This document shows, piece after piece, positions 1 through 35,815 of a DNA stretch of 35,815 nucleotides. Position 1 is the stretch's first letter, and every line of letters starts with the position of its first letter. Under the pieces are notes generated by a model. The model ran no database searches, was not told the DNA's origin, and was given only the letters and a program-made list of their open reading frames with translations. The stretch lies in NCBI GenBank assembly GCA_017634275.1, contig JAGBNQ010000054.1, forward strand, positions 1 through 35,815, given 5' to 3'. Both the position numbers and the translations under genes were made by a program. Source of the DNA: Ruminococcus sp. (GTDB lineage: Bacteria > Bacillota > Clostridia > Oscillospirales > Ruminococcaceae).

Positions 1-108
1 CAATTAGTTCGCGCCCTTTTTCGGGGGGCTTTCCGGTCGCCCCCCGTACCCCCTTCGGGTTGTCGCCCCCGAACCCCTTCGCATTGCCCCCACAAGTTTC
101 AATTTACC
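1..108. repeat. MITE-like GC-rich repeat, copy A (cut by window start)
   Basis: This is a GC-rich segment of alternating G-run and C-run blocks that shares its core (GGGGGCGACC...AAAGCCCCC) with the segments at 27113-27298, 31559-31838 and 35697-35815. It reads in the reverse sense relative to the 35697 copy. Its right end, CAAGTTTCAATTTACC, is a diverged form of the terminal inverted repeat seen in the complete copies. The left end lies outside the window. It contains no convincing coding region. Confidence 0.75.
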
Positions 109-143
109 TTTCCCGCACTTTAACTATATAAACGGAGAATAAT

Positions 144-503
144 ATGAATATAAAATATATCCACGAGCCCGATGATCTGCAATGTGGGCAGGCGGTGCTT
201 GCTATGCTTACGGGCATTGATGTTGAGGAAATTGCAAAGCGCCTTGATAACTATAGGGAAACTACCCTCAAGGAAATGAAACAGACCCTGCGCGAGCATG
301 GCTTTACGGTAGATGATAAAAGAATGCAGGTGTATGACAAAACGCAGCTGCCCGATATTTGTATGCTAAGCCTTGAAACGCCGCGCTGCTGGCACTGGTC
401 ACTTTACTGCGAGGGCGTGTTCTATGACCCCGAGCATGGTGTTATGGACGATTTCCCCGTTTCAGACAGAAAGTATTACTGGGAAATAAGACTTGACAGA
501 TAA
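144..503 (+). CDS. C39-like cysteine peptidase domain protein
   Basis: The protein has 119 residues and the look of a free-standing papain-like C39 peptidase domain. DLQCGQA near the N-terminus supplies a candidate nucleophile, Cys14. CWHWSLYCEGVFYDPEHG supplies candidate His84 and Asp95. In the C39 family such domains cut double-glycine leader peptides and are usually fused to an ABC transporter. Here there is no transporter domain, signal peptide or membrane segment, and no leader peptide is visible nearby, so the substrate is unknown. ACGGAGAAT lies just upstream of the ATG. The lipoprotein gene follows 52 bp later on the same strand and may be cotranscribed. The domain call rests on motif pattern only; a related papain-fold or transglutaminase-like role is possible. 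Confidence 0.6.
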   Translation: MNIKYIHEPDDLQCGQAVLAMLTGIDVEEIAKRLDNYRETTLKEMKQTLREHGFTVDDKRMQVYDKTQLPDICMLSLETPRCWHWSLYCEGVFYDPEHGVMDDFPVSDRKYYWEIRLDR

Positions 504-555
504 GTAATAGTATGTTAAAATAATTTTAATATATTGCAATAAGGGGCTACGCGTT

Positions 556-1626
556 ATGAAAAAAGCATTTATCCCGATAATTTCCGCGGCATTTGCTTTG
601 TCGCTTGCCGCGTGCGGTAATACAGAGGAAAGCAGCAGCAAAAAGGCTACAGCTATCAAGCCTTCCGAAAGCTCATCGCTTTCCTTGCAGGAGGGCTCAT
701 CCTCCGAGGTGACAACGACTGCCGCGCAGCAAGAAACCACCACGACCACAACCACGACCGCAGAAACAACTACCACCCCCTCCCCCGAGCAGGAGCCGAG
801 GTTTGACCTAAGCTCATTAATGGGTGTTTGGTATGTTGACGGCGACAAGAGTGCTGCAAAGCTGAAGATTTCTGTGAACGGGCATTTTGAAAGCTACTAT
901 GCATCGGGCAGCCTTGAATATGAGGGCGAGATAAAGCTGCAAAAGGCAGACCTTAATGACGGCAGCGGCGAATGCTATTATTACTGCTTTTATAAAGACG
1001 GCGGCGAGGCACCCGTTTTCTATGTGCCGACAGATGCAGCAAGAAATGCTGATGATTTTACCACAAAGGGCGCTGTTACGCTGCATTTTGCGATGACTGC
1101 GGCTGAGCCTGCGCCATTTGTCTGCCCCGAGGGAATGCCGTTTGATTACTCCACTATAAATACCGGCAGCGTTTCAAGCGGAACAGACCTGCACGTTAAC
1201 TCAGACGGCACGTTTGAGGGGCTTTATATAAGCTATGTTTCAGATGAGGACGGGTTTAAGACCACGCAATTCTGCCACTTTGCAGGCAGCTTTGCCGAAT
1301 CGGGCACAGGCAGACCGCTCAACAGCGATAATATCTTGGAATATCATTTCAAGGTCGCTGATATTTACACTATCCCCGGTATCCCCGATAAAGACAGCGC
1401 GTTTTTCGGATATGTAGATGAAAATATGACGGATATAGGAGAAAGCGCGAGTGCAGGTCTACTGCAAAATGGCGAGCGTGTTCACCTTTATCTGCCGGGC
1501 TCCGAGCATAAAAAGCTCGCAAAGGAGTTTTCCGAGAAAATAAGCGAGTATCTCGGCGGCGACGAGGTGCTGTCAGACTACTATCTCTTCGGGGAAGGGT
1601 CGCAGGTCATATTCGTTTCGCAGTAA
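556..1626 (+). CDS. Putative lipoprotein with Ser/Thr-rich linker
   Basis: This 356-residue protein has a clear lipoprotein signal. MKK is followed by a hydrophobic core and the lipobox SLAAC, with Cys20 as the lipidation site. Residues 22-80 form a low-complexity Ser/Thr/Glu linker, including a run of threonines, as is usual for Clostridia surface proteins that need to stand off the membrane. The remaining 270 residues are rich in Gly, Tyr and Asp and suggest a soluble beta-rich domain. Two segments with LHVNSDGTFEG and ISVNGHFESYY patterns look like an internal duplication. I recognise no family. AAGGGGC at about 541-547 supports the ATG at 556. It probably sits on the outer membrane face as a binding or sensory protein. 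Confidence 0.7.
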   Translation: MKKAFIPIISAAFALSLAACGNTEESSSKKATAIKPSESSSLSLQEGSSSEVTTTAAQQETTTTTTTTAETTTTPSPEQEPRFDLSSLMGVWYVDGDKSAAKLKISVNGHFESYYASGSLEYEGEIKLQKADLNDGSGECYYYCFYKDGGEAPVFYVPTDAARNADDFTTKGAVTLHFAMTAAEPAPFVCPEGMPFDYSTINTGSVSSGTDLHVNSDGTFEGLYISYVSDEDGFKTTQFCHFAGSFAESGTGRPLNSDNILEYHFKVADIYTIPGIPDKDSAFFGYVDENMTDIGESASAGLLQNGERVHLYLPGSEHKKLAKEFSEKISEYLGGDEVLSDYYLFGEGSQVIFVSQ

Positions 1627-1649
1627 AATGCAATTTTTTCTTTTACCTC

Positions 1650-1678
1650 TTGCAAAATAAGCTTTTTTGTGGTATAAT
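1650..1678 (+). promoter_or_regulatory. SigA promoter of the PyrE-like gene
   Basis: TTGCAA (1650-1655) and TATAAT (1673-1678) are separated by 17 bp, with an extended -10 G. It lies 42 bp before the start codon at 1720, which has GGGAGG as ribosome site. So this gene can be transcribed independently of the lipoprotein gene upstream. Confidence 0.75.
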
Positions 1679-1719
1679 ACTTAGGTAATATAAATTTATT
1701 ATTTGGGAGGTCACATAAT

Positions 1720-2349
1720 ATGGAAGAACGTATGCAAACTATCGAATCTGCAAAGAATAAAAAGGTAAAAATAGGCGTTATCCCCGGCCACTATGCAACT
1801 AACCACTCTCACATCAATTACTATGTTGCTATGACCGAGATAAAATCAAGCCTTAAAATGGCAAAGGAGGCCGCAGGCGAGCTTGCCACCACCTATGCAA
1901 ATACCCATGTTCAAACGATAATCTGCATGGAGGGAACAGAGATCCTCGGCGCATTCTTAGCGCAGGAGCTTTCTCAGAGCGGCATCAACAAGGGCGAGGA
2001 CATAAGCGTTGTTACGCCTGAGCTTAACGCCGTTAACCAGATGATCTTCAGAGATAACACACAAAAGGCTATATGGGGCAAGCAGGTGCTTTTGCTCATC
2101 TCCTCCGCCTCAACGGGCAAGACGATAAACAGGGCTATCGAATGCTTGCAGTATTACAGCGGCAACCTCGTGGCTGTTGCGGCTATCTTCTCGGCTATCA
2201 AGGAGATAGACGGCATCGAGGTACACGCTCTCTTCACCGAGAAGGATCTTCCCGATTACAAGAACTACGCTCCCTCCAACTGCCCTATGTGTCAGTCGGG
2301 CAAGAAGGTCGATGCGCTTGTAAACAGCTTTGGTTATTCAAAGATATAA
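1720..2349 (+). CDS. PyrE-like phosphoribosyltransferase family protein
   Basis: This 209-residue protein resembles the orotate phosphoribosyltransferase group of type I phosphoribosyltransferases. Recognisable parts are the early beta-strand/helix block, IICMEGTEILGAFLAQEL (substrate-side region), the segment VLLLISSASTGKTINRAIE (126-140) at the place of the PRPP loop, and a C-terminal NCPMC pair (Cys188, Cys191) like the CPLC tail of some PyrE proteins. In active enzymes the PRPP loop normally carries two acidic residues before the Thr-Gly; here they are replaced by Ser-Ser. It may therefore bind a nucleotide or ligand without catalysing transfer, or act on a different substrate. No pyrimidine genes are adjacent. 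It has its own promoter upstream and a strong terminator downstream, so it is probably monocistronic. Confidence 0.6.
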   Translation: MEERMQTIESAKNKKVKIGVIPGHYATNHSHINYYVAMTEIKSSLKMAKEAAGELATTYANTHVQTIICMEGTEILGAFLAQELSQSGINKGEDISVVTPELNAVNQMIFRDNTQKAIWGKQVLLLISSASTGKTINRAIECLQYYSGNLVAVAAIFSAIKEIDGIEVHALFTEKDLPDYKNYAPSNCPMCQSGKKVDALVNSFGYSKI

Positions 2350-2352
2350 CAC

Positions 2353-2387
2353 AAAAACGCTCCGTGACGCGGAGCGTTTTTTTATTT
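2353..2387 (+). terminator. Bidirectional Rho-independent terminator
   Basis: A 12-bp stem (AAAAACGCTCCG / CGGAGCGTTTTT) with a 5-nt loop is followed by a T-run on the plus strand. The matching A-run before the stem lets it also end the MerR transcript arriving from the right on the minus strand. Confidence 0.9.
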
Positions 2388-2501
2388 TTATACATAATTA
2401 AATCGTGCGCTGTGTGCTTATTTAAAAGCGGCTGCCGGAATGGGCATAATACCGCCGCAGGCGATTCCTCAATTGTACACCCGGCATTGAAAAGCATTAT
2501 A

Positions 2502-3305
2502 TCACGCTCTTAGGTATTCCTTAAGGCTTGAAGATAAAAGCAGCAGTAAAAGCGCTATGCTCTCGGCGGCTATTATTATAAGGTAAACAAGCTCGCCCTC
2601 GGGCTTGTCGGCTATAAGGGAATAGCGGCTCACCCCAACATCTTTTATCATTCCCCTGAGCGTTACCGAGTTTACTATTATCCCGAGCATTGCCAATACC
2701 CGAAAGAGTAAAAGATACCCCGAGCGCTTTTTCATAAAAAGCAATGCCGAACATAAAAACACTATTATCCCGAGGCTGTTTGTGACAGCTATCATCGTGG
2801 AAATGATTATCACAAACATCACCGCCCCTGCAAGGCGCTTGCCGCGCTGATACCATGGCTCATCGGATATATCCGAAAGCTCATCGCTTATGCATGATAC
2901 GTCCTCTAAGCGCGAAAAATCGGGCGGAGATACCTCCTTGCCGAGCGCAGGCTTAATAAGCGTTACAAGCGAGGAAATATCCTCTGCCCCCTCAAAGCTC
3001 GTCTGCTTTATAACGTCATATATCTTCTGCTTTCTTTCAAGCTCGGCACAAAGGGTGCTTTTATGCTCCTCCATTATTTCACTTATGCCCTCGCCTGCCT
3101 TTATGCGGCATATCTGCTCAATTGATAAGCCTATAGCCCTGAGATCGGCTACCTGCTTAAGCTCCCTTAAGTTTTCAGCCGAGTATTCGCTGTATACCCT
3201 CCCCCTTACCTCTACCTGCGAGGGAGTGCATAGCCCGTGCTGAGCGTAGAACCTTACACTTTTCTCTGTAAGCCCCGTGCGCTTGCAAACTTCCTTTATT
3301 TTCAT
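2502..3305 (-). CDS. MerR-family regulator with C-terminal membrane segments
   Basis: Residues 1-70 form a typical MerR DNA-binding domain: MKIKEVCKRTGLTEKSVRFYAQHGL is the winged helix-turn-helix start, followed by RGRVYSEYS and LRAIGLSIEQI. A helical linker to about residue 150 would act as dimerisation coil. The C-terminal half has three or four hydrophobic segments (about 158-180, 182-195, 200-217 and 240-258), so this is a membrane-anchored MerR protein rather than a soluble metal or drug sensor. It begins 5 bp after the stop of the gene at 3311-3745, and its ribosome site AGGGGATAAG overlaps that stop, so the two are cotranscribed. The shared promoter has the MerR-type 19-bp spacer, which suggests autoregulation. 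The signal is unknown; it may be sensed by the membrane part or by the partner protein. Confidence 0.8.
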   Translation of the reverse strand: MKIKEVCKRTGLTEKSVRFYAQHGLCTPSQVEVRGRVYSEYSAENLRELKQVADLRAIGLSIEQICRIKAGEGISEIMEEHKSTLCAELERKQKIYDVIKQTSFEGAEDISSLVTLIKPALGKEVSPPDFSRLEDVSCISDELSDISDEPWYQRGKRLAGAVMFVIIISTMIAVTNSLGIIVFLCSALLFMKKRSGYLLLFRVLAMLGIIVNSVTLRGMIKDVGVSRYSLIADKPEGELVYLIIIAAESIALLLLLLSSSLKEYLRA

Positions 3306-3310
3306 AAAAC

Positions 3311-3745
3311 TTATCCCCTGATCACTTTAATGTATAAATATTTATCAGAGCCGAAAACTGCGTCATCATCAATTTCTATAAAAGCCCTTTGCCCGTCTAT
3401 CAGAATGTTGTCATATGGCACAGCATTTACCTGCCCTATCTCGACCTCGCCAAGCTCTCCCAAAAACCTATCAACTGCTTTATTTCCTTTTAAGAGAATA
3501 TAATGGCTGTCATTTATTTCATAATAAAAACGCTCCTCATCAAGGCTTGCATAGCCGTGAATGACCTTGATAAAATTCACCTCATCAAAGCGCGCATAGG
3601 AATACATCTCCAAAACGGCACATATCGCCGTGATAATGACAGCGCTTATTATGATACGCTTTTTGGTAAATACTCTCCCTGCGGCGGCAAGGCTCTTTTT
3701 TATATCCGTCCATAAGCCCTTAAGCTCGTCTGTCAGCTCACTCAC
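3311..3745 (-). CDS. Small single-pass membrane protein, partner of the MerR regulator
   Basis: This 144-residue protein has no recognised family. Residues 1-28 are charged and amphipathic, a hydrophobic segment (about 30-47, IIISAVIITAICAVLEMY) anchors it, and the remaining 95 residues (Asp/Glu/Tyr-rich) would lie outside the membrane. The start is a GTG at 3745, chosen because AAGGGGGCGC lies 5 nt before it and SELTDELKG follows. It is the first gene of a two-gene unit with the membrane MerR regulator, so it may be a sensor or target of that regulator. The pairing is seen directly; the functional link is inference. Confidence 0.7.
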   Translation of the reverse strand: MSELTDELKGLWTDIKKSLAAAGRVFTKKRIIISAVIITAICAVLEMYSYARFDEVNFIKVIHGYASLDEERFYYEINDSHYILLKGNKAVDRFLGELGEVEIGQVNAVPYDNILIDGQRAFIEIDDDAVFGSDKYLYIKVIRG

Positions 3746-4122
3746 TTTGCGCGCCCCCTTATGCTTTATAGCTTTATTTTACACTCTTCCCTTAGGTAAG
3801 TGTCAATGATTCCTTTACATTTTCGGCATTTCACACAATCCTACAGCATTATTATTGTGCAAATTGATCCTCCCCAATAAGCGCGGCAGCGGTAAGGAGT
3901 TTTTCTTAATATAACTATGTGCGCTGCCGCTAAAATAAAAAAGAAGAAAGAATAAATAAGAAATAATAAAGAAGGTATCGGCTGCGCCGATGAATTTAAA
4001 ATCAATAGCGCAAGGAAATGTTTTGCAAAGCAAAACACTCGCGTTTTCTGCCTAAAACAGATAATGCCGATACCTCTATATTTTAATTATAAATGATTCT
4101 CTTTGCCGTCAGCAGAATTATC
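3746..4122. repeat. Gene-free stretch with nested hairpins and A-rich repeat
   Basis: Apart from the MerR-type promoter, this 377-bp stretch holds three structured parts. GCGGCAGCG (3883-3891) pairs with CGCTGCCGC (3922-3930). An A-rich block of AATAA/GAAAG units runs 3931-3971. AGGTATCGGC (3973-3982) pairs with GCCGATACCT (4066-4075), with a small hairpin ATCGGC-TGC-GCCGAT directly inside the left arm. The same order of parts recurs at 31997-32118. Short reading frames here are low-complexity and have no ribosome sites. Confidence 0.65.
3776..3806 (-). promoter_or_regulatory. MerR-type promoter with 19-bp spacer and dyad
   Basis: On the minus strand TTGACA (3801-3806) and TAAAAT (3776-3781) are separated by 19 bp instead of 17. 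The spacer carries an imperfect dyad, ACTTACCTAAGGGAAGAGT. Overlong spacers with a central dyad are the hallmark of promoters that MerR proteins activate by underwinding DNA. The downstream unit encodes a MerR protein. Confidence 0.75.
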
Positions 4123-7100
4123 TCACCATTTCCATTCCTCAAATAGCCGCCCTTTTTTCTTCTGCTCGGGCAAGGTGCCCTGATCGTTTTTGTTCTTTAA
4201 ATATTCGTTTGAAACGGCTATCGTTATAAGGGTAGCGCCTATAAGCAGCAGATATACCCACCAGCTTATTGACGCAAGGAAATCCTTGCAGATATAGATA
4301 GTAAGCCCTACAAGCATACAAGCCGATATCAGGAACCAGCGCTTTCTCTTGATGATAAAGGAAATTATCATCACCACCGCCGCCACGCTCATAACTATGA
4401 GCGTGTTTGCAAGCGACTGATGAGTGAGCGCATCGCCTATAAGCAGTATCATCGCGAAAACGTGGACTACAGTCGCGAAATTATCGGCAAGCGTTTCGCT
4501 CTTTCGCAGGATATATTTCGCCGCAAAGCCGAATATAGCTATAGCTATTACGGTTATCTTCAGTTCGAGCGAGTCTTCTTCTGACACAAGGAACGGCCGC
4601 TCGATAAATGCGATAAGAAATGCCCCTGCGGATAAAAGCTTAAGCACGGTGTTTGCCCTTTCGCCGTTTTTTTCTCTCATAAGCACAAGCAAAAATACAC
4701 CTGCCGCTATCCAGAAAGCAAAGATCTTCATCTGCATAAGCTGCACTGTGTACTGTAATATGCCCATTCTCATAAGCGACGAGGCTGCCGCTGCCGCAAA
4801 GAAGTCCACAATTATACCGTTTGGCCGCTCTATGATAAGCGACCTGCTGAATATCACCCGTGAGAGGATACACATACAAACGAAGACTATCGCCGCCGCG
4901 ATGAACAGGGTAATGTGCTTATCATTTATAAAGCCTGCTATAAAGGTGATAAGCCTTTGCGCCGTGCAAAACGAGGTGACAGCACCGCCGATGGCAAACA
5001 ACGAGTTTACCGATCTTTCATTTTTCTCCCTTATAAGCAGCAGCAAAAGCACCGTTGCACAGCCCCACGCCATAAGCGGAACTATGTTATCAATTGCCGA
5101 AAGCTCATTTTCATTGCTGTCAACGTTTATAAAGTCTATCACTATTACATGAAGTCTTACAAGTGCCGCTGCTGCGCCTATCGCAAAGGTATCAAGGCGA
5201 ATAATGCCGCCTTCGTTTATAAGTATGCTCTTTTGGAAGATTATCCTTGAAAGCGATGCAAAAAGCGCAAATGCGATAAGCGCGCCTATAAAGTGCCCTG
5301 CATAGCCGCCCCCGTTAATAACGCTCTCAAAGCACATATCTATCAGTAATGCCGCCTTTATAGCAGGGAACAGTGATATAGGCTGCAGCTTGCCCGAATA
5401 TGTGACTGCAAATACCGCGATAATCACCGCAAGGGAAAGAAACCTCTCAGCGATATCTGTCTTTTCAGCAGCAAAAGCCAGGAATAAGCTTGCACCGGCA
5501 GCACATATGGTAAATGACCCCCGTATGTGCGAAATATCAAGCTTTATAGGCTTTTTGCCAAGATATATAAGCCCCCCTGCGACAGCTGCAAGAGCAAGTG
5601 TGAGCAGCAATATCCCGTAGCTGCCGACATCAAGCCCCTCTTTCACGGTAAGGTATTCTTCTATGCATATTTCTATGTAGACAAACTGTGCAGGCAGCAG
5701 CACCCCGTAGACCTCAGAATAAGGCTTTTTATCAAGTGCGATAATGCACATAAAGCCTATCATAACTGCCGCGCACAAAACGGGGCTGAGGCTTGTATCG
5801 CAGCTCTCTGCCATAAATAAAAGGGCAAATGCTGCAAATATCTCAAACACGTTATCGGATAACGGTGTTCTCAGCTTTTCAAAGGCTCTGTAAATAAGGC
5901 CGAGCAGAACAAAGGTAAAGAAAAGGATATAAAACGCATTGTGTGATTGGTGGTTTGATTTGCATATCTGCTCTACGGCACTTAAAGCCACCATCGCCAC
6001 AAAAAGGCTGTGAACGCTCAGCATAGGCTTTGAGCCGCGCTTAAAGGCATAAAGCGAGATTATCGCAAAAAGTATCAAAACTGTAGCTATATCAGCGCCG
6101 CGCCAGTCAAAGAAATTATATATAAGCGGCGAGCCTACAGACAAGGCGCACGCAAGCCCTGCGCAGACCTTTAAGGTGTCTGCCACCCAGTCGGGCTTGC
6201 CCTTTATCAGAATTACCACTGCAAGGCAGGCAGAAAGCGCAAGTGATGACAGCAGCGAGAAAACGCGCCTTTCATCACCCGATATATCAAGCGCTAAAAG
6301 CTCAAATGCCGCAAATGCCCCCGAGATAGAGATAACGGCAAGGTATTTTCTTTTATATATCCTATACCCTATCGCCGCAAGGACAGTGACAACAGCGCTT
6401 GCCCCTGCCACAAAGCCCCATTTATGCAGCCCCTCAAATGAGAACTCATTCCCGAAAAGCTCATAGTAGCCTGCGGTAAGGTAGGTTATCAGCGAGAACA
6501 CCGCACCTAAAGAAAAGAAAGCGATAGATGAATTGTCAAGAGAAAGCTTTTTCTTTGAGAATGTGCTGATGATGTAGAAGAAAACGGCAGCAAATGCGAT
6601 AGTCGCAGTCCTTCCGACACCTCCCATAGATGTCCATACAGCCGATGCGAAAATAAGCCCTGCTATCGACACAAGTATCACGCCGACGGTGAGCATTACC
6701 GATGACGAGCTTACCGTTTTCTGCGGCTGCGGCGGTATAGGCTGATAAGCCGCCTGCGGCCTTACGGGCGGAACAGCATTGTTCTGATATACGGGCACCC
6801 CCTGCATAGGTGCAGGCGGCGGCTGTATCGGCTGCGGTATAGGCTGAGGCTGCGGTATAGGCGCGCCCTGCGGCTGATAAGGCTGCGGATAGGGCTTTGG
6901 CTGCATATTCTGCGGCATATTCTGCGGCGCTTGCCCGTTCATATTAACAGGCTGCCCACGGGGGATATTCTGATACTGCGGCGGAGGCGGGGGTACTGCT
7001 GCCCCCTGCATGGGCGGCATATTCGGCGGTGTTGGCATACCACCCTGCATTGGCGGCATTTTCCTCATAGCCTGAAAATACTCGTTATTATTTATCCTGC

Positions 7101-7212
7101 CCTGCTTTTGCAGGTTATTTATAAATTTCTCAAAGCGGTTCGATCTATTTATAAAATGGATCAAAAGCGGAATAAGCACAAGCGGTGACAGCACCCATAT
7201 CACGATAAGCAT
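4123..7212 (-). CDS. Large polytopic membrane protein with Pro/Gln-rich N-terminal region
   Basis: This 1029-residue protein starts with one hydrophobic segment (about 2-21), then a charged helix (RFEKFINNLQKQGRINNNEY). Residues 50-165 form a low-complexity Met/Pro/Gln-rich stretch with repeated PMQG, QPYQPQ and PQPIPQP units. From SSSVMLTVGVILVSIAGLIF (about 170) to near residue 1000 it is an almost unbroken series of some 25-28 membrane helices. The tail is basic and ends EEWKW. The first helices of the membrane core recall DUF2157-type proteins, but I do not recognise a function. GGGAGGTGAG is an excellent ribosome site 9 nt before the ATG. It lies 43 bp after the CPBP protease gene in the same direction, so the two probably form one transcript. 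The Pro/Gln region may be a cytoplasmic interaction arm or span the wall, depending on topology. Confidence 0.7.
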   Translation of the reverse strand: MLIVIWVLSPLVLIPLLIHFINRSNRFEKFINNLQKQGRINNNEYFQAMRKMPPMQGGMPTPPNMPPMQGAAVPPPPPQYQNIPRGQPVNMNGQAPQNMPQNMQPKPYPQPYQPQGAPIPQPQPIPQPIQPPPAPMQGVPVYQNNAVPPVRPQAAYQPIPPQPQKTVSSSSVMLTVGVILVSIAGLIFASAVWTSMGGVGRTATIAFAAVFFYIISTFSKKKLSLDNSSIAFFSLGAVFSLITYLTAGYYELFGNEFSFEGLHKWGFVAGASAVVTVLAAIGYRIYKRKYLAVISISGAFAAFELLALDISGDERRVFSLLSSLALSACLAVVILIKGKPDWVADTLKVCAGLACALSVGSPLIYNFFDWRGADIATVLILFAIISLYAFKRGSKPMLSVHSLFVAMVALSAVEQICKSNHQSHNAFYILFFTFVLLGLIYRAFEKLRTPLSDNVFEIFAAFALLFMAESCDTSLSPVLCAAVMIGFMCIIALDKKPYSEVYGVLLPAQFVYIEICIEEYLTVKEGLDVGSYGILLLTLALAAVAGGLIYLGKKPIKLDISHIRGSFTICAAGASLFLAFAAEKTDIAERFLSLAVIIAVFAVTYSGKLQPISLFPAIKAALLIDMCFESVINGGGYAGHFIGALIAFALFASLSRIIFQKSILINEGGIIRLDTFAIGAAAALVRLHVIVIDFINVDSNENELSAIDNIVPLMAWGCATVLLLLLIREKNERSVNSLFAIGGAVTSFCTAQRLITFIAGFINDKHITLFIAAAIVFVCMCILSRVIFSRSLIIERPNGIIVDFFAAAAASSLMRMGILQYTVQLMQMKIFAFWIAAGVFLLVLMREKNGERANTVLKLLSAGAFLIAFIERPFLVSEEDSLELKITVIAIAIFGFAAKYILRKSETLADNFATVVHVFAMILLIGDALTHQSLANTLIVMSVAAVVMIISFIIKRKRWFLISACMLVGLTIYICKDFLASISWWVYLLLIGATLITIAVSNEYLKNKNDQGTLPEQKKKGRLFEEWKW

Positions 7213-7255
7213 ACCTTACACTCACCTCCCTTACAATGTTGCATTAACAGCTCAC

Positions 7256-8347
7256 TTAGCTGTTAAAGCTAATAAATGACCTTATATACTGAGTGAAAAC
7301 AATGCCTAAATAAATAAGCATCACAATGTTAAAAAATACCGCGCGCTTTCTCTCCGATGAGGTAAGAAGAAAGGTCTTTTCCTCCTTAGGCTTTAGCTCC
7401 TTAAATTTAATAAAGAGCAGGTACATTCCTATTACCGCGCAGATTATAACTAAAGCGTAGTATATCTTATCGGATGTTGCCTTTTCAACACCTAAAACAT
7501 CGGCAAAATCCCCGATGCTTGCGGTGATGTTGTTTAAGATATGCATAACTATAGTCGGGACGAGCGAATCATATTTTACAGCAATAGCCGCAAATACAAG
7601 GCCGCCTGCAAAGGCCGATGCAAACTGCGGTATATTTCCGTGCATATAGCCGAACAAGAATGCAGAGAAGAACACCGCAAGCCCCTTGCCGTAGGGCTTT
7701 AGCAGGGAAATGATTATCCCCCTGTATAAAAGCTCCTCGCAGACAGGGCCTAAAAGAATAACGTAGGCAAACTGCATTATCAGCGTCCACGCAGAGTTAT
7801 CCGTCATGGAAAAATCCTGCTCGGGCACGGTAACGCCTGCCGAACTCATAATAGCCACGAAGATAGATACAACTATCGACACCGCGATATTAACGCTCAT
7901 CGACAGCGAGAACCACTTTGCCCCTGCCGCGAAATGCCCCTTTTCGGGCCTTAGCATAGATCTAAGGTCTACCTTAAAGACAAAGCAGGCAATTATCATG
8001 AGGATAGTAAGCGATATTATAACTATAAACAGATTTCCGAGCATATTGTAAAAGCTTGAAGAAATGCTGTCGGGGTTTTGCTGAAAATACTTTCTCACCT
8101 CATTAAAGCTTAAGGTGAATTTGCCTGCCTTTGCAAAGTAGAGAACGTAGTAAAAGGCATAGTTCATAGCAAGGGTAAGCACCTCGTAGATAAGCAGCAA
8201 TGCCCCCAGCTTTGCCGCAGCTTTGAACAGCCCTCTCTTTTCGGCCTTTTTCTGCTCGGTCAACATCATTATAGGGTCGGGCGGCGGCTGATAGCCCCCA
8301 CCGCCTGCGCCGTAGTAATTTGCGGAATACTGTGTATACTGATCCAT
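7256..8347 (-). CDS. CPBP-family intramembrane glutamic endopeptidase
   Basis: This 363-residue protein shows the CPBP (CAAX protease and bacteriocin-processing, Abi) signature. CEELLYRG gives Glu204-Glu205 and Arg209, FLFGYMHGN gives His236, and a later IVMHILNN supplies the His/Asn motif. The family hydrolyses peptide bonds inside the membrane. The first 30 residues are Gln/Tyr/Gly/Pro-rich and lie before the first helix; about eight membrane helices follow. The neighbour downstream is a giant membrane protein with a similar Pro/Gln-rich start, which could be substrate or partner (inference only). The ribosome site CGGAGG precedes the ATG, and the promoter lies about 40-70 bp upstream. Confidence 0.85.
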   Translation of the reverse strand: MDQYTQYSANYYGAGGGGYQPPPDPIMMLTEQKKAEKRGLFKAAAKLGALLLIYEVLTLAMNYAFYYVLYFAKAGKFTLSFNEVRKYFQQNPDSISSSFYNMLGNLFIVIISLTILMIIACFVFKVDLRSMLRPEKGHFAAGAKWFSLSMSVNIAVSIVVSIFVAIMSSAGVTVPEQDFSMTDNSAWTLIMQFAYVILLGPVCEELLYRGIIISLLKPYGKGLAVFFSAFLFGYMHGNIPQFASAFAGGLVFAAIAVKYDSLVPTIVMHILNNITASIGDFADVLGVEKATSDKIYYALVIICAVIGMYLLFIKFKELKPKEEKTFLLTSSERKRAVFFNIVMLIYLGIVFTQYIRSFISFNS

Positions 8348-8387
8348 TCTTGATCCTCCGAAACACTTAAAATATTATTCATAATTA

Positions 8388-8416
8388 ATTATACCACAGT
8401 ATAAAGGATTTTTCAA
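8388..8416 (-). promoter_or_regulatory. SigA promoter of the CPBP/polytopic protein operon
   Basis: On the minus strand TTGAAA (8411-8416) and TATAAT (8388-8393) have 17-bp spacing. A 10-bp perfect palindrome CAAACGTTTG (8414-8423) overlaps the -35 box and could be an operator of a LacI-like or other dimeric regulator; no such regulator is encoded in the window. Confidence 0.7.
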
Positions 8417-8478
8417 ACGTTTGAGTGATTTGCTTGTTAAATATTTGTAAACAAATTTTTGAATTTATTTTAAGTCTA

Positions 8479-8537
8479 TTGATTTTTGCTGCCAATGGTG
8501 TATAATATAATTAGCACTCAAACAAGTAGAGTGCTAA
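8479..8537 (+). promoter_or_regulatory. htpG promoter with CIRCE operator
   Basis: TTGATT (8479-8484) and TATAAT (8501-8506), 16 bp apart, are followed by a perfect CIRCE element: TTAGCACTC (8511-8519), 9-nt spacer, GAGTGCTAA (8529-8537). CIRCE is the operator of the heat-shock repressor HrcA. Its place right after the -10 box predicts repression of htpG by HrcA under non-stress conditions. Confidence 0.95.
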
Positions 8538-8591
8538 AAGTGCTTTTTACGGATAGTTTTCCGCAATATAAATATAAAGGAGAAATGCAAA

Positions 8592-10472
8592 ATGGGCACA
8601 AAACAGTTTAAGGCAGAATCAAAAAAGCTGCTCGATATGATGATAGGTTCTATCTACACGCATAAGGAGATATTCCTAAGAGAGCTTATCTCAAACGCAT
8701 CAGACGCGCTTGACAAGCTCTATTTCAAGTCGCTTACCGATACCTCGGTAGGGCTTAACAAGGACGATTTCGCTATTATGATAGAGCCTGACAAGGAGAA
8801 CAGAACGCTTAAGATATCCGATAACGGCATCGGTATGACCGAAAAGGAGCTTGAGCAGAACCTCGGCACTATCGCAAAGTCGGGCTCACTTGCCTTTAAA
8901 AAGGAAAACGAGCTTGGCGATGATGTTGATATCATAGGCCAGTTCGGTGTAGGCTTTTACTCGGCATTTATGGTGGCTAAGGAGGTCATAGTAAAGAGTA
9001 AGGCTTACGGCGAGGAGGGCGCTTTTGAATGGCGCTCAAAGGGCGCTGAGGGGTATACTGTTGAGCCCTGCGAAAAGGAAAGCGCAGGCACGGAGATAAC
9101 CCTTGTGCTTAAGGATAACACCGATGAGGAAAATTATGATAAATACTTAGACCAGTATCAGCTGCAATCGTTAGTCAAGAAATATTCCGACTATATCCGT
9201 TTCCCGATAAAAATGGAGGTAGAGCATACCCACTATGAGGAGGAGGGCAAGGAGCCTACAGTCACAAAGGAAATAGAAACGCTCAATACCATGACCCCTA
9301 TCTGGAAACGCTCAAAGAGTGAGCTTACAGATGATGACTACAATAATTTCTATGTCGAGAAATTTATGGACTACGAGCCGCCCATTACCCACATTCACGC
9401 TAAAAACGAGGGTACTGCGACCTATGATGCGCTTTTGTATATTCCTGCGCGCGCTCCCTTTGATTACTATTCAAAGGACTATGAAAAGGGCTTGCAGCTC
9501 TTTTCAAGCGGCGTTATGATAATGGATAAATGCGCAGAGCTTTTGCCCGACTGGTTCTCATTTGTCAAGGGCGTTGTTGATTCCGAAGACTTGTCGCTCA
9601 ACATCTCGCGTGAGTTCTTGCAGCACGACAGGCAGCTTAAGATAATTGCAAAAAACTTAGAGCGCTCTATCAAAAACGAGCTTGCAAAGCTGCTTAAAAA
9701 CGACAGAGAAAAGTATGAGAAATTCTTCTCGGTATTCGGTCTGCAATTCAAATACGGCATTTATCAGACCTACGGCGCTTGCAAGGATACGCTCAAAGAC
9801 CTGCTTATCTTCCCCTCTACCTTTGAGGGCAAAAACGTTACTCTTGCCGAGTACGTTTCCCGAATGAAGGAGGGGCAGGAGGAGATATACTATGCCTGCG
9901 GCGACACTAAGGAGCGCATAGACCTTCTTCCGCAGATGGAGAAATTCAAGGACAAGGGCTTTGAGGTGCTTTACTTTACGCAGGACGTTGACGAATTTGC
10001 TATCAAGGTGCTTATGGAGTACGAGGGCAAAAAGTTCAAATCCATAAGCGATGCCGAGCTTGACCTTGACACCGAGGAGGAAAAGGAGGAGGCTAAAAAG
10101 CTTGCCGATTCAAGCCGCGATATGCTTGAATTTATGCAAAAGGCAATAGCCGATAAGGTAAAGACAGTCCGCCTTTCAAACAAGCTCAAAACTCACCCCG
10201 TATGCTTATCATCAGACGGAAATATAACTATCGAAATGGAAAAGGTGCTAAATTCTTTGCCTCAGAACGACAACAAGGTAAAGGCAGAAAAAGCGCTTGA
10301 AATAAACCCGAACCACGCGATTTTCGGCAAGCTGCAAAGCCTTTATGACAGCGACAAGGACAAGCTGACAAACTACACCAAGCTCCTCTACGCGCAGGCA
10401 CAGCTTATCGAGGGTCTGCCGATAGAAGACCCCGTAGAGTTTGCAAACTTAGTCTGCGACCTTATGGTCTGA
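8592..10472 (+). CDS. htpG: Chaperone HtpG (Hsp90)
   Basis: This is the bacterial Hsp90, an ATP-dependent cytoplasmic chaperone that works as a dimer with the DnaK system. The length of 626 residues is normal. The N-terminal GHKL/Bergerat ATPase fold is complete: [20 protein letters not shown] and [15 protein letters not shown]. The middle domain has the conserved [14 protein letters not shown] arginine loop, and the C-terminal dimerisation domain is present. AAAGGAG lies 8 nt before the ATG. The gene is monocistronic, with CIRCE upstream and a terminator downstream. In Bacillus subtilis htpG is not part of the CIRCE/HrcA regulon, so control here differs from that model. Confidence 0.97.
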
Positions 10473-10510
10473 CAGCAAACGATAATTCGCAAACCTCATG
10501 TTTACCAATA

Positions 10511-10543
10511 CCCCCCTGCTTTGTTAAAGTCAGGGGGGTGTTT
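10511..10543. terminator. Bidirectional terminator between htpG and the ANTAR gene
   Basis: CCCCCCTG (10511-10518) pairs with CAGGGGGG (10531-10538), the stem continuing inward through TTT/AAA with one mismatch; TGTTTTAT follows on the plus strand. It lies between two converging genes and its right edge touches the stop codon of the ANTAR gene. Confidence 0.85.
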
Positions 10544-11052
10544 TATGCATCAAGCCCGTAGGTCTTTATCACTTTCATCGCTATATCTCTGCGTGACATT
10601 CTTAAGTCCATGGCCTGCTTTTCAATGTAGCGGTGCGCCTGATTCTCGGAGAATTTGAGGTACTGCATCAGCACAAGCTTTGCGCGGTTTATAAGCTTTA
10701 TCTCGTCAAGCTCCTTTTGCAGCTTGACGTTTTCTTTTGCAACTCCCTGCATTCTCCTGCGCGTTGCCTTTATAAGCCTTAATGCCTTAAAAAACAGATC
10801 ATGTGAGGCCTGCTTTGGTATTATGACAGCGCCGTATTCTTCAAGCTCGTCACTTGTTTGTGAATCGGTCATCACCATGCAGCCCGATGTGGTGTCCTCG
10901 CAGATGTCCGCCGCAAGTCGGTTTCCCTGCTCATCGCTGAGCGGCGGAATTATGATGACTGCGTCGATGTCCTTGTCAGCGCATATCCGCTTTGCCTCGC
11001 ACGAACTTTTGCAAACCGAAAGAACAGCATCGGGGTACGCATCACCGAGCAT
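10543..11052 (-). CDS. ANTAR-domain response-regulator-like protein
   Basis: The C-terminal 65 residues are a typical ANTAR RNA-binding domain: ELDEIKLINRAKLVLMQYLKFSENQAHRYIEKQAMDLRMSRRDIAMKVI. ANTAR proteins prevent early transcription termination by binding paired RNA hairpins. The N-terminal half is a receiver-like fold that lacks the usual acidic pocket and phospho-Asp, as in other pseudo-receivers of Clostridia. The first ATG is at 11052, but the open frame continues upstream to 11115 and encodes TLRILIAAQNDDAVAYTAD, which matches the missing first beta strand and helix. That extension has no ATG, GTG or TTG; an ACG codon at 11107-11109 stands where a start is expected, after GGTGGTGA. 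The true start is therefore uncertain (see findings). Confidence 0.85.
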   Translation of the reverse strand: MLGDAYPDAVLSVCKSSCEAKRICADKDIDAVIIIPPLSDEQGNRLAADICEDTTSGCMVMTDSQTSDELEEYGAVIIPKQASHDLFFKALRLIKATRRRMQGVAKENVKLQKELDEIKLINRAKLVLMQYLKFSENQAHRYIEKQAMDLRMSRRDIAMKVIKTYGLDA

Positions 11053-11137
11053 ATCGGCAGTATAGGCTACCGCGTCATCATTCTGCGCGGCAATTAGTAT
11101 TCTAAGCGTAGCCCCTCACCACCCTTTCTTGCAAAAT

Positions 11138-11157
11138 CTCCCCGAAAGCTCGGGGAG
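11138..11157 (-). other. GC-rich hairpin in the ANTAR leader
   Basis: CTCCCCGA (11138-11145) and TCGGGGAG (11150-11157) form a perfect 8-bp stem with a 4-nt loop, followed on the minus strand by ATTTTGC. It may end the glgP transcript weakly or act as a leader structure for the ANTAR gene, whose coding frame opens about 30 nt later. Confidence 0.5.
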
Positions 11158-11230
11158 AAATTTTAGTTTATTAATAATTGTAATTCTGTGCAGATACAAG
11201 CCCTTTTGGGTTCGCAAAACCATTTTCGAT

Positions 11231-11277
11231 CCGTCCGCCAAAGGCGGACACCTAAATTATTAATTATTAATTAAAAA
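11231..11277 (-). repeat. Hairpin-plus-heptad repeat after the glgP stop codon
   Basis: Read on the minus strand, TTAATAA heptads begin at the glgP stop codon and run into AGGT and the hairpin GTCCGCC-TTT-GGCGGAC (11233-11249), then GGAT. The same arrangement follows the stops of the purF paralogue (14379-14450) and aspS (22450-22507). Confidence 0.75.
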
Positions 11278-13652
11278 AGGACGGGCTTTATCTTCCAGAT
11301 GTTCTCGGCATAGTCCTTTATAGTCCTGTCAGATGAGAACTTGCCTGCATTGCACATATTCAGCCAGCATTTTCTTGCAAAGGCTCTCTTGTCCTTGAAA
11401 TCATGGTTTACCTTAAGCTTTGCCTGAACGTAGCTTTCAAGGTCGCCCAAGAGGTAGTAGTGGTCGGGAACGTGCCAGCTTGCGCCGTCTGTAAGCGCCT
11501 TGTAAAGCTCCTTAAAGCTGCCCTCCTCGTCAGAGGGAACGCCGCCGTCATCGACAAGCCCGTTTATCAGCACGTTTAACACGCGGTTTATCTTGTCATT
11601 TTCAAAAGCAAGCTTTCTCGGGTCGTAGTCGGGCATTATCTTTTCAAGCTCCTCAACTCTCGCCCCGAAGATGTAGTTATTCTCCTCGCCTGCCTCCTCG
11701 GCTATCTCGATGTTAGCGCCGTCATAGGTACCGAGCGTTACCGTGCCGTTTAACATAAGTTTCATGTTGCCCGTTCCGCTCGCCTCAGTTCCTGCGGTAG
11801 ATATCTGCTCGGAAACATCAGAACCCGAAACAAGCTTTTCCGCGTAGGAAACATTGTAGTTTGAAACGAATACTACCTTTATAAGCTCCCTTGTGTCGGG
11901 GTCGCTCTCAACAACTCTTGCTATCTCGTTTATAAGCTTAATTATAGCCTTAGCTCTTCTGTACCCGGGGGCAGACTTAGCGCCGAAAATAAATGTCGTA
12001 GGCGTAAAGTCCTTTATAGAGCCGTCCTTTATCCCAAAGTAGATGTAAAGGATAGAGAATGCATTCAAAAGCTGCCTCTTGTATTCGTGCAGTCTTTTTA
12101 TCTGTGTGTCAAAAATAGTGTTCGGATCTATCTTTATGCCGTCGTGCGCGAAGATATAGTCGGCAAGCTGCTGCTTTTTAGCCTGCTTTATAGCTATAAA
12201 CTCATCTATCACCTTGTCATCATCGGCGTATTTTTCGAGCTTTTTAAGCTCATCAAGCTCTTTTACCCACTTATCATCACCGAGCAGCCTTGTGATAAGG
12301 CTTGATAGCTCCTCATTGCAAAGAGCAAGCCAGCGGCGCTGGGTTATGCCGTTTGTCTTGTTCTGAAATCTCTCGGGGTAAAGCTCATACCAGCCCTTAA
12401 GCGTGTCTGCCTTAAGTATCTCGGTGTGTATCTGCGCAACACCGTTAGTGTAGCTTGATGCATACACCGCAAGGTTAGCCATTTTAAGCTGACCGCCCTC
12501 TACGGGTGCAAGCTCCTTGATAAACTTCCTGTCCTTGCCCAGTTTATACATTTCAAGGTAGAACCGCTCGTTTATCATAAGTGCGAACTTATAAACTCGC
12601 GGCAAAAGCTTTTCAACAAGCTTTGTACTCCACTTTTCAAGAGCCTCCTGCATTACCGTGTGGTTTGTGTAGTTGAAGGTCTTCTTTGTTATCTCAAAGG
12701 CCTTGTCAAAGCTGTAGCCGTTTTCGTCCACAAGTATCCTCATAAGCTCTAAGATAGAGATAACGGGGTGTGTGTCATTGAGCTGTATGGTCACAAACTT
12801 ATAAAGCTCGTCCAGGCTGCCGTATTTAGCCTTGTGCTTAGCCGTGATGTCAGCAAGCGATGCCGCCGAGAAGAAATATTCCTGCCTTAGCCTTAAAACC
12901 TTGCCCTCATCAAAGTTGTCATTCGGGTAGAGTACCTTTGATATGTTCTCAGCATCTGTCTTAGCCTTTACAGCCGCCTCGTATTCTCCGTCATTAAAGG
13001 CTTTAAAATCAAATTCCGCCTCAGCCTCAGCCTGCCACAGCCTTAATGTGCCAACATTTTTTGTGCCAAAGCCTATTATCGGCATATCGTAAGGAACAGC
13101 CTTTACAGTCATGTCGCTGTAAACAACATCTACAGCCTCGCTGTCATTTCTCCTGCTCCACGGGTCGCCGTATTTCTGCCAGTCATCGGCATATTCTTTC
13201 TGAAAGCCGTTTTCTATAGTCTGCCTGAAAAGGCCGTATTTATATCTTATCCCATATCCGTCAAGCGGCAGGTCGTGCGCCGCGGCAGAATCAAGAAAGC
13301 AAGCCGCAAGCCTGCCGAGTCCGCCGTTTCCGAGCGCTGCGTCCTGAATATCCTCAAGGTCGGCAAGCGATCTGCCGTTTTCCTTAAGTATCTCGTCTAC
13401 CTCGTCCTTTATCCCTAAGCAGAGCAGATTATTATAAACAGCCCTGCCGACTAAAAACTCCATCGAAAGGTAGCACGCACGCCTGCTGTCAAGGTGCGCT
13501 TTGCGGCTTTTGCTCCAATTGTCACTGATAAGCTCCATAACAGATTCGGATATCGCATCGTGCAGCTGCCACAAGGGGGCATTCTTGATATCAGTCCCGA
13601 ACTTGCCCTTAAGCTTTGTTTCAAGCTCACTTAAAAAAGCCTTCTTATCCAT
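11271..13652 (-). CDS. glgP: Glycogen/starch (alpha-glucan) phosphorylase
   Basis: The enzyme releases glucose 1-phosphate from alpha-1,4-glucans with phosphate, in the cytoplasm. The length of 793 residues is typical. The N-terminal half has YLSMEFLVGRA and the glycine-rich DAALGNGGLGRLAACFLDS. The C-terminal half has the pyridoxal-phosphate site EASGTGNMKLMLNGTVTLGT, whose Lys forms the Schiff base, and IKRLHEYKRQLLN. AAAGGAAGG, overlapping the end of the preceding gene, supports the ATG at 13652. It starts 4 bp after the gene at 13657-14370 and must be cotranscribed with it. No other glycogen genes are in the window. Confidence 0.97.
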   Translation of the reverse strand: MDKKAFLSELETKLKGKFGTDIKNAPLWQLHDAISESVMELISDNWSKSRKAHLDSRRACYLSMEFLVGRAVYNNLLCLGIKDEVDEILKENGRSLADLEDIQDAALGNGGLGRLAACFLDSAAAHDLPLDGYGIRYKYGLFRQTIENGFQKEYADDWQKYGDPWSRRNDSEAVDVVYSDMTVKAVPYDMPIIGFGTKNVGTLRLWQAEAEAEFDFKAFNDGEYEAAVKAKTDAENISKVLYPNDNFDEGKVLRLRQEYFFSAASLADITAKHKAKYGSLDELYKFVTIQLNDTHPVISILELMRILVDENGYSFDKAFEITKKTFNYTNHTVMQEALEKWSTKLVEKLLPRVYKFALMINERFYLEMYKLGKDRKFIKELAPVEGGQLKMANLAVYASSYTNGVAQIHTEILKADTLKGWYELYPERFQNKTNGITQRRWLALCNEELSSLITRLLGDDKWVKELDELKKLEKYADDDKVIDEFIAIKQAKKQQLADYIFAHDGIKIDPNTIFDTQIKRLHEYKRQLLNAFSILYIYFGIKDGSIKDFTPTTFIFGAKSAPGYRRAKAIIKLINEIARVVESDPDTRELIKVVFVSNYNVSYAEKLVSGSDVSEQISTAGTEASGTGNMKLMLNGTVTLGTYDGANIEIAEEAGEENNYIFGARVEELEKIMPDYDPRKLAFENDKINRVLNVLINGLVDDGGVPSDEEGSFKELYKALTDGASWHVPDHYYLLGDLESYVQAKLKVNHDFKDKRAFARKCWLNMCNAGKFSSDRTIKDYAENIWKIKPVLF

Positions 13653-13656
13653 AGTA

Positions 13657-14370
13657 TCAGTTTCCTTCCTTTCGGGCGCGCTTTTCTTCCCTCAGCGCCT
13701 TCCTTGACCTTATCCTCTGACGGATAGTTTTGTAATGCAGCATCACATAAGCAGCACCTACGATGAGAACTGCAAGAATTATCTTTATCACCGTTCCGAG
13801 CGGCGTTTTCATAAACAAAAGCACCCTGTAAAGCGGCTTGTCAAGCTTTTGCTGTGCATCATCAAAGCCCTCGTCGCTTAAAACTATAACATCTTCACGC
13901 TTTAAAATGTATACGCACGTTTCCTCAGTGTGAATGATGCTGCCGTCCTTATCACTTATCGTCAATGACGCTTTGAGCGTTGTTTTCTCGCTAATGGGCT
14001 TTAGCTTTACCGTTTCGCCGTAATTCGGGTAAAAGCCGCCGTTTGAGCTTTGCTTGCAGACGTATTTTTCGCTCGCTATCGAGGAATAGCCGTAAATGCG
14101 CTGTGCGTTTTCGTCCATTCCCTCAATTTCGCACCCCTCGTCCGCATAAAGCACAAGCCTTGCGCTCGTTCCGTCAGGGCTTTGCATATGCGTTCCAAAG
14201 CCTATGGTAAACGTCACGGGGTAATCTCCCACATCATCAAATATCTCATTGTCAAATTCGGGGGTAAGCTCTATATCGGGGTCATCTGCCTCAAAAGCTG
14301 CCGCCGTTACGCAGCAAAGCACCATGCTCACCGCCATTACAGCCACCGCCGCAATTTTCTTTAATACCAT
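13657..14370 (-). CDS. Signal-peptide protein with C-terminal membrane anchor
   Basis: This 237-residue protein of unknown family has a signal peptide (KKIAAVAVMAVSMVLCCVTAAAF, cleavage likely near residue 25), an external domain of about 160 residues rich in Asp, Thr and Tyr, then a membrane helix (about 193-213, VIKIILAVLIVGAAYVML) and a short, very basic cytoplasmic tail (RQRIRSRKALREEKRARK). A cohesin-like or Ig-like beta fold is possible for the external part, but no motif proves it. Its start codon lies directly after the repeat that follows the purF paralogue, and the weak ribosome site GGATTAAG lies within that repeat. It leads an operon with glgP, which hints at a cell-surface glucan role, though this is weak evidence. 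Confidence 0.65.
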   Translation of the reverse strand: MVLKKIAAVAVMAVSMVLCCVTAAAFEADDPDIELTPEFDNEIFDDVGDYPVTFTIGFGTHMQSPDGTSARLVLYADEGCEIEGMDENAQRIYGYSSIASEKYVCKQSSNGGFYPNYGETVKLKPISEKTTLKASLTISDKDGSIIHTEETCVYILKREDVIVLSDEGFDDAQQKLDKPLYRVLLFMKTPLGTVIKIILAVLIVGAAYVMLHYKTIRQRIRSRKALREEKRARKEGN

Positions 14371-14378
14371 TTCTTAAT

Positions 14379-14450
14379 CCGTCGGCATAGCCGACACCTC
14401 AATTATTCTTTATTATTTATTCTTTCTTCTTTCTTATTTTAGCGAGCATA
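14379..14450 (-). repeat. Hairpin-plus-A/T repeat after the purF-like stop codon
   Basis: Read on the minus strand, CTAAAATAAGAAAGAAGAAAG and AATAAATAATAAAGAATAATT run into GAGGTGTCGGC-TAT-GCCGACGGAT (hairpin arms 14381-14386 and 14390-14395). The A-rich part is nearly the same as that at 3931-3971, and the hairpin part matches those after glgP and aspS. Confidence 0.7.
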
Positions 14451-14460
14451 AGCGAGCGCG

Positions 14461-15867
14461 TTACTCTTCCCCGTCCCAGCAATAGGTGCAAAGCTTGCAC
14501 TTGTCAAGGCCTATCGACTCTATCATATCATCAAGTCTGTGATAGCGCAGCGTTGTGAAATTGAGCTGCCTGCATATCTCGTCAAGCATTTCCTTGTAAT
14601 TGCGGCTCTCGGGGTCAGCATAGTCCTTAAGCGTTTCCATGGAAACATCATCGCCCTCGCGCTCTCTTATTATGCGCCTTGTGATAAGATCCATCTCACT
14701 GCTTGAACGCGAGAAATTAAGGTACTTGCACCCAAACAGCAGCGGCGGACAGGCAGGCCTTATGTGAACCTCCTTAGCACCGCTTGCGTAGAGATACTCG
14801 GTGGTTTCTCTCAGCTGCGTGCCGCGGACGATCGAGTCATCAATGAGCAGCAGGCTCTTGTCCTTGATAAGCGACTCAACGGGCAGCATCTTCATCTTGG
14901 CTATAACATTTCTCTTTGACTGATTTGTGGGCATGAACGACCTTGGCCATGTAGGTGTATACTTGATAAACGGCCTTGAAAACGGCACGCCCGATTCATT
15001 TGCATACCCTATAGCGTGTGCCGTTCCCGAATCGGGAACGCCTGCAACAAGGTCGGGCTTTACATGGTCGCGCTTTGCGAGCAGCTTGCCGCAGTTGTAT
15101 CTCATTTCCTCAACGGATAAGCCCTCATAGCTTGAGCACGGGTAGCCGTAGTATATCCATAAAAATGCGCATATCTTCATCTGCTCCTGTGCAGGAGATA
15201 CCTCTTTAACGCCCTCGGGGGTCATAAACACTATCTCGGCAGGCCCTAATTCCTTTAAATGGGTGTAGCCTAAGTTAAGGTAAGCAAACGACTCAAAGGA
15301 CGCACAGTAAGCCCCCTCCTTCTGCCCGAGAACAACGGGTGTTCTGCCAAGCTTGTCACGCGCGGCATAAATGCCCTTGTTTGTCATAACAAGAAGTGTC
15401 ATAGAGCCGTCAACGCTGTCCTGAACGTACTTTATGCCCTCTTCGATGCTATCCTTCTGGTTGATAAGCGCCGCCACAAGCTCGGTGGGGTTGATATCAC
15501 CGCCGCTCATCTCCAGAAAGTGAGATGTGCCGCCCTTATAAACGCTCTCAACAAGCTCATCTGTATTATTTATCTTGCCGACTGTGGTGATAGCATATGT
15601 GCCGAGGTGGCTCCTCACAATAAGCGGCTGAGGCTCGTAATCGGAAATACAGCCGATACCGAAATAGCCGTCCATTTTATCCACTTCGTCCTGGAATTTA
15701 GTACGGAAGGGTGAATTCTCGATATTATGTATCGAGCGGTCAAACCCCTTCTCGCCGTAAACCGCAAGACCTGCGCGCCTTGTGCCTAAGTGTGAATGAT
15801 AGTCAGTCCCGTAAAAAAGATCAAAAACGCAGTTTGTTTTAGAAACAGCACCAAAAAATCCGCCCAT
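14461..15867 (-). CDS. PurF-like amidophosphoribosyltransferase paralogue lacking the catalytic cysteine
   Basis: PurF makes 5-phosphoribosylamine from PRPP and glutamine, the first step of purine synthesis. The C-terminal phosphoribosyltransferase half is intact: LIDDSIVRGTQ (341-351) is the PRPP loop and GVPDSGTAHAIGYA is conserved. Cys233, Cys380, Cys457 and Cys460 appear to match the iron-sulfur ligands of the Bacillus enzyme. The glutaminase half is abnormal. True PurF exposes a Cys at its processed N-terminus, but here the protein starts MGGFFGAVS. The usual RYST block reads GCISDYEP and the NGN block reads TVGKIN. The start at 15867 is chosen because GGGAGGC precedes it and 468 residues then fit the family. 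It stands alone, without other pur genes. It may use free ammonia or a partner, or have a different role. Confidence 0.9.
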   Translation of the reverse strand: MGGFFGAVSKTNCVFDLFYGTDYHSHLGTRRAGLAVYGEKGFDRSIHNIENSPFRTKFQDEVDKMDGYFGIGCISDYEPQPLIVRSHLGTYAITTVGKINNTDELVESVYKGGTSHFLEMSGGDINPTELVAALINQKDSIEEGIKYVQDSVDGSMTLLVMTNKGIYAARDKLGRTPVVLGQKEGAYCASFESFAYLNLGYTHLKELGPAEIVFMTPEGVKEVSPAQEQMKICAFLWIYYGYPCSSYEGLSVEEMRYNCGKLLAKRDHVKPDLVAGVPDSGTAHAIGYANESGVPFSRPFIKYTPTWPRSFMPTNQSKRNVIAKMKMLPVESLIKDKSLLLIDDSIVRGTQLRETTEYLYASGAKEVHIRPACPPLLFGCKYLNFSRSSSEMDLITRRIIREREGDDVSMETLKDYADPESRNYKEMLDEICRQLNFTTLRYHRLDDMIESIGLDKCKLCTYCWDGEE

Positions 15868-15913
15868 TTTAAAAAGCCTCCCGAAAGAAAATTGCACTAA
15901 AATATACAATATT

Positions 15914-15942
15914 ATAATACCATATTTGCCCCCCTTTGTCAA
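15914..15942 (-). promoter_or_regulatory. SigA promoter of the purF-like gene
   Basis: On the minus strand TTGACA (15937-15942) and TATTAT (15914-15919) have 17-bp spacing, with a shifted TATAAT overlapping. The leader to the start at 15867 is about 40 nt. I see no purine riboswitch and no obvious PurR box. Confidence 0.75.
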
Positions 15943-16043
15943 TCAAACACACCTTAGGCATTTGTAGATTTATTATAAATCTTTTTTGATAATTTTATTT
16001 ATCCTGACAAAAAATGCAGGAGGAAGATAAAAACTATGCAAAA

Positions 16044-16064
16044 AAGAGCCCTATGCAGGCTCTT
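16044..16064 (-). terminator. Terminator of the Xre regulator gene
   Basis: AAGAGCC (16044-16050) and GGCTCTT (16058-16064) form a 7-bp stem with a 7-nt loop and are followed by TTTTTTGC on the minus strand. The stem overlaps the stop codon of the regulator. Confidence 0.85.
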
Positions 16065-16401
16065 ATGAATGTCTGTTCTGTTTTTCAAGCAGCTGCTCCG
16101 AAAAAAGGTCAAGCTTGCCCTTGTTGCGCTCATTGAGGGAGGTGTAGCAATCAATAAGCCTTATCTCATCTTCATTGAGCATTTTTGCGCCGCCTTGCTT
16201 ATTGTTGGTAAATCCTGCGATGTAATCAAGCGAAACATTATAATATCTTGCAAGTATAACGACCTTTTCAAACGGGATATCCGTTTCACCTCGCTCATAT
16301 TTTCCATAGTGGTTAACAGAAACACCTATCAATTGCGCAACTTCCTTCTGAGTGAGGTCAGCGTCCTCCTTCAAATCTCTCAGCCTTTGATAATACCCCA
16401 T
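16063..16401 (-). CDS. Xre-family (HTH_3) transcriptional regulator
   Basis: Residues 5-60 are a phage-repressor-type helix-turn-helix: LRDLKEDADLTQKEVAQLIGVSVNHYGKYERGETDIPFEKVVILARYYNVSLDYIAG. The remaining 50 residues (NEDEIRLIDCYTSLNERNKGKLDLFSEQLL) are a short helical C-terminal part, probably for dimerisation. The total length of 112 is typical of small chromosomal Xre repressors. AAAGGGTG precedes the ATG. The gene is divergent from the lipoprotein gene starting at 16530, and the spacer of 128 bp holds repeated TATGGTA/TACCATA half-sites over both -10 regions. It therefore probably represses itself and the lipoprotein gene. Confidence 0.88.
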   Translation of the reverse strand: MGYYQRLRDLKEDADLTQKEVAQLIGVSVNHYGKYERGETDIPFEKVVILARYYNVSLDYIAGFTNNKQGGAKMLNEDEIRLIDCYTSLNERNKGKLDLFSEQLLEKQNRHS

Positions 16402-16461
16402 AAAAACACCCTTTTTGATTGGTTTTTGTGGTTATATTATACCATATTTAATTGATTATAC

Positions 16462-16512
16462 TTGACAATGCATTCTATTTATGGTATAATGATGAAAATA
16501 CCATTTATAGAA
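16462..16512 (+). promoter_or_regulatory. Consensus promoter with overlapping inverted repeat
   Basis: TTGACA (16462-16467) and TATAAT (16485-16490) have 17-bp spacing, a full consensus pair. ATTCTATTTATGGTA (16472-16486) and TACCATTTATAGAAT (16498-16512) form a 15-bp inverted repeat with two mismatches that covers the -10 box and transcription start. A further TACCATA copy lies at 16440-16446 over the -10 box (TATAAT, minus strand) of the Xre gene. This fits an operator set for the Xre protein. Confidence 0.7.
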
Positions 16513-16529
16513 TGGGAAGGGAGATAAGT

Positions 16530-17114
16530 ATGAGAAAATTATTTTTATGCAGCGCCTTATCGGCGGCAATGCTGATAATGACAGCTTGTTCAAATGAAAG
16601 CTCAGATAGTGTATCAGAAACTGTAAGAGCAAGTAAGAATACTTCAGGCGAGGCAACTACAGAACAGAGTAAAACGGATTTAAAGAAGAATAAGGAAGTA
16701 GATGCTAACGTCGAAGTCTTTGATGAAAATACTGTAAGCTATACGGAAAAACATTTGATAAATGAAGACGGATTGAATATTTATCTTAAGGTGCCTGATC
16801 CTTTTGAGGTTAGGAGAATGAGTTATGATGAAACTAAAGTAAGGAAGGTAGCAAAGTTAGAATACAAAGAATACAGCTTAAGTGACTACAGATATCTCAA
16901 AGTATATTTTGACGGTGAAATAACATATGATCCCAATAACACCAAAGGCAGTATTGAGTATACAATGGCATTGTGTAATGAAGAGGGTAAAAGGATACGT
17001 AATGATACAATAGCTATCCGGGACGTAAATGAAGGAGAAAAGTTTACATCCACCGTAGAGTTCAGTATTCCTTCCGAAGGAAACTATACTATAGAATTCG
17101 TAGACAAGGATTAA
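16530..17114 (+). CDS. Small putative lipoprotein
   Basis: The protein has 194 residues when started at 16530, where GGGAG lies 8 nt ahead and a normal signal MRKLFLCSALSAAMLIMTAC begins; Cys20 is the lipidation site. A charged linker (about 21-65) leads to a domain of about 125 residues with alternating hydrophobic residues, including DYRYLKVYFDGEITYDPNN and a final GNYTIEFVDKD, which looks like a beta-sandwich. No family is recognised. Its DNA is visibly more A/T-rich than the flanking genes, as is the Xre gene next to it, so the pair may have been acquired together. Its strong promoter overlaps operator-like repeats, so tight control is likely. Confidence 0.7.
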   Translation: MRKLFLCSALSAAMLIMTACSNESSDSVSETVRASKNTSGEATTEQSKTDLKKNKEVDANVEVFDENTVSYTEKHLINEDGLNIYLKVPDPFEVRRMSYDETKVRKVAKLEYKEYSLSDYRYLKVYFDGEITYDPNNTKGSIEYTMALCNEEGKRIRNDTIAIRDVNEGEKFTSTVEFSIPSEGNYTIEFVDKD

Positions 17115-17119
17115 TATAT

Positions 17120-17150
17120 CCCCTGCCTTTACAGACAGGGGTAATTTTTA
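17120..17150 (+). terminator. Terminator of the lipoprotein gene
   Basis: CCCCTG (17120-17125) pairs with CAGGGG (17136-17141), followed by TAATTTTTAT. The stem is short but GC-rich and lies 5 bp after the stop codon. Confidence 0.75.
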
Positions 17151-17172
17151 TAGCACCACACCTCTGCGCTGT

Positions 17173-17220
17173 TAAAAAAACACCATAGTATTTCCGAGTT
17201 TGATCTGAAATACTATGGTG
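17173..17220 (-). terminator. Strong terminator of the phosphatase gene
   Basis: CACCATAGTATTTC (17181-17194) and GAAATACTATGGTG (17207-17220) form a perfect 14-bp stem with a 12-nt loop. On the minus strand it is followed directly by seven T residues. Confidence 0.95.
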
Positions 17221-17262
17221 TAAGCTTTATGTAAGCTCCGCGCTTATTTGTGGAGGAAAAAC

Positions 17263-19116
17263 CTATTCTTTGTTTGTTTCTTCCTTTTTGTCATCATTTC
17301 CCTCGGGGCCAAAGTATCTTAGGCCTAACATTGTCAGGTCATCAAACTGAGGAGCCTCCTTGACAAATGCATCTACCGCCGCGCGCACACCCTTAAGCAC
17401 GTCCTGCTGAGCGGCATCCTTGGGGATAGCGTTGAGCGCATCAAGAGTTCTCTCTGTTCCGAAAAGCTCGTTCTCGGCGTTTGTAGCCTCTGCAACACCG
17501 TCGGTGTAAACAAAGATGCTGTCGCCCTTCTTAAGCTGAATCTCGCAAAGCTTTGTGTGGTATTTTGACATCTTCATAGCGCCTACGGGCATTCCGTGCT
17601 TGTCTTTTAACAGCTCGTACTTGCCGTTTATGTTTATCATCGGGTATTCATGCCCGGCACTTGCCGAGGTGAGCTTGCCCGTGCTTATTTCAAGAATACC
17701 GAGCCATACTGTAACAAACATATTGGCCTTGTTCATAGCAAATACCTGCTTGTTAACTCTGTCAAGTATCTCGCCCGGGTTACCGCCCATGATAGCGTGG
17801 TCGTTTATAAGGATCTTTGATGACATCATAAACAGCGCCGCAGGAACGCCCTTGCCCGAAACGTCGGCAATTACCATTGCAAGGTGGTCATCGTCTGTCA
17901 TAAAGAAGTCGTAGAAGTCACCGCCGACCTCCTTTGCAGGGTCCATAGAGGCGAAAATGTCAAATTCCTTTCTGTCGGGGAATGCAGGGAATTTGCTCGG
18001 CAGGCTGCCCGTCTGTATATTCGTAGCAAGTGAAAGCTCTGTCGCGATATGCTCCTTTTCGGCGCCCAGCCGCAGGTTCTCCTCGGTGTATCTGTCGATC
18101 TCGGTAGCAAGCTCAGAGAAACTGTCAGCAAGCACGCCTATCTCGTTTCTCACCTTGATACTGCTCATATTCTCCTCGGCCTTGCGGCTGTCCTTATCGT
18201 TCATATACTCCACAACGCCCTCCTTTACCTTTGAAAGCGGAGAGATAGCCATAAGGTATATAAACAGCATAAGCAAAATATTGAGAACAACAAGTACCGC
18301 AAATCCGCGCAGGATAGAGTTTCTTACCTTACCTAACAATTCAGAGTGGAAAGCACTCCAATCATACTTAATGCTGAGGTAGCACATTACCTCGCCGTTT
18401 ATAACTACGGGGGTATAACCTATGTAGTAATCCTTATCGGTTTCGGGATCGGTGTAGACCTCATAGATAGTTTTTCCTGCCTCTGCGATATCGCCGTCAA
18501 GGATCTTCTTTACAGCTGTATGCTCTGTCTCATCATAGTCTATCGTATTTAAGCAGTCAACATAAGACTTTACAAACTCGTTGCTTGCCAGATTTTCGGC
18601 GCTCATCGGGTCGGGCTCACTCTCATCGCACTGTAAGTAAAGATACGCTTTATTATCGCCCAGGAATTCGAGAAAGCTTATCTCGGTATAATCAAGCTCT
18701 CTTACATTATGGTCGGTATTTATAGCAATTGACTGAAAAAAAGCTTTTGCAAGGAAAAATTGCAGCTGTGGGTCGCAGGTCTCGTAATCATCTCTTTCGC
18801 CCGTGAGGAATCCGAGCTTTTCATTAATTATCTCATCGCTTATGCTGAGCGCAGCCTCCTCCTCAGTCATATCCCTTTTCATATCATCGCTATTCTCTTT
18901 GATATACTTCCAATACCATTTTGTGCTGGCCAGATCATTGATATTATTGCTGATATTTTTAAGGTCACGGTCTATCATTTCGTTTTTTGAGTTAAGAAAC
19001 GACTCTCTTGTGATAAAGTAGCTTGAAAGTGAGGTATAAACAAGTGTTGCCACAAACATTATTATAGTGATTATACCCACCTCTATCAACAGCTTTTTGC
19101 TTTTCTTTTTCTTCAA
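17263..19116 (-). CDS. Membrane-bound SpoIIE/RsbU-type PP2C phosphatase
   Basis: The protein has an N-terminal membrane helix (LLIEVGIITIIMFVATLVYTSL), an external sensor region of about 240 residues, a second helix (ILRGFAVLVVLNILLMLFIYLM) and a HAMP-like linker with coiled coil (EIGVLADSFSELATEIDRYTEEN). A C-terminal PP2C domain follows with the metal-binding aspartates in GGDFYDFF, IADVSGKGVPAALFMM, VYTDGVAEA and DDLTMLGL. Such proteins dephosphorylate anti-sigma-antagonist proteins (STAS) in partner-switching pathways; no STAS or kinase gene is adjacent. The longest frame starts at a TTG at 19143 with no ribosome site. A TTG at 19116 has AAAGGGG at the right distance, giving 617 residues, and is preferred. 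Confidence 0.9.
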   Translation of the reverse strand: MKKKKSKKLLIEVGIITIIMFVATLVYTSLSSYFITRESFLNSKNEMIDRDLKNISNNINDLASTKWYWKYIKENSDDMKRDMTEEEAALSISDEIINEKLGFLTGERDDYETCDPQLQFFLAKAFFQSIAINTDHNVRELDYTEISFLEFLGDNKAYLYLQCDESEPDPMSAENLASNEFVKSYVDCLNTIDYDETEHTAVKKILDGDIAEAGKTIYEVYTDPETDKDYYIGYTPVVINGEVMCYLSIKYDWSAFHSELLGKVRNSILRGFAVLVVLNILLMLFIYLMAISPLSKVKEGVVEYMNDKDSRKAEENMSSIKVRNEIGVLADSFSELATEIDRYTEENLRLGAEKEHIATELSLATNIQTGSLPSKFPAFPDRKEFDIFASMDPAKEVGGDFYDFFMTDDDHLAMVIADVSGKGVPAALFMMSSKILINDHAIMGGNPGEILDRVNKQVFAMNKANMFVTVWLGILEISTGKLTSASAGHEYPMININGKYELLKDKHGMPVGAMKMSKYHTKLCEIQLKKGDSIFVYTDGVAEATNAENELFGTERTLDALNAIPKDAAQQDVLKGVRAAVDAFVKEAPQFDDLTMLGLRYFGPEGNDDKKEETNKE

Positions 19117-19168
19117 GTCAAACGCCCCTTTTTTATCAAACAATACAATTATTATTGCGATATTTTAT

Positions 19169-19197
19169 ATTATAGCATAATTTAGAACAATTTTCAA
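19169..19197 (-). promoter_or_regulatory. SigA promoter of the phosphatase gene
   Basis: On the minus strand TTGAAA (19192-19197) and TATAAT (19169-19174) are 17 bp apart. The predicted transcript starts too close to 19143 to leave room for a ribosome site there, which also supports the later start codon at 19116. Confidence 0.8.
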
Positions 19198-19261
19198 TAC
19201 ATTTGCCTGATAAAAGAGTTATTTAATTCATTTAGCTATAAAAGCCGCAAAGGAGAGGTGC

Positions 19262-19490
19262 AGTATATAGGTAAAAAGAAAAAAGAATAAATAATAAAGA
19301 ATAATACAGCAGCACCGCTGGCTATTATTCATTATTATTTATTCTTTCCTGATTTATATTTTAGCCACATAGCATGACTTTTGGGGCGATGTTGTGAGTG
19401 GGGGGAAAAGATGACGGCTATGGCTCGTTTGTATTTTCTGAAAAGTGAAGAATAAATAATAATGAATAGTGAATAATGAATAATGAATAA
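19262..19490. repeat. Inverted A/T repeat and heptad array in a gene-free stretch
   Basis: The 440-bp gap between the phosphatase and S23-like genes holds mainly repeats. GAAAAAAGAATAAATAATAAA with its continuation (from about 19276) and its near-complement ending at 19347 flank the short GC hairpin CAGC-ACC-GCTG. Then comes unmarked sequence to about 19440, and an array with clean heptads ATGAATA, GTGAATA, ATGAATA, ATGAATA at 19462-19489. No ribosome site or coding pattern is seen. Confidence 0.65.
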
Positions 19491-19493
19491 TAC

Positions 19494-19527
19494 AAAAAAA
19501 ACAGACTAAGCTTTGCTTAGTCTGTTT
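19494..19527 (-). terminator. Terminator of the S23-like gene
   Basis: ACAGACTAAG and CTTAGTCTGT form a 10-bp stem with loop CTTTG. It is flanked by A-run and T-run, so it works in both directions; it lies 31 bp after the stop of the gene at 19558. Confidence 0.95.
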
Positions 19528-19557
19528 TTTTGTGAATGCTGAACGGAAAAGATGATA

Positions 19558-19911
19558 TTACTTTTTATTCCCTTTTGCAGTTTTCAAAGAGGCGACAAGC
19601 ATTTTCTTTATTTCAAGGCAGTCACTAAGCATTGACTCACCATGAGTTTCCTCGATATACCCCGAAAGAATAAGCAGCCTGAGCCAGTATTCTGTCTCAG
19701 CGGTCTCTTTTAATGCTATCTGCATTTTTGATATAAAATCATTTGCACTTACACCGTATGCAGCTTCATTAGCATTTGCACCGATCGAAGTCCCGCTTCT
19801 GATGATCTGCTTAGAAATAATGCTTTCTTTTTTCTCTTTTACAAGGTATTGATATAACCTTACTATCCTTACAGCAAACTTTAATGATTTTTCTAATATT
19901 GGACTATCCAT
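19558..19911 (-). CDS. Four-helix-bundle (S23/IVS-encoded-like) protein
   Basis: The 117 residues match the family first found in intervening sequences of 23S rRNA genes: ILEKSLKFAVRIVRLYQYL, ISKQIIRSGTSIGANANEA and DFISKMQIALKETAETEYWLRLL. Members form a pentameric four-helix bundle with a positively charged face; the cellular role is not settled. Two start codons are possible: ATG at 19920 directly abuts AAAAAGGA, while ATG at 19911 has 9-nt spacing and is chosen. The gene is flanked on both sides by heptad repeats and stands alone next to tRNA genes, a setting like that of a small inserted cassette. Confidence 0.85.
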   Translation of the reverse strand: MDSPILEKSLKFAVRIVRLYQYLVKEKKESIISKQIIRSGTSIGANANEAAYGVSANDFISKMQIALKETAETEYWLRLLILSGYIEETHGESMLSDCLEIKKMLVASLKTAKGNKK

Positions 19912-19929
19912 TTTATCCATTCCTTTTTA

Positions 19930-20058
19930 GTGAAGAGTGAAAAGTGAAGAGTGAATAATGAATAGTACAGAAACGCCCTCTTGAAACTATTCACTATTCA
20001 CTCTTCACTATTCACTATTAACTGAGCCCTCGGCGCAATAGGCGACGAGGGCGTTTCT
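19930..20058. repeat. Heptad inverted repeat nested in a second inverted repeat
   Basis: GTGAAGA-type heptads (five in phase, 19930-19964) face TATTCAC-type heptads (five in phase, 19988-20022), forming a long imperfect palindrome. AGAAACGCCCTC (19969-19980) lies between them and its exact complement GAGGGCGTTTCT (20047-20058) lies next to tRNA-Tyr. GCCCTCG (20026-20032) and CGAGGGC (20046-20052) form a shorter hairpin that may terminate the tRNA transcript, although it lacks a T-run. Confidence 0.7.
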
Positions 20059-20142
20059 GGTGGGAGAGGATGGATTCGAACCATCGAAGCTGAAAGCAAC
20101 AGATTTACAGTCTGCCCCCTTTGGCCACTCGGGAACTCTCCC
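20058..20142 (-). tRNA. tRNA-Tyr (GUA)
   Basis: The 85-nt class II tRNA has acceptor arms GGGAGAG and CTCTCCC, anticodon GTA in CTGTAAA, a long variable arm and the T-arm GGTTCGAATCC. The CCA end is encoded (20058-20060). It lies downstream of tRNA-Thr in the same transcript. Confidence 0.97.
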
Positions 20143-20147
20143 CTATT

Positions 20148-20196
20148 AGATGCAAGAAATCAGATGCAAGATGCAAGATGCAAGATGCATGAGATC
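20148..20196 (-). repeat. AGATGCA heptad array between two tRNA genes
   Basis: Seven consecutive 7-nt units in one phase fill most of the tRNA spacer: AGATGCA, AGAAATC, four more AGATGCA, then TGAGATC. The array would be transcribed as part of the tRNA precursor. Confidence 0.85.
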
Positions 20197-20204
20197 ATTG
20201 AAAA

Positions 20205-20280
20205 TGGAGCTGGTGGACGGACTCGAACCCCCGACCTGCTGATTACAAATCAGCTGCTCTACCAACTGAGCTACACCAGC
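20205..20280 (-). tRNA. tRNA-Thr (UGU)
   Basis: This 76-nt tRNA has acceptor arms GCTGGTG and CACCAGC, D-arm AGCTCAGTTGGTAGAGC, anticodon TGT in loop TTTGTAA and T-arm GGGTTCGAGTCC. CCA is encoded (20205-20207). Confidence 0.97.
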
Positions 20281-20305
20281 GCTCTTTCGTTTTGCAACAT
20301 AAAAT

Positions 20306-20334
20306 ATTTTATCACAAAAACACCCCTGTGTCAA
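20306..20334 (-). promoter_or_regulatory. Promoter of the tRNA-Thr/tRNA-Tyr operon
   Basis: On the minus strand TTGACA (20329-20334) and TAAAAT (20306-20311) have 17-bp spacing, about 25 bp before the mature 5' end of tRNA-Thr. Confidence 0.85.
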
Positions 20335-20549
20335 TACCTTTTTTGAGGATTTACAATTTGTTCATTAATGCGCGGAATATTTGCGCTGCTTGTGAGTTAT
20401 CAACAATGCTTTGTGAAAAATCTTGTGTATTGCTACAAATTTTTCTAAGCGCTGTCACATTTTATGCCGCCGCTGCGCCTTAATATACAGAAAAGCTTGA
20501 AAATGCGGATAAAAAATGCTAAACTTATCTTGAAAAGGGGGCTTAGGGA

Positions 20550-21077
20550 ATGCTTTCGGTATGTATGACGCTTATAGATGATGACAGCGAGCGCGAGGGG
20601 TTCAAAGCGCTCTTTGAAAAATACAAGCAGCGTGTCTATTCTGCCGCTTACCGCATATTAAAGGACGACGGGCTTGCCGAGGAAAGTGTGCAGGAAACGT
20701 TTTTTTACATCGCTAAGAATTATTCGTTTATTCAAGGCTTAGAGCCGCGGCAGCGTGAAAGCTACATAATAATAGCCGCTAAAAATACAGCCCTCAGCAC
20801 CTACAGGCATGAAAAAAAGCACCTTTCCTGCGAGCCGGTGGGCGAGGAACTGTTAGATGACAGCAGCATGAGCGCCTATGACCGTGCCGAGATACGCACC
20901 GCCCTTGAGGCACTTGACTATGAGGACAGAGAGGTGCTTTATATGCACTATGCCCTGGGGCTAAGCTTTAAAAGCATAGGCAGCTCACTCGGCATCTCTG
21001 CCGCAGCCGCAAGAAAGCGTGCGCAGTATGCAAGGGCAAGCTTTAAAGCGTATCTGGAGGGAGGAGAGGACTTATGA
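20550..21077 (+). CDS. ECF-type sigma factor
   Basis: The 175-residue protein has only sigma regions 2 and 4. Region 2 is LFEKYKQRVYSAAYRILKDDGLAEESVQETFFYIAKNY, and region 4 is EALDYEDREVLYMHYALGLSFKSIGSSLGISAAAARKRAQYARASF. The size and order are those of extracytoplasmic-function sigma factors, which direct RNA polymerase to a small regulon when freed from a membrane anti-sigma. AGGGGGC supports the ATG at 20550. Its last codons overlap the start of the next gene by 4 bp, so the two are translated together and the next gene is the probable anti-sigma. I find no clear self-like ECF promoter in the 270 bp upstream. Confidence 0.9.
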   Translation: MLSVCMTLIDDDSEREGFKALFEKYKQRVYSAAYRILKDDGLAEESVQETFFYIAKNYSFIQGLEPRQRESYIIIAAKNTALSTYRHEKKHLSCEPVGEELLDDSSMSAYDRAEIRTALEALDYEDREVLYMHYALGLSFKSIGSSLGISAAAARKRAQYARASFKAYLEGGEDL

Positions 21078-21997
21078 AAAACAGCATTTTTGTAAGCGAG
21101 CTTTCGGCAGTGTTTGAAAGAGAGCTTAGAGAGCTTAGCGCCGGCAGCGCCCACACCTTTTCCGAGGGCTTTGATAAGAAAATGTCGAGCCTGATAAATG
21201 CCTTTCCGAGCCGAATAAAAATGACCCTGTCACGGCACCGTAAAAGGGCAGCCGTAACGGCTGCTGCGGCAGCGGCGGTGATCTTGCTTTCGCCTGCTTT
21301 GTGGGCGGTGATAAATATTATCACTCTTAGTATGTTCGGCCTTGACAGTACGGCCTCATCTACGCCCGATGAGGAGAATATGGGTGTCTACGAAAATGCC
21401 TGCCACAGCGAGGGTGATGAGTACAGCGTTTTCTTAAACTACGATTACGATCAGCCGACAACTTTATTTGATTATAACTATTCCCCCGATAATAAGGGCA
21501 AGGTAACGGAAAATGATGAGGAAAATGATATCTCGGCAAGGCTCAGAAATGTCGGCGATTTTCGCAGCCTTTCAGACGGGTTGATCGTTGCAAGAGTGAT
21601 CGGCGAGGGTGAGGAGAAACAAACGCCTGCAAAGGAAAGGTATATCCTCACAGAGCTTGAGGTGCTGTATGATATAACAGATAAGAATAACGAGCTTTAT
21701 GCACATAAAACGATCTATGTAGGAAGATTTATCAACAGGATCCCTCAGCCGCTGACACCTGACAGCTTTGTGCTTGTGATGATAACTAAAGCAGATAAGG
21801 GAGAAAATGAATACTGGCTTTCAAACGGGGCTAAGTCCTGCTTTTATATTGACAAGACCGAGCTTACCGTAACAAGCCTTTCGGCGGATATGGTCTGCGC
21901 CAAATACGACGGCCTGCCGCTCGGAATGCTTGTGTATGATATGCTCAATAAGCCCGACATCTACGAAGATACACAAAAACAAAGCTCCCCCGGATAG
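21074..21997 (+). CDS. Putative membrane anti-sigma factor
   Basis: The first 70 residues are cytoplasmic and helical (SELSAVFERELRELSAG, GFDKKMSSLINAF). One membrane helix follows (about 56-80, RAAVTAAAAAAVILLSPALWAVINIITL) and then about 220 residues outside the cell, starting with an acidic linker and ending in a beta-rich domain (ILTELEVLYDITDKNN, IYVGRFINRIPQPLTPDSFVLVMI). The topology and the ATGA overlap with the ECF sigma gene are those of DUF4179-like anti-sigma/sensor proteins. No zinc-binding HxxxCxxC motif is present, so binding to the sigma factor would be of a non-ZAS kind. Function is inferred from context. Confidence 0.75.
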   Translation: MKNSIFVSELSAVFERELRELSAGSAHTFSEGFDKKMSSLINAFPSRIKMTLSRHRKRAAVTAAAAAAVILLSPALWAVINIITLSMFGLDSTASSTPDEENMGVYENACHSEGDEYSVFLNYDYDQPTTLFDYNYSPDNKGKVTENDEENDISARLRNVGDFRSLSDGLIVARVIGEGEEKQTPAKERYILTELEVLYDITDKNNELYAHKTIYVGRFINRIPQPLTPDSFVLVMITKADKGENEYWLSNGAKSCFYIDKTELTVTSLSADMVCAKYDGLPLGMLVYDMLNKPDIYEDTQKQSSPG

Positions 21998-22010
21998 GGG
22001 AGCTTTTTCA
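21981..22010 (+). terminator. Terminator overlapping the end of the anti-sigma gene
   Basis: AAAGCTCCCC (21981-21990) and GGGGAGCTTT (21997-22006) form a 10-bp stem with loop CGGATA; the stop codon lies inside it and TTTTT follows. It also faces the DtxR-family gene that converges from the right. Confidence 0.9.
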
Positions 22011-22014
22011 GTGC

Positions 22015-22389
22015 TTAATGCTTGTAATTCTTTACAAAATCCGTAAGCTTTTGATAAGTTTCGGCAGAGATAACGTGTTCTACCTCGCACGCGTCCTCGG
22101 CGGAGCTTTCCTCGCTCACACCCAGGATATCCCTGAAAAACTCTGTCAGCAGGCAGTGCCTTGAATAAACGTCCTCGGCCTTTTCCTTTCCTATTTCGGT
22201 AAGAATAAGCGAGCCGTCGCGCTCTACGGTAATAAATCCGCCGTCCTTAAGCAGTGACATGGCCCTGCTCACGCTCGGCTTTGAAAAGCCCAGCTCGTTC
22301 GCCACATCAATTGATCTTACCTGCGGTTTGCGTTTCCCTATCACGAGGATCGCTTCAAGATAGTCCTCGCCCGATTTTCTTAGTGCCAT
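22015..22389 (-). CDS. DtxR/MntR-family metal-dependent repressor
   Basis: The 124 residues comprise the winged helix-turn-helix (VRSIDVANELGFSKPSVSRAMSLLKDGGFITVERDGSLILTEIGK) and the metal-binding dimerisation domain; there is no C-terminal SH3-like FeoA domain, so the architecture is that of MntR. Metal ligands by alignment to known families are Asp9, Glu12, His78, Glu104 and His105, as in MntR, but position 101 is Cys (CEVEH), as in DtxR/IdeR, where MntR has Glu. Metal specificity is therefore uncertain between manganese and iron. AAAGGA precedes the ATG. It lies 104 bp after aspS, separated by repeats; no metal transporter is in the window. Confidence 0.88.
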   Translation of the reverse strand: MALRKSGEDYLEAILVIGKRKPQVRSIDVANELGFSKPSVSRAMSLLKDGGFITVERDGSLILTEIGKEKAEDVYSRHCLLTEFFRDILGVSEESSAEDACEVEHVISAETYQKLTDFVKNYKH

Positions 22390-22413
22390 GTCCTATTAGT
22401 CCTTTCTATATAT

Positions 22414-22440
22414 AGATGTTAGATGTAAGAGGTTAGAACC
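22414..22440. repeat. AGATGTT heptad array upstream of the DtxR-family gene
   Basis: AGATGTT, AGATGTA, AGAGGTT, AGAACC run in one 7-nt phase. The same unit type occurs at 33736-33763 and, as AGATGCA, between the tRNA genes. Confidence 0.65.
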
Positions 22441-22449
22441 CCTTCGGGA

Positions 22450-22507
22450 TACGTCCGCCTTCGGCGGACACCTTAATTATTAATTATTAACTATTAATTA
22501 TTAATTT
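22450..22507 (-). repeat. Hairpin-plus-heptad repeat over the aspS stop codon
   Basis: On the plus strand the hairpin GTCCGCC-TTC-GGCGGAC (22453-22469) is followed by ACC and five in-phase heptads TTAATTA, TTAATTA, TTAACTA, TTAATTA, TTAATTT (22473-22507). The last heptads encode the final residues and stop codon of aspS. Confidence 0.8.
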
Positions 22508-24263
22508 TAATGTGCAGCTCGTCAAGCTGTGCCTGGTCTACCTCGGCAGGGCACTGGCTCATAAGCTCCGATGCGTTTTGTACCTTCGGGAAGGCTGTTA
22601 CATCTCTGAGGCTCTGTGCGCCGCAGATTATCATGGCTATTCTGTCAAGACCTATGCCCATGCCGCCGTGCGGAGGTGCTGCGTATTTGTACGCATCAAC
22701 AAGGAAACCGAATTTCTGCTCTATCTCCTCCTTGCCCATGCCGAGCAGCTCGAACATCTTCTCCTGCAATGCGCAGTCGGTTATTCTCATAGAGCCCGAT
22801 GAAAGCTCAACGCCGTTTAATACTAAATCCCAAGCCTTAGCCCTTACCTTTGCAGGGTCGCTCTCTAAGTATTCGATGCACTCCTCCATAGGCATTGTAA
22901 ACGGGTGGTGCATAGCCAGCCACTTGCCGCTCTCGTCATCATACTCAAAGAAGGGCATTTCTGTTATCCAGAGGAAGTTGTGCTTGCTCTCATCAATAAG
23001 CTCAAGTCTCTTGCCCATTATAAGCCTGAGTGCGCCGAGTGTGGGGAGTGTGACCTTGTCCTTGTCGGCAACTATTATAACTACGTCGCCCTTCTGCGCG
23101 CCGACAGCCGAGAGCATCTGCGAAAGCTCGCCGTCCTTCATAAACTTGTTAAAGGAACAGCTCGGTGCGTCATCTACCCACCTTACATAAGCAAGCCCCT
23201 TAGCACCTATTCCCTTAGCGTGTTCTGTGAGCTTGTCTATCTCTTTTCTTGTGTAGACCGATGCGGCATTTTTAGCAACAACAGCCCTTACCGAGCCGCC
23301 GTTTTCAACTGCCCCCCTGAATACGACGAAATCCGTCTTTCCTGCCCAGTCGGAAATGTCCTGAATCTCCATGCCAAAGCGTGTATCGGGCTTGTCGGAG
23401 CCGTAGCGGTTCATAGCATCGGCAAATGTCAGCCTCGGCAGCGGCAGAGTTATGTCCTCCCCGAGGATCTCCTTAAAGAGCCTGCTTACAAAGCCCTCAA
23501 CGCACTGCTGGATATCCTCCTCGTCAACGAATGACATCTCTAAGTCTATCTGAGTAAACTCGGGCTGTCTGTCAGCTCGCAGGTCTTCATCGCGGAAACA
23601 TCTTGCAAGCTGAATGTAGCGGTCAAAGCCCGATATCATCAAAAGCTGCTTGTATATCTGCGGTGACTGGGGCAGTGCATAGAACTTGCCTGCGTGAACT
23701 CTTGACGGCACAAGATAATCCCTCGCACCCTCGGGGGTGGATTTCATAAACATAGGTGTTTCTATCTCGATAAAGTCATTCTCATAGAAATACTCTCTTG
23801 CGACCTTTGCAATGTTGTGCCTTGTTATTATGTTGTTTTGCAGTTTCGGGTTTCTAAGGTCAAGGTAGCGGTATTTGAGCTTAAGCTCCTCATTTACCTT
23901 GTCGGAGTTAGTCACCTCAAAGGGCGTAGTTTCCGCGCGCGAAAGAACACGCAGGTCTTTGACATGGATCTCTATCTGTCCTGTTTTGAGCTTGTCATTA
24001 ACGCTCTCGCGCTTTTTAACATCGCCCTTTACCATAAGCACATCTTCAGCCCTTACAGTCTGCGCTTTTGTGAATATATCTCTGTCAGTTTCATCATTAA
24101 ATGTAAGCTGAACAAGCCCCGTTCTGTCGCGCAGGTTGATAAAGAGCAGGTTTCCTATATCTCTTACTCTGTCAGCAAAGCCGCAGACTACTACCTCCTG
24201 CTCATCATTGGGCACTTCACCGCAGTAGTGAGTCCTTTTGAGCCCTTTCATCGTGTCATTCAT
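22494..24263 (-). CDS. aspS: Aspartate--tRNA ligase
   Basis: This class IIb synthetase charges tRNA-Asp in the cytoplasm. With the start at 24263 it has 589 residues, normal for the bacterial type with the GAD insertion domain. An OB-fold anticodon-binding domain begins at EVVVCGFADRVRDIGNLLFINLRDR. Motif 2 is FRDEDLRADRQPEFTQIDLEMSF and motif 3 is GGMGIGLDRIAMI. The longer frame adds 34 residues unlike the family, whereas AAAGGAAG lies 8 nt before the ATG at 24263. I see no T-box leader. Two toxin/antisense modules lie immediately upstream, and no strong promoter is evident between them and aspS. Confidence 0.97.
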   Translation of the reverse strand: MNDTMKGLKRTHYCGEVPNDEQEVVVCGFADRVRDIGNLLFINLRDRTGLVQLTFNDETDRDIFTKAQTVRAEDVLMVKGDVKKRESVNDKLKTGQIEIHVKDLRVLSRAETTPFEVTNSDKVNEELKLKYRYLDLRNPKLQNNIITRHNIAKVAREYFYENDFIEIETPMFMKSTPEGARDYLVPSRVHAGKFYALPQSPQIYKQLLMISGFDRYIQLARCFRDEDLRADRQPEFTQIDLEMSFVDEEDIQQCVEGFVSRLFKEILGEDITLPLPRLTFADAMNRYGSDKPDTRFGMEIQDISDWAGKTDFVVFRGAVENGGSVRAVVAKNAASVYTRKEIDKLTEHAKGIGAKGLAYVRWVDDAPSCSFNKFMKDGELSQMLSAVGAQKGDVVIIVADKDKVTLPTLGALRLIMGKRLELIDESKHNFLWITEMPFFEYDDESGKWLAMHHPFTMPMEECIEYLESDPAKVRAKAWDLVLNGVELSSGSMRITDCALQEKMFELLGMGKEEIEQKFGFLVDAYKYAAPPHGGMGIGLDRIAMIICGAQSLRDVTAFPKVQNASELMSQCPAEVDQAQLDELHIKINN

Positions 24264-24294
24264 TTTTATTACTTCCTTTCGGTTTAAATATCTA

Positions 24295-24420
24295 TTGACA
24301 TTTTTATTATTTCGTGCTATAATGTAATCAACAAAGAGGTGCCTGCGGTAAGCGGTCTCCTCCAAATGGTTTTATCAAAAATGATAGTCGCCTTATGTGG
24401 AAGTCAGGCGGCTATCTTTT
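24295..24420 (+). ncRNA. Predicted antisense (antitoxin) RNA, module 1
   Basis: A full-consensus promoter (TTGACA 24295-24300, 17 bp, TATAAT 24318-24323) drives a predicted RNA of about 90 nt from about 24330. It ends at the hairpin GATAGTCGCCT / AGGCGGCTATC (24383-24416) followed by TTTT. The first 37 nt (about 24327-24366), including GAGGTGCCTGCGG and CGGTCTCCTCC, are identical in module 2. The RNA converges on and overlaps the 3' end of the toxin mRNA, as in txpA/RatA-type systems. No ribosome site or reading frame is present in it. Confidence 0.65.
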
Positions 24421-24498
24421 ATTGTTGTATATTTCAACAATCAGAGCAATGATATCGGTTATCAGAATAAGTAATGTTAGTACCTCAACTGCCGTCAT
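24412..24498 (-). CDS. Small hydrophobic type I toxin-like peptide, module 1
   Basis: This 28-residue peptide begins MTAVEVLTLL, continues as an uninterrupted hydrophobic helix with one Asp and ends EIYNNKR. It is very like the short holin-like (Hol-Tox/TxpA-type) toxins of Firmicutes, which begin MTVxExL and insert into the membrane. AGGAGGTGAG (24505-24514) is a perfect ribosome site. CCTCC just upstream pairs with GGAGG, so the site is in a hairpin in the mRNA. It has its own consensus promoter and faces a convergent antisense RNA. The call rests on size, sequence pattern, conservation with module 2 and genetic layout. Confidence 0.7.
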   Translation of the reverse strand: MTAVEVLTLLILITDIIALIVEIYNNKR

Positions 24499-24553
24499 TT
24501 TACGCTCACCTCCTTTTCAGGAGGAAGATTTGACCGCCTACGCTATGTGCAAG

Positions 24554-24593
24554 CACCTATGTGTATTATACCATAGGTGTTTTACTTTGTCAA
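24554..24593 (-). promoter_or_regulatory. Toxin promoter with palindrome around the -10 box, module 1
   Basis: On the minus strand TTGACA (24588-24593) and TATAAT (24565-24570) have 17-bp spacing. CACCTATG and CATAGGTG (24554-24561, 24572-24579) are exact complements flanking the -10 box. The arrangement is the same in module 2. Confidence 0.8.
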
Positions 24594-24605
24594 ACATCTG
24601 CATTC

Positions 24606-24730
24606 TTGACAAATAAATCTTTTTATGTTATAATGTAATCAACAAAGAGGTGCCTGCGGTAAGCGGTCTCCTCCAAAGTAGTGTTATTTTTCAATAAACC
24701 GTCTTATTGGGAGTAAGGCGGTTATTTTTT
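24606..24730 (+). ncRNA. Predicted antisense (antitoxin) RNA, module 2
   Basis: The promoter is TTGACA (24606-24611), 17 bp, TATAAT (24629-24634). A predicted RNA of about 90 nt starts near 24641 and ends at AACCGTCTTA / TAAGGCGGTT (24697-24723) with ATTTTTTATT after it. The 5' half is identical to that of module 1, while the 3' terminator half has diverged in step with the toxin gene it overlaps, keeping base pairing. Confidence 0.65.
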
Positions 24731-24805
24731 ATTGCAGTTTTCGAGTATTATCCCGATAATGTTAGTTATTAAAAGAAGTAAAGTAAGTACCTCTATAACC
24801 GTCAT
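24722..24805 (-). CDS. Small hydrophobic type I toxin-like peptide, module 2
   Basis: This 27-residue peptide begins MTVIEVLTLL and ends ENCNKK, with a hydrophobic middle of Leu and Ile. It shares MTxxEVLTLLxLIT with module 1. The ribosome site AGGAGGTGAG lies in the same CCTCC/GGAGG hairpin, and the 47 nt of leader from the ribosome site outward are identical in the two copies. The stop codon lies in the stem of the shared bidirectional terminator. Its promoter starts 8 bp after the end of the gene at 24907-25392. Confidence 0.7.
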   Translation of the reverse strand: MTVIEVLTLLLLITNIIGIILENCNKK

Positions 24806-24857
24806 TTCTGCTCACCTCCTTTTCAGGAGGAAGATTTGACCGCCTACGCTATGTGCA

Positions 24858-24899
24858 GACACCTATGTGTATTATACCATAGGTGTCTTTTTTTGTCAA
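24858..24899 (-). promoter_or_regulatory. Toxin promoter with palindrome around the -10 box, module 2
   Basis: On the minus strand TTGACA (24894-24899) and TATAAT (24871-24876) have 17-bp spacing. GACACCTATG (24858-24867) and CATAGGTGTC (24878-24887) form a 10-bp perfect inverted repeat centred on the -10 box. Confidence 0.8.
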
Positions 24900-24906
24900 A
24901 CTGCCG

Positions 24907-25392
24907 CTATAGGCTTTCAATAAACGCCCTTAATACCTTTTTCTTGCCCTTGTCAAAAAAGAGTATGAACACCCCGAGGGCAAGCAGAACAAGTCCGCTT
25001 ATGCACGCCGCCGTGTTGTCAAGCGAAAGTGCCACAAGCGAGAAAAGCGCCGTTAAGATCACCCAGAAAGCCCCGAAAATGTATGCCGAGAGCGGCTTTC
25101 TGAAATGCCCCGAAATTTTCGTGCCCCTGCCGCTTTTTTCAAGTCTGCCGTAAAAGCCGAGTGACCCTGCATCGCGTTTTCCTGCCTCGTGGTAGAAGAC
25201 AGAGAACCTGTCCTCACCGCTGCGGCACCCGTAGAAAACGGACTGCGTTTTGTATTTCTTTATAAATTTTGAGTTTGCCATAACATTAGCGCTCGGCCGC
25301 TTTTGTATCATTTCGCCGTCAAGCCGCCTTGCTATGCGCTTTACCCCTGCCTCGCTCTCATGCTCAAAGGATATCGGAATAATTATCAGCAT
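24907..25392 (-). CDS. Small membrane protein with two C-terminal helices
   Basis: This 161-residue protein has no recognised family. The first 100 residues are basic and soluble (VKRIARRLDGEMIQKRPSANVMANSKFIKKYKTQSVFYGCRSGEDRFSVFYHEAGKRDAG). Two membrane helices follow (about 103-122 and 128-147), and the end is KKKVLRAFIES. The start ATG overlaps the stop of the zinc-ribbon gene by 1 bp, so these two and hisS form one transcript. The soluble part has an alternating charged/aromatic pattern suggesting a small beta domain. Its function is unknown. Confidence 0.7.
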   Translation of the reverse strand: MLIIIPISFEHESEAGVKRIARRLDGEMIQKRPSANVMANSKFIKKYKTQSVFYGCRSGEDRFSVFYHEAGKRDAGSLGFYGRLEKSGRGTKISGHFRKPLSAYIFGAFWVILTALFSLVALSLDNTAACISGLVLLALGVFILFFDKGKKKVLRAFIESL

Positions 25393-25697
25393 TATTCCTT
25401 GTCCTTGTAGTCGTCGGGGTCATAGGGCTTTGAGTTTATCCTTATCTCGCCGCCTGCCAAGGGGTTTGCAAGCATTCCGTAGATAGTGCCGCACATAGCG
25501 CACCTGAACTGGTGGAATATCCTGCCGCTGTAGAATTTTCCGTCCTTATCCATTACCTCGTCAAGAGGACAGGTCTGATAGATCATCTCTATATTTCCCT
25601 GTCTTAGCATATTCTCCGCTGCATTTACCGCCATCATATATTCAAGCGGATTGTGAAACTCCACAAGCGGAATGTTTTCGCATATAGGGCATCTCAT
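25392..25697 (-). CDS. Small zinc-ribbon-like protein
   Basis: The 101 residues contain CPIC at the N-terminus (Cys3, Cys6) and CAMC near residue 68, which together could bind one zinc ion as a zinc ribbon. Between them is an acidic helical region (FHNPLEYMMAVNAAENMLRQGN). The C-terminus is Pro/Asp-rich (KPYDPDDYKDKE). It starts 1 bp after the stop of hisS and overlaps the next gene by 1 bp. A link to translation is suggested only by this tight coupling; no family is recognised. Confidence 0.7.
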   Translation of the reverse strand: MRCPICENIPLVEFHNPLEYMMAVNAAENMLRQGNIEMIYQTCPLDEVMDKDGKFYSGRIFHQFRCAMCGTIYGMLANPLAGGEIRINSKPYDPDDYKDKE

Positions 25698-25698
25698 T

Positions 25699-27009
25699 TT
25701 ATATCAGTCCCTCCGTATCTATTCCTTCAACTATGCTTGCCATCAAAAAATCGCTAAGGCGCTCGGCAAAGCTGTCATCTATCACAAAAGCGGTCTGCTC
25801 GCCCGTCTGCATATTCTTGATGTTTACCTGCCCCTGCTCTATCTCGTTGTCGCCTAAGACCAAAACGAATTTTGCGCCTATCTTGTCGGCATATTTCATC
25901 TGTGCCTTAAGCGAGCGCCCGATAAGGTCATATTCTGCGAAAATGCCGTAGTCGCGCAGCTTTGCTATCATGCCTGTTGCATACCTTGCCGCATTGTCGC
26001 CCATAGGTGCAATGTAAAGCTCGCAGCCGGAGGGCTTTTCAAACTCAACGCCCTGGCTTTCCATTGTGAGGATAAGCCTTTCAAGTCCCATTCCAAAGCC
26101 CAAAGCAGGGGTAGATGCACCGCCCAAAGTTTCTATAAGCCCGTCATATCTTCCGCCGCCGCAGACAGTTCCCTGCGCGCCGATATCGGTGGTGATAAAT
26201 TCAAAAACAGTCTTTGTGTAGTAATCAAGCCCTCTTACTATCTTCGGGTTTATAGCGTAGTCTATACCCATAGCCCCAAGGTTTTGCTGAAGTTCATCAA
26301 AATGCCCCTTGCAGTCATCACAGAGGTAATCAAGTATCACTGGCGCGCCCTCGGCGATCTTTGAGCATATGGGTGACTTGCAGTCGATTATCCTCATCGG
26401 GTTTTTCTCTAATCTTTCCTGACAGGTCTCGCAAAGCTCCGCCTTGTGTGGGGTAAAGTAATCAACAAGCGCCTTGTGGAAATCCGCCCTGCAATTTTTG
26501 CAGCCTATAGAGTTTATGTTAAGCTGTATCCCCTGCAGCCCCATTCTGTCGATAACGCTCTTAGCAAGTGCGATGATATCGGCATCAGCCCTTGCATTCT
26601 GCGCACCTATCATCTCGCAGCCGAACTGGTGGAATTCTCTCAGCCTTCCTGCCTGCGGCTTTTCGTGCCTAAAGCATGAGAGAATGTAGAAAACCTTCTG
26701 CGGAAAGCCGTCATTTAAAATGCCGTTTTCTATTATCGCCCTTATCGTTCCTGCCGTGCCCTCGGGTCTTAGGGTAAAGGTCGAGTCACCCGTTGCGGAA
26801 ACGGTATACATCTCCTTTTGCACAACGTCCGTAGTATCACCCACAGAGCGGACAAAAAGCCCCGTATCCTCAAAGGTAGGAACTCTTATCTCCTTAAAGC
26901 CGAACTGCTCGGCAGTTTCCTTAGCTACGCGCTCAACGGTATGCCATTTATATATCTGCGCAGGCGTTATATCCTGCGTACCCTTAGGTCTTTTTACAGT
27001 CAAAGCCAT
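25699..27009 (-). CDS. hisS: Histidine--tRNA ligase
   Basis: This class IIa synthetase charges tRNA-His. With the start at 27009 it has 436 residues. KRPKGTQDITP is the usual N-terminus, RPEGTAGTIRA and FRHEKPQAGRLREFHQFGCEMIG cover motif 2, LDYYTKTVFEF and GGGRYDGLIETLGG are the histidine-specific motifs, and the C-terminal domain is the anticodon-binding fold. Cys-rich pairs (CKNC, CETC, CDDC) in the insertion domain resemble a metal site found in some clostridial HisRS. An earlier ATG at 27042 lacks a ribosome site, whereas AAAGGAC precedes 27009. It leads a unit with two small genes. Confidence 0.97.
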   Translation of the reverse strand: MALTVKRPKGTQDITPAQIYKWHTVERVAKETAEQFGFKEIRVPTFEDTGLFVRSVGDTTDVVQKEMYTVSATGDSTFTLRPEGTAGTIRAIIENGILNDGFPQKVFYILSCFRHEKPQAGRLREFHQFGCEMIGAQNARADADIIALAKSVIDRMGLQGIQLNINSIGCKNCRADFHKALVDYFTPHKAELCETCQERLEKNPMRIIDCKSPICSKIAEGAPVILDYLCDDCKGHFDELQQNLGAMGIDYAINPKIVRGLDYYTKTVFEFITTDIGAQGTVCGGGRYDGLIETLGGASTPALGFGMGLERLILTMESQGVEFEKPSGCELYIAPMGDNAARYATGMIAKLRDYGIFAEYDLIGRSLKAQMKYADKIGAKFVLVLGDNEIEQGQVNIKNMQTGEQTAFVIDDSFAERLSDFLMASIVEGIDTEGLI

Positions 27010-27059
27010 TATTTTACGTCCTTTCAAGAGATATTTGCGCATAAAGCGCTTATTTTACT

Positions 27060-27088
27060 ATTATACCACAAAAGCTTATCAATTGCAA
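27060..27088 (-). promoter_or_regulatory. SigA promoter of the hisS unit
   Basis: On the minus strand TTGCAA (27083-27088) and TATAAT (27060-27065) have 17-bp spacing. The leader to 27009 is about 45 nt, too short for a T-box. Confidence 0.8.
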
Positions 27089-27112
27089 TAGCAAATAGTA
27101 TAAAAAGTGTGA

Positions 27113-27298
27113 GATAAATCGGAATTTGTGGGGGCGATGCGCTATCCCGAAGGGGGTACGGGGGGCGACCGGAAAGCCCCCCGAAAAGCCCCTCGGAGCG
27201 ATGAACAAAACCTTAGCTCAACGCTCGGAATAGCTCTACCTAACCCCCCAGCCCCCTTCCCTTCAAAGGGAAGGGGGAGTTACAAACTCCAATTTATC
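27113..27298. mobile_element. MITE-like repeat, copy B (complete, 186 bp)
   Basis: The ends GATAAATCGGAATTTG (27113-27128) and CAAACTCCAATTTATC (27283-27298) are imperfect terminal inverted repeats. The inside has GGGGGCGATGCG, CCGAAGGGGGTACGGGGGG, GACCGGAAAGCCCCCC and a segment whose complement recurs in copy C (CATCGCTCCGAGGGG), followed by a private hairpin CCCCCTTCCC/GGGAAGGGGG. It contains no transposase and no plausible coding frame. No clear target duplication is seen at the ends. It lies between the hisS promoter and the exporter terminator. Confidence 0.75.
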
Positions 27299-27310
27299 TT
27301 ACTGCGGCAC

Positions 27311-27353
27311 AAAAAATATCGCTGCGCGGTCTGCTTTAAAACCGCACAGCGAT
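27311..27353 (-). terminator. Terminator of the MarR/ABC exporter operon
   Basis: ATCGCTGCGCGGT (27318-27330) pairs with ACCGCACAGCGAT (27341-27353), 12 of 13 positions complementary plus flanking T/A pairs, and ATTTTTTG follows on the minus strand. Confidence 0.92.
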
Positions 27354-27364
27354 AACTGCTTTTA

Positions 27365-29281
27365 TCAGCTCAGCTCAAACATTCCCGTGTAAAGCTGATA
27401 GTATTTGCCCTTTTGAGCGATGAGCGCATCGTGATCTCCGCGCTCTATTATCTTTCCGTGTTCAAGTACCATAATGGCATTTGAATTTCTTACAGTTGAA
27501 AGCCTGTGCGCAATAACGAAAACCGTTCTGCCTGCCATGAGCGAATCCATGCCCTTTTCAATGAGCGCCTCTGTCCTCGTGTCGATAGATGAGGTCGCCT
27601 CGTCAAGGATAAGCACGGGCGGGTCGGCAACTGCGGCACGCGCTATTGCCAAAAGCTGACGCTGCCCCTGCGAAAGGTTTGCGCCGTCACCCGTTATCAC
27701 CGTATCATACCCATCGGGCAGGTGTTTTACAAAGCTGTGAGCATTCGCAAGCTTTGATGCCTTAATGCATTCCTCATCGGTAGCATCGAGCCGCCCGAAA
27801 CGAATGTTGTCCATTACCGTTCCCGTAAAGAGGTGGGTGTCCTGCAAAACCATTGAAAGCGAGCGCCGCAGGTCTTTTTTCTTTATCTTGTTTATGTTTA
27901 TCCCGTCATAGCGTATCTTGCCGTCGGGCACATCGTAAAAGCGGTTTATAAGGTTTGTTATCGTTGTCTTTCCTGCGCCCGTCGAGCCTACAAAGGCTAT
28001 CTTCTGCCCTGCCTTTGCATAAAGGCTTATGCCGTTTAGTACAGTCTTGTTTTCCTCATACCCGAATGTTACGTCGTCAAACTCAACTTTTCCCTCAAGC
28101 TTTGTGTAGGTTATCTCGCCCGTTGCCTGATGAGGGTGTTTCCATGCCCACATTCCCGTGCGCTCAGCGCTTTCGGTGATGTTGCCGTTTTCGTCCACTT
28201 TTGCATTTACAAGTGTTACATACCCCTCGTCCGCCTCGGGTTGTTCGTCTATTATCGAGAGAACTCTTTCAGCGCCCGCAAGTGCCGAAAGTACGGAGTT
28301 AAACTGCTGCGATATCTGCTGAATGGGCATTGCGAAGTTTCTTGTGTACTGTAAAAACGCTATAACAGTACCTACAGTGAATACGCCGCTGAAGGTGTGA
28401 ACACCCTTTATCGCCATTATACCGCCGATTATAGCGGTTATCGCATAGTGAATGTAGGAAAGGTTGTTCATAACAGGCCCCATAATGCTTGCAAAGGTGT
28501 TTGCCTTTGTTGCGGCCTCCCTCAGCTCGTCATTTATCACGTCAAATTCGTTTTTGGCCTTCTGCTCGTGGCAGAAAACCTTTACTACCTTTACGCCCTC
28601 TATCATTTCCTCAATGTAGCCGTTGGCGCGGCCGACGTTTTGCTGCTGCTTTTTAAAGTAAGCGCCCGAGCGCGAGCCGATAAATGCCGTTATCTTAACT
28701 ATCACAAAGAAAAGTGCTATAACGATGAGCGTGAGCTGCCAGCTGTAGTATATCATCATTATAAACACGCCCAGAACAGTTATTCCTGCCGAGATAAAGC
28801 TTGCAAGTGAGTTTGAAAGCATTTCACGCAGGGTGTCAACATCATTGGTATAGCGGCTCATTATCTCGCCGTGGGTGTGGTTGTCAAAAAAGCGAATAGG
28901 GAGCGCCTCCATTTTCGTAAAGAGGTCAACTCTTATCTTGTAAAGCGCCTTTGTCGAAACATTAAGCATTATCCTTGCATAGCAGAATGTCGATAAAGCG
29001 CCTATAACATACACCCCTGCCATTATCGCAAGCGTCTTTATAAGCTTTGAAACGCCGTCATCTGTCTTGTGGCCTATCATCGGAGTCACGCACTCATCGA
29101 TTATCTTTTGCAGGAAAGATGTTCCTATTACCTGCGCAAGTGCCGAAATGATGATAAATATTACCACCAGCACCAGCAAAGGCTTGAATTCATTCATATA
29201 GGAGAATATGCGCCTGATGGTAACTCCTACGTTCTTTGGCTTTTCGGGTGCCTTCTGCCCTCTTCCGCCCGGTCCTGCCAT
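27365..29281 (-). CDS. ABC exporter half-transporter (catalytic-site subunit)
   Basis: This 638-residue fused permease/ATPase has six membrane helices in about residues 35-340. The nucleotide domain follows with Walker A GSTGAGKTT, signature LSQGQRQLLAIARA, Walker B VLILDEATSSID with the catalytic Glu, and H-loop VIAHRLSTVRN. It overlaps the preceding ABC gene by 1 bp, and the two would form a heterodimer of the LmrCD/BmrCD/TM287-288 kind that exports drugs or lipophilic compounds from the membrane. An insertion of about 40 residues before the ATPase domain (YVTLVNAKVDENGNITESAERTGMW) is common in this subunit type. The N-terminus carries GPGGRGQKAPEKPK. Confidence 0.93.
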   Translation of the reverse strand: MAGPGGRGQKAPEKPKNVGVTIRRIFSYMNEFKPLLVLVVIFIIISALAQVIGTSFLQKIIDECVTPMIGHKTDDGVSKLIKTLAIMAGVYVIGALSTFCYARIMLNVSTKALYKIRVDLFTKMEALPIRFFDNHTHGEIMSRYTNDVDTLREMLSNSLASFISAGITVLGVFIMMIYYSWQLTLIVIALFFVIVKITAFIGSRSGAYFKKQQQNVGRANGYIEEMIEGVKVVKVFCHEQKAKNEFDVINDELREAATKANTFASIMGPVMNNLSYIHYAITAIIGGIMAIKGVHTFSGVFTVGTVIAFLQYTRNFAMPIQQISQQFNSVLSALAGAERVLSIIDEQPEADEGYVTLVNAKVDENGNITESAERTGMWAWKHPHQATGEITYTKLEGKVEFDDVTFGYEENKTVLNGISLYAKAGQKIAFVGSTGAGKTTITNLINRFYDVPDGKIRYDGININKIKKKDLRRSLSMVLQDTHLFTGTVMDNIRFGRLDATDEECIKASKLANAHSFVKHLPDGYDTVITGDGANLSQGQRQLLAIARAAVADPPVLILDEATSSIDTRTEALIEKGMDSLMAGRTVFVIAHRLSTVRNSNAIMVLEHGKIIERGDHDALIAQKGKYYQLYTGMFELS

Positions 29282-31011
29282 CAGTCATCATCTCCCTTCT
29301 GCTGAGAATCGTAAACTTCCTTGTAGATAGCGTTTGTTGCCAAAAGCTCCTCATGGGTGCCTATGCCGTCTATCTCGCCGTCCTCTAAAACTATTATTCG
29401 GTCAGCGTCCTTCACCGAGGATATCCTCTGTGCGATTATTATTGTCGTAGTATCGGCAAGCTTTTCTCTGAATGCCTTTCTTATGCTTGCATCGGTAGCT
29501 GTATCCACCGCACTTGTCGAGTCATCAAGAATAATTATCTTAGGCTTTTTGAGCAGCGCCCTTGCGATACAAAGCCTTTGCTTTTGTCCGCCCGAAACAT
29601 TTACGCCGCCCTGCCCGAGGTCGGTATCATACCCATCGGGGAAGTCGTTTATAAACCCGTCAGCGCAAGCCGCCTTGCAGGCATCAATTATCTGCTCATC
29701 TGTAGCCTCAAAATCGCCCCATCGCAGGTTTTCCTTTATCGTTCCCGAGAAAAGCACGTTTTTTTGCAAAACAACCGAAACAGCGCTCCTTAGCTTGTCA
29801 AGCCTGTAGCTCTTTACATTCGCCCCTCCTACAAGCACCTCGCCCTCAGAAACGTCATAAAGCCTCGGTATCAGCGAAACGAGCGTTGTCTTAGCCGAGC
29901 CCGTAGCACCTATTATGCCGATAGTTTCGCCCGAGTTTATCTTAAGGTTTATATTTTTCAGCACAGCCTCCTCAGCCGTGTCATTGTAGCTGAAGGTTAC
30001 GTTTTTAAATTCGATCGAGCCGTCATAAACATCTCTGTTTGATGCGTTTTCATCGGTTATGTCGGGGTTTTCATCTATGACCTCAACTATTCTGTTTATA
30101 GATGCCCTTGAAATAACGAGCATCATAAATATCATTGAAACCATCATAAGCGAGCCGAGTATCTGGTTTATGTAGGTGATAAAGGTAGAAAGCTCACCTA
30201 TCTGCATACTGCCCTCAGCCACCATATTTCCACCGAACCACAAAACCGCTACGATAGTTGCATACATAGTTATCTGCATTATAGGCTGAGTGAGGATAAC
30301 TATTTTTTCCGCGGCTATCTGAGCCTTTCTTACAAGGTCTGCGCCGTTTGTGAATTTCTTGTTCTCATAGTCCTCTCTTACAAAGGCCTTTACCGCGCGA
30401 ATGCCGATAAGGTTTTCCTGAACGTCCGAGTTCATTTTGTCATATCTGTCAAGCATTATGCGAAATCTCGGGTGTGCCTTTGTCATTATAAGCACCATGG
30501 AAAGTGCTAAAATAGGCACGGAAACTAAGAACACCATTGACAGGTCGGGCTTTACCCTTACTGCCATAATAAGCGCGCCTATAAGCATAACGGGTGCGCG
30601 GAATGCCATTTTGATAAGCATCATAAATGAGTTCTGCACCATATTGACATCGGTAGTAAGACGTGTAACAAGCGATGCAGTAGAAAATTTATCAACGTTT
30701 TTAAATGAGAAATCCTGCACCTTGTTAAACAGTGTACTTCTGAGGTTCTTTGAAAAGCCCATGCTTGCCTTAGCGCCCAGGTAAGCGCCGAGTGAGCCGA
30801 AAGCGAGCGAAACGCACGCCATTACTACCATAAGTATACCCATTTTAACGGTATAAGCCGTGCCGCCGTCACCGCGGATACCGTTATCAACGATAAGCGC
30901 CATAACATACGGTATAAGCACCTCCATACCAACCTCGCCTATCATTACGAGAGGGGTAAGTATGGTATATTTTTCATAGCCCTTGATACAAGGGATCAGT
31001 TTTTTTATCAA
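29281..31011 (-). CDS. ABC exporter half-transporter (degenerate-site subunit)
   Basis: The 576 residues have six membrane helices in the first 310 and a C-terminal ATPase. Walker A is GATGSAKTT, with Ala where Gly is usual before the Lys, and Walker B is IIILDDSTSAVD, with Asp in place of the catalytic Glu. The signature is VSGGQKQRLCIARA and the switch residue is Gln (IIAQRISSV) instead of His. These changes mark the subunit that builds the non-hydrolysing site in heterodimeric exporters. Its start overlaps the marR stop by 4 bp (ATGA), so translation is coupled to the regulator. Confidence 0.93.
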   Translation of the reverse strand: MIKKLIPCIKGYEKYTILTPLVMIGEVGMEVLIPYVMALIVDNGIRGDGGTAYTVKMGILMVVMACVSLAFGSLGAYLGAKASMGFSKNLRSTLFNKVQDFSFKNVDKFSTASLVTRLTTDVNMVQNSFMMLIKMAFRAPVMLIGALIMAVRVKPDLSMVFLVSVPILALSMVLIMTKAHPRFRIMLDRYDKMNSDVQENLIGIRAVKAFVREDYENKKFTNGADLVRKAQIAAEKIVILTQPIMQITMYATIVAVLWFGGNMVAEGSMQIGELSTFITYINQILGSLMMVSMIFMMLVISRASINRIVEVIDENPDITDENASNRDVYDGSIEFKNVTFSYNDTAEEAVLKNINLKINSGETIGIIGATGSAKTTLVSLIPRLYDVSEGEVLVGGANVKSYRLDKLRSAVSVVLQKNVLFSGTIKENLRWGDFEATDEQIIDACKAACADGFINDFPDGYDTDLGQGGVNVSGGQKQRLCIARALLKKPKIIILDDSTSAVDTATDASIRKAFREKLADTTTIIIAQRISSVKDADRIIVLEDGEIDGIGTHEELLATNAIYKEVYDSQQKGDDD

Positions 31012-31541
31012 GTGTCATCAAACCCTTCTTCTGTTTCTGTTAATTCCCCGTGTATCACGGGGTCAAAGTCCTCTAAAACGCCGTCAGCCACGGCATTTGC
31101 AAGCTTTTCAAGCAGGCATTGCAGCGTGTGAGCCTCCTTTTTGGTCAGCAGGCTGTCAATAAGATCGTTAAGATCTGCCGTATTAGCCATAGCAAATATT
31201 GCCGCACCGAAACCTCTTTGCGTCAGGCCGACATATTTTGCGCGTGCGTCCTGCTCGCTTGCCTCACGGTAAATAAAATCATTTTTTTCAAGGTTAGCAA
31301 GCACCGAGGTCAGCGTAGAGCCGCACCTGCCGAAGCCCTTAAGCTCACTCTGCGGCAGGCGCATATCATCAGCATGGAAAAGCCTTATAAGTATCTTTGC
31401 CTGAGAAAAGGTAAGCCCCAGAGGTGCTATCAGTCTATTATTGCACACATATAGGTTATGCGCTATAAAGTCAAGCATAACAGGCTTTTTCTTCAAAAAC
31501 TCCTCCTCGCTCAGCTCGAACGAATTCTCTGTATCTTCCAA
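31008..31541 (-). CDS. MarR-family regulator of the ABC exporter
   Basis: The 177-residue protein has a winged helix domain: LTFSQAKILIRLFHADDMRLPQSELKGFGRCGSTLTSVLANLEKNDFIYREASEQDARAKYVGLTQRG. It is flanked by dimerisation helices, and an acidic C-terminal tail extends past the usual length. MarR repressors commonly control adjacent drug exporters and release DNA on ligand binding. The start codon is TTG at 31541, with AAAGGTGGTG 7-9 nt before it. The gene leads the operon. Its promoter, with two matching operator-like palindromes, lies about 350 bp upstream beyond a MITE-like insertion. Confidence 0.9.
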   Translation of the reverse strand: MEDTENSFELSEEEFLKKKPVMLDFIAHNLYVCNNRLIAPLGLTFSQAKILIRLFHADDMRLPQSELKGFGRCGSTLTSVLANLEKNDFIYREASEQDARAKYVGLTQRGFGAAIFAMANTADLNDLIDSLLTKKEAHTLQCLLEKLANAVADGVLEDFDPVIHGELTETEEGFDDT

Positions 31542-31558
31542 TTAAACACCACCTTTGA

Positions 31559-31838
31559 GATAAATTGGAGTTTGGCGCTCCGTTGTAGAGGGGCAATGCG
31601 AAGGGGTTCGGGGGCGACCGCAAAGCCCCCGAAACAGAGCGCGAGGCTTGCTTTGACATTATCTTAGCTTTGAGCGTGAAACAAGCATAAAAGCCTGCAT
31701 AACGAGCGTTGCGCTAAGATTTGGTTCATCGCTCCGAGGGGGCAAGCCGCCTGCGGCGGCTTGGTGGGGGGCTTTCCGGTCGCCCCCCCGACCCCCTTCG
31801 GGTTCGCATCGGCAAAGCCCCACAAATTCCAATTTATC
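31559..31838. mobile_element. MITE-like repeat, copy C (complete, 280 bp), in the marR leader
   Basis: GATAAATTGGAGTTTG (31559-31574) and CAAATTCCAATTTATC (31823-31838) are terminal inverted repeats with one mismatch. The left part matches copy D (GGCGACCGCAAAGCCCCCGAAA, then TTAGCTTTGAGCGTGAAACAAGC), and the right part matches copies A and B (CATCGCTCCGAGGGG, GGGGGGCTTTCCGGTCGCCCCCC). A central GCCGCCTGCGGCGGC palindrome is private. There is no gene inside. It starts 18 bp before the marR start codon and ends 27 bp short of the first operator. Confidence 0.8.
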
Positions 31839-31864
31839 ACTTCGTTTTTTACATACCTAAAAAT

Positions 31865-31953
31865 AATTAGATATCGAACTATCTATTATTATACCCTATT
31901 TTGCGCGGTTTCGTCAATAATTTGTTTTATGAATTTAATTAGATGTCGAACTA
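31865..31953 (-). promoter_or_regulatory. marR operon promoter with two operator copies
   Basis: On the minus strand TTGACG (31912-31917) and TATAAT (31888-31893) have 18-bp spacing. AATTAGATATCGAACTA (31865-31881) lies over the transcription start and AATTAGATGTCGAACTA (31937-31953) lies about 20 bp before the -35 box. They differ at one base and contain the near-palindrome TAGATATCGA/TAGTTCGATATCTA, a form usual for MarR-family boxes. They are 72 bp apart, about seven helical turns. Confidence 0.8.
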
Positions 31954-32153
31954 TTTTCTTGTGCAAATTGACAATATAAATGCCCCGAGCCGAGCAAGGG
32001 CGCGGTAAAGATGAATCACCTATCGGAATACTAACCGCGTGCCCTCTGAAATAAGAAAGACGAAAAACAGGTATCGCCTGCTGCGATGGATATTAAAACC
32101 CGCCGCGCGGCGATACCTATTGTTGCTTATCCTTTAAGAGCGAGCTTTGAAAG
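31954..32153. repeat. Gene-free stretch with nested inverted repeats
   Basis: GGGCGCGGT (31998-32006) and ACCGCGTGCCC (32033-32043) form an outer hairpin. A purine-rich run GAAATAAGAAAGACGAAAAAC follows, and AGGTATCGCC (32069-32078) pairs with GGCGATACCT (32109-32118), with CGCC-TGCT-GCG-type pairing inside. The order of parts is the same as at 3883-4075. It may serve as terminator region for the gene ending at 32154. No coding frame is evident. Confidence 0.6.
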
Positions 32154-33713
32154 CTATGCTTTCTTTGCTTTTTTATCCCTTGCAGCCTGCTTTTTCTCCT
32201 TGGGGGAAAGGGCTTTTTTCTGCCCGTACATTATCATCATACCAATGCAGAGGTATGCAAAATATGTGTATGAGTTGCCGCTTGTGTTCCAGAACATTAT
32301 CACAAGATAGCCCACAAGCCCTGCAAGCGCTGCCGCACCGTAGAAGGGCTGCTGCTTTTTATAGAATGCCAAAACGCTCTTTATCCCGTTAAACAGTGCA
32401 TATATCAGGAATATGCAGTAGGTGACAAATGTCGGTATACCGCGCTGAAGAATAAAGTCAAGGTAGTCATTATAGAGCCTGTCTGTCCTGAAACCCTGAA
32501 CTGCGCCGAAGAATGAATCAAGATTATCCTGCCCCATGCCGAAATACTTTTTCTCGTCAAGCTCGTATCTTATTGCCGATGAGCCTACTTTTCTGTAATC
32601 GGCATAAATATCAAGCTCGGTATTCAGTCTGTTCTGGTAGCTTGATGAAAGCCTTGTAAAGGTATCGGTAAAAATGACCCTTTCATCATAGAGCTTAAGT
32701 CCGCCGCCTATTTTAAGGCCTATAAAAGCGGCCGCCGTTACTGCTATAGTGATAATGCAGCAGACAAGTGCGTTTTCAAGAGGCTTTTTATTCCACAGCA
32801 CATTTTTGCGCGCAAGCCTTATAACCTCGATGACAAGCAGGACAGCAAGGACTGCGGGTATACCCACAAGCCCTGCGAGAACGTGCGTCAGCACGCTCGC
32901 TATCGCCATAAGCACGCAGGCGCAAAGGTAGAGCGCCTTTCTTTTTGTGCTTTTTGAGTACATAACACCTGCCGCGGCGAATGCGAAAAGGACGGTAAGT
33001 GCCGCCGCAAGGCCGTGAGGTGAGCACATAAGCCCCGTAGCGCAGCTCTGCGGCATCATGATATAGCCCATTTCGTTTACCGTTTCATCGGTAATGCCTG
33101 CGGCGAGGTCTACAAACAGCTCGTTAAAGAAATTAGGCACCTTGGGGCTTATACACTGAATGATACCGAAAACAGCCTCAAATGCGCCGATAGCGACGAG
33201 GTTATCGCAAAACCTCTTTCGCCATGTATCATTCGTTATCAATAGCCCCATAGCTATAAAGCCTATATAAGCCATAAACTCCAGGAACCCGTCAGAGCGT
33301 GAGCTATGGCCGAAAAATGCCTTTCTGAGCGATGCGGAGCTAAACATTGAAATAAGGCTCATAATCACGAGCAAAACGAGGGTGACAAGCCCTGTCTTGC
33401 CCTTAAGGGTCGCCTCATTTTTCATTCTTGCTATAAGGAACATAAGAACGCTCAGAAACCCCACAGCGATAACGGCCGTTGACATAATGGCGACAGTGTT
33501 TTCGGTATAATAGTGAGTTACCGAAAAGCCGTTTGACTCCTCAATACCCTTTACGGCGTTCTTTGTAAGGTAGTATGGCAAAGCGCATACTGCAAGCACC
33601 CACATAGCGATGATACAGAACATTCCCATAAGCTTATAGGTCTGCTCCTTTGTCATATTCAGTATAAAATCAGATTTTTCGGTAGTACCGAACAAATGCT
33701 TTTTAGTTTCCAT
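32154..33713 (-). CDS. O-antigen ligase-like polytopic membrane protein
   Basis: With the start at 33713 the protein has 519 residues and about twelve membrane helices. The layout resembles the O-antigen ligase/polymerase (Wzy_C, WaaL) group: helices up to about residue 370, a large loop with YFGMGQDNLDSFFGAVQGFRTDRLYNDYLDFILQRG, then two or three final helices and a Lys-rich tail (KEKKQAARDKKAKK). In that family the loop after a GMGxDN-like motif, followed by N/H-x-L and a GIP turn, carries the acceptor site. AAAGGAG precedes the chosen ATG; the longer frame runs into the AGATGTA repeat. No glycosyltransferase genes are near, so the substrate is unknown. Confidence 0.75.
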   Translation of the reverse strand: METKKHLFGTTEKSDFILNMTKEQTYKLMGMFCIIAMWVLAVCALPYYLTKNAVKGIEESNGFSVTHYYTENTVAIMSTAVIAVGFLSVLMFLIARMKNEATLKGKTGLVTLVLLVIMSLISMFSSASLRKAFFGHSSRSDGFLEFMAYIGFIAMGLLITNDTWRKRFCDNLVAIGAFEAVFGIIQCISPKVPNFFNELFVDLAAGITDETVNEMGYIMMPQSCATGLMCSPHGLAAALTVLFAFAAAGVMYSKSTKRKALYLCACVLMAIASVLTHVLAGLVGIPAVLAVLLVIEVIRLARKNVLWNKKPLENALVCCIITIAVTAAAFIGLKIGGGLKLYDERVIFTDTFTRLSSSYQNRLNTELDIYADYRKVGSSAIRYELDEKKYFGMGQDNLDSFFGAVQGFRTDRLYNDYLDFILQRGIPTFVTYCIFLIYALFNGIKSVLAFYKKQQPFYGAAALAGLVGYLVIMFWNTSGNSYTYFAYLCIGMMIMYGQKKALSPKEKKQAARDKKAKKA

Positions 33714-33735
33714 ACTGTATCTCCTTTTAGAAGTA

Positions 33736-33783
33736 AGATGTAAGATAAAAGAGTTAAGATAATGCACGGGATCTGTGCATTAT
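33736..33783 (-). repeat. AGATGTA heptads and hairpin between rny and the ligase-like gene
   Basis: AGATGTA, AGATAAA, AGAGTTA, AGATAAT run in a 7-nt phase (33736-33763). They overlap a perfect hairpin ATAATGCAC (33759-33767) / GTGCATTAT (33775-33783). Confidence 0.65.
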
Positions 33784-33796
33784 GTTATCCCTAACA

Positions 33797-33826
33797 TTTT
33801 CCCCTGCCGTTGCCGACAGGGGAAAG
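33797..33826 (-). terminator. Hairpin after rny, possible terminator
   Basis: TTTCCCCTG and CAGGGGAAA form a 9-bp stem with a 10-nt loop, 15 bp after the rny stop codon. The T-run on the minus strand is weak (AAAATGTTAG), so termination may be partial and the ligase-like gene may be read through; no strong promoter was found for it. Confidence 0.55.
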
Positions 33827-33840
33827 CATATTATTTGATT

Positions 33841-35412
33841 TTATTTTGCGTACTCGACTACTCTGCTTTCTCTGATAAGGTTTACCTTTATCTGACCCGG
33901 GTAGTCCATTTCCTCCTCAATGCGCTTAGCGATCTCTCTTGCAACGAGAGTCATCTTTTCGTCATTGATCTTTTCGGGCGAGATCATTATTCTGACCTCT
34001 CTGCCTGCCTGGATAGCGTAGGATTTCTCTACGCCGTCATACGACATACAGATCTCCTCAAGCTTTTGCAGTCTCTTTATGTAGTTTTCATAATTTTCAC
34101 TTCTTGCACCCGGCCTTGCCGCTGAGATAGCGTCAGCCGCCTGAACAAGAGCCGCTACGACAGTTTTTATCTCAACGTCGCCGTGGTGAGCCTCAATTGC
34201 GTGCAGCACCTCGGGGCTTTCCTTGTATTTCTTACATACATCTACGCCTATCTGAACGTGAGAGCCTTCTATTTCGTAGCTTAAAGCCTTTCCTATATCG
34301 TGCAGAAGTCCTGCTCTTCTTGCAAGGTTTGCATCAACGCCAAGCTCTGATGCCATCATACCTGCAAGGTGTGCCACCTCGATAGAGTGGTCTAAAACAT
34401 TTTGTCTGTAAGAGGTTCTGAACCTCAGTCTGCCAAGCAGCTTAACAAGCTCATGGTTGAGCCCGTGAACGTTGGTTTCAAGCACTGCACGCTCACCCTC
34501 CTGCTTGATCTTATACTCAACCTCTCGTCTTGCTTTATCGACCATTTCCTCAATTCTTGTCGGGTGTATCCTACCGTCCTGAATGAGTTTTTCAAGAGCT
34601 ATTCTTGCTATCTCTCGTCTTACCTGGTCAAAGCATGAGAGTGTAATTGCCTCGGGAGTGTCATCTATTATCAAATCGACGCCTGTCAATGTTTCGATAG
34701 TTCTGATATTTCTTCCCTCTCGGCCGATTATTCTTCCCTTCATCTCATCACTGGGAAGTGCAACGACCGATACTGCTGTTTCGGATACCTGATCCGCAGC
34801 ACATCTTGAAATCGCAAGTGAAATATACTGTCTTGCCTTTGCTTCGCATTCTTCCTTGATCTGGGCCTCATATGCCGAGATCTTGACGGCCTTCTCATGT
34901 GTAAGCTCTGTTTCAAGGCTTGAAAGAAGGTATTCCTTTGCCTGCTCTACCGTAAATTCGGATATTTTCTCTAACATATCGAGCTGGCTTTTCTTGATCC
35001 TGTCGGCCTCCTCTACCTTTTCGTCGGCAGCCTTTAGCTTTTGAGCAAGAGTTTCCTCTTTCTTTTCCAAGTTGTCAAGCTTTCTGTCAACGTTCTCCTC
35101 CTTCTGGGAGATTCGCCTTTCCTGTCTGGAGACCTCAGCTCTTCTGTCCTTGATCTCTTTTTCGGATTCCTGCCTTGCCTTGTAGATCTCGTCTTTGGCC
35201 TCAACGAGGGCTTCTTTTTTCAGACTTTCTGCATTTTTCTTAGCTTCATCGACAATTCTTTCGGCTTCTGTTTCTGCCGAGCCTATTGCCGCCTCTGCCG
35301 TTTTCATTCTGTGGTTTATGCCTTGCTTAAAGCATATAAAGCCGCTTACCGCCGCACCGACAGCGAGCGCTAACACGCACAGAACTACAGCCATGCCTAT
35401 ACCTATTTCCAT
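33841..35412 (-). CDS. rny: Ribonuclease Y
   Basis: This membrane-anchored endoribonuclease starts mRNA decay in Firmicutes. With the start at 35412 it has 524 residues, the normal size. It has an N-terminal membrane helix ([22 protein letters not shown]), a long charged coiled coil (about 40-190) and a KH RNA-binding domain ([23 protein letters not shown]). The HD domain follows with [20 protein letters not shown] and EAHHGD as metal ligands, and the C-terminus is [30 protein letters not shown] precedes the chosen ATG; the upstream extension of the frame is unlike the family. It has its own promoter. Confidence 0.97.
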
Positions 35413-35570
35413 AGTATAGCCTTCCTCCTTCTTAGAAAGTACGGACGCGGGATAATTGATGACGCCAAACACCCTGCATCCGCCGATATTAAATTGTAAA
35501 GATACAAATAGCATAAATTATTTTATCTAAAGCGACTACTCGCCCTTATAAAAACATAATGCATAATACT

Positions 35571-35599
35571 ATTGTATAATAATTTAAGAAAATTGTCAA
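35571..35599 (-). promoter_or_regulatory. SigA promoter of rny
   Basis: On the minus strand TTGACA (35594-35599) and TACAAT (35571-35576) have 17-bp spacing. The leader to 35412 is about 150 nt; I see no known riboswitch in it. Confidence 0.75.
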
Positions 35600-35696
35600 G
35601 AGGTTTTTTACATAATTACAAAAATCCCCGAAATTTCTTCACGTTCTTGACTTTAGCGGAGCAAAATGGTAAGCTATAAAATGAGAGATAATATGC

Positions 35697-35815
35697 AAAT
35701 TGGAGTTTGGCGATGGGGGGTACGGGGGGCGACCGCAAAGCCCCCGAAATAGGGCGCGCGACTTGCTTTGACCTTTAACTTAGCTTTGAGCGTGAAACAA
35801 GCTAAAAAAACCAAA
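35697..35815. repeat. MITE-like repeat, copy D (cut by window end)
   Basis: It starts AAATTGGAGTTTGGCGATGG, which matches the left end of copy C. GGGGGGCGACCGCAAAGCCCCC and then TTAGCTTTGAGCGTGAAACAAGC also match copy C in order. The right part is outside the window. Confidence 0.75.

What the first reader, a model, noticed from the sequence alone, without database searches (positions are those of the whole stretch)
24295..24899. Tandem pair of type I toxin/antisense-RNA modules between the hisS cluster and aspS
Two units of about 300 bp each carry a 27-28 residue hydrophobic peptide gene on the minus strand and a convergent, promoter-driven RNA of about 90 nt on the plus strand that overlaps only the toxin 3' end. 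All four promoters have near-perfect boxes with 17-bp spacing. The peptide genes differ by roughly a third, while the toxin leader (47 nt) and the first 37 nt of the antisense RNA are identical, so selection seems to act on the RNA parts. Short reading frames this small are usually missed by annotation. Two copies raise the question of cross-talk: the identical antisense 5' ends would not discriminate, but the diverged 3' overlap could.
Basis: partly seen in the sequence, partly recalled or inferred. Interest (0 to 1): 0.85.

Follow-up and report, generated by a model that had tools for sequence, protein, structure and literature searches.

The report
Leader-mimicking type I toxin-antitoxin pair
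Two tiny back-to-back gene cassettes in a gut Ruminococcus each appear to encode a membrane toxin and an antisense RNA that keeps it silent, and the antisense RNA looks like a copy of the toxin message's own front end, a pattern found in many relatives.

Summary
In detail: two convergent units with four perfect sigma-70 promoters and 28- and 27-aa hydrophobic peptides. The genome has four more units; 7 of 7 genus genomes have them. Related peptides occur in 32 of 396 family, 31 of 394 order and 9 of 391 class genomes sampled. Type I toxin-antitoxin is the best reading: peptide dN/dS about 0.12; antisense promoter perfect in 63 of 72 units, toxin promoter in 30.

Sequences change between genera, pairing is kept, and the bias is strand-specific: 76 G-U against 6 A-C changes in 48 units, 29 against 10 in 20 further units. 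Hol_Tox loci of other orders show it in 16 of 21 tested, control places in 0 of 93.

Proposed mechanism: leader-3'UTR pairing eases opening of the hairpin hiding the Shine-Dalgarno site; the antitoxin occupies the 3'UTR and keeps it shut, as in BsrG/SR4. Direction and toxicity are untested.

The parts
24295..24323 (+). antisense promoter, unit A (TTGACA-17-TATAAT)
   Evidence: 12 of 12 with TG
24330..24423 (+). antisense RNA A (ends inferred): leader-like 5' part, anti-SD UCUCCUCC, terminator hairpin 24383-24416 and U-tract
   Evidence: (model hit 24329-24420, but this unit is in the model's training set)
24337..24363 (-). 3' arm of the long-range helix in toxin mRNA A (complement of antisense 5' end)
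24412..24498 (-). toxin peptide A, 28 aa
   Evidence: family dN/dS
24509..24524 (-). SD-sequestering hairpin A, CCUCCU-GAAA-AGGAGG
24519..24558 (-). 5' arm of the long-range helix in toxin leader A, including anti-SD
24565..24593 (-). toxin promoter A
   Evidence: 12 of 12 with TG
24551..24582 (.). inverted repeat (dyad) spanning the -10 of toxin promoter A
24606..24634 (+). antisense promoter, unit B
   Evidence: 12 of 12 with TG
24641..24733 (+). antisense RNA B (ends inferred), terminator 24697-24723 plus U-tract
   Evidence: (training-set member)
24648..24674 (-). 3' arm of the long-range helix in toxin mRNA B
24722..24805 (-). toxin peptide B, 27 aa
   Evidence: family dN/dS
24815..24830 (-). 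SD-sequestering hairpin B, CCUCCU-GAAA-AGGAGG
24825..24864 (-). 5' arm of the long-range helix in toxin leader B, including anti-SD
24871..24899 (-). toxin promoter B
   Evidence: 12 of 12 with TG
24858..24887 (.). inverted repeat (dyad) spanning the -10 of toxin promoter B

Best explanation
Each unit is a chromosomal type I toxin-antitoxin module with a leader-mimicking antitoxin. Supported by sequence and comparison: (a) two strong convergent promoters; (b) a conserved hydrophobic peptide ending in lysines under purifying selection; (c) a leader hairpin that hides the Shine-Dalgarno (SD) site; (d) an antisense RNA whose 3' end is the complement of the toxin 3' end and whose 5' end has the same sequence as the toxin leader; (e) hence a leader-3'UTR helix in the toxin strand whose letters change between genera while pairing is kept. 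Inferred: the toxin mRNA reads past the central hairpin. The SD hairpin forms first and blocks early translation. Once the 3'UTR is made it pairs with the leader, anti-SD strand included, which makes the SD easier to open. The antitoxin RNA, a copy of the leader, takes the 3'UTR first, so the leader falls back on its SD hairpin, and the long duplex is a substrate for decay. Loss of the antitoxin frees the message and the peptide damages the membrane. The stated confidence is for the module with (a)-(e); given that, I put about 0.55 on the opening direction.
For: Promoters. Peptide conservation; dN/dS 0.08/0.63 over the 18 closest pairs of 18 sequences. Leader-3'UTR duplex in 48 of 72 units (the rest dropped for broken or long leaders, odd UTR length or a poor toxin promoter): mean -44.6 kcal/mol with its own 3'UTR, -31.2 with others', -20.0 with shuffled tails; toxin strand more stable than its complement in 47 of 48. 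Leader against antisense changes: 76 keep pairing as G-U, 6 would be A-C; 42 units favour G-U, 4 A-C, 2 tie. 34 distinct outer helices of 9-14 bp in the 48 (runs taken from the predicted duplexes). Second set of 20 units: -42.1, -27.2, -21.6; 16 of 20 by strand; G-U 29, A-C 10. SD opening cost: 5.8 full length, 8.6 truncated, 9.0 shuffled tail, 8.6 with the 3'UTR blocked. Antisense-strand terminator in 34 of 48, toxin-strand in 9 of 48. BsrG/SR4 precedent: SR4 binds the 3' part of helix P1 and extends the SD stem from 4 to 8 bp (PMC6562991, passages and one section).
Against: No transcript, toxicity or binding data. Own 3'UTR is the best of 48 in only 21 of 48 units, because relatives share sequence; non-cognate pairs also favour the toxin strand (-31.2 against -27.6), so about half of the 6.8 kcal strand difference of cognate pairs may be composition. 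RNAalifold gives a small covariation term (-0.73); its five helix-core pairs never change on both sides. At equilibrium the SD stays mostly paired in both states (mean unpaired 0.18 full, 0.15 truncated); opening is dearer full length by >= 1 kcal in 2 of 48. 9 of 48 units have a toxin-strand terminator at the central hairpin, which would remove the 3'UTR. The anti-SD of the antisense also fits the toxin SD, with a like G-U bias (18 against 2), so SD blocking may be enough. Units share ancestry, so counts are not independent. 7 of 26 genus loci have no intact peptide.
Confidence: 0.8

Rival explanations
1. Same module, opposite direction: the leader-3'UTR helix locks the full-length mRNA in an inert, antitoxin-resistant form, and 3' trimming activates it, as in hok/Sok and AapA/IsoA.
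For: Long-distance 5'-3' interactions with this role are documented (PMC6733600, passages). Full-length folds keep the SD closed.
Against: The 3'UTR partner is SD-like and pairs with the anti-SD, so pairing releases rather than covers the SD; opening is cheaper by >= 1 kcal full length than truncated in 38 of 48. In AapA the far partner is an anti-SD.
Confidence: 0.25
2. par/Fst-like module: the helix has no role, and the antisense acts by kissing at the central hairpin and then covering the SD with its anti-SD.
For: Convergent promoters, antisense anti-SD complementary to the SD (mean -12.1 kcal/mol), par anatomy in PMC7472228 (passages).
Against: Antisense:SD pairing is nearly the same for other units' antisense (-12.1 against -11.6, better than the row mean in 26 of 43), while anti-SD:3'UTR is more specific (-12.7 against -9.4, 36 of 43) (43 of the 48 units could be parsed). 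It does not explain why the first 10 or so nt of both RNAs match and change together.
Confidence: 0.2
3. Regulatory leader of the next gene: peptide, hairpin and antisense tune expression of aspS, mnmG, rsmG or the radical SAM gene, and the peptide is a leader peptide, not a toxin.
For: In 16 of 21 genus rows a co-oriented gene starts about 5-31 nt past the antisense -35 (L024, its row being misplaced), 2 more are followed by another unit. The only 12-of-12 minus-strand promoters in the 1 kb above aspS are the toxin promoters. aspS, hisS, MnmL, MnmG and RsmG confirmed by NCBIfam.
Against: Outside the genus the longest downstream ORF is on the same strand in 12, opposite in 35 and absent in 4 of 51 units (crude ORF calls). 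Units above different genes encode like peptides, and those above aspS are not aspartate-rich. Tandem copies and broken copies.
Confidence: 0.08
4. The inverted-repeat likeness of the two 5' ends is only a DNA relic (gene conversion or terminal repeats of a mobile element) with no RNA role.
For: Tandem duplications exist (L066, L068, L070).
Against: A DNA process is strand-neutral, but changes are 76 to 6 and 29 to 10 in favour of G-U on the toxin strand. The -10 dyad, in contrast, shows 5 to 4.
Confidence: 0.05

Closest known systems
bsrG/SR4 (B. subtilis type I module, Rfam RF01412)
   Same: Antitoxin binds the toxin mRNA 3' part including one strand of a main helix; SD held in a short stem that tightens on antitoxin binding (PMC6562991, passages and one section). 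Weak Rfam echo on both units, 19.5 and 17.5 bits, E 0.023 and 0.079 in a 701-base search.
   Different: Far below the gathering score of 55. Here the leader, antisense and 3'UTR change together over many genera.
Hol_Tox, putative holin-like toxin (Pfam PF16935)
   Same: Short hydrophobic peptide with lysine end. L113, which has the same layout, passes the cut-off (33.3 over 23.3), and Hol_Tox loci of other orders show the leader-3'UTR pairing in 16 of 21.
   Different: Window peptides score 12.5 and 13.4, below the cut-off; 10 of 29 family peptides match weakly, best E 0.035.
par/Fst of pAD1
   Same: Convergent RNAs, SD stem-loop, second complementarity near the SD (PMC7472228, passages).
   Different: par uses direct repeats; here the RNAs have like, not complementary, 5' ends. 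The PXXXG(C) motif named in that paper's legend is absent by eye.
timP/TimR (Salmonella)
   Same: Full-length mRNA active only after a long-range structural switch that the antitoxin prevents (PMC11228461, abstract and discussion).
   Different: A pseudoknot within the 5'UTR there; leader with 3'UTR here.
aapA/IsoA and hok/Sok
   Same: 5'-3' long-distance pairing in the toxin mRNA (PMC6733600, passages).
   Different: There the far strand hides the SD; here it pairs with the anti-SD.

Membership tests
Type I toxin-antitoxin | small hydrophobic peptide gene with SD | tested here: met
Type I toxin-antitoxin | own-promoter antisense RNA complementary to the toxin mRNA | tested here: met
   sequence level only: promoter perfect in 63 of 72, terminator in 34 of 48
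Type I toxin-antitoxin | peptide toxic, antisense neutralises | not testable with these tools
   needs expression tests
Hol_Tox PF16935 | score over Pfam cut-off 23.3 | tested here: not met
   12.5 and 13.4; relative L113 33.3
bsrG/SR4 (RF01412) | Rfam gathering score 55 | tested here: not met
   19.5 and 17.5 bits
bsrG/SR4 (RF01412) | antitoxin covers the 3' strand of a 5'-3' helix and tightens the SD stem | tested here: inconclusive
   helix supported; SD effect only in folding energies
par/Fst | direct repeats giving complementary RNA 5' regions | tested here: not met
   5' regions are alike, not complementary, apart from the anti-SD
par/Fst | shared bidirectional terminator | tested here: inconclusive
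   antisense strand 34 of 48, toxin strand 9 of 48
hok/aapA-type locked mRNA | the distant 3' strand is an anti-SD that hides the SD | tested here: not met
   the distant strand is SD-like and pairs with the leader's anti-SD
hok/aapA-type locked mRNA | activation by 3' processing | not testable with these tools
   needs RNA 3'-end mapping

The most novel reading that the evidence does not exclude
Across Clostridia, Hol_Tox-like peptides are controlled by an antitoxin RNA that impersonates the toxin's own leader. The leader can either seal the SD or pair with the 3'UTR, and the antitoxin wins the 3'UTR. This would be non-enzymatic 'structural processing' of toxin mRNAs in Gram-positives. In this Ruminococcus genus the cassettes have also been built into tRNA and rRNA modification and tRNA-charging operons, so the same switch may set expression of the next gene.
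Probability: 0.35. Interest if true: 0.8.

Novelty: new variant of a known kind. Interest (0 to 1): 0.62.

Why it matters
Some Gram-positive type I toxin mRNAs seem not to be cut to become active, and the TimP authors name such systems (par, txpA/RatA) as candidates for a structural switch instead (PMC11228461, discussion). Here such a switch has a testable form, conserved over many genera, with both strands of the helix and the competing RNA known letter by letter. It also gives 'putative holin-like toxin' genes of the class a likely antitoxin partner.

Tried and rejected
Rfam at gathering threshold: nothing here, only two tRNAs elsewhere in the window. NCBIfam: no match for the window peptides; relatives only far below the PepG1 and ComI cut-offs. 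PADLOC: weak 2TM effector hits only, two families matching 2 and 1 of 29 peptides. tblastn of one relative's peptide (L029), E <= 1, in phages and plasmids: no match, so no mobile carrier was seen with that query. Three peptide strings in the paper library: none. The papers listed gave no description of this family in their listings or in the passages read; the library lacks most subscription papers. The Clostridia review does not name Ruminococcus but cites an older in silico search that proposed short membrane peptides with charged tails as type I candidates (PMC6563280, passages). 'holin-like toxin' occurs in 13 papers; one reports an unannotated Clostridium copy found by start-site mapping, with no use of the word toxin-antitoxin (PMC9045289, passages); another lists phage holin-like toxin among small membrane proteins (PMC10903887, passages). 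RNAalifold on the 37-row alignment finds the helix core, SD hairpin and central hairpin (17 pairs, 6 with changes on both sides, none of these in the helix core) but not the outer 5' helix, which MAFFT does not align. A first terminator script missed stems that run into the T-tract and was replaced. The dyad over the toxin -10 as an RNA hairpin against read-through: 19 of 67 units, no strand bias (5 against 4), left open. Co-orientation with the next gene as a general rule: rejected outside the genus.

Full report
What is there. Window 24295-24899 carries two units between the hisS cluster and aspS. Both genes are confirmed by NCBIfam. Each unit has a minus-strand promoter, a leader of about 60 nt, a 28- or 27-aa peptide, a central hairpin, about 50 nt more, and a plus-strand promoter facing back. 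All four promoters are 12 of 12 with an extended TG.

How widespread. The own genome, a 58.65% complete assembly, holds four more units on contig C15. All 7 genus genomes searched have units. Peptide profiles find relatives in 32 of 396 family genomes at E <= 0.01, 31 of 394 order genomes and 9 of 391 class genomes at E <= 0.001; each is an even sample of a larger group. The class hits are the own genome, two of its family, and six of other orders. Read by eye, four of those six (G802, G885, G924, G986) have the layout described here; the hits in G757 and G931 do not show it. Named records put close relatives in Ruminococcus MAGs, including a goat omasum assembly. That the class is Clostridia is recalled, not looked up.

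Is it a gene. Among 18 intact genus coding sequences, the 18 closest pairs give dS 0.63 and dN 0.08; all pairs together give pS 0.71 and pN 0.22. Pairs are not independent. With the antisense RNA as bait, 26 loci at E <= 1e-3 appear in the genus (18 of them trained the model, 150 candidates were scored per genome). By my reading have an intact frame. The other 7 do not: two are split by a repeat element, one is frameshifted, and four have a deleted, truncated or missing frame. Intact copies are therefore the rule. Toxin loss with the antisense kept is what a harmful gene would show.

The antisense RNA. Its promoter is perfect in 63 of 72 units, the toxin's in 30 of 72 (both are best sites in a search region). 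Its terminator uses the complement of the last codons, mostly lysines, as U-tract. At the stricter threshold a terminator is scored for 34 of 48 units on that strand, 9 of 48 on the toxin strand at the same hairpin, and 10 of 48 on the toxin strand beyond the antisense promoter; shuffles give under 1 in each. This suggests that toxin mRNA often runs through the antisense region; no 3' end was measured.

The main finding. The antisense 5' end has the same sequence as the toxin leader. On the toxin strand this makes the 3'UTR complementary to the leader. Of 72 units, 48 were clean enough to test. With its own 3'UTR the leader pairs at -44.6 kcal/mol on average, with other units' at -31.2, with shuffled ones at -20.0. 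Its own 3'UTR is the best of 48 in 21 units. The toxin strand is more stable than the complementary strand in 47 of 48; non-cognate pairs show part of this bias too, -31.2 against -27.6. Aligned without favour to either strand, leader and antisense differ by 76 changes that keep a G-U pair in the toxin mRNA, 6 that would break it as A-C, and 39 transversions, beside 1279 matches. The outer helix is 9-14 bp in 34 different sequences. A second set of 20 of the 28 loci L092-L119, picked by eye for a readable unit, 15 of them of other families, gives -42.1, -27.2 and -21.6, with G-U 29 and A-C 10, own 3'UTR best in 14 of 20, and toxin strand better in 16 of 20; one of the 20 (L109) has no good toxin promoter. 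These counts share ancestry, and RNAalifold's covariation term is small.

Wider still. Pfam Hol_Tox was found in 16 of 196 class genomes, 14 over the cut-off, all outside the window's order, and in the controls B. subtilis and Lactococcus lactis, 2 of 14. Of the 24 loci, 21 had a readable frame near the hit. In 16 of 21 the leader and 3' region pair at z <= -4, against 0 of 93 control places in the same loci, lowest z -3.64. In two of the five that fail the frame runs on, so the stretch tested was misplaced; one is not a convincing small gene; two reach -2.4 and -2.9. The toxin strand is the more stable in 18 of 21.

How it may work. The SD is closed by a hairpin, often with a GAAA loop. Opening six SD bases costs 8.6 kcal/mol in a message cut at the central hairpin, 5.8 in the full message and 8.6 in the full message with its 3'UTR blocked. 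A shuffled 3' end gives 9.0. So leader-3'UTR pairing eases opening and the antisense should cancel that. The effect is moderate and the SD stays mostly closed at equilibrium. The closest worked-out case is bsrG/SR4, where SR4 pairs with the 3' part of the main helix and the SD stem grows from 4 to 8 bp. The antisense could also cover the SD directly; that match is less specific to its own unit. I put about 0.55 on the opening model given a type I module.

Cross-talk. The two window antisense RNAs share 37 nt exactly. Predicted duplexes are -186.9 and -171.7 kcal/mol with their own messages and -114.8 and -122.8 with the other's. Cross-talk is likely.

Context. In the genus, 16 of 21 unit rows are followed within about 5-31 nt by a co-oriented gene start, 2 by another unit, and 3 (L027, L028, L038) by neither (L024 read). 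On C15 the order is MnmL-unit-unit-TatD-linked radical SAM-unit-MnmG-unit-RsmG. An aspS relative was found in 6 of 7 genus genomes, and in these 6 a unit lies directly above it (L024's own frame is broken). Outside the genus co-orientation is not the rule: 12 same, 35 opposite, 4 none, by crude ORF calls.

Noticed in passing
window 24551-24582 and 24858-24887; 19 of 67 units: Inverted repeat centred on the toxin promoter -10, arms changing together, in 17 units of this genus plus L062 and L065. 12 of the 19 have a co-oriented ORF ending within 80 nt upstream, against 11 of the 48 without it. No G-U bias (5 against 4), so an operator or an anti-read-through hairpin are both possible.
   Followed up: partly
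L021 2730-6677; window 22494-27042: Units sit in all three gaps of MnmL, TatD-linked radical SAM, MnmG, RsmG and between the hisS cluster and aspS; the only 12-of-12 promoters within 1 kb above aspS on its strand are the toxin promoters.
   Followed up: partly
L039 1612-1800; L038: A repeat of about 180 nt with inverted ends splits the toxin frame in two genomes (G004, G001).
   Followed up: partly
L026 2713-2793, L030, L032, L040: A hairpin insert of about 80 nt at one site in the leader of four units in three genomes; a DNA search at E <= 0.001 finds it only twice, both in units of G001, the others being too diverged.
   Followed up: partly
L050: An insert of roughly 130 nt splits the antisense 5' region of one unit.
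   Followed up: no
3' ends of the peptide genes (window 24412-24426, 24722-24736): The terminal lysine and arginine codons (AAAAAGAAA in many units) double as the U-tract template of the antisense terminator, so codon choice there may be fixed by the RNA.
   Followed up: partly
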